Notes under the pieces: model-generated
What the model was told of the DNA's origin: nothing
Seen by the model: the letters and a program-made list of their open reading frames with translations, nothing else
The model's database searches: none
Shown: piece after piece, positions 1 to 64,000 of the stretch
Numbering within the stretch: position 1 is the first letter of the stretch
How the letters are laid out: every line of letters starts with the position of its first letter
Made by a program: the position numbers and the translations under genes
Origin: Fidelibacterota bacterium
Lineage (GTDB): Bacteria; Fidelibacterota; UBA8477; JABMPR01
Reading direction: 5' to 3'
Length of the DNA: 64,000 bases
NCBI GenBank assembly: GCA_018673925.1
Contig: JABHBL010000102.1
Span: 1 to 64,000 of the forward strand

Positions 1-136
1 AAATAGAGGAAAGCTTCCACGATCCAATGAGAGCAGATGGTTCATCTTGCTTAGCTGGTTGCTCCTCACAGCTAAGGAGCAATGCTAGAATCATTGAGCA
101 AAAAAGGGAAGAGCGATATTTTGTCTTAAAATGCAT
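1..136 (-). CDS. Secreted lipoprotein, N-terminal part (gene runs off left edge)
   Basis: The first 45 codons are visible, and the frame stays open to base 1. From the ATG at 136 the protein has a basic start (MHFKTKYRSS), a hydrophobic core and a lipobox LLSC with the lipidated Cys near residue 23. An acidic linker follows, then LIGSWKLSSI. The GSWKL pattern resembles the first strand of lipocalin-like lipoproteins, but that is a weak inference from ten residues. A second Met (residue 15) would leave too short a signal peptide, so the upstream ATG is preferred, although no clear Shine-Dalgarno sequence precedes it. The ATG lies inside GTTAGATGCA, which resembles the start of an integron gene cassette, and the gene lies downstream of intI on the same strand. 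It could be a first cassette or an ordinary lipoprotein gene. Confidence 0.7.
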   Translation of the reverse strand, partial: MHFKTKYRSSLFCSMILALLLSCEEQPAKQDEPSALIGSWKLSSI

Positions 137-141
137 CTAAC
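132..141 (-). other. Integron core-like site GTTAGATGCA
   Basis: Read on the minus strand, this is GTTAGAT followed by GCA. It matches the GTTRRRY recombination core and the bases common at cassette starts in class 1 integrons. It lies 246 nt past the intI stop codon, in the direction intI is read. A seven-base degenerate core occurs by chance about once per kilobase per strand, and no folded attC partner was found to its right. It is therefore a candidate attI/cassette boundary only. Confidence 0.3.
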
Positions 142-386
142 AACTATTAGACTGTTCTTGATAGCGATTATTGGCCGTTGGCAATGTCTGCATAAACGGA
201 TAAAATCCGTTTGCTGCTTCGCTGAGACCTTCTGACATCTGAACAGTGTATTTCTCAACAATTTTTATATTGTTCTGCATAAGACCTCGCGAATTTCTTC
301 CATAGAATCTGATAACCCCCAAGCCAATTTATAAAATAAAGTAATAATTGTGCAAATATCATGCTACAACTATCTAAATTTATAAA

Positions 387-1436
387 TTATAACTCGTCCA
401 ACGGACTACGTACTCCACCCGGCCCACGATTTAAAACATGGGTGTAAATCATGGTGGTCTTCAAATCCTTGTGACCCAACAATACCTGAACAGTCCGAAT
501 ATCATATCCGCCCTCTAACAAATGTGTAGCAAATGAATGTCTGAAAGTATGACAACTGATCCGCTTGGTCAAGCCGCTTCTATCCACCGCACGCCGGATA
601 GCTCGCTGCAAAACCGTCGCATGAAGATGATGCCGACCCTGCTGGCCAGTTTTCCTATCACTCCATCGTCGCTCCTGTGGGAAGACCCACTGCCAACGCC
701 ACTCCCGTGTGGCTCCAAGAAATTTTCGATCCAATGCTCCAGGTAGAACCACCTCACCAAAGCCCTCTGTCAAATCTGATCTATGAATCTTCTGAACTGC
801 CTTGATGTGTTCCTGCAGCCGAATTTTTAACGACCCCGGGAGCATCACCTCACGATCCTTCCCCCCCTTTCCATTTCTTACTACTATCTGATTCCTTTCA
901 AAATCCAAATCACATATTCTTAAATCAAGACTCTCATTCAAACGAAGACCGCAGCCATAGATGAGCTCAACCATGAGTCTATCCCGTCCATGTAATTGCA
1001 TCAGAACCAGCTTCACTTCACCCTTGGTCATGACCACAGGAACCCTCTCCGGTTTTCTGGCTCTGATTAAATCGCCCAGATCACCTACATCGCGCCCAAT
1101 GATATTCCTGTAAAGAAACAACAAGGCAGCCAATGCTTGATTCTGTGTGGAAGCACTCACTCTTCCTTTTACCGCTAAATGAGACAAGAATGCATTGATC
1201 TCCCGTTCTGCCATATCCTCTGGATGTTTCATATTGTGGAATTGAATAAATCTCACAACCCACCGACTATATGTCTTCTCAGTCCTTATACTGTAATGAC
1301 GAGCGCGTAACGCTCCACGGTATCGAGACATAAGCGATTTATCGTTACGGATCTGTTCGCGCTTAGAATCATGTTTACGCTTACTTAATTGTTTCCGCTT
1401 TGCATCCTCCTGCATGTATAGTGGAATCTTCGACAT
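387..1436 (-). CDS. intI: Integron integrase (IntI-type tyrosine recombinase)
   Basis: A 349-residue tyrosine recombinase that would recombine attI and attC sites. The catalytic set is visible: R165 (CGLRLNE), K190/K193 (GKGGKDRE), H296 and R299 (HTFRHSF), H322 (LLGHKD) and the nucleophile Y331 (IYTHV). The segment at about 227-283 (LPGALDRKFLGATREWRWQW and the rest) is the extra block that separates IntI from XerC/XerD. N-terminal phrases such as HYSIRTEKTY and STQNQALAALLFLYR are also typical of IntI. A very basic N-terminal extension of about 35 residues is unusual. The start has a strong Shine-Dalgarno (AGGAGGAA). No convincing attC array is visible in the window. If the integron has the inverted layout, cassettes would lie to the left, beyond the edge. 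The chromosomal XerD at 58 kb is a separate protein. Confidence 0.95.
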   Translation of the reverse strand: MSKIPLYMQEDAKRKQLSKRKHDSKREQIRNDKSLMSRYRGALRARHYSIRTEKTYSRWVVRFIQFHNMKHPEDMAEREINAFLSHLAVKGRVSASTQNQALAALLFLYRNIIGRDVGDLGDLIRARKPERVPVVMTKGEVKLVLMQLHGRDRLMVELIYGCGLRLNESLDLRICDLDFERNQIVVRNGKGGKDREVMLPGSLKIRLQEHIKAVQKIHRSDLTEGFGEVVLPGALDRKFLGATREWRWQWVFPQERRWSDRKTGQQGRHHLHATVLQRAIRRAVDRSGLTKRISCHTFRHSFATHLLEGGYDIRTVQVLLGHKDLKTTMIYTHVLNRGPGGVRSPLDEL

Positions 1437-1798
1437 ATGCCTTCCTCCTTAAGTGATAATTGTGAACCAAGAGATGTTTGGAATTGATCAGAGGAATTTG
1501 CAGTTGAATTCAATGAATTGAATGGATAGTAATGATACGCAGCCACCCAATACAGAATTGCAATCCAATCTGCAATAAAGTGCTGATCCTGTAATCATGA
1601 TGTAATAGGAGGTTGGTTAACGTCAAAATCTAGTCATTTAGCCACAAAATTCAAGAAGGTAATTATCGATAACATCACACCCTCCAGGTCTTTCCGCCTG
1701 AGGATATTTCCAGGTCACATTAGGGGTAACCCTCATAGGTGAACCCATTGAATTTTATAATTTTAAGCCATTAAATAATCAGGCTTGGGAGGCGCTTT
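1437..1798. promoter_or_regulatory. Divergent intergenic region between intI and a membrane protein gene
   Basis: This 362-base gap lies between two divergent genes and must carry both promoters. A perfect 10-base palindrome TTATCGATAA lies at 1663-1672. Two similar boxes, GGTAACCC and GGTGAACCC, lie close together at about 1725-1748, just upstream of the rightward gene, and could be an operator. A GTTGAAT at 1503-1509 also fits the integron core pattern, but this is expected by chance. No ORF or RNA gene is supported here. Confidence 0.4.
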
Positions 1799-2272
1799 AT
1801 GAAGGATTTAAGAAATTCAAAGGAACACCACAATTACCGCAATGAACTCACCATAACCGGTTTGTTATTAGGTGGTATGGCACTTCTGTATACCGATATT
1901 CCATTTCATATCATGATTCAAACCTTCATTCAACACATAGGATCTGCAACTGCTGCAGTGAAACAATTCTTTGTCTCCATTTTTATTGAACCCTTTGTAC
2001 AGATGGAATTTTCTGACTTTGTTGGAATACTGATGATAACCATCTCGTTTGGGCTCATGATTGTGCAGATTCGAAAAAAGATGATCTCAACTAGCTACGA
2101 ATCCCACACCTGCCCTCTATGTGACAGCAAACTCCATCGCATCCATCGCAACAGATGGCAACTATGGTTGAGCAAAGCCCTCTATCTTAGTTCGGGATAT
2201 TTCCACTGTGAGACGTGTGATCACTCAAGTTTACGCTTTTATCAGAAGACGCCCCATCTTCGTCAAGGATAG
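1799..2272 (+). CDS. Small membrane protein with C-terminal zinc ribbon
   Basis: A 157-residue protein of unknown family. It has a hydrophobic stretch near residues 18-43 and a clear membrane helix at about 72-91, followed by a basic stop-transfer segment (RKK). The C-terminal soluble part has two Cys pairs, CPLC at 105-108 and CETC at 137-140, which would make a four-Cys zinc ribbon on the cytoplasmic side. The ATG follows a good ribosome site (GGGAGG). It is transcribed away from intI and converges on the TPR gene, 15 nt apart, which leaves no room for an attC site. It is therefore unlikely to be a gene cassette. The function cannot be told from sequence. Confidence 0.75.
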   Translation: MKDLRNSKEHHNYRNELTITGLLLGGMALLYTDIPFHIMIQTFIQHIGSATAAVKQFFVSIFIEPFVQMEFSDFVGILMITISFGLMIVQIRKKMISTSYESHTCPLCDSKLHRIHRNRWQLWLSKALYLSSGYFHCETCDHSSLRFYQKTPHLRQG

Positions 2273-2287
2273 TGCTAGATCTTTGTA

Positions 2288-3826
2288 TTAGCCATCCACA
2301 GAAGTGAGGTATTTCGTCCGATTCACGATACCTGAATAAGCTAATTCAAGATTCCTGGCCAAGTGCTTCTTGTTATAATTATTCAGCTTGTAGTGATACT
2401 TGAGCATATCTTTTTCAAAACAATCATTTATTTCCACCCAGGTTTTATCCCGGTGTAATCTGGCATATTGCTGCAAACCCTCGACATAATTGTCTGCCGG
2501 AATATCCACATCACTCTTACGAAAATTGGGAAAAGTGATACCCCGACTCCTGAGTCGTTCTGTGGCAGAATAAAATGAAGAAGCTGGAAAGTCCAATGCC
2601 TCCAACGTTTTATTACCAACACCTGTATTTAGATAGTGATATAGAAATAAGTTATAATGAAAGAGGTCCTTAATTTTCACCCAATTCAATTCTTTCGAAA
2701 AGGCGAATAAATCTTCATTGGCAGATTCAGTCACTTCCCCAGGGAAGTGTTCTTCCAGAAAGATTACATACTTATTAATGACCCTGCGACGGGCTTCATT
2801 GATGGGAATACCCCTTTTCATCAATGCCATGATAGACCCAAAGGCCTGCTGATAATAGAAATATGCTTTGGTAATGTCAGCTACTTCACGATGGTAAATT
2901 TTTCCCAATAAAAGACAGGCACCGGCCAGTTCTGAGGCTACTGAAAATTGTTGACTCACTTCCATACTGCTTATGGCAGCTTTCAGGGCTTGATCTGCAT
3001 CTCCCAGAATGTGATGTATTTCTGCAACTTTGGATTGAATTTTCGCAGTAAAATAGGCATTTCTCACTTTCTTGAGTAAATCCTCATAATATTGTACCGC
3101 TTCGGCATTGCGATTTTGATTCACCAGTAGAATGCCTCTGGTGTAGTCAATAGACCAGTGCAAATGCTGAAAACCATGTAAAGCGGCCATTTCATGCGCT
3201 TTATCCAGATGCTCACTGGCATCAGCCATATTTTCCTGCTTAATCAGTTGCATTGACAAGCCATAGTGTGCTTGAGACTCCATAACCGTCATCTCATATT
3301 TGTTAAAATAAGCAATACACTGCAGCCATTTCTTAAGAGTGAACTTCTTATCCAAATCAGCTTCCAAAATGAGATACTGATAGGCTATCATCTGCTTCAT
3401 CTTATTTGAAGAAGTGATGCTGCGTGCCTTTTCCAGATATCTGAAAGCCGCATTCGTATCCCCTAGCTGTTGGAAAAAACCAGCATATTCATAGTAAAAA
3501 TAAGAGAGAGCGCCTTCTTGCTGGGAACCGTGATTGAGCACGCTGATCTTCGCTGCGACCTGCTCATAAAGTTCAATGGCAAAGGCATAATTACCCTCAA
3601 GAGTGGCAATTTTTGCATAGGTAATCTTTTGAAGCGCTTCAAGCATCCGATTCCGGCGATCAGAGATTTTTCCTTGATCTAACATCAAGGCCACCTTCTC
3701 CTCACTCAGAAATCCAATTTCACCCAGGAGTGCATAACATTCTGATGCATGGAATTTTTCCACGGTGTCATCTGCCTCGCTGGTTCGGTTTAACTCATTA
3801 CTTAGAAGAATCTTGCGCTGTGCCAT
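2288..3826 (-). CDS. TPR protein with two C-terminal Fis-like helix-turn-helix segments
   Basis: A 512-residue cytoplasmic protein with no signal peptide. Residues of about 60-370 are a run of helical hairpins with TPR spacing (for example GNYAFAIELYEQVAAK and DTNAAFRYLEKARS). The C-terminal 130 residues contain two related units, each beginning W-V-(K/E)-I-(K/N)-D. Each ends in a segment resembling the Fis/NtrC helix-turn-helix: GNKTLEALDFPASSFYSATE and KKHLARNLELAYSGIVNRTK. This suggests a DNA-binding regulator or an adaptor derived from a sigma-54-activator-like DNA-binding domain without the AAA+ ATPase. That assignment is inference; the TPR part is clear. Start supported by GGAGGA five bases upstream. 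It is convergent with its left neighbour and divergent from the ABC ATPase gene. Confidence 0.75.
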   Translation of the reverse strand: MAQRKILLSNELNRTSEADDTVEKFHASECYALLGEIGFLSEEKVALMLDQGKISDRRNRMLEALQKITYAKIATLEGNYAFAIELYEQVAAKISVLNHGSQQEGALSYFYYEYAGFFQQLGDTNAAFRYLEKARSITSSNKMKQMIAYQYLILEADLDKKFTLKKWLQCIAYFNKYEMTVMESQAHYGLSMQLIKQENMADASEHLDKAHEMAALHGFQHLHWSIDYTRGILLVNQNRNAEAVQYYEDLLKKVRNAYFTAKIQSKVAEIHHILGDADQALKAAISSMEVSQQFSVASELAGACLLLGKIYHREVADITKAYFYYQQAFGSIMALMKRGIPINEARRRVINKYVIFLEEHFPGEVTESANEDLFAFSKELNWVKIKDLFHYNLFLYHYLNTGVGNKTLEALDFPASSFYSATERLRSRGITFPNFRKSDVDIPADNYVEGLQQYARLHRDKTWVEINDCFEKDMLKYHYKLNNYNKKHLARNLELAYSGIVNRTKYLTSVDG

Positions 3827-4239
3827 GCTTCCTCCATTATATAGATAAATTTATGACTGAGGCCGTGCCACTTTTACTGCTAATACGATTTTTACTAACC
3901 TCCACAATATGGTTGTTTGGGTATCAAAGATAATTTGTCAACCTTCAGTTAACAAACTTAATGCTGATAATCAGTCATAATAAGTAAAATAGGAGGTCTA
4001 AATATCAATAATCTATAATATTCTTTACTTTTAATAAATTATTTTGATATCTGATTTTGCAGATTAAATCCTTTTGGGCGTCCAAATTGGAGGTAATCAG
4101 TAAAACAAAAGTGCAATAACTAATAGTCCCATAAAAATCTCAACCGCCCTTCCCCCTTTTTCCTCGCAGCTTTCCATTTATATTTCCAGCCACACAAATA
4201 ATCGATTTAAGTATGACGAAATAAATAACGGAACCAATT
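3827..4239. promoter_or_regulatory. Divergent intergenic region, AT-rich
   Basis: This 413-base gap lies between the TPR gene and the ABC ATPase gene, which point away from each other. It is AT-rich and should hold both promoters. Two ribosome-site-like motifs (AGGAGGT near 3991 and GGAGGT near 4089) are not followed by a convincing reading frame. A 26-codon hydrophobic frame starting at 3853 has no ribosome site. Nothing else is supported. Confidence 0.4.
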
Positions 4240-6036
4240 ATGTCAGAGAATATGCTCACCGAAATTGAAGAATTAGAAACCGTTTTTAGTACCGACGAAG
4301 GCACAGTTAAAGCAGTTGACAAGGTTTCGTTCAGCCTCGAAAAAGGACGCACAGTTGGCGTCGTAGGCGAATCGGGCTCGGGAAAATCTGTTACCTCCCT
4401 CTCCCTCATGCGCTTGATACCCAATCCACCTGGCAGAATCGTCGGTGGCAGACTCAAGTACCATTCCAGATCCAAGGGTCTCGTTGACTTAACTGAAGTT
4501 CCAGAGAATGAGATGCGAGAATTCCGTGGCAATGAAATCGCCATGATTTTCCAGGAACCCATGACATCGCTGAACCCGGTATTTACCTGTGGTAACCAGG
4601 TCATGGAAGCACTCATCCTCCATCAAAAGATGAGTAAAGCAGAGGCCAGAGCCAGAACCCTTGAATTGTTTATTGAGGTTGAACTACCCCGTCCTGAAAA
4701 AATAATTGATTCCTATCCTCATCAAATCTCTGGAGGTCAGAAGCAACGCGTCATGATTGCCATGGCCATGTCCTGCAACCCTCAAATCCTTATAGCCGAC
4801 GAGCCCACCACCGCTCTGGATGTGACCGTTCAGGCTACCATCCTTGATTTGATGCGTCGTTTAAGAGATAGCCATGATATGGGTATTATATTTATTACCC
4901 ATGACCTGGGTGTTATTGCAGAAATCGCAGATCATGTTGTGGTCATGTATAAGGGCAAAATTGTTGAACAAGGCTCTGTCTGGGAAATTTTTTCTGACCC
5001 GCAACACCCCTATACCAAAGGCCTACTTGCCTGTCGCCCACCCCTGGATCATCGTTTAAAACTCCTCCCCACCATGGCTGACTTTATGTCGGAGAGTGAT
5101 GAAGGTGAAATGTTAGAGATCAAAAAATCTGTGGATGAAACAATCCATGATCTCATCATTACACCCGAGGAAACAGCCAAACGTCATGAGAACCTTTATG
5201 CCCAGGAACCCATTCTCACCATCAACAACCTGAAAACCTACTTCCCCGTTCGTGAAGGGTTATTCAGCAAAGTGGTGGATCATGTAAAAGCAGTAGATGA
5301 TGTGACTTTTGATGTCTATCCAGGTGAAACCCTGGGTCTGGTTGGAGAATCAGGCTGTGGTAAAACCACACTGGGACGTACCATTCTTAGACTCATTGAG
5401 CCCACAGCAGGCAACATCATCTTTCATAATAAGGATATCACCAATATCTCTGGAGATGAATTACGGGAGATTCGCAGAAGAATTCAAATAATTTTTCAGG
5501 ATCCTTACTCCTCTCTCAACCCAAGAATTACCATCGGATCAGCTATCATGGAGCCCATGCAAGTTCACCAACTCCATGGTGATGATCAAACTCGGCGCCA
5601 GAAGGTCCAGGAGTTGTTGGAACGAGTCAATCTGGATCCCAGTCATTATAACCGATATCCCCACGAATTTTCAGGTGGTCAAAGACAAAGAATTTGTATC
5701 GCCCGGGCACTGGCTGTTCAGCCCGAATTTGTGATTTGTGATGAATCCGTCTCTGCTCTGGATGTTTCTGTCCAGGCTCAAGTATTAAATCTGTTAAATG
5801 AGCTGAGGGACGAGTTTGGTCTCACCTATATCTTTATCTCCCATGACCTCTCTGTTGTAAAATTTATGTCAGACAGAATGGTGGTGATGAATGAAGGTAA
5901 AGTGGAGGAAATGGGGGATGCTGACAGTGTCTACCAGGATCCACAGACTGATTACACCAAGCGGCTTATTGCTGCCATCCCACGTGGAGATCTCCATGAT
6001 ATTAAAAAATCCTACCTATCCAGAAAAACTGAATAG
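4240..6036 (+). CDS. Fused oligopeptide/dipeptide ABC transporter ATPase (OppD-OppF type)
   Basis: Two complete ABC ATPase domains in one 598-residue chain, equivalent to DppD/OppD plus DppF/OppF, powering import of peptides or similar solutes. The first half has Walker A GESGSGKS (43-50), signature SGGQKQR (164-170) and Walker B ILIADE (183-188). The second has Walker A GESGCGKT (369-376), signature SGGQRQR (478-484) and Walker B FVICDE (497-502). Both halves end with the Opp-specific region after the nucleotide-binding core (HPYTKGLL and DYTKRLI). All catalytic residues are intact. No permease or binding-protein gene of this family lies nearby, so partners must be elsewhere. It is not a MalK: it lacks MalK's C-terminal regulatory domain and belongs to the peptide subfamily. 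Start is the first ATG in the frame, with only a weak ribosome site. Confidence 0.93.
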
Positions 6037-6088
6037 ATAGGATTCATTATTAAGCCCCTGCTGGCAAGTGCCTGCGAGGTTGAAATTA

Positions 6089-6394
6089 CTAATTTCCGGC
6101 TTTTTTCAGCTTTTTATCTACCTCTTCAATAACCTTGTCAAGGGCTTCTTGTTGAAGATCCTGAGTGGCATCATCAAGTTTATCCATGGCTGGACTTAAC
6201 TGATCTTTTATGGTACCCAGGGGATCATCCTCAGTGACATAGATAAAGACGCCATAGGCCAGTACCACAAACATCAATATCATGAATAGTTTGAATACCT
6301 TTTTCATCAAAAATATCAATAATCCGATACCAACAAACGCCGCTACTCCCATGTAGAGCTTGTTGCTCAATAGCAGATCTAAAATATCCTGCAT
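6089..6394 (-). CDS. Small membrane protein, unknown
   Basis: A 101-residue protein. Two closely spaced hydrophobic helices at about 14-30 and 34-52 form an inner-membrane hairpin. They are followed by an acidic and basic helical tail (residues 56-101) with heptad-like spacing, probably an amphipathic or coiled-coil helix. No family is recognised. A ribosome site (AAAGGAA) precedes the ATG. It stands alone between the convergent ABC ATPase gene and the metal-binding lipoprotein gene. Confidence 0.65.
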   Translation of the reverse strand: MQDILDLLLSNKLYMGVAAFVGIGLLIFLMKKVFKLFMILMFVVLAYGVFIYVTEDDPLGTIKDQLSPAMDKLDDATQDLQQEALDKVIEEVDKKLKKAGN

Positions 6395-6553
6395 CTTATG
6401 TATTCCTTTTATTCGAAGAGCTGTTCAGTCGTTCCATATGATGAAACTTCCGATAATCACATTTGTGTTTAAGCATTGAATTCATGTGATGTTAACCTTG
6501 AGTTCAGCAATTCAAAATAAAAACTAATTCGAAGGAGGTGGTCTTTAGATCAT

Positions 6554-6925
6554 CTATGCTTTTTTCAACCGCATGGGTTTTAGCTCCATCTTACACTCTG
6601 CGCATCTTCCTACAGAATCTTGACGGACATGGCTATGGATCAGCATGGGACATCCATAATATTCCATTTTGTCTTCTGTTGTGATGACTCCAGGAACCAG
6701 GGTCATATTACACTCCGTGCATGTGCCAGGCTCCCGACTATGGATATGCTTATGCGATTCCATTGGACAGGTATAGTAGATTAATTTTTCTGCATCAGCA
6801 GGTGCTGCGGTTTTTTCCATGGCAGCATGGTTGTGACCATCATGGTTCGTTGCCGGTGCAGCCTTTTCCTGACCACAACCAACCACAAATACTGCCAGCA
6901 CGACTGTCATCCATAAATACTTCAT
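6554..6925 (-). CDS. Lipoprotein with two heavy-metal-binding (HMBD) ribbons
   Basis: The protein is 123 residues if started at the ATG at 6925, which follows AGAGAGG and gives a proper signal peptide (MKYLWMTVVLAVFVVGC). The longer frame back to 6964 adds a charged segment that does not suit a signal peptide. After the lipidated Cys comes a His-rich linker (HDGHNHAAM). Two repeats follow of the form YxCPM...H...G.C.EC.M.L.P, the short metal-binding module also found in CusB-type adaptors. It is probably a periplasmic metal chaperone or scavenger serving the efflux pump encoded upstream on the same strand. Copper or silver is inferred from Met, His and Cys content; no substrate is shown. Confidence 0.85.
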   Translation of the reverse strand: MKYLWMTVVLAVFVVGCGQEKAAPATNHDGHNHAAMEKTAAPADAEKLIYYTCPMESHKHIHSREPGTCTECNMTLVPGVITTEDKMEYYGCPMLIHSHVRQDSVGRCAECKMELKPMRLKKA

Positions 6926-6968
6926 ATCTTTACCTCTCTTTACTTTTCGTTTTTCGTTTATCATTCAT

Positions 6969-7000
6969 AATTCGTAATTCGTAATTCGTAATTCGTAATT
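6969..7000. repeat. Heptamer tandem repeat (AATTCGT)
   Basis: Four exact copies of AATTCGT plus a partial fifth lie in the spacer between the metal-binding lipoprotein gene and the DUF6122-like gene. A related imperfect stretch (TTTTCGTTT) precedes it. This simple repeat is outside coding sequence. Confidence 0.9.
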
Positions 7001-7004
7001 ATAG

Positions 7005-7325
7005 TCACATCAAGACACAATCAATCCCATCCAACATCATATGCACCATCAAACCTATTGCAATCACTCTGGTTTTATCCGGGATTAATAGAAGCGAGTA
7101 TGCTCCAATAGCCCAAAATGAGTGCAGGGGATGAAAACCAATACTGCACCTGCCAGGATCATATATGGGATGGGCCAACAGATGATCCAGATCCACCACC
7201 ATGGTAGCTGACATAACCACCCAGTAGTATTTCCAGCTCTTTTGAGGAAGCATATATTTACTCATCCAGGGAGCAATTGCTGCTGGAACCAGAAAATGGG
7301 CCAGTATGTGGAGGATACCTCGCAT
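7005..7325 (-). CDS. DUF6122-like integral membrane protein
   Basis: A 106-residue protein with three or four membrane helices. It carries the ordered motifs LHxLAHFLVP, MVVDLDHLLAHPIYDP, CSIGFHPLHS and HMMLDGIDC. His and Asp residues in these motifs recall membrane-bound metal-dependent hydrolases, and I recognise the pattern as the small DUF6122 family. No activity is established. The ATG overlaps the stop of the upstream HMA gene (TGATG), so the two are probably translationally coupled and the protein belongs to the metal-efflux operon. Confidence 0.85.
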   Translation of the reverse strand: MRGILHILAHFLVPAAIAPWMSKYMLPQKSWKYYWVVMSATMVVDLDHLLAHPIYDPGRCSIGFHPLHSFWAIGAYSLLLIPDKTRVIAIGLMVHMMLDGIDCVLM

Positions 7326-7567
7326 CAGCTAGAAAACAGACTCCCTAGAAATCCCTTTTTCTCAGTGCTTTGCTCAGGGTTAAATCCTGAATTTCTGATA
7401 ATCTCAGCAGATTCCTCTGTAGTGAGATCTCCACTGACTGAAACTTGCTTCTTTGATAGTTGAATATCAATGGATTCGACCCGTGCATCGGCCTCTAATC
7501 CTTTTTGGATTGTTGCTACACAACCATTACAATTCATATCGCTTACTTTGAAAACATGTTTTTCCAT
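7325..7567 (-). CDS. CopZ-like heavy-metal-associated (HMA) domain protein
   Basis: An 80-residue single HMA domain. The metal site is MNCNGC, with C13 and C16, and the beta-alpha-beta-beta-alpha-beta pattern fills residues 3-66. A short basic and hydrophobic tail (KKGFLGSLFSS) follows. It would bind Cu(I) or a similar ion in the cytoplasm and hand it to an exporter. GGAG lies about nine bases upstream of the ATG. It lies between the RND pump gene and the DUF6122-like gene and overlaps the latter by one base. Confidence 0.93.
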   Translation of the reverse strand: MEKHVFKVSDMNCNGCVATIQKGLEADARVESIDIQLSKKQVSVSGDLTTEESAEIIRNSGFNPEQSTEKKGFLGSLFSS

Positions 7568-7635
7568 ATCTCATACTCCACTTGCTATTTAGATTCTCAA
7601 TATGACCCTGTCATCGTAAAATTCACTACTTTTTA

Positions 7636-10600
7636 TCATCTCTTTAACAGTCGTCTTTCTGCCAATATCACATACATAACCGGCACAACGAATGTGTTCG
7701 TGATGGCGAAAAGCATCCCCCCAAATGAAGGAATGGCCATGGGGACCATAACATCCGCTCCTCTCCCAGTTGAAGTGAGTACTGGAATTAAGGCTAGCAA
7801 CGTGGTAGCCGTAGTTAACATGGCTGGGCGAATACGCCGCTTCCCTGCCAGAATTGCTGCTGCCTGAATCTCCTGGCGTGTGGTTGGTTTAAGCTCTTCA
7901 AATTGCTGATCAAGATAAGTCGAGATCAACACGCCATCATCTGTGGCAATACCAAAAAGAGCCAGAAAACCCACCCAGACAGCTACGCTCAAATTGATCT
8001 CATGAATTTGAAATATTTCTCTAAAATTCAGACTACCAATTGAGAAATCCATAAACCAGGGTTGGCCATAAAGCCAGATGAGAGTAAAACCGCCAGCCCA
8101 GGCGACAAATATCCCTGAGAATACGATTGCAGTCGTGGATGTACGTTTGAACTGCATATACAGAATCACAAAGATTGACATGAGAGCCAGTGGCAGGACA
8201 ATCCGCATTCTCTTGGTAGCCCGAACCTGATTTTCGTAGGAGCCTGTAAAATCGAAACTCACACCACTGGGAACATTCAGCTCACCTGAATCAATCTTAC
8301 TATCCAGGTATGCTCTGGCCTGCTCAACCACATCGACTTCAGCATAGCCATCGACTTTGTCAAAAAGGACATAAGAGAGCAGAAAAGTATTTTCACTTTT
8401 TATGACTTGCGGTCCCCGGGTAAAGCGAACGCTGGCCAACTGTCCCAATGGAATTTGAGCCCCAGACGAGGTTGGAACGAGAATGGATTCAAAGCTCTCA
8501 TCACTCTCCCTGAATTCACGCATATATCTGACGCGGATGGGATAGCGTTCACGACCCTCTATAGTCATTCCAACTTGTTTACCACCAATAGCGACTGCAA
8601 TAACCTGCTGGACATCACGAATAGACAATCCGTAACGGGCAATAGCCTGACGATGGATATCGATTTCCAGATAGGGTTTACCCACGATTCGATCAGCAAA
8701 AACAGCGCTGGCCTTTACAGAAGGAATTTCTTTGAGATAAGTCTCAAGCTCTAGTCCAAATGCTTCCATGCTCTCGATATCTGAGCCATGTACCCGGATG
8801 CCCATGGGTGCCCGCATACCACTTTGCAGCATGACAATTCGAGCGGCGATGGGCTGCAGTTTTGGTGCAGATGTGGTTCCAGGTAGTTGGGCAACCCTAA
8901 CCAATTCATCCCAAATATCCTGATTATTGCGTATGTGGCTGCGCCATTGTCTAAATGGTTTCCCACGACTATCTGGGATCAATTGATCATTTGAGTCTCG
9001 AACAAATTGGTCATCATCATCAACTTCAAATTTCAGCGTATTCCCTGATCCATCCTGAATGTATTCAGATTTATAGGTCACCACGGATTCAATCATGGAA
9101 AGAGGTGCCGGATCCAGGGGGGTTTCAGCTCGACCAATCTTACCTACAACATTCTCCACCTCGGGGATTGAGTTGAGCGCCCTATCCAGCGTTGAGAGGA
9201 CATCAAGCGACTCCTCCATCCCAGCATGTGGCATGGTGGTTGGCATATACAAAAAGGAACCTTCATCCAGATCAGGCATAAACTCTCTACCTAATCCTGG
9301 AAAAACGTGTACCATTTTTTGATAAGGTCGACTCTCTTTGATCACATCAGGTGACCAGCCAAAAATCGAGTCAAAACCCAACCACGCATTCAATCCAAAC
9401 ATCAAAAGAACTGACGGTATCAGCAGAGCAATTCCCCGATTATTCAACATCCACTCAAGAATTCTTGGATATCCCTGGGTAAAGGTCTTAATCAGCCCCA
9501 GAATGAAGCCGACCAGGACGGCGACCAACAAAAAATTCATACCTGCACCATATTCATAACCCAAAGGCACCCAGGTGAGTGAAAGCAGGATGATCACATC
9601 AAAGACAAGGAGGTAATTCAATGTTTTTTCATGATAAAGCCAGGGATAATTTTTCAGCAGGGGTTTGAGCAACTGAAGAAGTGCAATACTACCCAGAATT
9701 ACGCCAATGATAATATTGAATGAAACAGCTACCCAGATTGAGAGAGCGAGTAGAATGGCCAGTGATAATTTCCTAGTCCACTGTTTATCAGATTTCTTCG
9801 AAAAGACAAAACTGGCAACCACCGGTAAAACCAAAATGGCCAAAACCACTGAGGATATCAGTGCGAAGGTCTTTGTGTAAGCCAGTGGTTTAAACAGCTT
9901 TCCTTCGGCTCCTTCCATGGTAAATACCGGTAAAAAACTGATAACCGTGGTGGAAACCGCAGTAAGAATTGCTGGTCCAACTTCCCTGGCTCCTTCCAGA
10001 ATCTGATTGATAAGGTGTGGAGACTTCTGATCATTCTCAATTTTCTTGAGAATATTTTCGGTCATGATGATGCCCATATCCACAATAGTCCCAATAGCAA
10101 TTGCTATCCCGGATAGAGCTACAATGTTTGCATCAACATGGAATAGTTTCATTCCCACAAAAGTGATCAGGACTGCAGCTGGCATCATCATGCTGATGAG
10201 GATTGAAGCTCTAAGGTGCATGAGCAACACCAGAATCACAATGAGCGTGATGATTATTTCTTCACGCAAGGCATGATTCAAGGTCCCCAGGGTCTCATAA
10301 ATAAGACCTGACCTATCATAGAAGGGGATAATCTCAAGCTGTGAGACTGAACCATCAGCCAGTGTTTTCGATGGAAGCCCTGGTGAAATTTCTTTGATCT
10401 TGGCTTTGACGGCATTGATAGTTGCCAGAGGGTTTTCACCATATCGGGTAACGACCACACCACCAACAACCTCAGAACCCTGTTTATCCAGCGCACCTCT
10501 TCGTAAGGCCGGGCCAAAACTGACATGTGCAACATCAGCGATGGTGATTGGTGCATTGTCAATAACCTTCAGGACGGTGACTTCTAAATCATCCAGCCCT

Positions 10601-11382
10601 TCGATAAAACCCAAACCACGAATCATATACTCCACGCGATTTACTTCTACTGTGCGGGCTCCAATCTCGTTATTAGCATTTCTTACCGCCTCAAATACCT
10701 GCAATAATGAGATTCCATAGTGGCGTAAGGCCTGGGGATTGACATCAATCTGATATTCTTTGACATAACCACCCACAGAGGCAACTTCTGCTACACCCCT
10801 GGCTGTGGATAGTCCATATTTTACGTAATAATCCTGGATTGAGCGTAATTCGTGAAGATCCCAACCACCAGTGGGTTGTCCCTTTTCATCACGACCCTCA
10901 AGTGTGTACCAGAATACCTGACCCAGTGCAGTTGCATCTGGTCCCAGACTTGGTTTGACTTCATCTGGCAAGGTCCCTGATGGAAGGGCATTCAGCTTCT
11001 CCAGGATGCGACTCCTTGACCAATAGAAATCCACATCCTCATTGAAAATCACATAGATGGTAGAAAAACCAAACATAGAGAATGAACGTACCGTTTTGAC
11101 TTCCGGTGTACCCAGAAGTGCCACAGTCAAAGGATACGTAATCTGATCCTCAATATCCTGGGGAGAACGTCCTGCCCACTCTGTGAAAACGATTTGCTGG
11201 TTTTCACCAATATCTGGGATGGCATCCACCGGGACAGGTGTGCGATCTATTCCAGGGATATCCCAATCAAATGGAGCTGCCAGGAGTCCCCATATCATGA
11301 GTGAAATAAATAGAATCAGAGTGATCAGCCTATTTTCTAAAGGCAATCCGATAAGGCGATCGAGAAAGTTTGTTTTAGCCAT
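7636..11382 (-). CDS. cusA: CusA/CzcA-family heavy-metal RND efflux pump
   Basis: The inner-membrane proton-driven pump of a tripartite metal exporter, 1248 residues. Family marks are the N-terminal PVDAIPDIGENQ, D435 in the proton-relay helix (GTIVDMGIIMTEN), GREFMPDLDEGSFLYMP in the porter domain, and the C-terminal ATDDGVLISTY with TTATTLLALIP. Typical CusA proteins are about 1040 residues. The extra length here lies mainly between about residues 535 and 670, where several added hydrophobic helices sit between transmembrane segments 6 and 7, with a further charged insert near residue 780. The start overlaps the end of the adaptor gene by eight bases, so the two are coupled. The Met-rich motif favours Cu or Ag, but the metal is inferred. 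Confidence 0.95.
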   Translation of the reverse strand: MAKTNFLDRLIGLPLENRLITLILFISLMIWGLLAAPFDWDIPGIDRTPVPVDAIPDIGENQQIVFTEWAGRSPQDIEDQITYPLTVALLGTPEVKTVRSFSMFGFSTIYVIFNEDVDFYWSRSRILEKLNALPSGTLPDEVKPSLGPDATALGQVFWYTLEGRDEKGQPTGGWDLHELRSIQDYYVKYGLSTARGVAEVASVGGYVKEYQIDVNPQALRHYGISLLQVFEAVRNANNEIGARTVEVNRVEYMIRGLGFIEGLDDLEVTVLKVIDNAPITIADVAHVSFGPALRRGALDKQGSEVVGGVVVTRYGENPLATINAVKAKIKEISPGLPSKTLADGSVSQLEIIPFYDRSGLIYETLGTLNHALREEIIITLIVILVLLMHLRASILISMMMPAAVLITFVGMKLFHVDANIVALSGIAIAIGTIVDMGIIMTENILKKIENDQKSPHLINQILEGAREVGPAILTAVSTTVISFLPVFTMEGAEGKLFKPLAYTKTFALISSVVLAILVLPVVASFVFSKKSDKQWTRKLSLAILLALSIWVAVSFNIIIGVILGSIALLQLLKPLLKNYPWLYHEKTLNYLLVFDVIILLSLTWVPLGYEYGAGMNFLLVAVLVGFILGLIKTFTQGYPRILEWMLNNRGIALLIPSVLLMFGLNAWLGFDSIFGWSPDVIKESRPYQKMVHVFPGLGREFMPDLDEGSFLYMPTTMPHAGMEESLDVLSTLDRALNSIPEVENVVGKIGRAETPLDPAPLSMIESVVTYKSEYIQDGSGNTLKFEVDDDDQFVRDSNDQLIPDSRGKPFRQWRSHIRNNQDIWDELVRVAQLPGTTSAPKLQPIAARIVMLQSGMRAPMGIRVHGSDIESMEAFGLELETYLKEIPSVKASAVFADRIVGKPYLEIDIHRQAIARYGLSIRDVQQVIAVAIGGKQVGMTIEGRERYPIRVRYMREFRESDESFESILVPTSSGAQIPLGQLASVRFTRGPQVIKSENTFLLSYVLFDKVDGYAEVDVVEQARAYLDSKIDSGELNVPSGVSFDFTGSYENQVRATKRMRIVLPLALMSIFVILYMQFKRTSTTAIVFSGIFVAWAGGFTLIWLYGQPWFMDFSIGSLNFREIFQIHEINLSVAVWVGFLALFGIATDDGVLISTYLDQQFEELKPTTRQEIQAAAILAGKRRIRPAMLTTATTLLALIPVLTSTGRGADVMVPMAIPSFGGMLFAITNTFVVPVMYVILAERRLLKR

Positions 11383-12991
11383 GTTGGTGTCCTACTGGTG
11401 CAGATGAGGGCGCTCCATCACCACTCATCATGCTCTTCTTTCCGGCGATTTGCATAGCACTATCTATTTTAAAATTCCCATTAGAAACCACGAGTTCATC
11501 AACTGTCAATCCGTCGATGACGATGTATTCTGAACCTGCTCTAGGCCCTAAAACTATCTCTCTAAGAGTAAACTGACTCATTTCACCCCCAGTGGTTTGC
11601 ACATAAACCAGTGCCCGATGACCCGTCTTCAGCACGGAACTTGCGGGAATGAGTAATGCGTGGGTGGCCATGGTCTGAACTCCGCCAATTTCTTGCAGGG
11701 GTACCAGATCCATACCACAGATAGAACAATCTCCAGGATAATTTTCAACCACTTCAGGATGCATGGGGCAAGCCCATTTCCCACTCAAATCAGGGGTAAC
11801 TACCTTGCCACTTCCGTTCAGCATCACTGACACGGTTGCTTCAGCCAGCATTCCAGGCTTCAACAAGCCCTGCTTATTATCCAGGACAGCCCTTACGGTT
11901 ATACTCCGCTTCTCAGGATTTACCAGAGGGTCAATGTATGAGATATGAGCACTAAAATCCTGCCCAGGTAATCCTGGAACTGAGAAGGAGAGTTCCTGAC
12001 CATAGGTCAATAGAGGTAGATCTTTCTCGTATGCTTCAAGGATCAACCATACTTTGGACAAGTCTGCAATAGAATAAATCTGCTCCCCAGTTTTGACATA
12101 CTTGCCCTCCACAGCATTTTTGTGAATGACGACGCCAGTGATGGGACTGTTAATTTGTAAGACTGAACGAGCTTTTCCAGTAGAGGTGATGGTATTTATT
12201 TGCGTCATACTCAGCCCCAGGAGTTTGGTCTTTTCTACCACAGCATCATAGGTGGCCTGAGATGTTTTCTGAGCCACAGGGCTTTGATCCATACGATTCA
12301 TCCTGCTATAAGCCTGGAGTAATTCACTTTGGGTCGAATAGAGTTCTGGACTATATATTTCCAACAAATGATCACCCCTATTCACTCGAATTCCCGTGTA
12401 ATCAACATACAAGTGTTCCAGTCGACCTGGAAACCAGGCGGCAATATTTTTCACACGGGTTTCATCATAATCAATCTTACCTGAGAGGTGAATCTCACTA
12501 TGGGCCATTCCATGACGGACTGGAGTGGTTGAAATTTGAGCTAATTTAACTGCAGCTGCTGATAAACTGATCTCTGCTGAAGCATCTGATCCACTCTCAC
12601 TTGCCAGGGGGATTAAGTCCATAAAACAGATTGGACATTGTCCCGGCTCATCCAGTTTTACCTGTGGATGCATGGAGCAAGTCCACCTTGTTTCCCCCTG
12701 ATGACTGGAATGATTGGTTGCAGCACCATCATCTACTGCAAGTGGGATTAAATCCATATAGCAGATTGGACATTGACCTGGTTCATCCAGTTTCACCTGA
12801 GGATCCATGGAACAGGTCCATATGGTTCCCTGGGAATGATCCTCGTGGTCAGAGCTCACAGCCTCACTGCCCGTTGAAAAGAGAAAACTCCCCAACAGGA
12901 CACCCAGGATGAGTGTTGCAATGGTTTTCACCCATGTGCTAGACAGAAATGGCTTCATTATTTGAACATACTTTGATATTAATTCATTCAT
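11375..12991 (-). CDS. cusB: CusB-type periplasmic adaptor with three metal-binding ribbons
   Basis: The membrane fusion protein linking the RND pump to the outer-membrane channel, 538 residues. A membrane anchor or signal (TIATLILGVLLGSFLFS, about 23-39) leads into two nearly identical HMBD ribbons at 58-85 and 103-130 (WTCSM.PQVKLDEPGQCPIC.MDLIPLA). The usual adaptor core follows: lipoyl-like and hairpin domains with beta-barrel. A third HMBD (WACPMHPEVVENYPGDCSIC) is inserted at about 405-433 before the C-terminal domain. Three ribbons in one adaptor is more than the single one often seen; the first two are recent duplicates, visible in DNA at about 12630-12675 and 12760-12805. The gene lies two bases after the TolC-like gene and overlaps cusA. 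Confidence 0.95.
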   Translation of the reverse strand: MNELISKYVQIMKPFLSSTWVKTIATLILGVLLGSFLFSTGSEAVSSDHEDHSQGTIWTCSMDPQVKLDEPGQCPICYMDLIPLAVDDGAATNHSSHQGETRWTCSMHPQVKLDEPGQCPICFMDLIPLASESGSDASAEISLSAAAVKLAQISTTPVRHGMAHSEIHLSGKIDYDETRVKNIAAWFPGRLEHLYVDYTGIRVNRGDHLLEIYSPELYSTQSELLQAYSRMNRMDQSPVAQKTSQATYDAVVEKTKLLGLSMTQINTITSTGKARSVLQINSPITGVVIHKNAVEGKYVKTGEQIYSIADLSKVWLILEAYEKDLPLLTYGQELSFSVPGLPGQDFSAHISYIDPLVNPEKRSITVRAVLDNKQGLLKPGMLAEATVSVMLNGSGKVVTPDLSGKWACPMHPEVVENYPGDCSICGMDLVPLQEIGGVQTMATHALLIPASSVLKTGHRALVYVQTTGGEMSQFTLREIVLGPRAGSEYIVIDGLTVDELVVSNGNFKIDSAMQIAGKKSMMSGDGAPSSAPVGHQHG

Positions 12992-12992
12992 T

Positions 12993-14372
12993 TTATATGC
13001 CTTTCAAATAGCTGAGATCAGCTAGATGTAATTGTGCAGAATATTGAGTCTTGGTCAGTGCTAACTGTAAATCAAGAACATGTTGGCGAGACATGGTGTA
13101 TGTGAATACATCAGAGCTCTGGCTGATATATTCCTGCTGCATCACCTTTTCAATTTCCCGGGCTTTGGGTATCAATTGATCTTCATACAGGTGAATCAAT
13201 CTCATATCCTCATCAAGCATGGACTGGGAGACATCATAATCCTGAGCCAGGCTAGAGCTTACAGCCTCCATGAGAGCGTGGGCCTTTTTTTCACGCCAGT
13301 CAGCGGATTTCACTGCAGCTTTTTTTGATTTCCAATTCCATAAAGGCAAGGCGATGCCAGCACTCAAACTGAGTGGATCTTTTCCGCTTCCAGCCATGGC
13401 TACCCCATCTGTCATCTTTGTATCCGTGAGTATATAGTCTAGTCCAAATTTCAAATCTGGAATATAGGCAGCCCTGGCGCTGGCTTTCATTGCCTGGGTT
13501 TCTTGAAGCATTGCCTCCAGACCTTGAAGCTGTGGATGGTCAATTGAGACCTCGCCTGTTGATCTTTCGTACAGAAACTGGATTGTTTGAATTGGTAGAA
13601 AATCCGCAGGTAAAGAAGTGTCAATTTCGAGTATTGATCTCAACTTTAGGTTGAGACGGTAAAACTGACTTTCAGCATCACGAAGATCATTTTCAAGTTG
13701 AAGTGATTGGATTTGAACTTCAACCAGCTTTTTATGAGAAACAGAGGCACTTTGGTACTGGATGTTGAGAATTTCTTCCAAATCCTTTGAAAGGGCTATT
13801 TGGGCTTCAATAATGGAGGTTATAGATTGAATATAACCTGCTTCTACCCACAAACTGGTTATCTGGCGCTTCAGCCCTAATCTCGCCGTCTCCAGGGCCC
13901 TATAGCTCTGAATCGACTGATAACCCATGATTTCTCGAGCAGCCCTAATTTTGGAAAACCAGGGAATGGTCTGTCCCAGAGATATCTTGGCTGATTGTGG
14001 TCCTTGAGCTGTCTCAACCGGCTCTATATAATAACCAATCCCTAGATTTGGATCCGGCAAACTTGAGATGGTTTGCTCTGCATCCTGATTTGCTCTCCAC
14101 TCAGCGTATTGAGCCCGAATCCCAGAATTCCTCGAGAGAGACAATTCAATGAGCCCATCAAGGCTCTTTACCTGTGAGGGTAATTCCTTTGGACTCTGTT
14201 CCAGCTGGCTTATCCAACCGTCACTTCCAGGGTTAATTTTTGGCTCAGAGCTCATCAGGAGTGAGCATAGCAGAAGCTGAAGGGATAACAGGGTGACCCA
14301 GCTTTTGCCCACTAAAACTTTATTATTTCTATACACAACAACATCTCCAAAACAGGATTTTACACATAACAA
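12993..14372 (-). CDS. Outer-membrane efflux channel (TolC/CusC family)
   Basis: About 459 residues, with the two-fold repeated outer-membrane efflux protein architecture. Long helical hairpins are rich in Q, E and A (AEWRANQDAEQ, LVEVQIQSLQLENDLRDAESQFYRL), with beta strands of the form LKFGLDYILTDTK. The likely role is the exit duct for the CusA/CusB-like pump encoded directly downstream. The annotated ATG at 14372 has no ribosome site and an odd Cys-containing leader. A GTG at 14336, preceded by GGAG, would give a better signal peptide (MYRNNKVLVGKSWVTLL). The true start is therefore uncertain by 12 codons. Confidence 0.9.
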   Translation of the reverse strand: MLCVKSCFGDVVVYRNNKVLVGKSWVTLLSLQLLLCSLLMSSEPKINPGSDGWISQLEQSPKELPSQVKSLDGLIELSLSRNSGIRAQYAEWRANQDAEQTISSLPDPNLGIGYYIEPVETAQGPQSAKISLGQTIPWFSKIRAAREIMGYQSIQSYRALETARLGLKRQITSLWVEAGYIQSITSIIEAQIALSKDLEEILNIQYQSASVSHKKLVEVQIQSLQLENDLRDAESQFYRLNLKLRSILEIDTSLPADFLPIQTIQFLYERSTGEVSIDHPQLQGLEAMLQETQAMKASARAAYIPDLKFGLDYILTDTKMTDGVAMAGSGKDPLSLSAGIALPLWNWKSKKAAVKSADWREKKAHALMEAVSSSLAQDYDVSQSMLDEDMRLIHLYEDQLIPKAREIEKVMQQEYISQSSDVFTYTMSRQHVLDLQLALTKTQYSAQLHLADLSYLKGI

Positions 14373-14422
14373 TACACACTCAAGCTTTTGGCCTGGTGTT
14401 GAATCCTAGCTGTTAGAGAAGT

Positions 14423-14785
14423 CTAAATAAGTAAAGGGGTGTGGTCTGGGGGTGGAGCTTCCTGGAAATGATCCAGATTCGTAGAAATTACTTGAGATTG
14501 CGCTGGCAAAACTTCCAATTGCAACATGGGAGCAGAAGCAATATCAAGGGAAATGTTGGATTCTACTTTAATGAGGGGAGCTGAAATCAACGGGACAAAG
14601 AGCGTCACATTACATGAGGTCATGGACATATCGCATCCCGAGTCAACCTCAGTCTCACAACAACTTACTGTCTCTACACAACAGGCAGCCTGACAATTAT
14701 TGTGGGTTGGAATAAATGGAACTGCCTGCATCATCCCGATGAGGATAAGTGTAAAAATGGCAGTAATTTTCCAGGTCTTCTTCAC
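14423..14785 (-). CDS. Small exported Cys-rich protein at head of metal-efflux cluster
   Basis: A 120-residue protein starting at GTG (14785). The N-terminal signal or anchor (MKKTWKITAIFTLILIG) is followed by a short segment with seven Cys: 31, 35, 36, 42, 43, 51 and 58. The rest is Cys-free and ends in a Pro/His-rich tail. No family is recognised. Clustered cysteines with Met and His, and first position in the operon, suggest a periplasmic metal-binding or metal-sensing peptide. Similar short Cys-rich proteins often precede heavy-metal RND operons; the role is inference. The ribosome site is weak, and a leader or attenuation role cannot be excluded. Confidence 0.7.
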   Translation of the reverse strand: MKKTWKITAIFTLILIGMMQAVPFIPTHNNCQAACCVETVSCCETEVDSGCDMSMTSCNVTLFVPLISAPLIKVESNISLDIASAPMLQLEVLPAQSQVISTNLDHFQEAPPPDHTPLLI

Positions 14786-14867
14786 AGGTAGTTAATATGA
14801 CTTAAGTTAGAATAGTTCCAAATTATTTATTAAAAGCAATTATTGGGGTTATTTGTTGTTCTGTACG

Positions 14868-14908
14868 TAGGTTTTTTTACCGCTGAGGACGAGAAGAGCG
14901 CAAACATT
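14868..14908. repeat. Dispersed intergenic repeat-like sequence
   Basis: Seen on the minus strand, this stretch reads GCGCTCTTCTCGTCCTCAGC followed by GGTAAAAAAA. It belongs to a type of short sequence (...TTTGCGTCCTTTGCGGT-A-rich) seen between genes in many environmental bacterial genomes. It lies between the debranching enzyme gene and the metal-efflux cluster. Only one copy is in the window, so repeat status rests on general knowledge. Confidence 0.35.
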
Positions 14909-14917
14909 GAGAAATGA

Positions 14918-17878
14918 TCAGGAGTCTATTAGCCAGTCATAGACATTTGATCCGGTTTCGCTGCCACCGCCGCCGAGCCACTCGCTGCCCATAGACTGGA
15001 CTGGACGAAAATCACCTATACCTGCTCCTCCATGATCATCCTGACAACCCACGGCAATTTGAAAGCTAGCTGATTCAAGTGATTCTGGAAACAGGTCTTT
15101 GGGTAGTGTGAACATGATGCCTTCGGTTTCAGCATCACCAATTGCGCCGGCAACTGATCTGGGCATATACTCTGCCTCAGACTCATGCTTATCATCAACC
15201 AGCAAGATCCCCCCACTGATATACATGATTTGATCTGCCTTAAAACCTGCCTGAAACGTAGATTGGGAATTCTTTCCCAATTCTTTCGTGCCTGTTGCTT
15301 TATTGTAGCTGATTCCAATGGCACAATAGGTCAATTGATAGCCATATTCCGGATGCCAACCGGGATCGACCAGGTTTGAAAAATTGAGTTCAAATTCGTA
15401 GTGATCTTTCCCCTGCTTCACTTCAAACCCAAGTATATCTGCCAGACCATTTTCAAATTGAGGGTTGGTAGGGTATGTAAAACGTGAATTCAGACCATGG
15501 TCATCCCCTACTGGATCTGACATCGCGAGTATGGATGGGGCTGCTCCACTAAAACTGTTCAACTCTTTTTCACTGAGAAGTCGATGTTCTGGTCCCATAA
15601 GAGCTGGCACGTCCCTGGTGGTATCAAGTTCACAAAAAGCCAGACTGTTTGGTTGAACAGCGACATCTTCATGTGTCACCATATAGTCCTCGATTTCACC
15701 TGAGACCGTCCACTGCCCCATGTGCTTTTCATATCGAAGATGCAGATCAGTCTGTTTCCAGCTCAGATCAAGGTGAGTAACTTCTACATCAGCAAATAGC
15801 TCAAATGATAGTTTCATTTCATCCTGGGATGATCTAGAAATGGTGATGTCAAATTGTGATTCAGACTCCTGGTACTCAATCTCCCATTCATCTTCACCAA
15901 TGGGGTGCATGAAACTCACTTCCTTTAAATTTTTGAGGAGTCGCGGTGCAATGGTTACGTGAGCCTCAGATAAATCGGGTTGGATACCCAGTATATCCTG
16001 ATAGAAGCTGCGTAGATACTCAGCCAGGCTCCAGGCTTGACTAAAAGTACCAGATAGGTGCAGTTCCCCAACTCTTGGCCAGGCATCTGTTAGCTCCGCA
16101 ATGGTTCCAATTGCTCCACGTTTATTTATTTGATGTGTGAGATCAATAAAAATTGTTTCAGCATAGTGATATTGATGGAATTGAATTGCCGGTGTGATGG
16201 TGGCTGCCGAATTCCAGGTCCAGATAATACCATTGTGGTAGGCAGCATCCTGTACATACAGGCCGGGTTGATGATGATATGGATGGAAATTTGAATCATC
16301 CTGTGCCAATGATAAAACCCCATTCCTGGTTATTAACTGGGGTGCCAGAGTTTTGAAAGTAGACCAATCGCAGGTTTCATTGAATAACGGGGGTACCAGA
16401 AAAACATTGGGACGTATTTGAGCGTCCTGTGAATCATCAGAGTTGAGATGATCTACCAGATGAGTCCCATCTGAAGATCTAAATTTTTCAAGTGATGTCT
16501 TGCAACTGGAAATGGTCTGCTGGACCTGTTCGACCAGATCATAATCCTCATATTTCTGGGCGAGACGTTTGGTTATCTCCAACTGGTCACGCCAGATAAA
16601 TTGAATGTCTATGGCCCGATCTCCTCTGGGACTCCAGGGACCATCCGGACCCTTGGCATCCATCCATGTATCGGCATCGGCATGACGCAGGAGACCATCC
16701 TTATCGACCCAATTCCTCAAGGAACCTGTTGTAGCTCGACGAACGGCTGGCCACATCTCATCCAGGAATTTCTCATCATTGCTGTATCGATAATAATCCC
16801 AAACTGAACGGACAAACCAGGGGGTGCCATCAGTGGTATTGTAGATAATGTTATCAGGTTGTGCTCGATTGGGAACCCGACCGTAATCCGGGTCAAATTC
16901 GTCCTTATTTTGAAGATCAGCAAATGACAGCAGAATCTGCCTGGCATCCTCATATTGGCCACTCACCAATACAGCACCGGTGAATGAAATAAAAGCATCT
17001 CGTCCCCAGTAATCGTCAAACCAGGGCAGTCCGGCATAGATACCCTTGCCTAATTGTTTCATCACCAAACCATCCAGTGAATGATGGGCCCAGAAAATGG
17101 CTTTGTCCAGGTCAGGGAGATTGCTGGTAACGAAGGTGGACTCAGCACGCTGGTTAATTCTTTGTTGTCTTAGACTTCGATTATTCTCAATCCAGCCCGG
17201 TTCAATTTTCAGCTCTTCAGCTTCTTTATTCAGAGATATGGCAATCACCAGACGATGGGATGAGGTGTATTCCGCCCGTGGTGTCAAAAATGCTGTATAT
17301 AGCTGCATATCAGGTACTTGTGCAGACAGCCATTCCATAGATTGCGAGAACCAAATTTTTAAATGGGGATAGCTGGAAGGGATATCCAGCATGCGGTTCA
17401 AAACCACATTCATTTCCTGACCAGAAGTTTTGATCTCGAAATCTACAGGTTGATTCCCACCCAGAATAGCAGGCTGGATGTTCCAATGCGTGGCCTGATC
17501 AGCCTCCAGCTCCACCAGGAGCATTCTCTTCTCGTCCAGGAGGGTCCAGGTCTCACGAATTCCCCTATCTGGATAATGACGTTTTAGTGAGGCTGGGGTT
17601 ATGCTTACCAGAGCTTCCTCTCTTGGTAATAATTCACCATCAGCTGAGATGAATAGATCTTCAAAGTATCCACGCTTAAGCGCAGTAAGCCCATGCCAGG
17701 GAGAGCTATTATACCCACCAGCTCGTGTTACCCAGTGTGCATCCTGTTTGTCTGTGTAGGCGATCTCTCTGGTGCTTCCCGGAGCCAATTCGAAAGTACG
17801 GGAACCAGCTTGTTTATTCTCCACGCAACTAGACAGAATGAGAGTGAAAATGATTAAGGCAAGCCACTTTATACGCAT
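14918..17878 (-). CDS. GH133-type amylo-alpha-1,6-glucosidase lipoprotein with glucodextranase C-terminal domain
   Basis: An exported debranching enzyme, 986 residues from the ATG at 17878, which follows GAAGGGGA. The longer frame to 17911 lacks a sensible signal. The signal MRIKWLALIIFTLILSSC makes it a lipoprotein. An N-terminal beta domain precedes an (alpha/alpha)6 catalytic barrel at about 250-650. Its signature GLPWFDDYWGRDAFISFTG and later VDKDGLLRHADADTWMDAKG match the glycogen-debranching (GDE_C) family. Residues of about 760-960 (DPVGDDHGLNSRFTYPTN and following) look like the glucodextranase C-terminal domain. It would remove alpha-1,6 branches or trim glucans outside the inner membrane. 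Last gene of the amylase/ABC operon, 74 nt after the T9SS-type amylase, with a hairpin between them. Confidence 0.88.
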   Translation of the reverse strand: MRIKWLALIIFTLILSSCVENKQAGSRTFELAPGSTREIAYTDKQDAHWVTRAGGYNSSPWHGLTALKRGYFEDLFISADGELLPREEALVSITPASLKRHYPDRGIRETWTLLDEKRMLLVELEADQATHWNIQPAILGGNQPVDFEIKTSGQEMNVVLNRMLDIPSSYPHLKIWFSQSMEWLSAQVPDMQLYTAFLTPRAEYTSSHRLVIAISLNKEAEELKIEPGWIENNRSLRQQRINQRAESTFVTSNLPDLDKAIFWAHHSLDGLVMKQLGKGIYAGLPWFDDYWGRDAFISFTGAVLVSGQYEDARQILLSFADLQNKDEFDPDYGRVPNRAQPDNIIYNTTDGTPWFVRSVWDYYRYSNDEKFLDEMWPAVRRATTGSLRNWVDKDGLLRHADADTWMDAKGPDGPWSPRGDRAIDIQFIWRDQLEITKRLAQKYEDYDLVEQVQQTISSCKTSLEKFRSSDGTHLVDHLNSDDSQDAQIRPNVFLVPPLFNETCDWSTFKTLAPQLITRNGVLSLAQDDSNFHPYHHQPGLYVQDAAYHNGIIWTWNSAATITPAIQFHQYHYAETIFIDLTHQINKRGAIGTIAELTDAWPRVGELHLSGTFSQAWSLAEYLRSFYQDILGIQPDLSEAHVTIAPRLLKNLKEVSFMHPIGEDEWEIEYQESESQFDITISRSSQDEMKLSFELFADVEVTHLDLSWKQTDLHLRYEKHMGQWTVSGEIEDYMVTHEDVAVQPNSLAFCELDTTRDVPALMGPEHRLLSEKELNSFSGAAPSILAMSDPVGDDHGLNSRFTYPTNPQFENGLADILGFEVKQGKDHYEFELNFSNLVDPGWHPEYGYQLTYCAIGISYNKATGTKELGKNSQSTFQAGFKADQIMYISGGILLVDDKHESEAEYMPRSVAGAIGDAETEGIMFTLPKDLFPESLESASFQIAVGCQDDHGGAGIGDFRPVQSMGSEWLGGGGSETGSNVYDWLIDS

Positions 17879-17899
17879 GTATCCCCTTCCAGAAGTGAA

Positions 17900-17924
17900 G
17901 AGGACAGGCATCGCTCCTGTCCTC
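17900..17924 (-). other. Perfect 9-bp hairpin between amylase and debranching enzyme genes
   Basis: GAGGACAGG and CCTGTCCTC flank a seven-base loop. The hairpin sits in the 74-base gap between two co-directional genes, 21 bases upstream of the debranching enzyme ATG. On the transcribed strand no T-run follows, so it is not a classical terminator. It could stabilise or punctuate the mRNA, or lower expression of the last gene. Confidence 0.5.
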
Positions 17925-17952
17925 TGTCAATCATGTTAGAAAATCTCGAGAT

Positions 17953-20910
17953 CTACTTAACGAGCATCAGTTTTTGAACCTGATGGAAACCCGATGTCCT
18001 CAGCTCAACAAAATATAAACCCGTTGCTACTGGTTGATTGGCATCATTCACGCCATTCCAAACCAACTCGTAGGAACCTGCTCCAATTTGAGCTGGACCT
18101 TCACTATGTGACCATACCTCGCGCCCCCTGACATCATAGATCTTCAAGCTCGCCAATGTAGGATTTGGCAAGTCAAATCTCAATGTAGTGCTGGGATTGA
18201 AAGGGTTAGGATATGCTGGGTGTAGAGCAATCTCCAGAGGTATCTTTGCCTGATTATCAATGCCCACCCATAAGCGTTCACTGGTAAAGATCCGTGCGGA
18301 AGATGCTGGTAAGCTATAAGATCCAAACCAATTGGTCTCGATCTCGACAGTGTCATCCTGGGTATACTCATACCAGGTTCCTGCCCATGGAAACTCAAGA
18401 TCCATAGTTTGATCTGAAGTGCTAAAGTTAATCGCTACCAGAGCGCCTGCCTCACCATCCATAGTCCGTTGGAATACGATTGATTTCTGTGTATTTGATT
18501 TATGTACGGTGTTGATATTGTTTGATCTGAAGGCAGGATAGTTGTTCCGTAGCCAGATCATATTTTTATAATTCTGATGAATCTGAGCCCTATCGGGATC
18601 CTCAAGATAGTGCCATCTGAGTAAGTTATAATCAATGGTACGCTCAGTATCCATACCAAACTCAGCCCCCATATAAAACATGGGGATTCCAGAACTTGTA
18701 AAAAGTGTCTGGGCAGCCAGCTCAGCCTTTTGTAGAGCTGTCTCATAGCTCAGACCATTGGTTTGGGCTTCAAAAATGATCCTTTGTTCATCGTGACTTT
18801 CAATATAGTTCACACAGGTTTCAGCATCTGAGAAACCATCGGCACTGAAATTGATTCCCTGCTCTGTCCTATTCATATCTCCATATGTGGAGCCTTCAAA
18901 CTGGCCCTGTCTCAGATTTGCTTTCATCTGATCATGGAAGGCATCATGCCAGTGTGAGTTTATACGCGTAGCACTGATAAGACTCCACACATTTGAATCA
19001 AAATGTTCAGCTATCTGATAGGCAGTATTGTCTGCCATGTAGGCTTCATTGGCAAAATAACTGATGCCATCCCAGCCTACCCCTGGTGTATGATCATAAC
19101 GGTATCCATCCACATGATATTCGTTGATCCAATGTCGTACTGTTTGACTGGCCAGGACTCGGGTTCCTGTACGCGAATGATCAAAGTCAGGAAAACCCCA
19201 CTCGTTCCCCTCAGCATGCATGTAGGGAGAATTTTCGTAATCATTTCCGTACATTTGCTGATATGGTGAACTCCCATCAGCATGATTAAAGACAAGATCA
19301 ATGAGAACGGCCATACCTCTGGCATGGGCTTCATCTACAAATTCTCTAAAGTCATCAGGTGTACCATATGATGATTCAAAAGCCATGAAAAAAGCAGGGT
19401 TGTAGCCCCATGAGGTTTCACCAGGAAATTCTGTAGGTGGCATGAGCTCAATGGCATTCACACCCAGATCCTCCAGATAGTCCATCTTGCTCATCAACCC
19501 AGCAAGATCCCCTGAATCCGTAAAATCACGGAGGAGCATTTCATAAATGATGAGGTCTTTCATGTTTGGTTTCACCCACTCATCATCTGTCCAGGGAAAA
19601 TCATCCTGACCAATACTCGCTACAGACCTCTGGTTCTCTGATGCCCAGTGTTCATTACCAAACATATCTGTCCAGTTCACATCTGTTGCGAGAGGATCAC
19701 CGACAACTTTATCACCATCAATGATGTAGAGGTATTCATATTCGCCTGGTCCCAGTGGGAAATTCAGCCAGAAAATTCCTTGGGCAGGATCATATTTCAT
19801 AAGACCGGCCACAGGATCCCACTCATTAAATTCTCCAACGAGAGAGATAAACTTTTTACCTGGAGCGAGAATGGAAAAACTTACGGTTCCATCCAGTTGG
19901 TCATGGACTCCCAGATTATACCAGGGCGGGATTGACTCCTCCACGACATCAGGAATGTTCCAGACCAATTTGATATCAGCCATGACGCGCTGATTATCTC
20001 TACGGGCAAAAGCTGTCAGTTGATGTGTTCCATAGCTCAAATCCTCAGTATTGGTAGTAAACTCAAAATTGCCCCCACCACTGATATGTCTGGTTGCCCC
20101 GTCTAATTTGACTTCGACATAATTGGCATCCTGAGATTCGATCTGGATCAATTGATCGTCATCCAGGATCGCACCTTCTTCGATATTGATTATGTTGACC
20201 GTTGGATCTAAAGGTCCTGGATCAAAACTCATGGGAATATGATAGTCACCCCCATTGTTATTGTCCCACGTCCCATCCTCGAAATGGAAGACAAAATCCA
20301 CACTGGACACAATCTGATTCGAGCTATTAAAGGGTCCAATCTCTATATATGAAATGTTGTTTGTATCCGGACCGATCAGGTCGCTGTCAACAGATAACCC
20401 TTCCTGCCCAACCACTGTGTTCTCAGGATGATATTGGTCGATAGGAGCTGACCACCAATTGACACCCCACCAGAGATAACCGATTTCAGGATACTGAACA
20501 CTGATTCGAATTGTGTCGTTGGGACCTGGGAAAAGCGGTTCCCACAGACCAGGGACATCTACCCCAATATGCCAATCAATCCCTTGTCCGCCATTATTAT
20601 CCCAATTACCCTGGCCATCCTGGAAAACAAAATCGATTACATCAGCTTCGTCAGGAATGTCAAAATGGAAACTCCACCATCCATCAGTACCTGCAGTCAT
20701 AGGCAGATCTTCAACATTAGTCCAGTCGTTCCAGCCGAGGTGAATGAGAACATTAGATGCATTGTCAGGCAGGGTCCCGGCAATTGTATTATAATAAATA
20801 TCTACGGAACCGCCCTGCGTGATTGTAGGTGGTTCCCAGTAAGCAACATCCTGGGCAGCAAGCGGTAGGCAGGCTACCAGAATAAGATTTAGAAGTATTA
20901 GTTTTTTCAT
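17953..20910 (-). CDS. Secreted multidomain alpha-amylase (GH13) with C-terminal type IX sorting domain
   Basis: A 985-residue extracellular amylase. The signal peptide is MKKLILLNLILVACLPLAAQ. Two starch-binding beta-sandwich domains follow at about 24-115 and 122-230, both with W-rich motifs and a D(G)xWDNNxG pattern like CBM25-type modules. Next come an Ig-like linker (about 235-320) and a CBM48-like domain (about 335-415, LVGEFNEWDP). The GH13 barrel has region I DLVFNH (539-544), nucleophile D606 in GYRYDH, acid/base E635 in YQIAEH and D707 in ESHDE, so it should be active. The last 90 residues (YPNPFNPSTTLRFDLPNP to the terminal LMLVK) form the type A sorting domain of type IX secretion cargo. 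The gene overlaps the upstream amylase gene by ATGA. It probably cuts surface-bound starch or glycogen. Confidence 0.93.
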   Translation of the reverse strand: MKKLILLNLILVACLPLAAQDVAYWEPPTITQGGSVDIYYNTIAGTLPDNASNVLIHLGWNDWTNVEDLPMTAGTDGWWSFHFDIPDEADVIDFVFQDGQGNWDNNGGQGIDWHIGVDVPGLWEPLFPGPNDTIRISVQYPEIGYLWWGVNWWSAPIDQYHPENTVVGQEGLSVDSDLIGPDTNNISYIEIGPFNSSNQIVSSVDFVFHFEDGTWDNNNGGDYHIPMSFDPGPLDPTVNIINIEEGAILDDDQLIQIESQDANYVEVKLDGATRHISGGGNFEFTTNTEDLSYGTHQLTAFARRDNQRVMADIKLVWNIPDVVEESIPPWYNLGVHDQLDGTVSFSILAPGKKFISLVGEFNEWDPVAGLMKYDPAQGIFWLNFPLGPGEYEYLYIIDGDKVVGDPLATDVNWTDMFGNEHWASENQRSVASIGQDDFPWTDDEWVKPNMKDLIIYEMLLRDFTDSGDLAGLMSKMDYLEDLGVNAIELMPPTEFPGETSWGYNPAFFMAFESSYGTPDDFREFVDEAHARGMAVLIDLVFNHADGSSPYQQMYGNDYENSPYMHAEGNEWGFPDFDHSRTGTRVLASQTVRHWINEYHVDGYRYDHTPGVGWDGISYFANEAYMADNTAYQIAEHFDSNVWSLISATRINSHWHDAFHDQMKANLRQGQFEGSTYGDMNRTEQGINFSADGFSDAETCVNYIESHDEQRIIFEAQTNGLSYETALQKAELAAQTLFTSSGIPMFYMGAEFGMDTERTIDYNLLRWHYLEDPDRAQIHQNYKNMIWLRNNYPAFRSNNINTVHKSNTQKSIVFQRTMDGEAGALVAINFSTSDQTMDLEFPWAGTWYEYTQDDTVEIETNWFGSYSLPASSARIFTSERLWVGIDNQAKIPLEIALHPAYPNPFNPSTTLRFDLPNPTLASLKIYDVRGREVWSHSEGPAQIGAGSYELVWNGVNDANQPVATGLYFVELRTSGFHQVQKLMLVK

Positions 20911-22664
20911 TTGATCACCCCAAACTGCTTTGGTAGTAAGGACAGACTGCTATCTGGATTCTCCACAATACCACCATAAATTATATTATCCATCCCACTG
21001 GCTGAAAACTTGAATGTATCAGCCGAAAAATTAAAGAAATTGAGCAATTCCCCATGTTTGTAAGCCATGATCTTACGATCGTTATTGGCAATAATAAAAT
21101 TGAATGCTGAAGAGGAAGTGAGGTGCTCTTTTCTGATTTGAAGCACATCTGACATGACTTTAGAAATACCCATATCCCCATCTTCCCAGTCAAGAGGAAT
21201 CTTCTCAAACAGAGCCGGTACGTACTCACCAGTGGTACCTATTTCCTGGCCAGCGTAAATCAGCGGGTTGCCATCCATCAGAGCCATAAATGCCCAGGCG
21301 GTCAGATTGAGATCTCTATCTGGGATCAGTGTTGCTGATCTGGTTTTATCATGATTCTCGCTGAACCGCATCCGTAGAGATCCCTGAGGATACTGAAACT
21401 CTTCCAATTCATAGGAGCGTTTGATCTCGGATGGGTCGGCATTCCCCTGAGACAACTGTATGATCCCCTCCCACATGTTCCAGGAGTAGGTCATATCATG
21501 ACCGTTAAGATGTAAATCAGGTTTAGCCCCCTCCGCCAGAAAAAAGACATCAGATTTAACCTGCTGACAAGCTGCTTTGGCATCGGCCCATAATTCATTT
21601 GGGACCAATTCAGCAACGTCAAATCTATAGCCATCAATATCGGTTTCGGTGATCCACCATTGCAGCATTTCAATCAGATAGGCTCGTAATGCAGGGTTGT
21701 CATGATTGAGACCAGCCACATCGTGCCAGTCTGCATTTGGAGGAATGATCTCTCCCGCTGCATTCTGGGTATACCAATCAGGATGTTGATCCAGCAGTTC
21801 ATTGTCCCAGGACGAGTGATTGAGCACAAAGTCCAAAATGATATGCATATCCCTGGCGTGTATTTCTTCTACAAGCTGCTTGAAATCATCCATTGATCCC
21901 ATATCAGGATTGACTGCATAATAATCCTGAACGGAGTATGGACTACCAACTGCACCCTTTCTGTTCTCTTCACCAATGGGATGAACAGGCATGAGCCAGA
22001 GCAGGTCGATACCCAAAGATTTGATGCGATCGAGATCATTGATTAATCCCTGGAAGGTACCCTCCTGTGATTGCTGGCGAACAAACACTTCGTAGATTAC
22101 AGCATCTTTCACCCATTCAGGTGATGCCGGAGCGTCAACCTTGCTTGCTTCATTTCGCAATAAGTCTATCTCATCAATATATGGTTCCAAATAAACTGCT
22201 CCCGGGATGCCACCAGGACCGCCAGTATCCTCAATGCGGAGTACCAGGTGGTGAACTTTGCCATCGGCTAATTTATCACCAATATCAAAAAAGAATTTAA
22301 TATTATAGCCCATTTGTTTGCCGAATAGTCGTCCATCCAACCATACAACAGCATTGTCATCGATGGAATCAAATACCAGAGCCAGGTTGTAACCGGCCGG
22401 GATGTTTTTAGCTTGGATTTGAGTGGCATACCAGGCGAATCCATCATATTCGTCATCAGCCCACACGCCTGGGACCTCAGTGGTTTCCCACTGGGAGCGG
22501 TCATAATCATTATCGAACCAGCCTGCTCGGAGACCTACCCGACTTGAATCGTATTTCAAGACCCACGGTGCATCTAATAATTGTGCTTCAGGGGTGAGCG
22601 TATCGCATCCAGACATGAACAGCACGATGATGGTAAGCAAAAGAAGTAGAGAAAAGTTTTTCAT
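20907..22664 (-). CDS. Lipoprotein alpha-amylase family enzyme (GH13) with N-terminal jelly-roll domain
   Basis: About 585 residues from the ATG at 22664, which gives a lipoprotein signal (MKNFSLLLLLTIIVLFMSGC). The longer frame to 22724 would overlap malG and is rejected. A galactose-binding-like jelly roll (about 25-165, WFDNDYDRSQWETTEVPGVW) precedes the GH13 barrel. Region I is DFVLNH, region II GYRFDVAE with the Asp nucleophile, region III LAEGAK with the Glu acid/base, and region IV SENHDKTR. All catalytic residues are present. The small C-terminal beta domain lacks a sorting signal, so the enzyme is probably anchored in the periplasm or outer membrane. It sits 25 nt after malG and overlaps the secreted amylase, indicating a tight operon. 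Substrate is likely maltodextrin or starch; exact GH13 subfamily is not determined. Confidence 0.92.
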   Translation of the reverse strand: MKNFSLLLLLTIIVLFMSGCDTLTPEAQLLDAPWVLKYDSSRVGLRAGWFDNDYDRSQWETTEVPGVWADDEYDGFAWYATQIQAKNIPAGYNLALVFDSIDDNAVVWLDGRLFGKQMGYNIKFFFDIGDKLADGKVHHLVLRIEDTGGPGGIPGAVYLEPYIDEIDLLRNEASKVDAPASPEWVKDAVIYEVFVRQQSQEGTFQGLINDLDRIKSLGIDLLWLMPVHPIGEENRKGAVGSPYSVQDYYAVNPDMGSMDDFKQLVEEIHARDMHIILDFVLNHSSWDNELLDQHPDWYTQNAAGEIIPPNADWHDVAGLNHDNPALRAYLIEMLQWWITETDIDGYRFDVAELVPNELWADAKAACQQVKSDVFFLAEGAKPDLHLNGHDMTYSWNMWEGIIQLSQGNADPSEIKRSYELEEFQYPQGSLRMRFSENHDKTRSATLIPDRDLNLTAWAFMALMDGNPLIYAGQEIGTTGEYVPALFEKIPLDWEDGDMGISKVMSDVLQIRKEHLTSSSAFNFIIANNDRKIMAYKHGELLNFFNFSADTFKFSASGMDNIIYGGIVENPDSSLSLLPKQFGVIK

Positions 22665-22689
22665 GGAGATTCCCAATAGAGTTGTAAAA

Positions 22690-23523
22690 CTAGCCTTTGA
22701 CCGATCCCAAAGTGAGACCACCAATTAAATATTTTGTTAGAAAAAGGAAAAGTGCAATCGCCGGTATGGAGACGATCATGGCTCCAGCTGCATAAAGACC
22801 CCATTCTGTTGTCATATTGGCCTGAAACGATTTCAAACCGATGGGTAGAGTGAACATTTCTTCATACCAGAGCACTTGAGCTGCTACTATATATTCTGTC
22901 CAGGCCGACATAAATGAAAAGAGGGCAGTGATCACAAGAGCAGGTGATGCCAGCGGTAGAATAATCTTGTAAAATGCCATAAATCTGCTGGCACCATCAA
23001 TGCGGGCAGCTTCTTCCAAAGAATAGGGTATGGTATCGTAATACCCTTTCATTGACCACACGCAGAATGGCAAGGCCGTAGAAGAATAAATGACAATCAA
23101 ACCCAGATATGTGTTTATCAGATGGAGACTCGAAAGCATGATAAACAAGGGCAACAGCAGCATGGTAGCTGGAAACATCTGTGTAACCAGTAGACTGAAC
23201 AGACTGGCCTCGCGACCTGGAAAGCGAAAGCGGGACAAAGCATAGCCTGCCGTGGAAGCCAGAGTGACACCAGTGAGCATGACTGTGGCCGTAACCAGAA
23301 TAGAATTCCATATCCAGGTACCAAAGGGGTGATCGGTAAAAAGTTTGATGTAATTATCAAAAGTCCAGTCCTCTGGGATAATGGATAAACTCTCAGTTAA
23401 AAGATTGTCACCAGGACGAATGGAAATTGTGATGACTCGGAGGATGGGATAAATGGACCAGGCAACTGCCATAAACAAAGCGGTATAAATCATGAAATAC
23501 TGAAGTTTTGATGTTTTTTTCAT
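22690..23523 (-). CDS. malG: Maltose/maltodextrin ABC transporter permease MalG
   Basis: A 277-residue inner-membrane permease of the carbohydrate ABC importer family, with six predicted helices. It has the cytoplasmic EAA loop LEEAARIDGASRFMAFYKII, through which it contacts the ATPase. The N-terminal motif YPILRVITISIRP and the C-terminal LTLGSVKG are typical of MalG. It pairs with the MalF half of the fusion encoded 152 nt upstream. Amylase genes on both sides and no other sugar genes point to maltodextrins as substrate. The ATPase partner (MalK/MsmX) is missing here. Confidence 0.94.
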   Translation of the reverse strand: MKKTSKLQYFMIYTALFMAVAWSIYPILRVITISIRPGDNLLTESLSIIPEDWTFDNYIKLFTDHPFGTWIWNSILVTATVMLTGVTLASTAGYALSRFRFPGREASLFSLLVTQMFPATMLLLPLFIMLSSLHLINTYLGLIVIYSSTALPFCVWSMKGYYDTIPYSLEEAARIDGASRFMAFYKIILPLASPALVITALFSFMSAWTEYIVAAQVLWYEEMFTLPIGLKSFQANMTTEWGLYAAGAMIVSIPAIALFLFLTKYLIGGLTLGSVKG

Positions 23524-23654
23524 TGTGCTTCTCTGCCTAGTCTGTTTTCATCGTTTTGTACTCTTTTTTTACATCAAATTGAACGAGGTTTACAAATAAT
23601 TGCTTTGTGCTTTTTGTTCGTTTCATTCGTCAATTTCGTTGTAAACAGTTCCTG

Positions 23655-23675
23655 CTTCTAACTTCTAACTTCTAA
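23655..23675. repeat. Heptamer tandem repeat (CTTCTAA)
   Basis: Three exact copies of CTTCTAA, read TTAGAAG on the other strand, end right at the stop codon of the MalE-MalF fusion gene. They lie in the 152-base gap before malG. This is the second heptamer repeat in the window after AATTCGT at 6969-7000. Confidence 0.85.
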
Positions 23676-25958
23676 CTAATATGCCGTTTCTGTGGCTTTG
23701 TTCTTCTGCATAAACTTCACTGAGAACAGAGCCAACATGAGGAATATCATAAAGCTAAAAGCTGCTGCGTACCCATATCGATACAAGTTGAAGGCAGCAC
23801 GATATACAAAACTCACCAGGATATGTGTCTGATCTCCTGGCTGTCCACCATTGGACACCAGCCAGACCACATTGATATTGTTGAAAGTCCAGACGATACC
23901 CAGAGTGATTGCAGGAATCATGACCGGTTTCAAGAGGGGCAGTGTGATTTTCTTAAACTGCTGCCAGGCTGTGGCCCCATCAATGGAAGCAGCCTCATAA
24001 AGCTCTTGAGGAATGGATTGTAGCCCGCCCAGGGCGATGATCATCATAAAAGGGATACCTAGCCACACATTGGTGATAATGGTGGCAATAAAGGCATTTG
24101 TTGGATCGATCAGCCAGGAAATGGGTTCAATCCCAAAAAATTTGTTCAGGATGATGTTTACAGCACCATAATCGATGTTAAACATCCCACGCCAGGTCAA
24201 AGCGGTGATATAACTGGGAACTGCCCATGGCAGAATCAGGAGCACACGAATAATGCCCTTCCCAGGTAGTGGTCGGTTAAGCAAAAGGGCCAGCATGACA
24301 CCAAAGATGACGTGCAAAACCACATTCACTACGGTCCATATCACTGTTCTTAAAAAGAAATGGTAAAACTGAGAATCAGTTAGGACTTTTCCATATTGGG
24401 ATAGCCCAATTATTTGCCAGTCATTGACAGTGGTCAAACCCATATTTGAAAATGAGATCACTAGATTATAGAAAAATGGATATACAACCACTCCAAATAT
24501 AAAGAGAGCGGCTGGTGCCACCATGAGAACCCCAAATCGGGATTCCTGAACCAGAACGCCAGCTATACCACGGACAAGAGGAAGAATAAAGGCTACAAAT
24601 AATTTGTATAGTGCCCAAATTGCCAGGAGAAGACCAGCGAGATAAACCACGATGGCGCTAATATTGACAGCATCTTTATCTATATCCTGCCCTTCAAAAA
24701 GCTCAGCCACCTTTTGTACAGCTACCTCCTGTTGATAGGCTGCACCCTCCTCAGGTGTCATACTGCCACCAAGAACATTTTGATATGCAGGACGCATGGC
24801 ATCCCATATGGCTCTCATCTGTGGTGAGATGGGCATGGCTCTACCTCGGCTCACCTGCTCTATGGAGGTCATGATCACCGGATTCTCGGCAATTTGTGGG
24901 CGTTCTCGGACTTCTAAACGAGTGGGTATGGTAGCCAACCTGCTGGCATATTGGAACTGAGCGTCAGCTCCTGTAAGAAACTTCATCAGTTCCACAACCT
25001 GTTTTTCCCGTTCGCCACTCAAATAGGGATTCATATAGTAGCCCTTGGTGGCAATCATAGGTGCTGGAAATAATCCGGTCTCATCATTGATTGGCAGGAC
25101 AGCCAGACCAAAATCTACATGGGGTGATTCCATATATTTGGCCCATGACCATGCTCCATTGATGAGCATACCAGCCGCACCTGTGTTAAACTTTGAGTCT
25201 GCGATATCATAGTCGCACTCTATGGGAATGATGCCGTGGACATCTCGCATATCCCTGACAAATTTGAAAGCGTTCACAGCTGCATCATTATTCAGGGTAG
25301 GATTTTGATCCTCATCCATGACCCAGCCACCATAGGATGCGTAAAAAGGCATAAAGAAGAAAGGCTCGGTGAAATTCCAGACCAGTCCATATTGGTCCAC
25401 AACACCATCTCCATCTTTATCAATGGTAAGCTTTTTACCGAACTCAATCAGTTCCTGCAAGCTTTCAGGAGGGCGATCAAGACCAACTTCAGCAAAGAGA
25501 CGTTTGTTATAGACGAGAGCGAGATGATTTCCCAGTTCATCTCCAATCTGGTAGAGGTGTCCCTCATACCAGGTGAGACCTTTGGGATCAAAGGCGGATA
25601 ATTCTTCTTCTGAGAAAAAGTTTTCCAGGGGTTTGACAATATTCATTTCCACCAAAGCACCAGTAAAATCACTGGGACCATAGAGGAGATCTGGTCCACC
25701 CTCGGTAAAGCCGGTGGCTGACATATAGGCCATACGTACTTCTTCATTTTCCTTATAGAGCAGATGGACGCTGATTTCTGGGTGCAAGCTTTCGTATTCA
25801 GCTACCAGATCATTCAGAACTGCACGGCTTGGAGCTGGCATGGGATGCCATAGATGTAGAGTTGTTTTCTCTACGCCTAAGAGGGATCCCAGCAGTAGTA
25901 GAAAAGTCAGGCTACGCTTTATATTTTGGCTGAGACGTGATCGAAAATTTCCTATCAC
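23676..25958 (-). CDS. Natural fusion of sugar-binding protein and permease (MalE-MalF)
   Basis: A 760-residue chain joining two usually separate subunits of a maltodextrin importer. Residues 1-30 are a signal or anchor. Residues 31-425 form a family 1 extracellular solute-binding protein (LHLWHPMPAPSRAVLNDLVA, NGAWSWAKYMESPHVDFGLA), with an EF-hand-like loop DKDGDGVVD at 181-189. A transmembrane segment at about 433-463 leads into MalF (470-760), whose EAA loop is LYEAASIDGATAWQQFKKIT (653-672). The frame is uninterrupted across the junction, so this is a true single ORF. Start is GTG at 25958 with GAGGAG upstream. It lies 32 nt after the CBM48 esterase gene and upstream of malG. The tethered binding protein would face the periplasm beside its own pore. 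Confidence 0.95.
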   Translation of the reverse strand: MIGNFRSRLSQNIKRSLTFLLLLGSLLGVEKTTLHLWHPMPAPSRAVLNDLVAEYESLHPEISVHLLYKENEEVRMAYMSATGFTEGGPDLLYGPSDFTGALVEMNIVKPLENFFSEEELSAFDPKGLTWYEGHLYQIGDELGNHLALVYNKRLFAEVGLDRPPESLQELIEFGKKLTIDKDGDGVVDQYGLVWNFTEPFFFMPFYASYGGWVMDEDQNPTLNNDAAVNAFKFVRDMRDVHGIIPIECDYDIADSKFNTGAAGMLINGAWSWAKYMESPHVDFGLAVLPINDETGLFPAPMIATKGYYMNPYLSGEREKQVVELMKFLTGADAQFQYASRLATIPTRLEVRERPQIAENPVIMTSIEQVSRGRAMPISPQMRAIWDAMRPAYQNVLGGSMTPEEGAAYQQEVAVQKVAELFEGQDIDKDAVNISAIVVYLAGLLLAIWALYKLFVAFILPLVRGIAGVLVQESRFGVLMVAPAALFIFGVVVYPFFYNLVISFSNMGLTTVNDWQIIGLSQYGKVLTDSQFYHFFLRTVIWTVVNVVLHVIFGVMLALLLNRPLPGKGIIRVLLILPWAVPSYITALTWRGMFNIDYGAVNIILNKFFGIEPISWLIDPTNAFIATIITNVWLGIPFMMIIALGGLQSIPQELYEAASIDGATAWQQFKKITLPLLKPVMIPAITLGIVWTFNNINVVWLVSNGGQPGDQTHILVSFVYRAAFNLYRYGYAAAFSFMIFLMLALFSVKFMQKNKATETAY

Positions 25959-25990
25959 CCTAATACTCCTCGGGACTCAAATTCGTATTG

Positions 25991-27277
25991 TTAATATCTA
26001 TCATCAATGCCGCTGGTAGCCATGGGCCAAAAATGGGTAAGTGCATCATCAAGATGAGCGCGCCAGGCGCCCCATGAATGACCCTCGTGCCATACTTTCC
26101 AATGCAAATTCCATTGCTCATCCTCCAGTATCCCTTTCAGAGACATTGAGCTATTGTAAATGGAAGGTTCATATGTACCTGCATCCATATAAATTTTTAC
26201 AGGTAATACCGGGGATGCCTCATATTGATCAATGAGATCACCAAACCAGATTGCCGAAGAATAAGCACCGCAGTTCCCAAATACATCAGGATGCCGAAGG
26301 GTAAACAGAAGGGATGTCAAGCCTCCCAGGCTTACACCCGCTACCGCTCGATACTCAGCTTCGGGCATAGTTCTGTACTCACTATCGATCCAGGGAACCA
26401 GTTCATTCACAAACATATTCATAAAATCATAATCATATGCGTATTCCTCCATCCTGTTGATGGGGTCAACAAAGATGGCGATGACAGGTGGAATGAGTTC
26501 TTGTGATATCAAAAAGTCCAATACGTTCTCTGCAAATCCCAGATCTATCTGCTCACTCCCATCATGGAAGTAGATACTACGATAGTGCTGAGTTCCCTCA
26601 GCATAACCTGGTGGTGTGTAGACCTTTACTGCCCGAGTGCGGCCCTGGGTCGTATCACTAAACGTTGTCGAAAATAAGGACCCGTGAGGAATGGTGTAGG
26701 TTTCGATTTCAGGTGGTTGAATATAGGCTGCCATGGAAAGTTCAGAATTAGGTCCGTATCCACCGCTACAGGTGCTGGGATTTAATGGATCCAGGATCCA
26801 ATTCCCGTCCACAACAAGTTTGTAGTCGAGCCTGGCATCATTTTCAAATTGGTAGCCAGCGTAATAAAGATTTGTCCCTGAGAGATTAGTTAAGTTTTGG
26901 TTCATGGGATCCCAACCTGTGAAATCCCCTGCTACTGCGACTTGAGGATTGGATCCATTTATATAAAGAAAATATGCTGTGGTATCCTCAATATAAGGGA
27001 TACCTGTTGCACTGTCAGCCCATTGGAGAAAGGAGTCAACCAGGACCTGTTTCTCATCAGCGGGGGCTTGATAGACTGATGTAATAAAATCATTAAATAA
27101 TCCAGTTAATAGTTCTGGATCTGCTCTGCTAACCGAAAAATCATCGGTTGCATTTAGGTCAAAATTCTGGGTTTCAGGTGCTGTGGTACAAGATGGAACG
27201 GTAATGAATATCAGGGAGAGTAATAAGATTTGTAAAAATCTCGCTCTGTTCTTGTTTAGTTTTGTTAGTAAAACCAT
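25991..27277 (-). CDS. CBM48-esterase lipoprotein (putative esterase D/Fes-like alpha/beta hydrolase)
   Basis: A 428-residue lipoprotein (signal FLQILLLSLIFITVPSC, lipidated Cys near 30). An N-terminal glycogen-binding-like domain (about 100-195, VAVAGDFTGWDP and DYKLVVDGNWILDP) is followed by an alpha/beta hydrolase of the putative-esterase family. The nucleophile Ser lies in GVSLGG, and the probable catalytic His in HEGHSWGAWR. Homologs with this layout are called esterases, glucan-binding hydrolases or Fes-like enzymes. Here, at the head of the maltodextrin operon, removal of acyl groups from a decorated alpha-glucan or maltosyl ester is a reasonable guess, unproven. It follows the terminator of the upstream unit and is 32 nt before the MalE-MalF fusion. 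Confidence 0.85.
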   Translation of the reverse strand: MVLLTKLNKNRARFLQILLLSLIFITVPSCTTAPETQNFDLNATDDFSVSRADPELLTGLFNDFITSVYQAPADEKQVLVDSFLQWADSATGIPYIEDTTAYFLYINGSNPQVAVAGDFTGWDPMNQNLTNLSGTNLYYAGYQFENDARLDYKLVVDGNWILDPLNPSTCSGGYGPNSELSMAAYIQPPEIETYTIPHGSLFSTTFSDTTQGRTRAVKVYTPPGYAEGTQHYRSIYFHDGSEQIDLGFAENVLDFLISQELIPPVIAIFVDPINRMEEYAYDYDFMNMFVNELVPWIDSEYRTMPEAEYRAVAGVSLGGLTSLLFTLRHPDVFGNCGAYSSAIWFGDLIDQYEASPVLPVKIYMDAGTYEPSIYNSSMSLKGILEDEQWNLHWKVWHEGHSWGAWRAHLDDALTHFWPMATSGIDDRY

Positions 27278-27301
27278 GGTGAACTGCTAAACTCCCCTTT
27301 T

Positions 27302-27339
27302 AAAAAAACAGGGTGGAGAAGATTTTCTCCACCCTGTTT
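27302..27339 (-). terminator. Strong rho-independent terminator
   Basis: A perfect 15-bp stem (AAACAGGGTGGAGAA and its complement) has a four-base loop. On the minus strand a run of seven T follows. It closes the TonB-receptor to lamin-tail-protein transcription unit and separates it from the esterase/ABC/amylase operon that starts at 27277. Confidence 0.93.
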
Positions 27340-27363
27340 AAGATTAAAGCAATCGCATAGCGA

Positions 27364-30300
27364 TTATTTCAGCATGAGCATTTTCTTGCTGAAGTTATGA
27401 TTTCCAGCAGTCATGGTATAGATATAAAGACCACTTGAAATCGTATTTCCTGAATTATCCATTCCATCCCATGTTACGGAGTAGTTACCGGCATGTAGAT
27501 AGTCTGTCTTCAAGGTACGGACTTCCTGACCAAGAGCATTGTAAATGGTCAATACAACATTGCTGGCTTCTGGAAGTGCAATGTTGATGGTTGTCGTTGG
27601 GTTGAAGGGGTTAGGATAGTTCTGACTCAGAGCATAGGATGTTGGAATTCCTGGCAGTGAGGCGATTGATAGAGGTTCACAAGACTGTGGGAATGGAAGC
27701 GCTGGATCTTCATTCAATTCACCAAAACAGTTCATGCCAAGATCCATGGTTGCACTGGCATCATCAAGGTCAAAAGTACGATTCAAGCCAAAGCCATTCT
27801 CGTTATCAAGTGAGTTGATACCATACTTATACTGCTGTGACACTGCCTGACCGGCTGTGTACAGATAGCTAAAGGTAAATTGTAAACCTTCAGTATCAGT
27901 TTGAGTCATGGCGTTTGTACCAACACAAGTTGGATCATTGCCCCAATCCCACCATTGGCTAAGAATACCATTGATGGTCACACCATTGACTTCGGACCAG
28001 AGAGTAATATCATCTGAACCAGTCTGTGTGTCGACCAGGGTATCACCGGCAGCCAGGGCACGATAAGCTGAAGAGATATCAACGTTGAATGTGACAGTCA
28101 CATCCTGAGTGATAATATCAGCAGGAGTTACATCAGAGAAATAGGCAACAGGCTGTAGAATCTCGCCATAGCCATTTGCATCTGAATCAACTTCTTCACC
28201 AGTAGCGGCGAAGGAACGGTTGCTTGCGATACTTTCCCAGATTGCAGCATCAACATCACCACCAGTAAGGATAACGAATTTATATTCGAAACCTGAACCG
28301 ACTGGAACATTGTCGAAACTGGAAAGATGTGTGTATACATTGGTCTGCTCTGGATCCAGGGTCATCTGTACTGCACCACCCCAGTTACCAAAGTTATCAT
28401 GACCACCGCGGACAACAATCAAGTCACCAGCAGTTGGATCATAGTTACCATTCAGAAGCTGAACGGTCATGTCAACCTGAAGAAAGACTTCGACATTGGT
28501 TGCACCGACAGGTTCCTGATTTCCATACCAGACAGTATCAATAACATTTACACCGTCAACTACGTCATAGACACGGTTGTCAATACCCTCTGAGGTATCC
28601 CAGTTACTGTTGATACGGAATTTGTATTCCATTGTACCAGCGGGAACTTCAAAAGTACCGACATAAACGCCGTCAGCATCATCATCAGTCAACATGTCAC
28701 CACCACCCCAGCCGTTCAAGGTTCCCGCTACATCAAGAACATCTGTACCAGGTACAAAGTTACCTAATGTAGTTTGGAAACTCATATCGACTTGAAATGT
28801 TACAGGATTTCCAGGAACATATGGATGTGAGCCGAGGCTTCCGACAAAATCCTGATCCATAACGATCCACTGAGAATCATCAGCATCTGTACCTGCTGAG
28901 TTCACCCAGAAGTCACCAGAAATAACACTGGCTTTACGGATAAGAGTATGATCTTTTGTTGCATCTGCAACACCGGCAACGGCCCAGCCATCACCAGGAT
29001 CAACACCATCTACACCAATAAAATCAATGTACATACCGTTTTTCAATAAGGCGATACCATCATCACCGTTGTGATGTACAGGACTCTCATAGGCGAGTGC
29101 TGTATCTGCTTCAGCTAAAATGTCTGCATTAGCATCAGTAGCTGCGATCACATAGACATCGCCAGCGGCCAGTGTACCGATAAGAGCGAAATCTCTATCG
29201 CCCCCGTCGCCCCAGGCAGTTCCATTATTGGTTCCCTGTACTGAGTATGCTGAAAGATCAACATCTGCACCGGTACCATTATAGATTTCAATAGCCTTAT
29301 TGCTTGAACTTCCTTCAATGTATTCAGAGAGGAAGAGTTCTGGTCCCATAGGTCCACACATTTGTGGGAATGGAAGCGCTGGATCTTCATTCAATTCACC
29401 AAAACAGTTCATGCCAAGATCCATGGTTGCACTGGCATCATCAAGCGTGAAGGTCCGATTCAAGCCAAAGCCATTCTCGTTATCAAGTGAGTTGATACCA
29501 TACTTATACTGCTGTGATATTGCCTGACCTGCTGTGTACAGATAGCTAAAGGTAAATTGTAAACCTTCAGTATCAGTTTGAGTCATGGCGTTTGTACCAA
29601 CACAAGTTGGATCATTGCCCCAATCCCACCATTGGCTAAGAATACCATTAATGGTCACACCATTGACTTCGGACCAGAGAGTAATATCATCTGAACCAGT
29701 CTGTGTGTCGACCAGGGTATCACCGGCAGCTAAGGCACGCTGTGCTGAGGAGATATCAACATTGAATGTGACAGTCACATCCTGAGTGATAATATCAGCA
29801 GGAGTTACATCAGAGAAATATGCAACAGGCTGGAGAATCTCTCCGTAACCATTTGCATCTGTATCTACTTCATCACCGGAAGCAGTGAAGGAACGGTTGC
29901 TTGCAATGCTTTCCCAGATAGCTGCATCAACATCACCACCAGTGAGGATAACGAATTTGTATTCGAAACCTGAGCCAACTGGAACGGCATCAAAGCTGGA
30001 AAGATGTGTGTATACGTTGGTCTGCTCTGGATCCAGGGTCATCTGAATTGCACCACCCCAGTTACCAAAGTTATCATGACCACCACGGACAACAATCAAG
30101 TCACCAGCAGTTGGATCATAGTTACCATTCAGAAGCTGAACGGTCATGTCAACCTGAAGAAAGACTTCGACATTGGTTGCACCGACAGGTTCCTGATCAC
30201 TATACCATACCGTTGGGATAACATTTGCACCATCTACAACAGTATATGCACGGTTTGCAGGTAGATTTTCAGAAGTGTCCCAGTTGCTATTTATACGGAA

Positions 30301-31098
30301 TTTGTACTCAATGCCTCCAGCAACAATGTCGAATGTACCTTCATAGATACCATCTGCATCGTCATCAGTGAGCATATCGCCACCACTCCAACCATTGAAT
30401 GATCCAGCAACATCAAGAACGTCTGTACCAGGTACAAAATTTCCTAAGGTAGTCTGGAAGCTCATATCAACGCTAAAAGTAACGGTTTCTGGTTCTACAT
30501 ATGGATGTGAACCAATTGAGCCAAAGAAATTCTGGTCAAATACGATCCACTCTGAATTGGCTGCATCTGTCCCAGCAGAGGCTGCCCAATCTGTATTTCC
30601 TGCAGTAACGGTGGTTTTGCGTACCAGGGTATGCTCTGCGGTTGCGCCAACAACACCGGCGACATCCCAAGCGGTACCAGGATCTACACCAAGTACACCA
30701 ATGACGTCAATAACTTCAGTAGCCGCATCGTAGGCACCATCGCTATTTGCATCATATGCAAGAGCCATAAAGTCATCACCATTGTAATAAGTTGCAGTCC
30801 CCAATGAATCAGATTCATCGGTGATATCAGCAACGGCACTGGCATTTCCAATGACATATACATCACCTGCTACGAGTGTACCAGATAACACAGTTGAATC
30901 TTGACCGGTGGTAGCACCATTGTTCAGTCGAAGAACTGCGTAACCAGCGAGATCAACATCGCTGCCTGTGCCATTATAAATTTCAATGGCTTTGTTGCTT
31001 GAACTTCCCTCGATATACTCAGAGATGAACAAGGATGTTTGTCCCATGGCTGACATAGCCAGGAGAGCAAACAGGGTTACTAGTAATAAGCGTTTCAC
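27364..31098 (-). CDS. Secreted duplicated lamin-tail / starch-binding-like protein with type IX sorting domain
   Basis: A 1244-residue exported protein with no recognised catalytic domain. After the signal (MKRLLLVTLFALLAMSAMGQ) come a lamin-tail domain (SLFISEYIEGSSSNKAIEIY) and three beta-sandwich domains of starch-binding or SusE-like look (VDVLDVAGSFNGW, VRGGHDNFGNWGG, GILSQWWDWGNDPT). The whole set then repeats with ELFLSEYIEGSSSNKAIEIY, a unit of about 559 residues. The end (YPNPFNPTTTINIALPEA to KKMLMLK) is a type A sorting domain. Start is GTG at 31098 with the excellent site AAAGGAGGT. It is the last gene of the unit with the TonB receptor, giant protein and PorV-like barrel. A role in holding alpha-glucan at the cell surface is inferred from domains and neighbours. 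Confidence 0.9.
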   Translation of the reverse strand: MKRLLLVTLFALLAMSAMGQTSLFISEYIEGSSSNKAIEIYNGTGSDVDLAGYAVLRLNNGATTGQDSTVLSGTLVAGDVYVIGNASAVADITDESDSLGTATYYNGDDFMALAYDANSDGAYDAATEVIDVIGVLGVDPGTAWDVAGVVGATAEHTLVRKTTVTAGNTDWAASAGTDAANSEWIVFDQNFFGSIGSHPYVEPETVTFSVDMSFQTTLGNFVPGTDVLDVAGSFNGWSGGDMLTDDDADGIYEGTFDIVAGGIEYKFRINSNWDTSENLPANRAYTVVDGANVIPTVWYSDQEPVGATNVEVFLQVDMTVQLLNGNYDPTAGDLIVVRGGHDNFGNWGGAIQMTLDPEQTNVYTHLSSFDAVPVGSGFEYKFVILTGGDVDAAIWESIASNRSFTASGDEVDTDANGYGEILQPVAYFSDVTPADIITQDVTVTFNVDISSAQRALAAGDTLVDTQTGSDDITLWSEVNGVTINGILSQWWDWGNDPTCVGTNAMTQTDTEGLQFTFSYLYTAGQAISQQYKYGINSLDNENGFGLNRTFTLDDASATMDLGMNCFGELNEDPALPFPQMCGPMGPELFLSEYIEGSSSNKAIEIYNGTGADVDLSAYSVQGTNNGTAWGDGGDRDFALIGTLAAGDVYVIAATDANADILAEADTALAYESPVHHNGDDGIALLKNGMYIDFIGVDGVDPGDGWAVAGVADATKDHTLIRKASVISGDFWVNSAGTDADDSQWIVMDQDFVGSLGSHPYVPGNPVTFQVDMSFQTTLGNFVPGTDVLDVAGTLNGWGGGDMLTDDDADGVYVGTFEVPAGTMEYKFRINSNWDTSEGIDNRVYDVVDGVNVIDTVWYGNQEPVGATNVEVFLQVDMTVQLLNGNYDPTAGDLIVVRGGHDNFGNWGGAVQMTLDPEQTNVYTHLSSFDNVPVGSGFEYKFVILTGGDVDAAIWESIASNRSFAATGEEVDSDANGYGEILQPVAYFSDVTPADIITQDVTVTFNVDISSAYRALAAGDTLVDTQTGSDDITLWSEVNGVTINGILSQWWDWGNDPTCVGTNAMTQTDTEGLQFTFSYLYTAGQAVSQQYKYGINSLDNENGFGLNRTFDLDDASATMDLGMNCFGELNEDPALPFPQSCEPLSIASLPGIPTSYALSQNYPNPFNPTTTINIALPEASNVVLTIYNALGQEVRTLKTDYLHAGNYSVTWDGMDNSGNTISSGLYIYTMTAGNHNFSKKMLMLK
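27686..30197. repeat. Long direct repeat inside the lamin-tail gene (period 1677 bp)
   Basis: Bases from about 27686 to 28520 match bases from about 29363 to 30197 at a constant offset of 1677 bp (559 codons), with only scattered differences by eye. The flanking lamin-tail parts match less well. This is an in-frame tandem duplication within one gene, kept nearly identical over its central 835 bp by recency or gene conversion. Confidence 0.9.
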
Positions 31099-31139
31099 AC
31101 TTACCTCCTTTGGTTTATTAAAATCAAATTTATTAAAAA

Positions 31140-32150
31140 CTAGAAATCCAGAGCCACACTAAAATTCTGGATATCCTGTAATCTACCAAAATACTCATAA
31201 CCATAGTCCAATCGGACCTTCAAACCACGCATGGGAATGAGCAACCCAAATCCTGCTGTTAGCCCTTCCTCAGAATCTTCGAGGAAAAGTGCTTTTCTTC
31301 CAGCTCGTGCATAGAATTTTTTAAGCAATTCATATTCGAATCCAACATTGACACTCTCATAATTATTGTTGGGGTGGAGAGCATCCACTGCAAAAATCAA
31401 ACCCATGGTCTCATTCCTGAAGACATCCATGGCAATACCTGCGCGAAAAACCAGGGGTAAATTGAAATAACCTGTTTCCAGGGTAGATACAATTTTACCA
31501 TTATTACCATCCAACTCCTCAGCAATGTCATAGAAGTGCTCGAGGTCAGAACCTGTCATACGCATGGGCAATCCAAAATTGGAAATACTCATACCCAGGA
31601 CCAGACCTTTAAAATCAGTCCGGTAAAGTGTACCAACATCCACAGCAATGGACAGGGCCTGCTCATGCCAGATCGTCTGACTGATAAACTTAGCAGTACC
31701 TCCGATTGAGAATCTGTCCGTCATGGCCCTGGCCAGCGTAAGACCGATGGCCATATCTGTAGCGCCAAAGGTCAACCCAGTTCCATCCGGGTCCTCAATG
31801 GTTGTGTGAATCAGGTTTCCATAGTCCAGGACGGTTGCTGACAAACCTATGGTTCCCAAACCACCCATATGAAAGACAGATGCCACATAATCGAAACTGG
31901 TGCCTGCCAGATACTGAGAATGAACAAAGAGAGCCTCATTCCCTCTAACCTGTGTAGCAGCTCCTGGATTCCAGTAGAGGGCCGTTGCATCATTCACACT
32001 GGCAACATGGGCACCACCCATACCGACAGAGCGACCTCCGACTTCAATACCCAGAAAATAGGCGGCTGTGGTTCCAACCATGGATTGAGCTGATATGATG
32101 ACTGGCATGATAAGCAAGGCAGTCAGTACAATATTTGTTAAACGTTTCAT
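31140..32150 (-). CDS. PorV/PorQ-family outer-membrane beta-barrel protein
   Basis: A 336-residue barrel. It has a signal peptide (MKRLTNIVLTALLIMPVIISAQ), then the family opening GTTAAYFLGIEVGGRSVGMG and GAHVASVNDATALYWNPGA, as in FadL-like PorV/PorQ and UPF0164 proteins. Alternating amphipathic strands run to the end, which closes with an aromatic residue (SVALDF). PorV is the shuttle that delivers type IX cargo to the attachment complex, while other members have no known role. Strong ribosome site (GGAGGGAGGAAGT). It lies 12 nt after the giant exported protein gene and 41 nt before the lamin-tail gene, so it probably handles the export or surface placement of these two neighbours. Confidence 0.88.
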   Translation of the reverse strand: MKRLTNIVLTALLIMPVIISAQSMVGTTAAYFLGIEVGGRSVGMGGAHVASVNDATALYWNPGAATQVRGNEALFVHSQYLAGTSFDYVASVFHMGGLGTIGLSATVLDYGNLIHTTIEDPDGTGLTFGATDMAIGLTLARAMTDRFSIGGTAKFISQTIWHEQALSIAVDVGTLYRTDFKGLVLGMSISNFGLPMRMTGSDLEHFYDIAEELDGNNGKIVSTLETGYFNLPLVFRAGIAMDVFRNETMGLIFAVDALHPNNNYESVNVGFEYELLKKFYARAGRKALFLEDSEEGLTAGFGLLIPMRGLKVRLDYGYEYFGRLQDIQNFSVALDF

Positions 32151-32162
32151 ACTTCCTCCCTC

Positions 32163-35100
32163 CTATTTCACTATTGCCAGTTTGCCCACAGTTTCACCGG
32201 CATCACCAGCGTCAATGTGGAAAATGTATACACCATACGCAATATCCAGACCTTCTTTGGTCCTCAGATCCCACGAAACAGTTCCATCAAAAATATCACC
32301 ATCATGTTCCAGAGTCTGGATATGATCTCCTCTAATGGTATAGAGTCGAATCGTACAATCTGCTGGAAGATGAATAAAATCCACCCTGCGCTCTCCACGC
32401 CCTGTGGCAAAACGATTTACCGCTTCCCAACTGGCAGCTGCCAGATATGGATTTGGCACTACTCTGACATTTTCCTTCCAGTCCTCAGCTGCAGATAGCG
32501 AGTTTACACTAGCAGCAGTGGTGGAATACTCGAAAACATCACCTGATGAGAACGGTTTTTTAGTGTAGACCCTCATGGTATCACCCAGTGCCAGTGACGG
32601 AATATCAGACCAGGCAGTATCTGCGGGATCTGAGAGTGTCATTGGCGTGATGACATCGTTGAAATTCATTGTCAAATACCAGGTCACAAAGCTATCACTT
32701 TCTGCGGTTTGGTGCGTGATATAGATCAGAAAATCACGGGCAGTTCCATTGATGGCTTTATAACCGACCAACGGCATCATTTCATCCGTTGTTAAATCTT
32801 TGACTGTAAAATTAATGGGGTTGGGCAGCAACTTTTTGTTGAATGACGCGACATACAATACTGAAGTTGCCACTGAATCATCGTAAAATACGAATTCATA
32901 ATCGTGGGGTATTTTCCGTTGATTCGGATTGTAAGACACGTTGATGCCCATGGATAATTCTGGTGTTTCAGCTGCGCTGCGATTTATCATCGTCCGATCC
33001 ATATCAGGATCAATCCGCCATACGTTATTGAAGATGTAGCGTACACCATCAACCACGTTGCTCTCTGCTCTGATATCTGGCTCAATCAGACCATGATTAT
33101 CTCGGACAAACTGATAATTTGAATTTCCAGCATAAAAATTAGAGCTGTTGCTCACCACAGTATCTGTACCGAATAGATCGGTCTCTCGAATCACAGAGAA
33201 GGCGGTTGTCATTGCCTGCAGTTCATCAGCATCGTTCTGATCCAGATTGGGCTCACCTACATCAGGACGGCCATTACCCTCTGTACCGTCAGCATCAGGT
33301 CCCGGGTAGTAACCTATGAGAACCGTGCGATTTCCAAATTTTCGTATGACTGGATCATCGACATTTTGAGCCCATAGTCCATCACTGCCTGTATCATGAA
33401 TAATAGTGTCCCCGTCGGCAACATCCATGGTACCACTCGAATCAATATCGAGGAAGGCAACCCAATCACCATCATTATCGATACCATCATTACTCATATC
33501 AAGGAAGTGCAATGCGTAACTTGCATCATCTTTGACAGCCTGATTATCGAGAAAATCCAGTTCCATTGTCCCTGTTCCTACACCAAGCACATGTTCAACA
33601 CCAGTATCAGCAGGACCTACATAACCAGCTACTCTAGCGTTGGGAGTTGCTTCCACAGTATTGGCATCATATGTAAGGTTGTTGTTGAGCTCAAGTATTG
33701 TCTTCGAGCATTCTGCAGGATAAATATTTTTTTCCAAATCTCCATGATCATAGGCAACAACAGCATAGAAATAGCGTTGACCATTCACAACAGTACTGTC
33801 TACCCATGAATGGCGTAACCCGCTGTTATCACCAAGATAATAAGCGGCCCCATTCACTCGGTCCAGGTCTCCTGAAAAGAAACCCTGGATATCGTTAACC
33901 AGATCAAATTGTTCCATGGATTCGTAGAAAATTGAGTTGCCAAAACCATCAGTGATATTGTTGATCTCATTAAATCCAAAATCAGTAGCACGATAAATTT
34001 TGTAACCCTCAAAGTCATAACCCAGAACTGGATCATAGGAGAATTCTGATACATCATCCCAATACAAGGTAACTCTCTTGTTACCAGGAACGGCGCGTAC
34101 CGTAGGTTTCTCTGGTGGCTTGGCAAAGTTATAATTGTTATCATAAATCTGCTGGATCGTAATTTTGTTGTTCAAGATATCATCAAAATCTTCACCAAAT
34201 ACAAGACCTACTGAAAAACGCTCCGTAGCCTTGGCACGCAATGGAAAAAAGCCAGCACCATAGATGAAATCACCATCTACCGGGTTGGTCTCAATATCAT
34301 TGGCCACATCGATACTGGGTGTCAGTTTGGACCACAAAGCGGCATCGGCAGATAGACGTATCTGACCGGGAGGTGTAAAGTAGGTAAAACTGGTTAAACC
34401 GATCTGATCTGATTCATCAATATCGGTTTTATCAATGTGAGGTTCACCAGGAAGTCCTGTATCAATAATTTCACCATTGGCGAGTTGGGTGTATCCTGAT
34501 GTGGGAACACCGTCCCCTTCACCGAGATCACTTGTACCCGGGACACCATCCAGACCAACATCATCAGAGGTTGGATCCCAGTCACCATCGTTATCAATAC
34601 CATCATCGCGGGCTTCATCAAGCATAAGGTCACCATTCACCAGATTTGTACGGTAATCCCAATACTGTAGAGGTGGGAGTGGCTCCAATGGATCTTGACG
34701 ATTGATTCTGTTGGCATAGTGATTCAGGGTATCTTCATCAATTAAACCATTCAAATTGTCATCAAGCAGATTTTTAACATCTTCCATGAAAATGGTCTCA
34801 CCAGCGATAATCTGTACAATCCGCCCCTGTGACAACACCTCTGTGGTATCATCAACGATGGTAAACAGACTGCGATCATAAGTGGTGGCATCAATAATGA
34901 CAACATCATCTCCAAGATCATAGGTTACCGGTGCGAATACTTCAGGTGTAAAGAAAGGAGCTGAGCCTGAAAGCTCATTGTCAGCATCATTATCAATTCC
35001 ATCAAAAGGATTACCTGGTGATTCCAGGAAGGCATATCCAGCATAACCCACAGGACCTTCAAAACAGGGGCTGTAGGCTGGCGGACTATCAAATGAATAG

Positions 35101-36134
35101 GTAATGTCATTTTCAGCATCAAAGTAGGCAAGATCATCTGATGAGTCACCACAGCGACCACCTGCCAGAGTTCCAACCATCATTCCAAAGGCAGCTTTCA
35201 AATAGTTTGTTGTGCCCTGATTGGTTACATCATAAAGCCAGAAAATGGCGTCCTCAGCCAAAAAGTGTGACCACTGCAGGCCCCTGGCAGCAACGGAAAG
35301 ACCCATTCCATATCTGAGTTGATTTATGGAATCTGCGCTAAACACTTGCCCGGAAGCTGGGTCACCCAGAGATTTATAATTGAACTCCCTGTCATTGTTG
35401 TCGTCCATGACGTAGTAGGATTCCTGATCAGCATTCTTGACATTTTTTCCGAAATATCCATTCCAGGATTTGGCCCAACCTGGATCATCGATGTCATTAA
35501 GTTTATCTGGCCAAAACGCAGGCCAGGAATCAGGAAGTCCATTATCGTCTTCTGAATTAGGAAAACCATCAGGACCATCATTGTCTAAATCTGTAGACAA
35601 CGCCACCAGATCTGTATCAGAATTGGCATAGCCAGGAACCGGCTCAAAAGTCCAGGTGGCATCTCCAACGATGGGACCGTCAGTCCAGCCGCGGGGACCA
35701 TCACTGGTTCCAACCGATCTAAATACCTTGTATATCCGGGCAATGAAGGGATAATCACCATCACTACCGACCCAGGGAGGATCCAGAATCTCCATGATGT
35801 CAAACTTGCTAAATTGATTCCCATTCTGATCTACCAGTGTATCAATTGTCGTTGCACTAAAATATCGAAAGGTATCAATCCAGGATTGTTCTGCTTCAAC
35901 GCCAAGTAGTGGACTCACATCGCCAATGTACATATTACCAGAACCAATAGGCCATTCACCTTCCGGGTCACCACCAATGGTACCAGCTACCAGTCCATAG
36001 TTGAAAAATACGGTTCTAATTTTATTTCCAGCGTGAATACCCTTTTTTCGAAATGTGGGATCACCATAGGATTGTGCCTGCAATGAGACACTTGCAATCA
36101 ATAACAGCGACAGGAAGTATTTTAACATTTTCAT
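32163..36134 (-). CDS. Giant exported protein with FnIII-like domain and divergent C-terminal sorting domain
   Basis: A 1323-residue protein from the ATG at 36134, which overlaps the stop of the TonB-receptor gene (TAATG) and follows GGGGG. The signal is MKMLKYFLSLLLIASVSLQA. The longer frame to 36188 lies inside the receptor gene and is rejected. The body has many Asp-rich loops (GIDNDGDW, DDNLNGLIDED, DNDADNELSG) that look like calcium-binding turns. A fibronectin-type-III-like domain follows (KPTVRAVPGNKRVTLYWDDV and YFYAVVAYDHGD). The last 100 residues (VVPNPYLAAASWE ... LYTIRGDHIQTL ... YGVYIFHIDAG) form a FlgD-like/type IX sorting-like domain of a divergent kind. No enzyme motif was seen. 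Its place between receptor and PorV-like barrel parallels the SusD position in Bacteroidetes operons, though it is not a SusD homolog. Confidence 0.88.
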   Translation of the reverse strand: MKMLKYFLSLLLIASVSLQAQSYGDPTFRKKGIHAGNKIRTVFFNYGLVAGTIGGDPEGEWPIGSGNMYIGDVSPLLGVEAEQSWIDTFRYFSATTIDTLVDQNGNQFSKFDIMEILDPPWVGSDGDYPFIARIYKVFRSVGTSDGPRGWTDGPIVGDATWTFEPVPGYANSDTDLVALSTDLDNDGPDGFPNSEDDNGLPDSWPAFWPDKLNDIDDPGWAKSWNGYFGKNVKNADQESYYVMDDNNDREFNYKSLGDPASGQVFSADSINQLRYGMGLSVAARGLQWSHFLAEDAIFWLYDVTNQGTTNYLKAAFGMMVGTLAGGRCGDSSDDLAYFDAENDITYSFDSPPAYSPCFEGPVGYAGYAFLESPGNPFDGIDNDADNELSGSAPFFTPEVFAPVTYDLGDDVVIIDATTYDRSLFTIVDDTTEVLSQGRIVQIIAGETIFMEDVKNLLDDNLNGLIDEDTLNHYANRINRQDPLEPLPPLQYWDYRTNLVNGDLMLDEARDDGIDNDGDWDPTSDDVGLDGVPGTSDLGEGDGVPTSGYTQLANGEIIDTGLPGEPHIDKTDIDESDQIGLTSFTYFTPPGQIRLSADAALWSKLTPSIDVANDIETNPVDGDFIYGAGFFPLRAKATERFSVGLVFGEDFDDILNNKITIQQIYDNNYNFAKPPEKPTVRAVPGNKRVTLYWDDVSEFSYDPVLGYDFEGYKIYRATDFGFNEINNITDGFGNSIFYESMEQFDLVNDIQGFFSGDLDRVNGAAYYLGDNSGLRHSWVDSTVVNGQRYFYAVVAYDHGDLEKNIYPAECSKTILELNNNLTYDANTVEATPNARVAGYVGPADTGVEHVLGVGTGTMELDFLDNQAVKDDASYALHFLDMSNDGIDNDGDWVAFLDIDSSGTMDVADGDTIIHDTGSDGLWAQNVDDPVIRKFGNRTVLIGYYPGPDADGTEGNGRPDVGEPNLDQNDADELQAMTTAFSVIRETDLFGTDTVVSNSSNFYAGNSNYQFVRDNHGLIEPDIRAESNVVDGVRYIFNNVWRIDPDMDRTMINRSAAETPELSMGINVSYNPNQRKIPHDYEFVFYDDSVATSVLYVASFNKKLLPNPINFTVKDLTTDEMMPLVGYKAINGTARDFLIYITHQTAESDSFVTWYLTMNFNDVITPMTLSDPADTAWSDIPSLALGDTMRVYTKKPFSSGDVFEYSTTAASVNSLSAAEDWKENVRVVPNPYLAAASWEAVNRFATGRGERRVDFIHLPADCTIRLYTIRGDHIQTLEHDGDIFDGTVSWDLRTKEGLDIAYGVYIFHIDAGDAGETVGKLAIVK

Positions 36135-39100
36135 TATTTTACCCCCACGGAAAACCCGACTGTAAATCTGCGTGGGTCTCCATACCAATCTTGGTGCATA
36201 TAAAAGTCATCCAGTGTATTGATGGCTTCAACGGCATTATTTGATTCTGCTCTGAGTTGGGCAAGTGTGTAATCAGCTGAACCAGTATCACCATATACTG
36301 TATATTCGTTCATGATATCGAACATGTTATCCAGCTTGGCATAAATATTCATTTTAAAGCCACCTAGTAGCAGATTCTTGTAAAGTTTCATATCATACAT
36401 CTGAGTAAGCGGTTTGGTACCACCGTTGGGTGTTGCGACTCCCAGGTTACCCTGTTCATCACTCGGGGTGTAAGGCAAACCACTACCTAATCTAGCATTT
36501 AAGCTAACTCCCCAACTGTCAAGATTTCCCACGGTGACATTGGCATTCATACTGTGTCTTTGATCCCAATCCAGGCGAAGGAGACGCACTTCAGGTTCAC
36601 TGTCTCCCTGGCGCGCATTAAATGCTGCAGCCGGATCAGATGCATTTCCTTCTGCAATCTGGAATGTATAGTCGAGGTTGGCCATCCACATTTGAGAATA
36701 GCGTTTCTCAAGAGAAAAAATGACTCCACGGGTATTGGCATAGTCCCGATTGACGAACATGGCGTACTTACGCTGATCGTAGGTAAGCACCACTTTGTCA
36801 GCCGAAATAAGATTACGAATGTCCCTAAAATAAAAATTGACGGTAAGACCTAAGTCATCCGTCAATTCCTGTTGCAAACCAATTTCATATGAAATTGTAT
36901 GCTGGGGTTCTAGATCGGGATTCCCCACGAGTGTATTAATAATGCCTGTTCCACTGGCAATCCGATATTCCGGATTAGTAAACAGATCTTCAAGTTTTGG
37001 AATCTGGAAGAAGTGTCCATAGGAAACATGGATCACGCCCCTGTCAGAAATTGGATAGCCCAAACCAATACGCGGACTGATTTGCCATTTAGCACTGGCA
37101 TCTTCGTACCAGAATTCTCGACGTTCTTCAGGTGTGAACTGATTATCGGTTGTCTTCTCGGAGTTATCGTATACACCATCACCATCAACATCTGTAAATA
37201 CTTCAGTGACTTCATAGCTACCGCTGGAATCAGCATCCACATAGGGTTCCGCATCATCTATATGACCATCACCATCAGTATCGTGCCAACGATGCTCCGG
37301 TTTAATTGGAGAATACACATCGGGATCTCTAAGGTCAACGGGGATGACACCATCGGAGTCAAAATAGTCTGCCCTCAGTCCAGCATTAACAATAAGATCC
37401 TTGAATTCAAGTTTGGTCTGAGCATAGGCGGAGATTTCCATTGGATTCACGTTCAAGTTGAAACCAAAGGGTATACCCACTTGAGTGTCATAAAAAAGGA
37501 AGCGACGATAGATATCATCGAGACGCGCCTGAGCACCAACTTTTAATTCAACGGTTTTATTAATTTGACTGGTGAGATCACCTTTAAAAATTTGGGACTT
37601 TGTCTTTCTATTGAACCAGTTATTATTTATACCACCGGTGAAATAGCTGTATAATTGTTGGGTTGATAGTGCATTGACAAGATTGATATCTTCTGGATCT
37701 TCATTGATGGCATCAAGAATGCCATCACCATCCGTGTCCAGATACTGTGCGAACGCCCATTCTGATTCGAATTTGTATTCCTGCCACTCATACCCCACAT
37801 TGGAATATCCCAATTGATAAAAAGTTCTCTCTGTAAGCTGGTGGTTGATGTTAAAAGTTACGCTTCCACCTGTTTTGTACTTATGTAAAATGGCATCTGG
37901 ATTGAGCTGCATACCTTCATCCCAACCTTGTTGATAGGACTGGTCCTGAAGAATGTTCATACGAAGGGCGAGACGAGGTGTGATTTTGTATGTGAGCTTC
38001 AAATGATAGGAAGTCTTCTCATAGGGGTTCATATGAACAAAGGTGGAATCTCCCGTTCCCAGTCGGTAGCCATTGTCCTTGAAAGCCTCCAACGAGTCCA
38101 AATGAAGTGGTGCATAACCAACGGTTCCATTGGCAGTCGAATCACCTCCACCAACATAGGTTCCTTTTAGCCACCATTTACCTTCCCCTCCAATACCTGT
38201 ATTGGGGTTGACTTCATCAAAAAAAGTATCGTCAATATTGTATTGTCGGACACCGTCCATGTGTCCTTCTGCGACAAAACGACGAATCGTCCCAAACATG
38301 GTGAGCTTTCCAGGAATAATTGGACCTGAGAGATTTGCCTGAAGATTGTATTGAGCTGTAGGTGAAAAGCTGTCAATATTTCTATATACATCGCTGTTTG
38401 AAGAGAGGTGATCCCCACCGTAGCCAGTAACGCTCCACTCGAACTCATCATCGCCATCTTTGGTTACAATATTAACAACGCCGGACATGGCCTGACCATA
38501 TTCTGCATTGAAGGCACCTGTAATAAGCTGCAATTCCTGAATTGAGGCGTTCTCAACATCAACTGCCATACTTCCATCATATGGATCCGTAACTGGGATA
38601 CCATCAATCATATACAAGGTCTCGCCGTGACGACCACCACGAATGTGTCCATCAACAACACCAGCCTGCATGGCCAGAACATCGTTAAAAGTTTCAACGG
38701 GCATGGCTTCCATCTCTGCAGCGGAAATATGAGAAGCACTTGAAGTGAGATCCTTTACCACAAGAGGACGCTCGGCAGTCACCGTAACAACCTCCCCAGA
38801 TTCCAGGATGGCTGTGCCAAGATCAAATTCTAGAGGTGTGGTGAGATCAACAGAAACCAACACATCGATTTTACGTAATGACTGATATCCAATCATTGAT
38901 GCAGTGACTGAATAGTTGCCTGGAGGCAGTCCTGTAATAAAGTAATCTCCATCCATTCCAGCAGAGGCACCAAATGTGCTACCATCCACAATGACATTGC
39001 AACCGATCAGGGCTTCACCTGTATCTGCATCGCGAACAAAACCTGATATTTTTCCTGTAGTTCCTGCCTGTAGATCAATGCTAAAAAGAAATAAAACGAC

Positions 39101-39142
39101 AAATAGCCACGTAAGCGACTTAGGGATAATTATTGTCTTCAA
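36134..39142 (-). CDS. TonB-dependent receptor with carboxypeptidase-like N-terminal domain
   Basis: A 1002-residue outer-membrane receptor. The start is TTG at 39142, giving the signal MKTIIIPKSLTWLFVVLFLF; no ATG alternative exists. A carboxypeptidase regulatory-like domain (about 28-115, ISGFVRDADTGEALIGCNVI) precedes the plug (about 130-235, GGRHGETLYMIDGIPVTDPY and GQAMSGVVNIVTKDG) and a large barrel ending in FSVGVK. A loop near residues 625-670 carries repeated Asp-rich motifs (DTDGDGHIDD, DVDGDGVYDN) likely to bind calcium. It would take up a ligand too large for porins, powered by TonB. The neighbouring amylases suggest maltooligosaccharides, but that is inference. First gene of a four-gene unit; coupled to the giant protein by TAATG. 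Confidence 0.93.
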   Translation of the reverse strand: MKTIIIPKSLTWLFVVLFLFSIDLQAGTTGKISGFVRDADTGEALIGCNVIVDGSTFGASAGMDGDYFITGLPPGNYSVTASMIGYQSLRKIDVLVSVDLTTPLEFDLGTAILESGEVVTVTAERPLVVKDLTSSASHISAAEMEAMPVETFNDVLAMQAGVVDGHIRGGRHGETLYMIDGIPVTDPYDGSMAVDVENASIQELQLITGAFNAEYGQAMSGVVNIVTKDGDDEFEWSVTGYGGDHLSSNSDVYRNIDSFSPTAQYNLQANLSGPIIPGKLTMFGTIRRFVAEGHMDGVRQYNIDDTFFDEVNPNTGIGGEGKWWLKGTYVGGGDSTANGTVGYAPLHLDSLEAFKDNGYRLGTGDSTFVHMNPYEKTSYHLKLTYKITPRLALRMNILQDQSYQQGWDEGMQLNPDAILHKYKTGGSVTFNINHQLTERTFYQLGYSNVGYEWQEYKFESEWAFAQYLDTDGDGILDAINEDPEDINLVNALSTQQLYSYFTGGINNNWFNRKTKSQIFKGDLTSQINKTVELKVGAQARLDDIYRRFLFYDTQVGIPFGFNLNVNPMEISAYAQTKLEFKDLIVNAGLRADYFDSDGVIPVDLRDPDVYSPIKPEHRWHDTDGDGHIDDAEPYVDADSSGSYEVTEVFTDVDGDGVYDNSEKTTDNQFTPEERREFWYEDASAKWQISPRIGLGYPISDRGVIHVSYGHFFQIPKLEDLFTNPEYRIASGTGIINTLVGNPDLEPQHTISYEIGLQQELTDDLGLTVNFYFRDIRNLISADKVVLTYDQRKYAMFVNRDYANTRGVIFSLEKRYSQMWMANLDYTFQIAEGNASDPAAAFNARQGDSEPEVRLLRLDWDQRHSMNANVTVGNLDSWGVSLNARLGSGLPYTPSDEQGNLGVATPNGGTKPLTQMYDMKLYKNLLLGGFKMNIYAKLDNMFDIMNEYTVYGDTGSADYTLAQLRAESNNAVEAINTLDDFYMHQDWYGDPRRFTVGFSVGVK

Positions 39143-39422
39143 AACTGGGTCTCACTCTTTATTAGAATTAGTAACCCTCCTCTGAGTTACGTTATGAGAA
39201 ATTATATTTAACACCCCCGCATGTCAAGTTAATTTCCGTCATTTTATTAATTCTTTAACTGGTGTTGGCTAAGCATTTAGCGACCTTCTGCAAGAAATCC
39301 TACAATCTGGTCAATTCAACTTATTAGCAACTATGTTTGTTTAAGATGTTGAAGTAGAGGCAAGACGATTTTAAACAAAATAAAGATTTGCTTGTCAAGG
39401 GTATGATTCATATTTCAAGGCA

Positions 39423-41114
39423 ATGAAAAAGTTCTTCAGCTTAATAATGACACTTCTCAGTTTCGCAATTTTTTTCCTGCTATTGGCTTGTGATAAAAAT
39501 GAGCTACCACAGGGAGTCGTGGCAGAAGTAGGTGATACACAAATCTCGTTAGATGATTTTAAGCGAGCCTATCTTCCCATTCTCCTCTACTCAGATAAAA
39601 AGGAATCTCAGGCAACCAGAGATGAGGTTTTAAATTTCCTTATTGATCAGGCGGTTCTAGCCAATGAAGCCCGACTCTTGGAGTTAGATACAATACCCAC
39701 GCTGGATGTGTTAAAACGGACTGCCCGGAAAACAGCTTTTACTCGCATGCTTTACCATGATTGGGTCAAAGATAAGATTCCTCCTATTAGTGAAGCTGAG
39801 CTCCGCACGGCTTTCAGACAGAGCCATACTTCACTGCTGGTGCGACACCTCTTCCTAAAAGACCAGACCAGTGCACTCCAAATGCACCAAGAACTGGAAG
39901 CAGGGGCAAATTGGGATTCATTGGCTACCATGACATTTGAGGAATCTTCCCTGGCTGCTAGTGGAGGACAACTGGGCTGGATAAAATTTGGGGAGATGGA
40001 TCCAGATTTTGAAAAGGCAGCTTACCTAATTGAACCTGGAGAAAGATCTGAACCTGTTCAGACTAAATTTGGTTGGCACATTATTCAAGTTGACGAACGC
40101 AGTAGTGAAGTGATGCTCACTGAATATGATTATTCCCTTCAGCGTTCCCAGCTAAAACGGATTATTCGTGAACGCCATGAACAACATCTTGCTGATTCCG
40201 TGGTAAACCAATTGATGACAAATGCTCAGCTCGTTTTTCACCCTGAGATTGCACCAAGGGTTTGGACGGTCATGCGCGAGCAAGTTCGCAGTATTTTTAA
40301 CACAGAAAATATTCAAGAGTCGCTAACGCCTGAACTTGAGACCTTTGAGGACAAACTAGACCCCATACTTAACGAAGAGATGCTGAGCTTTTCAGGTGTT
40401 CAATGGACAGTCAAAGATTTTTTGGAACGCCTACCTGAAATGAACAGACAATTGATGCTCTCAGATCTCAAAACAGCCACGGCTTTTCTAGTTCGGGATG
40501 AAATCATTTACCAAGAAGGTCTTAAGCAGAATTTGGAGAATTCATCTGAGGTGAAGGGTGAAGTGAAGGATAGAGAGAATCAATTCCTTGCCAATCTATA
40601 TTTGCGCTATCAGGCCGACAATCAACCAGTCTCTCCTCAAGTTATCCAACAATTCTATCAACGATACGCCACAAACAGATATCAGGCACCAGATAGCATT
40701 TATATTTATGAGCTGCTCTTTGACAATAAAGAATCAGCTCTCCGTATAAAACCAACGCTTCAACCCGATTTTATGAGCTCCTCAGCAGCTCAGAATAAAA
40801 TATTTGAGATAGTTGATTTGGGTTGGTTCCAGGCTGCTCGAGCTGACAGGGCAGATTATTATCACAAATTAGTGGGTATTCCCTTGAATACGATTCAAGG
40901 ACCCTTTAAGCGAGATGATGGATTTGTGCTCATTGTTGCCACCAAAAGACACAGACATGCCAAGCCTTTGGAGCAAATCTATGAAATGGTCAGGTTGGAT
41001 GCCCAGGATGATCGCAACACAAAACTCCGTTTAAATGAAGTACGAAAACTCTCAGAGAAACTTGTAATCCGAATTGATCCATCAAAACTGGACAGCTTGA
41101 ACTGGCGGGATTAA
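39423..41114 (+). CDS. PpiC/SurA-type peptidyl-prolyl isomerase lipoprotein
   Basis: A 563-residue periplasmic folding factor. The signal is followed by LLLAC, so it is lipidated at about residue 23. A SurA-like N-terminal helical region (VVAEVGDTQISLDDFKRAYL) leads into a parvulin domain at about 135-230 (VRHLFLKD, ASGGQLGWIKFGEMDPDFEKA, TKFGWHIIQVDE). A second, weaker parvulin-like segment lies near 430-520 (IYIYELLFDNKESA to GFVLIVATKR). It probably helps fold outer-membrane barrels such as the receptors encoded next door. It is divergent from the TonB-receptor unit across a 280-base gap that holds both promoters, and converges on an amylase gene with four bases between stops. Confidence 0.9.
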   Translation: MKKFFSLIMTLLSFAIFFLLLACDKNELPQGVVAEVGDTQISLDDFKRAYLPILLYSDKKESQATRDEVLNFLIDQAVLANEARLLELDTIPTLDVLKRTARKTAFTRMLYHDWVKDKIPPISEAELRTAFRQSHTSLLVRHLFLKDQTSALQMHQELEAGANWDSLATMTFEESSLAASGGQLGWIKFGEMDPDFEKAAYLIEPGERSEPVQTKFGWHIIQVDERSSEVMLTEYDYSLQRSQLKRIIRERHEQHLADSVVNQLMTNAQLVFHPEIAPRVWTVMREQVRSIFNTENIQESLTPELETFEDKLDPILNEEMLSFSGVQWTVKDFLERLPEMNRQLMLSDLKTATAFLVRDEIIYQEGLKQNLENSSEVKGEVKDRENQFLANLYLRYQADNQPVSPQVIQQFYQRYATNRYQAPDSIYIYELLFDNKESALRIKPTLQPDFMSSSAAQNKIFEIVDLGWFQAARADRADYYHKLVGIPLNTIQGPFKRDDGFVLIVATKRHRHAKPLEQIYEMVRLDAQDDRNTKLRLNEVRKLSEKLVIRIDPSKLDSLNWRD

Positions 41115-41118
41115 TCCC

Positions 41119-42948
41119 CTAATCCACAATCAGGATACTATTTTGCCCACCGTAGGGATCAGTTGAGAATACTGCGGCCTGTGGATCAGCAATCCATGTA
41201 TCTCCATTCAGAATAAACTTATATTGATAGCTTCCCGGTTTTAAGGGAACCTCAATAAACAGACTATCCCCGCGTCTGCTTGTAACATAATCACCAGCCG
41301 TCCAATTGCTAAAATCCCCAGCAATCTGGAGTTGGTCAATATTGCTCTCCTTGTCGATATAAAACAGTTCCTGCACCTGATAGTCAGCCGATAGTCTATC
41401 AGTAAATTCAACCCGTGCAGGCAGATCATCACTCATCTCCCCTTCAAACGACCAAACTGACATCGTATTTGGAGGTAGTCGGAGCAGCAATTCGTCTTCT
41501 TCGTGGCGGATGACCGCTTCTCCATAGATTTTGTGGATCTCTGAAATATTCATACCATATGGAAGCGGAATTGAAATGAATTCTTGAGTGGCGGCATTAT
41601 TTAAACAGGTCAATATCTTCTCATCACCCCAACCTCTTACATAGGCGTAAATTGACCAATCCTTGTAGAGCTCCTTGAAATCACCCTGACTTAAAGCAGG
41701 ATATTGATTCCGTAAATTCGTGAGTTCGACAAATTGCTGTTTTTGTCTCATTTGCTCATCTGAAGGAGCTTCTGGATAGGGAAGCCTATTTAAGTAGTCC
41801 TGAGATTCACCACTTACATCGCCTACGGCATATCCCTTCATCCCCAGCTCAGTCCCTGAGTAAACAACTGGCAAACCTGGAGCTGTCATCAGCCATCCCA
41901 AAGCCAGTAGTTGCTTTTTCCAGGCGTTTTCTCCAAGATCCACATTAAATCGGGCCACATCGTGATTATCAATAAGTGTGGCAAAGGAGGTGTTTGGCAA
42001 ATTCTGGGTATTCAACTCGTAAAATTTTGAGAAATCACCTATCCCGGCTCCTTTATTAAATGTATTGCGGATCGCGTAATATCCAGGGATATCGAAAAGA
42101 AAATCAAAACCAATATTGTCATATGGTTCGATTCTCCAGGCTTCCCCCCAGAAAACTTCACCCAGGAGTAAGAAATCAGGACCTGCCAAGTCCCTGATCC
42201 GTTTTGTGTAGGCCTTCCAAAAACTAATAGGAGCATGTTTGACCGCGTCTAAACGAAACCCATCACAACCAGTCTCCTCAATCCAATATTTTGAGACCTC
42301 AAACAAATAGTCACTAACCTCAGCTCGCTCCTGAGCCAGATCTGGTAAACCATGAAGCTCACCAATTTCAATTTGCTTCTGATTCTGCCAATCTGTGATA
42401 GCATAGGGCTCACCATTTTCATCTGTGTGAAACCAATCCTTTTTACTTTCATCATCAATCCAGGGATGATCAGCTGCGGTTTGATTAAATGGCATGTCAA
42501 AAATGATTTTCAAACCTCGTAAATGGGCCGCTTCAACCAGAGCTTTCAAATCCTCCAAAGTGCCAAAATGTTCATCTACCTCATAAAAATCTATGGGGTG
42601 ATATCCATGATAAGGCCACCAACCCACATAATCTGTATTTGAATTGTCAATAAAGGGTGATATCCAGATCATGCTGATACCCAATGCCTTCAGACTATCC
42701 AGCGACTGGGTAACCCCGAGGAGATCCCCACCCTGATAATGTTTCAATGCCTCTGAATTGGTTCCATCGTAGGCTAGATAGCTGTTGGGATTATTTCCTG
42801 CATTATTCTCTGGGTTGCCATCCACAAAACGATCAATAAGCAAAAAGTACATGATATCAGCCGATGCAGGCTCAGTGGAAGGGGCACAATTCGTGAGCAG
42901 GAATAAAAAAATAACGGTCGTTAAAAGAATCTTGATAAAAATTTGCAT
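41119..42948 (-). CDS. Lipoprotein alpha-amylase (GH13) with C-terminal CBM48-like domain
   Basis: A 609-residue enzyme with lipoprotein signal MQIFIKILLTTVIFLFLLTN then Cys. The barrel runs from about 30 to 430: region I is DMPFNQTA, region II GFRLDAVKH with the Asp nucleophile, region III LLGEVF with the Glu acid/base, and region IV IDNHDVARF. The usual region I NH is NQ here, a change at a substrate-contact position. A beta domain is followed by a C-terminal glycogen-binding-like module (about 525-609, LQIAGDFSNWTAGD and YQYKFILNGDTWIADP). Its position, convergent with the PpiC gene and divergent from selD, makes it a single-gene unit. It is the third GH13 in the window, probably periplasmic or cell-envelope, acting on maltodextrins. 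Confidence 0.92.
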   Translation of the reverse strand: MQIFIKILLTTVIFLFLLTNCAPSTEPASADIMYFLLIDRFVDGNPENNAGNNPNSYLAYDGTNSEALKHYQGGDLLGVTQSLDSLKALGISMIWISPFIDNSNTDYVGWWPYHGYHPIDFYEVDEHFGTLEDLKALVEAAHLRGLKIIFDMPFNQTAADHPWIDDESKKDWFHTDENGEPYAITDWQNQKQIEIGELHGLPDLAQERAEVSDYLFEVSKYWIEETGCDGFRLDAVKHAPISFWKAYTKRIRDLAGPDFLLLGEVFWGEAWRIEPYDNIGFDFLFDIPGYYAIRNTFNKGAGIGDFSKFYELNTQNLPNTSFATLIDNHDVARFNVDLGENAWKKQLLALGWLMTAPGLPVVYSGTELGMKGYAVGDVSGESQDYLNRLPYPEAPSDEQMRQKQQFVELTNLRNQYPALSQGDFKELYKDWSIYAYVRGWGDEKILTCLNNAATQEFISIPLPYGMNISEIHKIYGEAVIRHEEDELLLRLPPNTMSVWSFEGEMSDDLPARVEFTDRLSADYQVQELFYIDKESNIDQLQIAGDFSNWTAGDYVTSRRGDSLFIEVPLKPGSYQYKFILNGDTWIADPQAAVFSTDPYGGQNSILIVD

Positions 42949-43050
42949 CTGTGATCTTAGGATAAGTGTCCAGGGATTTCAATACTAAAACAAATTAATT
43001 CTATGAGCTTTTGGCATTGGCTGTTCAGGTGCTCTGCTTATTTTCAATAG

Positions 43051-44106
43051 ATGACTAGAAGCTTAGAAATAAATCTAACCGCCAAAGTCAAGGCCGCTGG
43101 CTGAGCAGGTAAAATTGGTCCAGGGGACCTGGACGACATACTTTGCGGGATTGATATTCCATCACATCCTGACCTGCTCATAGGGATTGACCATCGTGAT
43201 GATAGCTCAGTTTACAAATTGAGTGAAGACATTGCTGTTGTCCAATCTCTAGACTTTTTTACACCCATTGTGGATGATCCCTTCACGTTTGGACAAATCA
43301 CGGCTGCCAATGCCTTTAGTGACCTATATGCCATGGGTGCTCGTCCTGTCACAGCATTGAACATCGTTGGTTTCCCAGTTGATGATATGGATAATTCAGT
43401 GCTACGAGATATTCTGAAAGGCGGTCTGAGCAAGATCAACGAATCTGGGGCGGTGCTTGCTGGGGGTCATTCGATTAAGGACGATGAGTTAAAATATGGT
43501 CTCTCCGTCACAGGCGTGGTCCACCCTGACAAAATGATTTCCAACGGTGGATCTCAACCTGGCGATGCCCTGATTCTCACCAAGCCTCTGGGAACGGGAA
43601 TTGTTGCCACTGCCTTGAAGCGTAAGATCATATCTCCTGAAGAGCTGGACACCATGGTTGAAAGCATGGTCAAGTTGAATAAGTATGCAGCCGATGTAGT
43701 TGGAGGGTATTCAGTAAACGCCATGACGGATGTTACTGGCTACGGCTTGATTGGGCATTTATTGGAAATGTTGGATGCCAGCTTTATGGATGCAACAATC
43801 TTTGTGGACCAACTTCCTGTTCTACCAGGAGCTTATAAATACGCTGATCAAAATGTGATCCCCGGTGGACTGAAAAACAATCGTGAATTCTACAAACCAC
43901 GCATTGCAGTTGGCTCTGGTGTCACCGAGTTGGAAGAATTATTAGTGGTTGATCCCCAGACTTCTGGTGGTCTACTTATCAGTATCCCCGGAGAAAAAGC
44001 CGAAGCCATTGTTGAGGATCTCCATGCCAATGGAGTTGCGGAAGCCCAGGTTGTTGGTGAAATCAGCAATTCAAGTGCTGAACCACGAATTTCACTTCAG
44101 AAATAA
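43051..44106 (+). CDS. selD: Selenide, water dikinase (selenophosphate synthetase), itself a selenoprotein
   Basis: A 351-residue enzyme making selenophosphate from selenide and ATP, the selenium donor for selenocysteine tRNA and selenouridine. The ATG at 43051 directly follows an in-frame TAG. Codon 18 is TGA (43102-43104) in the context A-A-G-U-A-G-K-I, which aligns with the catalytic Cys17...Lys20 of the E. coli enzyme (GCGCK). The frame continues unchanged into unmistakable SelD sequence (GIDHRDDSSVYKLSEDIAVV, DFFTPIVDDP, GGHSIKDDELKYG, MTDVTGYGLIGH, DPQTSGGLLIS). A hairpin lies 12 bases after the TGA. The TGA is therefore read as selenocysteine. Simple gene calling would start too late, near 43219. 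The organism should also have selA, selB and selC, not in this window. Confidence 0.95.
43102..43134 (+). promoter_or_regulatory. Selenocysteine UGA codon and candidate bacterial SECIS hairpin
   Basis: The recoded TGA is at 43102-43104. Twelve bases later a stem GGTCC/GGACC (43117-43121 with 43125-43129, loop AGG) can form. It competes with a stem CCAGG/CCTGG (43120-43124 with 43128-43132, loop GGA). Spacing and G-rich loop fit a SelB-binding bacterial SECIS located inside the coding sequence. The exact fold is not determined. Confidence 0.7.
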
Positions 44107-44129
44107 TCTATTTACAGCAGACAATTGAG

Positions 44130-44157
44130 AATCCAGGCCAAACCTGGATTTTTTTAT
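44130..44157 (+). terminator. Rho-independent terminator after selD
   Basis: An 8-bp stem (AATCCAGG with CCTGGATT, loop CCAAA) is followed by a run of T on the plus strand, 24 bases after the selD stop. It lies at the junction with the leftward heme-barrel gene. Confidence 0.9.
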
Positions 44158-45245
44158 AGATAGAAGTGAATCTGACTCAATATCTGTGATTCGGGGCCCG
44201 GACTTGCGTCTGGTAAATCCAGAGAGCTGGTGCGATAACTCAATTTCATTTCAACACCTCGAACCGGAAAAAACTCCAAACCCAGACTTGTGCGTTGGAT
44301 GGCACCTGTAGTGAGATCAATATCGGGATCAAAAAATTCATAACGACCCACAATATCCAAACCCTGGAACAGACGATAACTTAATTGGTGAATTGTGGCA
44401 AGATTGGTGATCTCCGGTTGTATCCATCCATTCATTTGGGACCACTCTCCTAACCAGACAAAGCCATGACTGGAGACACCCCAACTGGCAACGGAGCCGT
44501 TAATCAGATCATTTTCATCGAAATATGCCAGACCAATCTGTCCTGTAAAAAGATCTCCAGAATACAGATAGCTCATTTTTGCAGCCTTAAATAGCTTGGC
44601 ATCAAATGCCCTATTCGGATCAATAAAAGGAGTACCTGCCATGAGGGTCACATCAAATCCATATATGAATGAAGATCCCATCTGCACAAGCTGAGGTGAC
44701 TCAATATATGGTGTGTATGGCATTCCCTCTCGTTGTAATCCCTGGAGAGTGAGATTCCCCCCCCTCGTAAACACGCTATGATCATCTATCCTCCAGCCAA
44801 GAACTGGTAGCGCTTTCGCCACACCAACCCAACTCTCAAGTGGCAAGCCCTCATAGCGCAATCCACCAGTAACTCGAAATTCTTCAGAAATTCTGGAAAC
44901 CTCAGCGTGAGCAATGAAACTCCCCAACTCAGCGCCTCCATAAAGAGCGAACTGCATTGGGAATTGCCTTAAGTCTTCATCTGCTTGAGCGATCATTTGA
45001 TATCTTGTATCAACACCAAAATAAAGTGGAAATTCACTTTCCTCATTCTCCCAGGGTAGGGAAATATCCTTCAACACAAGGCTTTCACGGGCATATTCCT
45101 CCCCATATGAGGTTCGATTTCCACCACCACCCTGATATGAATGACAGGAACCACAACTAACATCCTCCATCAGAGCAAATCTGGGAAGGGCTAAAAGACT
45201 ACTAACTGTAAGACTGAGGAGCGTGATCCGAATAAGTAATTTCAA
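44154..45245 (-). CDS. Outer-membrane beta-barrel with N-terminal heme c motif
   Basis: A 363-residue exported protein. The signal peptide ends near ALA at 20-25, and a single CGSCH (31-35) heme-binding motif follows within ten residues. The remaining 320 residues look like a beta-barrel: alternating polar and hydrophobic strands, many aromatics, Gly-rich turns and a final aromatic/aliphatic end (SQIHFYL). No other heme site is present. One covalent heme at the periplasmic mouth of a barrel suggests electron passage through, or redox sensing at, the outer membrane. That is inference; the fold itself is not proven. The start is TTG at 45245 with GGGAG upstream, overlapping the stop of the cytochrome-like lipoprotein gene by four bases (TTGA). 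Confidence 0.78.
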   Translation of the reverse strand: MKLLIRITLLSLTVSSLLALPRFALMEDVSCGSCHSYQGGGGNRTSYGEEYARESLVLKDISLPWENEESEFPLYFGVDTRYQMIAQADEDLRQFPMQFALYGGAELGSFIAHAEVSRISEEFRVTGGLRYEGLPLESWVGVAKALPVLGWRIDDHSVFTRGGNLTLQGLQREGMPYTPYIESPQLVQMGSSFIYGFDVTLMAGTPFIDPNRAFDAKLFKAAKMSYLYSGDLFTGQIGLAYFDENDLINGSVASWGVSSHGFVWLGEWSQMNGWIQPEITNLATIHQLSYRLFQGLDIVGRYEFFDPDIDLTTGAIQRTSLGLEFFPVRGVEMKLSYRTSSLDLPDASPGPESQILSQIHFYL

Positions 45246-46243
45246 TTGTCTAATGCTCCCTGGTTAATCCATGTTTCAATAGTAGCAATGGTACTGGCTG
45301 AAAGGGCAGTACCGCCCTGTGGCATAAGTCCACCTGTGGTTCCATTAATTCGTCTGACGATCAAACTGTTGGCTCCATCTCCTGGGGTCACAGCAGGTCC
45401 ATTGGAAGACGTACCAGCCATAAGATTGGAGTAAGAAGTCAAATTTAAGCCACCATTTGAACCATGACAGCCACCGCAACTTGCATTCCATACTGGCTGA
45501 ACCGCTCCTGCATAACTCACAGGCACTTCTGCCTCACCAGAGAGGGAAACAACGTCTGGTGTAGATGGACTATTTGAGACGATGGTCATATCACCATTAA
45601 AGGTACCTGCAGCATCAGGCTGAAAAGTGATGGTTAAAAGCTGTGAGGCTCCAGGGATCAATTCGAAGGGTGTGATTATATCGACGCTATACACACCAAG
45701 ATCAAAATCCATGGATGATATCAATAGCGTGTCATTACCTGTACTACTAAGAGTGATTTGCTCTTGGCTGCTATTATCGGTTAGAATAGTACCAAAATTG
45801 AGACTGGTGTTTGAAACAGTCAGCGCTGGCACGGGTAGTGCCGTCCCCTCCCCGGTCACACCAATAACATGCTCTGGATTTCCCAGGTCATCACTACTGA
45901 TCAAAATTTGACCTACATAGGTAAATTCAGCAGAAGGTGTAAAAGTGAGCTCAGCATTCAGTGTATCATCAGCCAGGAGAGCGAATGTACCGTGAGGCTG
46001 TAATCCATAAACAGAACTATCCTGGATCAGAGTCAGTTCCCCATTAAGCTGGCCCTCACCACTATTGATAATCTGAATCTGACGGATCTGAGGGGAGCCG
46101 ATGGTTACTGTAGAGTAGTCAATTGAGGTAGTCTCCACATGCATCTGTGGCAATAGGACTTCTGGTTCCCCCATATCGCTACAACTTCCCAGGACAATCA
46201 GGAGCGATGTGGCCCCAATAAATATTCGTATTAAATTTTTCAT
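45242..46243 (-). CDS. Lipoprotein with two Ig-like (ASH-type) domains and C-terminal cytochrome c domain
   Basis: A 333-residue lipoprotein (LIVLGSC, Cys21). Two repeats of about 100 residues (36-135 and 141-238) share the pattern S.L.FG.V..G......I..SG, as in ASH/HYDIN-type Ig-like domains. The last 90 residues are a small heme c domain with CGGCH at 256-260 and a candidate axial Met at 307 (GGLMPQGG). This matches the cytochrome modules attached to surface proteins in FCB and planctomycete genomes. It is probably tethered in the periplasm or at the surface, passing electrons to or from the heme barrel, whose TTG start overlaps this gene's stop. No electron donor is evident from the sequence. 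Confidence 0.88.
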   Translation of the reverse strand: MKNLIRIFIGATSLLIVLGSCSDMGEPEVLLPQMHVETTSIDYSTVTIGSPQIRQIQIINSGEGQLNGELTLIQDSSVYGLQPHGTFALLADDTLNAELTFTPSAEFTYVGQILISSDDLGNPEHVIGVTGEGTALPVPALTVSNTSLNFGTILTDNSSQEQITLSSTGNDTLLISSMDFDLGVYSVDIITPFELIPGASQLLTITFQPDAAGTFNGDMTIVSNSPSTPDVVSLSGEAEVPVSYAGAVQPVWNASCGGCHGSNGGLNLTSYSNLMAGTSSNGPAVTPGDGANSLIVRRINGTTGGLMPQGGTALSASTIATIETWINQGALDN

Positions 46244-46433
46244 ATCGACATATAATTATTTATTTACTATTCATCAAGAACTAACATGACTATTTTTATC
46301 ATCTTATAGATTTGTTAGCAATTGAAAAGAGTACTTTTTATAGGCAATACATGAGGATATAAATTATTTAGGTAATAACCGATCATTTCAGAACCTATTT
46401 TAGCACTAGCAGTTAAATTTATAGAGAGAGCTC

Positions 46434-48665
46434 ATGTCAGAGTCCAATTCAGAAAATACCTCCTCCCAACACAACTACCAATTTGATGTTGAAGGCATGA
46501 GCTGTGCAGCTTGTGTCGCCAATGTTGAATCAGCTATTAAGCAGTTGCCCGGTGTCCAGGAGGTTTCGGTTAATCTGGCAACCGAATCCGCCACTGTGAC
46601 TTCCCAGGACTCCATTCCCATAAAGAAGTTTACCAAAGCAGTATCAAAAATGGGCTACAAATTGGAACCCCAGGGCTCATCCTCTCTTGTTCATCGGCAG
46701 CAGCGCACCATCGCCACCTGGAAACGACTACTCCTCATACAGGCCATATTTGGAATTCCATTACTAATCTACGCCATGTTGGAAATGCTGCTAGATATAC
46801 AGTTGCTTTCCGCCAAATGGAATATTCTGGTACAGTTGACCCTAGCTACCATCCTGGTGATTAGTGGGTTTGGATATTATCAACGAGGATTTAAGCATTT
46901 GCTCATGCGTGTGCCTAATATGGATTCGCTTGTGGCACTTGGCACAGGTTCGGCCTACACCTATTCGTTGATTTCTGCCCTAAACATTCAATTGGATTGG
47001 GGCATGAGTGGGTTTGAAACTCTCTATTTTGAAGCCGCCGGAACCATTCTGCTGTTTATTACCTTTGGGAAATGGCTGGAAGCGATGGCCAGGGGAAAAA
47101 CAACTGAGGCTCTCACTGGACTCATGGAGCAGATGCCAACGGAGGCAGAGGTAAAAAGGGATGACACCTGGGTAACGCTTCCTCTCAGTGAAGTAAAAAA
47201 TGGTGACGAAATCAGAGTACATCCACATTCGAAAATCCCTGTTGATGGAATTGTCATTGATGGTGCCAGCACAGTGGATGAATCAGCAATCAGTGGTGAA
47301 TCACTCCCCGTTGAAAAGATTAGAGGTAATCAAGTAATTGGCGCGAGTTTAAATCTGCAGAAGGGAATGATTATTCGGGCTGAAAAAGTCGGTCGTGATT
47401 CCATGTTCGGGCAGATTATTGATCTGGTGGAAAAAGCCCAGATGCGTAAACCCAAGATTCAAAAACTGGTGGATAAAATCGCGTCCATATTTGTCCCTGT
47501 TGTATTGAGCCTGGCTATCCTCAGCGGCCTCACCTGGTTTGTGCTGGGATTCGGGCTGACCTTTGCTATTAATGTAATGATTTCAGTATTGATTATTGCC
47601 TGTCCCTGTGCTCTGGGTCTGGCAACACCCACCGCCCTGGTGGTTGGAAGTGGAATTGCCGCAAAAGGTGGCATCCTTATTAAATCAGCTGATGCATTCC
47701 AATTGTTGAGTAAAGTGGATATGATGGTACTTGATAAAACGGGCACCATCACTGAATCAAAACCGCAGCTCATTGCTCACTATCCCCAGGATGATTTGAA
47801 CTATCTGTCTATTGCCATGGGGCTAGAGCAATTCAGCCAACATCCTCTGGCCAAAACCCTCCTTGACTTTGGAAACGAGCAATCCCTTCAAAGAATTGAG
47901 ATGTCAGATGTAAAAGAGGAAGCGGGTCGAGGGTTGGAAGGAATAAATAATGGTTCTCTGTTCCGTGTTCGAAAAATCGACTCAGCTGATATACTCCCCA
48001 TAGACTTTACGGAAACTTTAAATCAATATTACGCCAGAGGATATATAGTTTCTGGTGTCTTTTCACAGGATACCATCTTGGGTTTAATGGCTTTTTCAGA
48101 TACCATTAAGCCAGAAAGTGAAGCAGTTATTAATGCGCTTTCCAATAGAGGTATCCAGACTTTTCTCCTCACGGGAGATAAAGAAGAAGCCGCTAGCCAC
48201 GTTGCCCAGGAAATAGGAATTCAAAACTATAGATCAGAAGTCCTGCCCGCCGATAAACATGACCATATAAATACTTTGAAAGTTGAGGGAAAGATAGTTG
48301 GGATGTTAGGCGATGGCATTAATGATGCGCCCGCGCTGGTTGCCGCGGATATTGGATTATCCTTTGGTGGGGGGACGGATATTGCTATCAATGCTGCAGA
48401 TGTAATTTTCATGAACAATTCCCTGAAGAATCTGGTGTTTGGACATAGAATCGCACAGGCGACTATTTCAAAAATTCACCAGAACCTGTTCTGGGCATTC
48501 ATATACAACCTGGCCGGGATACCGATTGCCATGGGTCTCCTCTACCCCTTTACGGGAACACTTTTGAATCCAATGTTTGCTGGAATGGCCATGGCCTTCT
48601 CGTCAGTGTCTGTTGTCACCAACACACTTCTGCTACGAAGTAAAAGGTATTTCCGAGAGATATAA
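46434..48665 (+). CDS. copA: Copper-exporting P1B-type ATPase CopA
   Basis: A 743-residue inner-membrane pump. A single N-terminal HMA domain has the site GMSCAAC (C24, C27). Eight membrane helices carry the CPC motif (IIACPCALGLATP), the defining mark of Cu(I)/Ag(I) pumps. The phosphorylation site is DKTGTITE, the nucleotide-binding HP dipeptide is in QHPLAKT, and the hinge is GDGINDAPAL. The late-helix motif (MAFSSVSVVTN) carries the Met and Ser residues typical of CopA. All catalytic parts are intact. It is transcribed alone, away from the cytochrome pair, and closed by a strong terminator. With the Cus-like efflux cluster it gives this organism two copper defence routes, from cytoplasm to periplasm and from periplasm to outside. 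Confidence 0.96.
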   Translation: MSESNSENTSSQHNYQFDVEGMSCAACVANVESAIKQLPGVQEVSVNLATESATVTSQDSIPIKKFTKAVSKMGYKLEPQGSSSLVHRQQRTIATWKRLLLIQAIFGIPLLIYAMLEMLLDIQLLSAKWNILVQLTLATILVISGFGYYQRGFKHLLMRVPNMDSLVALGTGSAYTYSLISALNIQLDWGMSGFETLYFEAAGTILLFITFGKWLEAMARGKTTEALTGLMEQMPTEAEVKRDDTWVTLPLSEVKNGDEIRVHPHSKIPVDGIVIDGASTVDESAISGESLPVEKIRGNQVIGASLNLQKGMIIRAEKVGRDSMFGQIIDLVEKAQMRKPKIQKLVDKIASIFVPVVLSLAILSGLTWFVLGFGLTFAINVMISVLIIACPCALGLATPTALVVGSGIAAKGGILIKSADAFQLLSKVDMMVLDKTGTITESKPQLIAHYPQDDLNYLSIAMGLEQFSQHPLAKTLLDFGNEQSLQRIEMSDVKEEAGRGLEGINNGSLFRVRKIDSADILPIDFTETLNQYYARGYIVSGVFSQDTILGLMAFSDTIKPESEAVINALSNRGIQTFLLTGDKEEAASHVAQEIGIQNYRSEVLPADKHDHINTLKVEGKIVGMLGDGINDAPALVAADIGLSFGGGTDIAINAADVIFMNNSLKNLVFGHRIAQATISKIHQNLFWAFIYNLAGIPIAMGLLYPFTGTLLNPMFAGMAMAFSSVSVVTNTLLLRSKRYFREI

Positions 48666-48692
48666 AAAAAGGGTCCATTCGGACCCTTTTTT
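48666..48692. terminator. Bidirectional terminator between copA and DUF3467 gene
   Basis: The 6-bp stem GGGTCC/GGACCC has a four-base loop and is flanked by A-run and T-run on its two sides, so it can stop transcripts from both convergent genes. It begins one base after the copA stop. Confidence 0.92.
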
Positions 48693-48712
48693 CAAACATT
48701 TCTAGTCCATGA

Positions 48713-49030
48713 CTAGTTAGGCATGTTTCCCGCTTTAGGAGGCATACCTGGAAATGCCATAGGATCAGGCATTTTTATCTCACCATGTTCAGTTTCGTAC
48801 TTGGTGATGTTCTGCTCAAGAGCCCGCAGTAACGCTTTGGTATGACTGGGAGTCATAATAATGCGTGACTGAACATTGGCCTTGGGGGAACCTGGCATGA
48901 CTCTGACAAAATCCATAACAAATTCGGCAGCAGAATGGGTAATAATAGCCAGGTTGGCATATTCTCCATCAGCTACTTTTTCATTCACTTGAATTTGAAT
49001 CTGCTGTGCTGGTTTATTCTTAGGTTCCAT
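48713..49030 (-). CDS. DUF3467 family protein
   Basis: A 105-residue soluble protein. The conserved run DGEYANLAIITHSAAEFVMD, then FVRVMPGSPKANVQSRIIMT and HTKALLRALEQNITKYE, matches the DUF3467 family of short beta-alpha proteins found widely in FCB and other bacteria. The function is unknown. A GAAGGA site precedes the ATG. It lies 30 nt after the zinc-ribbon gene on the same strand, so the two are probably cotranscribed. Confidence 0.92.
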   Translation of the reverse strand: MEPKNKPAQQIQIQVNEKVADGEYANLAIITHSAAEFVMDFVRVMPGSPKANVQSRIIMTPSHTKALLRALEQNITKYETEHGEIKMPDPMAFPGMPPKAGNMPN

Positions 49031-49060
49031 AATCGATCCTTCCCAGTGTGAGGCTCTGGC

Positions 49061-49402
49061 TTATGACTGCCAGGGCTTATTTCTGGAAAGATTGGGATTG
49101 TCTTCGCCCCATTCTTCCTCAGTATGATCAGGGTCTTTATCCCAATCAATCTCAGCTGCCTGAGTATCAGGTAAATCCTGATCATCAAAACCGGACTCCT
49201 CAAATCTTAGATACTCATCACCGTATACCGATTCATCAAAAAAATCGATATCCTGGACAATTTCTGAGACCATAAGGAATTCCAGAAAATCCATGTACTT
49301 CTTATTTTTTAGATTTGTCGCGCAGTGTGGACAGATGAGAGATTTAGCTAATTTCTCTTCTGAAAGTTCCTCGCCACAATTCGGGCATACAATATCTTCC
49401 AT
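49061..49402 (-). CDS. Small acidic zinc-ribbon protein
   Basis: The protein is 113 residues from the ATG at 49402, which follows GAGGGTATA. The longer frame to 49483 adds an implausible leader. The N-terminus is a four-Cys ribbon: CPNC at 6-9 and CPHC near 25-28. The rest is very acidic (DIDFFDESVYGDEYLRFEES and DWDKDPDHTEEEWGEDNP) and probably unstructured. No family is recognised. It may bind nucleic acid or partner proteins. It precedes the DUF3467 gene on the same strand. Confidence 0.8.
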   Translation of the reverse strand: MEDIVCPNCGEELSEEKLAKSLICPHCATNLKNKKYMDFLEFLMVSEIVQDIDFFDESVYGDEYLRFEESGFDDQDLPDTQAAEIDWDKDPDHTEEEWGEDNPNLSRNKPWQS

Positions 49403-49569
49403 TATACCCTCACCCTTAATATTATGATTAATAGTCTGTTCATAAAAGCGCGCAAATGTAGTCGGCCACATAGGGGGTGCCAAGAGGTTTTTAAATGCGC
49501 TAAATTTGCTAGGAAAATCTTAGTTAGACGATATATTGCAACAATTGAAGCAACATTTGAAGGGTAATA

Positions 49570-49965
49570 ATGGCAGTTAAAAAGTACAACAAAACCACAC
49601 TTAAGAAGTTCAGAGAACTACTTATGGATGAGCGCAATCGTATCGCTGAGGATCTTGATTATCAGAAAAGTGAACTCAACAAAACGATTACTGAAGGCGC
49701 TGGTGAATTGTCCTCTGCCACCTATCATATGGCTGATGTTGGGACTGATATGGCCGAAAGAGAAAAGACAAGTTTGTTTGCCCATCGTCAGGCCAAGTAC
49801 CTAAGTGATGTTGATGAAGCTCTTGATCGTGTCGAAGAACAGACCTACGGTGTGTGTATCATTTGTGGGGATTTAATCGAAGAAGGTCGTTTAATGGCTG
49901 CTCCAATCGCTAAGTACCATGTCTCATGCAAAGAGACTCAGAATCAGCGCAACCACAATCAATAA
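49570..49965 (+). CDS. DksA/TraR-family zinc-finger protein
   Basis: A 131-residue protein with a coiled-coil N-terminal half (KFRELLMDERNRIAEDLDYQ) and a C-terminal zinc finger. The finger reads CIIC, 17 residues, then HVSC, so the third ligand is His instead of the Cys usual in DksA (C-x2-C-x17-C-x2-C). The coiled coil of DksA-type proteins enters the RNA polymerase secondary channel and, with ppGpp, tunes rRNA and amino acid promoters. Acidic residues at the tip are not clearly conserved here (STATYHMADVGTD), and the match to canonical DksA is partial, so it may be a related YocK/TraR-like regulator. A GAAGGG site precedes the ATG. Confidence 0.9.
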   Translation: MAVKKYNKTTLKKFRELLMDERNRIAEDLDYQKSELNKTITEGAGELSSATYHMADVGTDMAEREKTSLFAHRQAKYLSDVDEALDRVEEQTYGVCIICGDLIEEGRLMAAPIAKYHVSCKETQNQRNHNQ

Positions 49966-49983
49966 GTGCGCTAAATCACCCTT

Positions 49984-50472
49984 CTACTTCATTTCTAACA
50001 GAGCAATCAGATTTAAAATATTTTTTTCGTAGAAGCCACTCTCACTCTGAGAGTAGATGACATTTAAGTCTGACTTCTCATCTCCAAACCCAATTTTCAG
50101 AGAAACATCAAGCTGCTTGATCAATTCGATGAGTCGATCACCAGGTTTTGGTTCCAACTGAAGTAAGATATCCGGGTTAAAGGCTACAATGTTATTTTGG
50201 ATACCAATCCTATCCTCTGCGCGTGGATCATAATTCATATTAAAATATTGATGTTGAATGTTAAGCGACTGTTCCTCGTTGGCATCTGGAACCAATAACA
50301 TATAGTCGAACTTTTCAGGTAGGTTGTACATACGCTGAAGCGCATATCGAGCAATCCTGAGCCAGGTTACTTTCTGGGGATAAATAATTGCAATTCGCTG
50401 AATATTCTGAAATCTATCCTGAAAACTATAAGGGATTTCTGCTGGTGCCGGTTTTGATTTAAGTAGTCTCAT
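49984..50472 (-). CDS. Uncharacterised cytosolic protein (weakly DUF6913-like)
   Basis: A 162-residue protein with no signal or membrane segment. Alternating strands and helices (NIQRIAIIYPQKVTWLRIAR, FDYMLLVPDANEE, NPDILLQLEPKPGDRLIELI, LKIGFGDEKSDLNVIYS) look like a small Rossmann-like fold resembling half of an ADP-heptose-type glycosyltransferase. I see a faint likeness to DUF6913 of Bacteroidetes, not certain. It is convergent with the DksA-like gene, and the ribosome site is poor. Confidence 0.75.
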   Translation of the reverse strand: MRLLKSKPAPAEIPYSFQDRFQNIQRIAIIYPQKVTWLRIARYALQRMYNLPEKFDYMLLVPDANEEQSLNIQHQYFNMNYDPRAEDRIGIQNNIVAFNPDILLQLEPKPGDRLIELIKQLDVSLKIGFGDEKSDLNVIYSQSESGFYEKNILNLIALLEMK

Positions 50473-50569
50473 GAGGTCAGTGATTTAACTGAAATCTCCT
50501 TCAGAATCAATGACCTATTTATTAATTCCATCCACACTCTGAAAAAGCATTGCTTCGTGTTGAAGAAAA

Positions 50570-52708
50570 ATGAATTTATGCACCATGTTTCGAATTATCC
50601 TTTTCACTCTCTTAATGAGTTCGCTTCTTTCAGGTCAAAGTTACCGTTGGCCCATTCGCGCTTCCCAAAGTTTATCAGCAACCTTCTCAGAATATCGATC
50701 GGGTCACCTTCATGCAGGTATCGATATTAAAACCTGGGGCGAAATGGAAGTCCCCTGTCTGGCTATTGGAGATGGTTACATTGAGCGCATCTCAATTGGC
50801 TATAATGGTTATGGTAAGGGCGTGTGGCTAAGATTATATGACGGAAATGTAGCGGTCTATGGTCACCTCGAACAATTTACCCCAGTCATTGAATCCTTGA
50901 TCCGCTCTGAGCAATTAGAACGTGACAGATATTCAATGCGTCTCGAATTTGCTCCCAATGAGCATCCCGTCAAGGCTGGAGCGGTCATCGGCTATAGCGG
51001 TACATCTGGGACAGAACATCCTCATTTGCATTTTGAAATAAGGGACAGCTTGAGACAGGTCCACAACCCCCAACTATTTTATACTGGAATCAAGGATGTG
51101 AAGCCTCCCATTCTTGATGAAATCCTACTCATCCCCCTGGGCATTGACAGCCAGATAGATGGCAGCCGTTTCCCAGTTGTTTTTGACATGCAAACAGACA
51201 TTAAAACTGTATCAGTGACGGGTCCTTTTCAAGTCGCCATAAACACACATGATCGAGCCAATGGCACATATAATAAATACAATATTTTTAGCGCGACACT
51301 TCTGGTAAACGACTCCCTGATGTTCGCCAGAGAATTTGATCAGGTCGCCAGGCGACTTGCAGACGATGTGGATAAGGTCTATCCAGGCCTGAAGGGCAAA
51401 CGGGGCTGGCGCTTCATGTCCATGTATAATAGCAATTTGAAGGAAGCAGCTCCATTTGCACCTGAAAGTTTGAGCGGGAAGATTTTTCCTGCAGGTCTCT
51501 CCCATCTACAGGTCGAAGTGACAGATCTGGTTGGAAATCAAGTAACCAAGAGTCTGATTTTCCATGAAACAGCCCCGGCAACCTGGGACCTTAAACGTGA
51601 GGGTGAAAGATATGTTATCACCCGTCATTTTTCCGAAAATGGCTATGAGAATATTCAATTTTATACTGGCAATAATTCCTATATCCCCGTTACTGAAACC
51701 CTCTACCGACTGAAGTCCACCACCTGGGTCCTGGGGGATAAAAATTTTAGTTCAGGAGTAAGAGCTCTGGGAACGGCTGGTGCTAAAATAAAATGGATCA
51801 TCCCCCCCAAAAACCAGGGAGTCTGGGATCTGACTCACAATTGGAGGAGGAAGGGAAATGGATTTATACTTAAGATTGAGAGTGGTGAACCGCTTGTTTT
51901 CCCGCTTGCGTACTCTATCACTGGCAATCAACTGCAATTTTCTGGTGAATTGATTCAAACAAACCCAACCACTGTGGAATCAGATATTATTCCTATTAAC
52001 CATGCTGCTCAAGCCGAAAACATTGATTTAATCATTGGGAAACGAATACTTACCTCTCTGGCGCTAAGCCCCATGCAACTTCTGTCTCATGGGCAAACTG
52101 ATACGTTCAATCTTGATATGATTAATGCCGGGCTATCCGTGAAAAATTCTGGCAGCTCCGAACTTTACTTGAAAATTGATACCACGATGAGGATGTTAGA
52201 TGAACAACCCCTCATTGGACTAGTAGTGAGTGTCTTGAACACACCTCAAAGCAACTTTTCTGGACAACTTCGATTTGATATCGCTGGGCAAAACTCAGGC
52301 TTATCCATTTTCTCACCTGGTAAAAAGGAAACCTGGAAACGTCAAATTTCTGCTGACTCGACCAAACAGTATGAGTTGGAGATTAACGAGGGTGGCTCCT
52401 TCTTTCTGTTCGAGGATAGTGAAGCCCCGACCATCACATCTAAAAAGTCCTTCTCAAGAGTTCGGCGTGGCGAACGGCTGGTTTTCACCATCAGGGACAA
52501 CACGGGGATCGTCTCCTATCCTCGGACTGGTATTCGAGCAACATTGGATGGTTCGCTCTTTTTTCCTGATTATAACCCGCTCAGACATGAACTATCCTTT
52601 CAGGTACCCAAAAGATTAGGATCAGGTCAACATATTTTTGAATTTTCCATTGGGGATGAATCTGGGAACATGAGGGAGTTTAAGCATACCTTCTCTGTGA
52701 AGTCTTGA
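50570..52708 (+). CDS. Exported M23 metallopeptidase (LytM domain) with C-terminal beta domains
   Basis: A 712-residue periplasmic or surface protein. A signal peptide (MFRIILFTLLMSSLLSGQ) starts at the ATG at 50585; the frame also has an ATG at 50570, and either is possible. Residues of about 25-170 are the M23 zinc-peptidase domain: HAGID (48-52) and HPHLHFEIRD carry the zinc ligands and catalytic His. M23 enzymes usually cut peptidoglycan cross-links. The remaining 530 residues are beta-rich with no clear family, perhaps Ig-like domains. The gene starts a rightward run and is followed two bases later by the rhomboid gene. Confidence 0.9.
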   Translation: MNLCTMFRIILFTLLMSSLLSGQSYRWPIRASQSLSATFSEYRSGHLHAGIDIKTWGEMEVPCLAIGDGYIERISIGYNGYGKGVWLRLYDGNVAVYGHLEQFTPVIESLIRSEQLERDRYSMRLEFAPNEHPVKAGAVIGYSGTSGTEHPHLHFEIRDSLRQVHNPQLFYTGIKDVKPPILDEILLIPLGIDSQIDGSRFPVVFDMQTDIKTVSVTGPFQVAINTHDRANGTYNKYNIFSATLLVNDSLMFAREFDQVARRLADDVDKVYPGLKGKRGWRFMSMYNSNLKEAAPFAPESLSGKIFPAGLSHLQVEVTDLVGNQVTKSLIFHETAPATWDLKREGERYVITRHFSENGYENIQFYTGNNSYIPVTETLYRLKSTTWVLGDKNFSSGVRALGTAGAKIKWIIPPKNQGVWDLTHNWRRKGNGFILKIESGEPLVFPLAYSITGNQLQFSGELIQTNPTTVESDIIPINHAAQAENIDLIIGKRILTSLALSPMQLLSHGQTDTFNLDMINAGLSVKNSGSSELYLKIDTTMRMLDEQPLIGLVVSVLNTPQSNFSGQLRFDIAGQNSGLSIFSPGKKETWKRQISADSTKQYELEINEGGSFFLFEDSEAPTITSKKSFSRVRRGERLVFTIRDNTGIVSYPRTGIRATLDGSLFFPDYNPLRHELSFQVPKRLGSGQHIFEFSIGDESGNMREFKHTFSVKS

Positions 52709-52709
52709 T

Positions 52710-53348
52710 ATGTTTATTCCCATCTCAGATACAAATCCGGCCTTACGCAAACCCTACATCACTTACGGTCTTATCATTGCCAACGTAGCAATGTATCTCC
52801 TCAGTTATCTCTACAACTTTGAATGGTTTGTTTTCTCCGAAGATTTGTTCCTGGCTCATCCAATTCAAGCCCTCCCCAGTCTCATTACTCACCAGTTTCT
52901 CCATGGGAGTTGGAGCCATCTGATATTCAATATGCTCTTCCTGTACATCTTTGGTGACAATATGGAGGGGTCGCTAGGACGGAAATTTTTCCTGCTCTTT
53001 TATCTAAGTTGCGGGGCTGGTGCTGCTTTGTTTGAAGTTTACTTTGATCCCTACTTTGGTGCCAATGGTCCCGGTTTACTTATTGGAGCATCTGGATCTA
53101 TTTCCGGGGTTCTGGCCAGCTATGCTCTAAGATATCCTAAGGCTAAAATCTTAACCTGGGCACTATTTGTACTCTTCTTGAAAATTCGGGCAGCCTGGTT
53201 CATTGGTATCTGGATCGCAATGCAATTCCTGTTCGAAATACTGACACCTCTGGGTACCACGGCTTATATTGCGCACATCGGTGGATTTGTTCTTGGACTG
53301 GTAATTTACAGCATATACCACAAATATCGACTAAGCAGGAAATCATAA
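52710..53348 (+). CDS. Rhomboid-family intramembrane serine protease
   Basis: A 212-residue six-helix membrane protein. The active site is present: nucleophile S128 in GASGS, base H189 in AHIGGFVLG, and the oxyanion pair H70/N74 in HLIFN. It cleaves membrane proteins within the bilayer; the substrate is unknown. It is nearly contiguous with the M23 gene and overlaps cdd by one base (TAATG), so all three are cotranscribed. Confidence 0.95.
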   Translation: MFIPISDTNPALRKPYITYGLIIANVAMYLLSYLYNFEWFVFSEDLFLAHPIQALPSLITHQFLHGSWSHLIFNMLFLYIFGDNMEGSLGRKFFLLFYLSCGAGAALFEVYFDPYFGANGPGLLIGASGSISGVLASYALRYPKAKILTWALFVLFLKIRAAWFIGIWIAMQFLFEILTPLGTTAYIAHIGGFVLGLVIYSIYHKYRLSRKS

Positions 53349-53734
53349 TGCAAAGCAAACTTATACAAGTCTCTCTGGACGCTCGAAAAAAAGCCTATGC
53401 GCCCTATTCAAAGTTTTATGTCGGCGCCGCGCTAGAAACCTCCAGCGGTATGATATATCCAGGATGCAACGTAGAGAATGCCAGTTTCAGTCTAACTATT
53501 TGTGCTGAGCGTACAGCCTTGTTCTCAGCCATTGCCGCAGGAGAAAAAGATTTTACCCATCTCGTGGTAGCTACCGAAAATGGGGTCAGCCCCTGTGGTG
53601 CTTGTCGCCAGGTCATATGGGAATTATGTGGGGAAATACCGATAACACTGGTCGATGAAACGGGAGTCCGCACTGAAACAAGCTCCTCCGAATTATTGCC
53701 CCAGGCTTTCGGTCAACAGGATCTAGGTTCCTAG
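53348..53734 (+). CDS. cdd: Cytidine deaminase
   Basis: A 128-residue homotetrameric-type enzyme that deaminates cytidine and deoxycytidine to uridine forms. The zinc site is complete: CAERTA with C52 and the catalytic E54, and PCGACRQ with C83 and C86. NVENASFSLT is the substrate-binding strand. The length matches the short tetrameric family. It is translationally coupled to the rhomboid gene and heads a salvage run with tdk, nupC and adk. Confidence 0.97.
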   Translation: MQSKLIQVSLDARKKAYAPYSKFYVGAALETSSGMIYPGCNVENASFSLTICAERTALFSAIAAGEKDFTHLVVATENGVSPCGACRQVIWELCGEIPITLVDETGVRTETSSSELLPQAFGQQDLGS

Positions 53735-53774
53735 GAACCTGATTCACTTTAAATATTCAGGAGATTATTAGGTT

Positions 53775-54338
53775 ATGGAGCATTTGACGCCCCATCACAG
53801 TGGTTGGATTGAAGTTATTACAGGATCCATGTTCAGTGGTAAAACTGAAGAGCTTATTAGAAGACTCAGACGAGCTCAGATTGCTCGCCAACATGTAGCC
53901 ATCTTCAAGCCTGATATCGACAATCGGTTTAGCGAGGACCATATCGTTTCTCACAGCCAGCAACAGTTGGAATCTACACGGGTTAAAACTGCCAATGATA
54001 TCTTACCCCTGGCAAAACACGTTCAGGTTGTTGGTATTGATGAGGCTCAATTCTTTGATGATGAAATTGTGGAAGTTTGTAGAATCCTGGCCAAACAGAA
54101 AAAGCGTGTCATCGTGGCTGGATTGGAAAAGGATTATAAGGCAAAATCATTTGGACCCATGCCTGAACTCATTATTGATGCTGAGTACGTGACTAAGAAC
54201 CTGGCAATATGTGTCATTTGTGGAAATCCAGCAGGATTTACTCAACGGTTGAATAACACTGGGGACCAGATCCTGGTTGGTGAAGCCGAAGCATATGAAG
54301 CTAGATGTCGTAACTGTTATGAAGAACCAAAGGAATAG
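53775..54338 (+). CDS. tdk: Thymidine kinase (type II)
   Basis: A 187-residue enzyme phosphorylating thymidine and deoxyuridine. The P-loop GSMFSGKT (17-24), the DEAQFFDDE segment with the catalytic Glu, and the lasso region (VAGLEKDYKAKSFGPMPEL) are present. The C-terminal zinc site has CVICG and CRNCY. It works with cdd and the NupC-type transporter two genes on, all on one transcript. Confidence 0.97.
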   Translation: MEHLTPHHSGWIEVITGSMFSGKTEELIRRLRRAQIARQHVAIFKPDIDNRFSEDHIVSHSQQQLESTRVKTANDILPLAKHVQVVGIDEAQFFDDEIVEVCRILAKQKKRVIVAGLEKDYKAKSFGPMPELIIDAEYVTKNLAICVICGNPAGFTQRLNNTGDQILVGEAEAYEARCRNCYEEPKE

Positions 54339-54341
54339 ACT

Positions 54342-55559
54342 ATGCAAAGACTTATTGGATTTCTAGGCATTGCAGCCATTCTGGGGATCGCCTTTCTCAT
54401 GTCAAACAATCGTAAGGCCATTAATTATCGCGTGGTTTACTGGGGCTTAGGTCTCCAACTCGCTTTCGCCATATTCATTTTGGCAACACCTATCGGCAAA
54501 CCAGTCTTCATGTTTTTGGATAGAGCCATCAATAAACTTCTATCATTTTCAGATGCTGGAGCAGAGTTCCTCTTTGGGGCTCTGGCTATCAGTCCTGGCC
54601 AGGAGAACAGTTTGGGATTCTTTTTTGCCTTCCAGATTCTCCCCACCATCATCTTCTTCTCAGCATTCATGGCCATCCTGTATCACTTTGGGATCATGCA
54701 GTTGGTTGTCAAATACATCGCCAAGGGGATGCAGCGAACCATGGGAACCAGCGGCTCTGAAACGCTATCTGCCTCAGGTAATATTTTTGTCGGTCAAACC
54801 GAAGCTCCACTCTTGATCCGCCCATTTATAAAAACCATGACCAAAAGTGAATATATGGCCGTCATGACAGGCGGTTTTGCCACCATGGCTGGTGGTGTCC
54901 TGGCGATCTATGCCAAGTGGCTCACAGATATTCCAAATATTGCCGGGCACCTCATGGCAGCTTCTGTGATGAGTGCTCCAGCTGCTCTTGTATTGGCTAA
55001 GATCATCTATCCTGAGGTTGAAGATTCCCCTACCGCCGGGGATAATATGGTGGAAATGGAAAAGCCCCAGGGCAATGTCATGGAGTCCATCGCAAATGGA
55101 ACATCCGATGGTATGCGTCTGGCTGCAAATGTAGGTGCCATGCTCATTGCAATTGTTGCCTTGGTAGCTGCGGCAAATTTCGCCCTTGGCATGGTAGGTC
55201 TTAGCATTCAACAGATATTGGGCTGGGTATTCTCCCCACTGGCTTTCCTCATGGGGGTTCCCTGGTCTGATGTTACCCTGGTAGGTCAACTCATGGGTGA
55301 AAAGATCGTGCTCACTGAACTTATCGCTTATAGCCATTTGCAGGATGTCATGGGACAGATCGATGAAAAGTCCATGATAATTAGTTCTTATGCGCTCTGT
55401 GGATTTGCTAACTTTTCCTCAATCGGAATCCAGATCGGTGGAATTGGTGCCTTGGCTCCAGAACGACGTGGCGATCTATCCAAAGTTGCTTTTAAAGCCA
55501 TGATCGGTGGAGCGCTGGCATCGTGGTTGACTGCTACAGTCGCAGGAATAATGATTTAG
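54342..55559 (+). CDS. nupC: Concentrative nucleoside transporter (NupC/CNT family)
   Basis: A 405-residue inner-membrane protein importing nucleosides with a proton or Na+. Ten or so helices and the family motifs are seen: NIFVGQTEAPLLIRPFI, the motif EYMAVMTGGFATMAGG, and ICGFANFSSIG-like YALCGFANFSSIGIQIGG. The four-base gap to tdk supports a shared role in scavenging nucleosides, after which Cdd and Tdk return them to nucleotides. The coupling ion is not determined. Confidence 0.96.
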   Translation: MQRLIGFLGIAAILGIAFLMSNNRKAINYRVVYWGLGLQLAFAIFILATPIGKPVFMFLDRAINKLLSFSDAGAEFLFGALAISPGQENSLGFFFAFQILPTIIFFSAFMAILYHFGIMQLVVKYIAKGMQRTMGTSGSETLSASGNIFVGQTEAPLLIRPFIKTMTKSEYMAVMTGGFATMAGGVLAIYAKWLTDIPNIAGHLMAASVMSAPAALVLAKIIYPEVEDSPTAGDNMVEMEKPQGNVMESIANGTSDGMRLAANVGAMLIAIVALVAAANFALGMVGLSIQQILGWVFSPLAFLMGVPWSDVTLVGQLMGEKIVLTELIAYSHLQDVMGQIDEKSMIISSYALCGFANFSSIGIQIGGIGALAPERRGDLSKVAFKAMIGGALASWLTATVAGIMI

Positions 55560-55632
55560 GTAATTCTTTTACCGATGAAGCGTTTCAGGCACAAAATTTG
55601 TTAGAGCTTATATAAACGGAGAAAACACTAAC

Positions 55633-56274
55633 ATGCGCATCATTATTGTAGGACCCCCCGGAGCTGGCAAGGGAACACAGGCTAAACTCATTGTAAAAGA
55701 TTTTCATATCCTACAGCTCTCCACTGGCGATCTATTACGGGACAACCGTCGACGGAATACGCAATTGGGACAAGCTGCCCAAAGTTTTATGGATGGTGGG
55801 AATCTTGTACCTGATGATGTCATCCTGGGCATGGTAGCAGAAGAATTTAAAAAGCCAGAGCTTAAACCCGGTTACATCCTGGATGGTTTTCCACGAACCT
55901 GTCCTCAGGCCAAAGGTCTGGATCAACTCCTGGCAGATCGAGGACTGGCTCTGGATCATGTACTGGTCCTGGAAGTACCCGATTCTGAACTAGTGCGTCG
56001 TCTGACAGCCAGAAGATCTTGCTCGGAGTGCGGCCATATATATAACATGGTATTTAATCCACCCACGGTGGAAGGAATCTGTGATCACGATGGCAGTCCT
56101 TTGATTCATCGCTCAGATGATACAGAGGAAACTGTGGTAAATAGACTTGAGGTCTACAAAAAACAGACAAAACCTCTCATTGATCACTATCAACCTCAAG
56201 GTGTAGTAAGACATATTGATGGCACAGGAGATATGCAGGATATATACCAACGTATCCTTGCCGTATTGAAGTAG
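55633..56274 (+). CDS. adk: Adenylate kinase with zinc-binding lid
   Basis: A 213-residue enzyme (AMP + ATP to 2 ADP). The P-loop GPPGAGKGT (7-15) and the AMP-binding DGFPRT are present. The long LID carries CSEC...CDHD, three Cys and an Asp, typical of structural zinc binding in Gram-positive and FCB enzymes. GGAG lies upstream of the ATG after a 73-base gap, so the gene may have its own promoter. It is followed two bases later by coaE. Confidence 0.97.
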   Translation: MRIIIVGPPGAGKGTQAKLIVKDFHILQLSTGDLLRDNRRRNTQLGQAAQSFMDGGNLVPDDVILGMVAEEFKKPELKPGYILDGFPRTCPQAKGLDQLLADRGLALDHVLVLEVPDSELVRRLTARRSCSECGHIYNMVFNPPTVEGICDHDGSPLIHRSDDTEETVVNRLEVYKKQTKPLIDHYQPQGVVRHIDGTGDMQDIYQRILAVLK

Positions 56275-56276
56275 AT

Positions 56277-56870
56277 ATGTATATCCTCGGGGTTACCGGA
56301 AATATCGGTTCGGGTAAGAGCACGGTCAGCCATCGTCTTGCCCACCATGGAGCCGTTGTATCCCACTCCGACCCCCTGGCAAAAGAAATCCTACAAAACG
56401 ATCCTGAGATTTTAGCCAGTCTGGCTCAGAGATTCGGTACTGATATTCTTAATGAAGCCGGTATCCTTCAAAAACACATTCTAGCTGAACGAGCATTTAG
56501 TACCCGTGATGATCAACTCTTTTTGAATCATCTGATTCACCCCGAAGTCCGTAGAATTACTCTGGATCGTATAGAGATAGCACGGTCTCAGGGGAAATCG
56601 TTGTTTGTGGTAGATGCACCCTTGCTCTTTGAAGCCCATGCTGATAGCATCACCGATGGTGTGTTGGTTGTTGTAGCAGATCGCATGTTTAGAGAGGGGC
56701 GGGTGGAAAGACGCAGCAGCATTTCTAAAGTTGATTTTGAGCGACGCGATGCCCTTCAAATGCCCATCGATGAGAAAATCCGCAGAGCTGATTATGTCAT
56801 CGACAATGATGGTACCCTGATTGAACTATTATCAAAAGTGGATATTTTTTACAAGGATCTTAAGCTTTAA
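56277..56870 (+). CDS. coaE: Dephospho-CoA kinase
   Basis: A 197-residue enzyme for the last step of coenzyme A synthesis. The P-loop GNIGSGKST opens the protein, and the CoaE marks DPLAKEIL, FLNHLIHPEVR and VVDAPLLFEA follow. The family length is normal. It is tightly linked to adk. Its last 11 bases overlap the end of the convergent dgt gene. Confidence 0.96.
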   Translation: MYILGVTGNIGSGKSTVSHRLAHHGAVVSHSDPLAKEILQNDPEILASLAQRFGTDILNEAGILQKHILAERAFSTRDDQLFLNHLIHPEVRRITLDRIEIARSQGKSLFVVDAPLLFEAHADSITDGVLVVVADRMFREGRVERRSSISKVDFERRDALQMPIDEKIRRADYVIDNDGTLIELLSKVDIFYKDLKL

Positions 56871-58092
56871 GGTGGGAATGGAGACGAATTGCATGGTTGT
56901 CGGTCATCCCAGCCACAAAATCACAAATCATGCGCATTTTCTGATTCTCATCAAAATCACCTGATATTCCTGCTGGTAAGGGTAGTGGCTCAAGAACGCC
57001 ACGCTTCTCGAAAACCACATCTCGGTAATAGAGAAATAGTTCTTCAAGAATCTCCACACCCTTTGATTCAGGATTTTTCACATAATCCGAGTTGTATATC
57101 AAATTATAATTCAACGCTCTCAGGGCCATCAGTTCAGAATGAGATTCTTCGGCCATAACAAGCATATATTTGTATCTGGGTGTGTCAATGAAGGGGTCAT
57201 TTACTGCTTCAATGGAAATTGAATATATCCAGCGACCGATGAGCCCTGCGATGAAGCGAGACATGGGGAACTGATTTCTCAATACCTGATCCACCTCTGC
57301 TCGGATTTTCTTGCTGGCTTCAGGATATTGATCATCCCAGAATTGCTCTACCTGCTCAGGTGTTAGCAAACTCTGCTTAACACCATCAAATAGATCTGAA
57401 GTGGTGTATGCGATATCATCGGAGAGATCCATAATGGCACATTCAATAGGCCGAATCTGGGTTCCTTTTTGAGCTAAATCATCTAAACGCTGGTCATTGT
57501 GAACCCAGGATAAAATCTCCTGCTGATCAGGATATAGAAACTTAGCCCCGTTCTTTGTGTGTTCCTTACCAACGATTTTATACTTCAAAATTCCATCCAG
57601 ACAAGCACGGGTGGCCTGCATGCCAGCATTGGTGTAGGATCGACGATCACCCCTCACAATATCCGTCAGGATGCGTAATGATTGCGCATTACCCTCAAAG
57701 CCACCCCAGTTATGCATAAGTTCGTTTAAACGTGACTCTCCCTTATGTCCGATGGGTGGATTCCCCAGATCATGAGCCAGACAGGCTGCTTCCACGAGGG
57801 CAGAATCAATCTCATATTCGGCTGTCAGCAGGTCTGAACTCCGATTGAGATAGTTCACAACAGATCGACCAATCTGAGCTACTTCGATGGAATGGGTCAA
57901 GCGGGTTCGGTATTGGTCAGATTGTCCAGTGACATAAACCTGAGTTTTTCCCTGTAACCGTCGAAAGGCAGTGGAATGTATTATCCGGTCTCGATCAATC
58001 TCAAAGGCATTACGATATTCATTTTCAGGGAGGTGACGTTCCCCCATAGACTCACAATCCCATTCAGTGTAAAAAGTATTTTTTAAGATCAT
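56860..58092 (-). CDS. dgt: Deoxyguanosinetriphosphate triphosphohydrolase (dGTPase)
   Basis: A 410-residue HD-domain enzyme releasing triphosphate from dGTP or other dNTPs. The metal ligands are H in RLTHSIEVAQ, HD in CLAHDLGNPPIGH, and D in DLSDDIAY. FRRLQGKTQV and GGFEGNAQSLRI are typical of the dGTPase family. The ATG has a weak ribosome site. It overlaps convergent coaE by 11 bases. It probably shares a leftward unit with xerD, 80 nt upstream. Confidence 0.95.
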   Translation of the reverse strand: MILKNTFYTEWDCESMGERHLPENEYRNAFEIDRDRIIHSTAFRRLQGKTQVYVTGQSDQYRTRLTHSIEVAQIGRSVVNYLNRSSDLLTAEYEIDSALVEAACLAHDLGNPPIGHKGESRLNELMHNWGGFEGNAQSLRILTDIVRGDRRSYTNAGMQATRACLDGILKYKIVGKEHTKNGAKFLYPDQQEILSWVHNDQRLDDLAQKGTQIRPIECAIMDLSDDIAYTTSDLFDGVKQSLLTPEQVEQFWDDQYPEASKKIRAEVDQVLRNQFPMSRFIAGLIGRWIYSISIEAVNDPFIDTPRYKYMLVMAEESHSELMALRALNYNLIYNSDYVKNPESKGVEILEELFLYYRDVVFEKRGVLEPLPLPAGISGDFDENQKMRMICDFVAGMTDNHAIRLHSHLKA

Positions 58093-58172
58093 AGAATCAA
58101 AATAAACGAGAAATTGCCAGCTACCAATGGATTAGCGTAGACCACTTATGGAGCGGAAGTGAGTGTTTTCGG

Positions 58173-59081
58173 CTATTTACGACGGGCTCTAGGGTGGAAA
58201 CTGCTGTGTACTTCTTTGAGATAGGTGCTATCCAGATGGGTATATATCTGTGTCGTAGAAATGTCCACGTGACCCAACATTTCCTGTACAATTCTGAGAT
58301 CTGCTCCCCCCTCCAGCAAATGAGTGGCGAAAGAATGGCGGAAGGTATGGGGACTCACCGGTTTATTGAGATCAGCCTTTTCAGCTAGCTTTTTAAGAAT
58401 AAACCAAATACCCTTGCGCTGCAGTTGTTTACCTTTATTGTTCAGGAAAAGAATACCCTCGTTAAAGTACCCTTTTTCCAAAGATGGCCGTCCATGTTCA
58501 ATGTATTCAATTAACCATTTCTTGGCTTCACCACCCAGGGGAACGATTCTTTCCTTATTTCCTTTACCCCTTATGAGTATAAGGTCATCATCGATGAGGA
58601 TCTGCTCCATGGTCATATCACATACTTCAGAGACTCGCATCCCAGCGGCATACATAAGCTCAAACATTGCTCGGTCTCGTAATCCCAGGGCTGTCTCTGT
58701 ATCAATGGTCTCCAAAAGAAGTTCAATATCTTCAAAATTTAGAATTTTCGGCAGGCTCGCTGGAAGCTTTGGAGAATCTAAAAATTGCGTGGGGTCTTCA
58801 GACAAGTGCCCCTCCATCACTAAAAACTTATAGTAAGCCCTGAGAGAGGAGAAATGACGGGCTACGCTGGTTTCAGCCATTTTGCGTTTCTTTAACACGC
58901 GGGCATAATCAGTGAGTATTTGATGATCCACTTTTCCAGGAGAGCTGATTTTTTGTGAGGTCAAAAAATCCCAGAAGTCTGCGAGATCATCAAGATATGC
59001 GGCCTGGGTATTTTTAGCCAGATTGCGTTCTATCCGTAGATAGTTCAAGAAATCCTGAAGGAATTGTTCAGAGCGGGTCAT
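58173..59081 (-). CDS. xerD: Site-specific tyrosine recombinase XerD/XerC
   Basis: A 302-residue recombinase that resolves chromosome dimers. Catalytic residues are R149 (GMRVSEV), K173 (GKGNKER), H245 and R248 (HTFRHSF), H271 (LGHVD) and Y280 (IYTHL). It lacks the insert that marks the integron integrase at 387-1436. Length and motifs fit the chromosomal Xer pair; whether it is XerC or XerD cannot be settled from one sequence. Confidence 0.93.
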   Translation of the reverse strand: MTRSEQFLQDFLNYLRIERNLAKNTQAAYLDDLADFWDFLTSQKISSPGKVDHQILTDYARVLKKRKMAETSVARHFSSLRAYYKFLVMEGHLSEDPTQFLDSPKLPASLPKILNFEDIELLLETIDTETALGLRDRAMFELMYAAGMRVSEVCDMTMEQILIDDDLILIRGKGNKERIVPLGGEAKKWLIEYIEHGRPSLEKGYFNEGILFLNNKGKQLQRKGIWFILKKLAEKADLNKPVSPHTFRHSFATHLLEGGADLRIVQEMLGHVDISTTQIYTHLDSTYLKEVHSSFHPRARRK

Positions 59082-59143
59082 GTGAGAATATAGTTAAAAA
59101 GAGAAATTTGGAACTGGAAACTTGGTTGGTGAAATCGAATAGA

Positions 59144-59240
59144 TGTCTTTGCGAGGGAGATTAGACCGAAGCAATCTCCAAATCGTACTATTAGAAAGGA
59201 GCTGAGATCGCCACGTCCTTTAGGACTCGCGATGACAGGT
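59144..59240. repeat. Dispersed intergenic repeat-like element with dyads
   Basis: Starts GTCTTTGCGAGGGAGATT and ends near CTCGCGATGACAGG. It contains the inverted pairs GGAGATT/AATCTCC (around 59155-59179) and GTCCT/AGGAC (around 59215-59226). Sequences of this look (TTTGCGAGGAG...AAGCAATCTC...CGCAATGACA) are scattered between genes in many environmental genomes. Only this copy is in the window, in the 195-base gap between xerD and the GGGPS gene. Confidence 0.55.
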
Positions 59241-59276
59241 GTGGGTCATCCCCGTATGTAATTAAGGTGTACTAAA

Positions 59277-60017
59277 TTAGTTATGTATGGCTTTAGCGAA
59301 AGCTTCCATGAGATGGGAATTCTCAGGATCTTCCAGAACATTGCCTGTCACCACAAATGAAGCGCCTGCCTTCACGAGTGCTTCGGCCACTTCTGGAGTG
59401 TGGATGCCACCACCCACAATAACCGGAACATCGGTGTATGCAGTGACTGCTTTAACCATCTGGGGTGTTACTGAATATTGGGCACCACTTCCTGCTTCCA
59501 GATAGATGAATTTGAAACCCAAATAGTCAGCTGCCAGGGCATGTGCCACGGCAATCTCATCTTTATCTCTGGGGATGGGTTTAGAGCCGCTCACGAACTC
59601 AGCAGTGGTAACTCGACCGCTTTCGATCAACATATAGGCCGTGGCCATGGGTTCGATGCCAAGCTCTCTCACCACCGGAGCTGCTTGAACCTGATCTCCA
59701 ATAAGAAACTGAGGATTACGACCGCTGATAACCGACAGATAAAATACCGCATCAACATGGGGGGTCAATTGGTTCACGTTTCCAGGAAAGAGGATGACCG
59801 GCAGGGTCGCGATTTCCTGAATTCGTTTCATTTTGCGTTGGGCACCCTCACCAAGTATAAGCGAGCTGCCAACCATGATTCCATCTGCACCGGAATCATT
59901 AATCTTCTTAATAAATAACTCGACTTCATCTAAATCCCAACGATCGGGATCTACCAGAACCAGGTAACCCGCTCCTTTTGAAGCCTTGGTTGCCAGCATT
60001 TGATCATAGACGCTCAA
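59277..60017 (-). CDS. Geranylgeranylglyceryl phosphate synthase (group II, PcrB/GGGPS family)
   Basis: A 246-residue TIM-barrel prenyltransferase that couples sn-glycerol-1-phosphate to a polyprenyl diphosphate, the first committed ether-lipid step in archaea. Family motifs are LVDPDRW, GADGIMVGSSL, VILFPGNVNQLTPHVDAVFY, YLEAGSGA, IVGGGIHTPE and FVVTGNVLED. The last three form the phosphate and product site and are complete. The start is TTG at 60017, overlapping the gcvPA stop (TTGA); an internal ATG at 59999 is a weaker option. Bacterial members of group II are known in Bacteroidetes and other FCB lineages, and some FCB genomes have been proposed to make archaeal-type ether lipids. Chain length of the substrate is not predictable here. 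Confidence 0.95.
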   Translation of the reverse strand: MSVYDQMLATKASKGAGYLVLVDPDRWDLDEVELFIKKINDSGADGIMVGSSLILGEGAQRKMKRIQEIATLPVILFPGNVNQLTPHVDAVFYLSVISGRNPQFLIGDQVQAAPVVRELGIEPMATAYMLIESGRVTTAEFVSGSKPIPRDKDEIAVAHALAADYLGFKFIYLEAGSGAQYSVTPQMVKAVTAYTDVPVIVGGGIHTPEVAEALVKAGASFVVTGNVLEDPENSHLMEAFAKAIHN

Positions 60018-61357
60018 ACTGAATATCCTTTCAGGAATGAAACCAGATTATCCATCTCAGACTTGCTGCGTTTTTCAGTCACAGCTATAAGCAATTGGTT
60101 TTCTGAATTCTTATCAAATTGGCTCAGGTCAATTCCCGGGAAAAATCCAGCTTTTGTGGCCTCTGAAACCAAAGTTTTGGCTGAGCCAGGGACTTCCACG
60201 ACAAATTCATTGAAAAAGTATTTGGTCCTCAGTGAAAACCCTGTGAGTTCGTTGATAGCTTCGGCAAGGTAGTGGGCTTTCTGTGTGCTTAACTCAGCGA
60301 CTCTCTTCATGCCATTTTTACCCAGAGTGGACATATAGATACAGGCCGCCAGTGCATTCAGCCCCTGATTTGTACAAATATTTGATGTGGCTTTTTCACG
60401 GCGGATATCTTGCTCTCTGGTACGCAGCACCATCACAAATGCCCGGTTACCATGAACATCGATGCTTTCGCCAGCGATGCGACCTGGAACCTTACGAATC
60501 AGAGGTTCTTTGACAGCCATAAAACCGAGATATGGACCACCGAAACTAAGATGATTTCCAAGAGATTGCCCCTCTCCTACGGCAATATCCACACCCAATT
60601 TCCCAGGAGCTTCCAACAGGTTCAGACTGATGGGATTAACAACTGCAATAAGTTGAGTCTTTTTATCTTCGATACTTTCCTTGATGGCTACCAAATCTTC
60701 AAGATCACCATAAAAATTGGGATTCTGGATCACAACACCGGCAATATCAGCAGTCAGTTGATCAGCCAGGGATTGAAGGGAAGTGACGCCTTCAGTCAGA
60801 TCGACAAACTCAAATTCCAAACCCTGATAATGGGCATATGTTATGGCCACATCGATGTAAACGGGATTCACACTCTTTGAGATTAATATTTTTTTACGAC
60901 GGGTATGACGGGCTGCCAGAAGACAGGCCTCCGCCATGGCACTGGCTCCATCATACATGGAGGAATTGGCCAGATCCATACCGGTGAGTTCACAGATCAT
61001 GGATTGATATTCATACATGGCCTGCAGAGTACCTTGAGAAACTTCAGCCTGATAGGGTGTATAAGCGGTATAGAATTCTGAGCGGCTGATTAAAACATCT
61101 ACAACATGAGGAATAAAGTGATCATAGCTCCCACCACCGAGAAATGAGACATGGGAGGCTGTACTGGCATCACCAGTTAGAATCTTTAGCACATCCTGTT
61201 TATGTTCAATCTCTGATTTTGCTGGGGGTAATGGAAGATCACCCTCAAAACGCAGGCTTTTGGGAATACTATGTAAGAGCTCTTCAAAGGAGGCTATTCC
61301 CACCTCATTGAGCATCTTCAGCTGTTCATCTTCAGTGTTGGGTATGTACTGGTGCAT
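60014..61357 (-). CDS. gcvPA: Glycine dehydrogenase (decarboxylating) subunit 1 (P-protein N-terminal half)
   Basis: A 447-residue subunit of the split P-protein, the PLP-dependent enzyme decarboxylating glycine in the glycine cleavage system. Marks are YIPNTEDEQLKMLNEVGI, YTPYQAEVSQGTLQAMYEYQ, and LTGMDLANSSMYDGASA. The PLP lysine resides in subunit 2 (gcvPB), which is not in this window, nor is gcvT. It lies ten bases after gcvH and overlaps the GGGPS gene by four, so all three are one unit. Confidence 0.96.
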   Translation of the reverse strand: MHQYIPNTEDEQLKMLNEVGIASFEELLHSIPKSLRFEGDLPLPPAKSEIEHKQDVLKILTGDASTASHVSFLGGGSYDHFIPHVVDVLISRSEFYTAYTPYQAEVSQGTLQAMYEYQSMICELTGMDLANSSMYDGASAMAEACLLAARHTRRKKILISKSVNPVYIDVAITYAHYQGLEFEFVDLTEGVTSLQSLADQLTADIAGVVIQNPNFYGDLEDLVAIKESIEDKKTQLIAVVNPISLNLLEAPGKLGVDIAVGEGQSLGNHLSFGGPYLGFMAVKEPLIRKVPGRIAGESIDVHGNRAFVMVLRTREQDIRREKATSNICTNQGLNALAACIYMSTLGKNGMKRVAELSTQKAHYLAEAINELTGFSLRTKYFFNEFVVEVPGSAKTLVSEATKAGFFPGIDLSQFDKNSENQLLIAVTEKRSKSEMDNLVSFLKGYSV

Positions 61358-61367
61358 ATTCGTCCTA

Positions 61368-61745
61368 TCAGGAAATACTGGCGATGTATTCCGCGGCTGT
61401 CATGCAGCTATCCAATTCTGTAGGATCACTCATTTTAATTTTGAGGATCCAACCCTCTCCGTAGGCGTCCTGATTAATTATTTCAGAAGCGTCATCAAGT
61501 TTCTCATTCACTGCTTCTACAGTTCCGCCCATTGGCAATAATACATCAGCTACAGTTTTTACAGCCTCGATGGTGGCGATAGCATCTTCCTTGTCAAATG
61601 CATCTCCAATATCTGGTAGCTCAACAAAAACAACATCACCAAGCTCACCCTGGGCATAGTCGGTAATACCAATAGTGGCGGAATCACCTTCAACACGAAT
61701 CCATTCATGGTCACTGGTATATTTGAGCTCTGCTGGTACGTTCAT
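61368..61745 (-). CDS. gcvH: Glycine cleavage system H protein
   Basis: The protein is 125 residues from the ATG at 61745, which follows AGGAG. The longer frame to 61763 would place its own start inside that ribosome site. The lipoylated Lys is K63 in TIEAVKTVAD. The C-terminal LDSCMTAAEYIASI is typical. It carries the aminomethyl group between P and T proteins. Confidence 0.97.
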   Translation of the reverse strand: MNVPAELKYTSDHEWIRVEGDSATIGITDYAQGELGDVVFVELPDIGDAFDKEDAIATIEAVKTVADVLLPMGGTVEAVNEKLDDASEIINQDAYGEGWILKIKMSDPTELDSCMTAAEYIASIS

Positions 61746-61810
61746 TTCTCTCTCCTCGATCATATCAATTCTATAAAACTTTCAAAAATTACGAACAACA
61801 CCCAAACAGC

Positions 61811-61844
61811 AAAAATCCCGCCGAATCTACGATTCAAAACGGGA
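61811..61844 (-). terminator. Rho-independent terminator after accC
   Basis: On the minus strand TCCCG pairs with CGGGA and, inside it, GAATC pairs with GATTC around a three-base loop, with a small internal loop between them. A T-run follows. It ends the efp-accB-accC unit just before gcvH. Confidence 0.85.
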
Positions 61845-61876
61845 CAATAATTTTTAAATGGATCTTAGATTCAAAG

Positions 61877-63235
61877 TCACTGCTCGCGGCCGGGATCAAA
61901 TTTAAAAGACTCCAGAAAGTGTGTGTCAAAATTACCCTCGCGGACTTGTGCGTTTTCCAGTAATTGAATGTGGAATGGAATCGTCGTTTTGGGACCTTCG
62001 ATAATGAACTCTCTCAGTGCACCTAGCATACGGTCCATGGCTTCTTCCCGATCTCGGCCTGTTGCCACCAATTTTGCTAGCATAGAGTCATAGTGCGGGG
62101 GAATTTGATAGCCACTGTAGATATGACTATCTACTCTTACCCCGCGACCTCCTGGGAAATGTACACTTTGGATAAGAAGAGGCGAGGGTCGGAAATTCAT
62201 AGCGGGGTCTTCAGCATTGATGCGACATTCAATAGAATGTCCCCTTAATTTCATGTTACCAATCCAGTCTGGTAATTTCCCACCAGCATGGCAGCTGATT
62301 TGCTCTTTGACGATATCAATTCCCGTCACTTCTTCTGAGACAGTATGTTCAACCTGAATACGGGTATTCATTTCCATGAAATAAAATTTACCATGTTTAT
62401 CCAGCAAAAATTCAATGGTTCCAGCACCGATATAGTTTACACGTTTTGCACCGGCAACGGCTGCTTCACCCATTTCCCGTCTTAATGCTTCAGATACAAC
62501 AGGGGATGGAGATTCTTCTAATAATTTTTGGTGACGCCTCTGGATAGAACATTCACGTTCACCCAGGGAATACACATTGCCATGTGAATCACCCAAGAGC
62601 TGGACTTCGATGTGACGGGGATTTTCAATGTATTTTTCCAGATATAACCCATCATTGCCAAATGCTGTACCAGACTCTGCTTGCGCCATACCATAAAACT
62701 TGGCAACATCTTCAGATCTGTAAACAACACGCATTCCTCGCCCACCACCACCGGCAGTGGCCTTGAGGATAACAGGATAGCCCATTTCATCAGCCATATC
62801 TCTAGCTGCGCCTGCAGAGCCCAATATTCCCTTGCTACCAGGAATCACAGGAACTCCAGCTGCTTTCATGGTTTCTTTGGCAGAGGCTTTATCACCCATT
62901 GCATCGATCATCCCACCATCGGGACCAATAAAATCGATATTGTGCTTCTTACACATATTGGCAAAATCAGCGCTTTCAGCAAGGAATCCATATCCAGGAT
63001 GAATGGCATCAGCATTGGTTACTTCTGCAGCAGTGAGAATAGCTTGTGTATTCAAATAGCTAAGATTGGATGGTCCTGGACCAATACATACGGCCTCATC
63101 TGCAAATTTTGTGTGGAGTGAAAGTTCATCAGCTTCGGAATAAACAGCCACGCTTTTAATACCCATTTCACGACAGGCACGAATCACGCGTAAGGCGATT
63201 TCACCACGGTTGGCGATGAGTATTTTTTTATACAT
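61877..63235 (-). CDS. accC: Biotin carboxylase subunit of acetyl-CoA carboxylase
   Basis: A 452-residue ATP-grasp enzyme carboxylating biotin on AccB. The opening [20 protein letters not shown], the Gly-rich ATP loop [40 protein letters not shown] and the RINAEDP block are all present. Length is normal. Nine bases separate it from accB. Confidence 0.98.
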
Positions 63236-63244
63236 AATTTTTTA

Positions 63245-63694
63245 TCAAGGTTCTATGAGAAATAGGGTCTGGCCATACTCAACGGGCTGGGCATTCTCAA
63301 TCTGGATGTCAAGAATGACTCCTGATACTTCCGCCTCGACCTCATTCATGATTTTCATGGCTTCAATGATACAGAGCGTATCACCTTTTTTAACATGATC
63401 ACCCACTTTGACAAAGGCATCTACCTCAGGTGATGGAGACCGATAAAAGGTTCCTACCATGGGAGACTTAATAGCCAATCCTTGCTGTGAACTCTCCTCA
63501 TCTGCGGTTTCAGCGGGAGCTTGAGCCGGGGCGGCTGGTTGTGAAGGAGCTGGGACCATGCCGGAGTTCTGAACTACAACATTCCCACCTTGCCGAGAAA
63601 CACGAATCTTTTTACCCCATCTGCCAACTTCAATCTCTGAAATGGTAGATTTTTCCAGTAATTCGATGAGTTGTTCTATGTCTTTAGTATTCAA
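63245..63694 (-). CDS. accB: Biotin carboxyl carrier protein of acetyl-CoA carboxylase
   Basis: A 149-residue carrier. An N-terminal region ([20 protein letters not shown]) and a Pro/Ala-rich linker precede the biotinyl domain with K114 in EAMKIMNE. The start is TTG at 63694 with AGGAG some 12 bases upstream. It lies 13 bases after efp. Confidence 0.97.
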
Positions 63695-63707
63695 AATATA
63701 ATTTCTC

Positions 63708-64000
63708 CTAAACCCTCACGCGTTCCAGATAATCCCCCGTACGAGTGTCAACCTTGACTTTGTCCCCGATATTTAAAAAGAGTGGTACTGTTACTTTTAA
63801 TCCGGTCTCAAGAAATGCAGGTTTTGATCCACCAGTGGCAGTATCACCCCTCAGCCCTGGATCAGTTTCTTTTATCTCCAGGATGACATGGGGAGCAACT
63901 TCAACATCAACTGGAGTTGAATCTCTAAACAAGACTTTGATCATATCGTTTTCTTTAAGATAATCTTTAACTGATTCCATGAGCTCAGCGTCAATGGCAA
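63708..64000 (-). CDS. efp: Elongation factor P, C-terminal part (cut by right edge)
   Basis: The last 97 codons of EF-P are visible. The frame is open to base 64000, and the residues before the internal Met at 63980 (AIDAEL) continue the EF-P domain II, so that Met is not the start. [19 protein letters not shown] and [20 protein letters not shown] with the terminal [11 protein letters not shown] are typical. EF-P relieves ribosome stalling at proline runs. Its modified residue lies outside the window. Confidence 0.96.

Follow-up and report, generated by a model that had tools for sequence, protein, structure and literature searches.

A selD gene with a conserved in-frame TGA, most probably a selenocysteine codon, in a marine Neomarinimicrobiota genome

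Selenophosphate synthetases that themselves contain selenocysteine (Sec) are already well known in bacteria and are well described in passages of PMC1794560, PMC4561486, PMC2398784 and PMC13188914. The selD gene considered here lies in the window, a contiguous stretch of 64,000 nucleotides (64 kb) from a draft genome assembly. Like the known Sec-containing bacterial SelD, it belongs to family TIGR00476, has a predicted Sec at the position of the catalytic Cys and is followed by a putative bSECIS element; it differs in lineage alone, being found, and conserved, in a little-studied marine group, Neomarinimicrobiota (a name taken from its nearest relatives). SAR406, which we take to be Marinimicrobia, would belong to the same phylum. 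Table 1 of PMC5029168, the part of that paper used here, lists three SAR406 genomes as "orphan SelD", that is, having SelD and no other known selenium component. These entries agree with the present data as to the presence of SelD; however, 30 of the 40 phylum genomes analysed here carry SelB along with a TGA-containing SelD, and the older listing may be explained by incomplete genomes. Passages of PMC2398784 describe SelW-like proteins and SelD as the most widespread members of the marine GOS selenoproteome, which also lists Prx-like 1 and Trx-like 1 proteins with a UxxC motif, and report that almost half of the Cys-SelDs are fused to NADH dehydrogenase; these same passages make no link between GOS selenoproteins and this phylum. 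The selenoprotein passages of PMC8318568 concern a deltaproteobacterium, and we found no paper in the open-licence literature titled on the selenoproteins of this phylum.

The selD frame occupies positions 43051..44106 of the forward strand, running from an ATG at 43051 to a TAA at 44104-44106 and encoding 351 residues; codon 18 (43102..43104) is its sole internal TGA. A TAG in frame immediately 5' of the ATG means that there is no longer selD start. When U was entered as C in a profile search, the product matched TIGR00476 with 376.5 bits (cut-off 125). A phmmer alignment to 3u0o, which we take to be E. coli SelD, matches residue 18 to the Cys in the motif AGCGCKISP; K21, three residues past U18 (codon 21, 43111..43113, forward strand), aligns to a Lys in solved selenide, water dikinases. 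The aligned Cys and Lys of 3u0o are presumably the catalytic residues, and we assume that codon 21 corresponds to the essential Lys20 of the E. coli enzyme. Thus, the reading proposed in the initial annotation, with a TGA on the catalytic Cys position, a Lys three residues on and a frame open through all 351 codons, is confirmed by the sequence and by the alignment to 3u0o. Altogether, 32 TGA-bridged frames above the length filter were present in the window, and homology across the TGA was examined for one of them, selD. The gene is preceded by genes for a PPIase-domain protein and an alpha-amylase and followed by a minus-strand gene whose product has no Pfam match; selA and selB both lie elsewhere. 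An inverted repeat followed by a run of T residues, identified by eye at 44130..44155 (forward strand), is a possible intrinsic terminator of selD.

Standard gene calling was expected to truncate selD and to lose its active site, and this is what occurs: with translation table 11, the ORF obtained begins at a TTG (43219..44106, forward strand), encodes 295 amino acids and lacks both U18 and K21. Taken at face value, this ORF fits a scenario in which the TGA terminates translation, so that selD would be either a pseudogene or the source of a protein shortened at its N-terminus by reinitiation and devoid of the catalytic Sec. Such a scenario seems to us highly improbable, as residues 8 to 31 are nearly invariant on either side of the TGA in the sequences of the genus, the frame and length of SelD are conserved in relatives, and no second strong SelD match was found in the genome, a 90% complete draft. 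A match on contig C55 (E 1.4e-4, 28% identity, residues 78-262) was considered as a second SelD and set aside as too weak; we take it to be, probably, another AIRS-family protein.

Conservation of the TGA itself was assessed in 46 SelD loci, a number that includes the gene under study and duplicates, many of the loci being the same contig present in two collections. Codon 18 is TGA in 44 of these and TGC in two (L059 and L060); after near-identical loci were merged, 32 TGA rows and two TGC rows remained (32/34 TGA). All 16 SelD loci retrieved by a scan of named genomes have TGA at this codon. Eleven of them are from Candidatus Neomarinimicrobiota, with 73-89% identity to the selD product, and the other five (43-50% identity) come from two Marinimicrobia records, two Zixiibacteriota and one Dehalococcoidales. 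The remaining 30 loci were fetched from 40 phylum genomes, the genome under study included, and comprise 28 with TGA and the two with TGC. At an E-value of 0.001, 34 of these 40 genomes give a SelD match; one of them (G025; E 8e-7, seven stops) was left out, so that 33 are counted as having SelD. The match contains one TGA in 30 genomes and no stop in three, codon 18 having been read from the fetched loci, which include none from G028 and G033 (among the 30) or from G030 (among the three). The stop-free SelDs sit in frames of 737-743 amino acids, a length that suggests the known oxidoreductase-SelD fusions and recalls the Cys-SelD fusions reported in passages of PMC2398784. In one genome (G022), a TGA-containing SelD is accompanied by a partial SelD in a 700-amino-acid stop-free frame (C64:3-836).

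If codon 18 is decoded as Sec, the genome should contain the decoding machinery, and the initial annotation had pointed to selA, selB and selC as the genes to look for. All three score above cut-off in this 3.41-Mb assembly (113 contigs, 90.0% complete, 0.38% contamination): selB with 348.3 bits (C10:80602-82428), selA with 524.4 bits (C10:84001-85326) and selC, the tRNA-Sec gene, with 72.0 bits against a gathering score of 47 (C102:6039-6129). ARAGORN independently reports a tRNA-SeC with anticodon tca, and the winged-helix domains SelB-wing_2 and SelB-wing_3 of SelB both exceed their cut-offs. Among 14 control genomes, two pass the cut-off for selB, one for selA and five for tRNA-Sec; the tRNA-Sec cut-off alone is therefore not fully specific. 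Within the phylum, SelB is above cut-off in 33 of 40 genomes and tRNA-Sec in 31 of 40 (at most 80 candidates being scored per genome). SelB is found in all 30 genomes with a TGA-containing SelD, in all three with a stop-free SelD and in none of the seven without SelD. The corresponding figures for tRNA-Sec are 27/30, 2/3 and 2/7; the three TGA-SelD genomes lacking it over cut-off (G005, G010 and G033) are 72-88% complete, and the two SelD-less genomes that have it (G008 and G013) are 63% and 86% complete. Association between SelB and TGA-containing SelD yields a Fisher p of 6e-6, uncorrected for relatedness, the other ten genomes including the three with SelB and a stop-free SelD. Outside the genus of the window, TGA-SelD and SelB occur together in 13 of 21 phylum genomes.

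The surroundings of selA and selB show some recurrent features. An Nramp-like gene (L064:9573-10898, minus strand) is found between the two genes in the genome under study and in four of four other loci of the genus, and in none of ten loci outside the genus. The idea that it might mark a general selenium transporter was dropped on the latter count; within the genus, the gene may be a clue to the transport of a metal or of selenium. A second gene (L064:12424-13188, minus strand) adjoins selA and has a weak match (78 bits, cut-off 383) to PRK10621, presumably a TauE/SafE-type membrane family. A gene of this kind adjoins selA in nine of 15 loci (own locus included), belonging to genus, family and order relatives and to G028. 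Finally, 12 of 15 loci from across the phylum have mutS (L064:4807-7428, minus strand) in the vicinity of selB; in L083, one of the three loci without it, the contig ends just past selB.

A hairpin 12 bases downstream of the TGA had also been noted, and this corresponds to a 5-bp stem, GGUCC/GGACC, which begins 12 nt past the TGA and closes on an AGG loop (43117-43129, forward strand). The stem overlaps an alternative register, the putative bSECIS upper hairpin GUCCAGG-GGA-CCUGGAC (43118..43134, forward strand), which has 7 bp and a GGA loop; it begins after 13 nt and its loop lies 20 nt past the UGA. From the TGA on, 59 nt fold with -18.9 kcal/mol (z -2.79), a value equalled by 2 of 200 shuffled sequences. 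Limits for bSECIS elements given in a passage of PMC13188914 are a loop of 3-9 nt with G in its first two positions, an upper stem of 4-16 bp, a spacing of 16-37 nt and an MFE of -7.5 or less. As measured against this passage, folding the bases past the TGA, a check proposed at the outset, gives a hairpin within the limits: its stem has 7 bp, its loop reads GGA at a spacing of 20, and its 17 nt have an MFE of -10.0. An Rfam scan of the window returned no match at the gathering score.

Conservation of this hairpin can be seen at synonymous positions. In 17 sequences of the genus, aligned by codon number without gaps, synonymous-codon identity is 1.0 in codons 23-28 as compared to 0.46 in codons 33-350, and this six-codon window is the highest of 345. 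When synonymous codons were shuffled according to the codon usage of the window, 0.8% of 500 variants of the selD segment folded as well as the original. The proportion was 5% or less in 24 of 32 TGA rows and above 5% in eight, and it amounted to 8% and 73% in the two Cys rows. The best stem has at least 7 bp in 28 of the 32 TGA rows and 5 or 6 bp in the other four, two of which (L057 and L062) have the stem at another place; in the two Cys homologues the best stems measure 4 and 2 bp. Covariation was analysed in an alignment of 32 rows, 25 of them distinct. In the 7-bp register, 85.7% of cells are paired and both sides change at four of seven pairs; in the 5-bp register the figures are 92.8% and two of five. 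With one partner slid, no more than 46% and 65% of cells, respectively, are paired, a comparison in which the unslid version is favoured, since the structure was derived from one aligned row. Pairing and covariation scores were reached by none of 500 shuffles in either register. Not all measures of covariation outperform the shuffles: further pair types were reached by 83/500 (7-bp register) and 92/500 (5-bp register), and the count of pairs with changes on both sides by 6/500 and 92/500.

These data also bear on the idea that TGA has been reassigned throughout the genome, or that an ordinary suppressor tRNA reads it as Trp or Cys. We found no evidence in support of this idea, the tRNA search having covered tRNA-Sec, and regard it as very unlikely: six of the 24 long ORFs of the window end in TGA (ends as given by ORF calling), dedicated tRNA-Sec, SelA and SelB exist, and the hairpin shows conservation at synonymous sites, both Cys homologues having only a weak one. 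As for a sequencing or assembly error in a Cys codon, which the draft nature of the source assembly (113 contigs) might suggest, its probability appears negligible and conservation in effect refutes it, since TGA is found in 44 of 46 SelD loci (own gene and duplicates counted) from many separate assemblies, and selA, selB and selC are present.

The search for other selenoproteins, also proposed in the initial annotation, covered a few families, so that the set obtained is a partial selenoproteome. Three UGA-containing redox-gene candidates emerged in the genome. The first is SelW-like (YCVTUNY; C107:62376-62600) and the second Prx-like (GGWUPYC; C107:4837-5469). For the former, matches below 1e-10 with one TGA each occur in 28 of 40 genomes, the one under study among them, a weak match in G020 contains both a TGA and a TAG, and eleven genomes have no match; for the latter, 11 of 30 genomes match at E 1e-30, ten with one TGA and one (G028, 42% identity) stop-free, all these TGAs being counted per match, wherever in it they lie. 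In the Prx-like protein, U77 aligns to a Ser of the best solved relative and a conserved Cys lies three residues on; the motif is thus a UxxC, as in the Prx-like 1 family in passages of PMC2398784. The third candidate is TlpA/ResA-like (WUGNC; L077:1132-1977, minus strand, on the minus strand of contig C87, G000:C87), the search query having begun at L077:1965, four codons past the likely Met at 1977. Its U aligns with the first Cys in the CxxC motif of ResA, and a T9SS type A sorting domain at the C-terminus, which scores 44.9 bits against a cut-off of 23, indicates that it is possibly a secreted or surface selenoprotein; we found no related paper on selenoproteins and type IX secretion in the open-licence literature. 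All three candidates have a 7-bp hairpin with a 3-nt loop starting with G, 17-22 nt past the UGA. In the TlpA-like gene the loop is GGU and the distance 17 nt; in the Prx-like gene the hairpin alone reaches only -5.7 kcal/mol and its 45-nt fold -10.4. The candidates resemble the GOS families of PMC2398784 in domains and motifs, the two features by which they were matched to passages of that paper.

No FdhA over cut-off was found in the genome; two matches to formate dehydrogenase alpha fall below cut-off, are stop-free inside and were not called FdhA. MnmH/YbbB (selenouridine synthase) exceeds its cut-off in one of the 40 genomes (G019) and not in the genome under study, where a YbbB match covering profile positions 4-36 only was discarded. 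In a draft that is 90% complete, such absences of FdhA and YbbB are not proof.

Taken together, selA, selB and selC, the three candidates, the hairpin and the conservation of the TGA support the original proposal that selD is a selenoprotein gene and implies a working Sec system, and we are nearly certain that it encodes a Sec-containing selenophosphate synthetase. Actual Sec insertion and enzyme activity are what we infer from known biochemistry. A ribosome reaching UGA18 of the selD mRNA would meet SelB-GTP and Sec-tRNA-Sec bound to the hairpin just downstream, and Sec would be inserted instead of termination. Full-length SelD would then rely on Sec18 and Lys21 to turn selenide and ATP into selenophosphate, with which SelA would convert Ser-tRNA-Sec to Sec-tRNA-Sec, feeding the synthesis of SelD itself and of other selenoproteins, such as the SelW-like, Prx-like and TlpA-like candidates.

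TGA-containing SelD thus occurs with SelB in 30 of 40 genomes of a marine phylum, 27 of the 30 also having tRNA-Sec. In the genome under study, reading TGA as a stop during gene calling removes the active site of selD and would cut the three other candidates. More tentatively, the Sec trait might form a closed loop, in that making the one SelD found takes Sec, and the selD UGA could work as a bistable switch for selenium in the service of a small redox selenoproteome, one member of which is a T9SS-sorted TlpA-like selenoprotein; this speculative reading follows from the lack, in the 90% complete draft, of a Cys-SelD backup, a selenouridine synthase or a formate dehydrogenase over cut-off. The lineage is well suited to asking how selenium use can resume in a cell whose one known selenophosphate synthetase itself needs selenocysteine.
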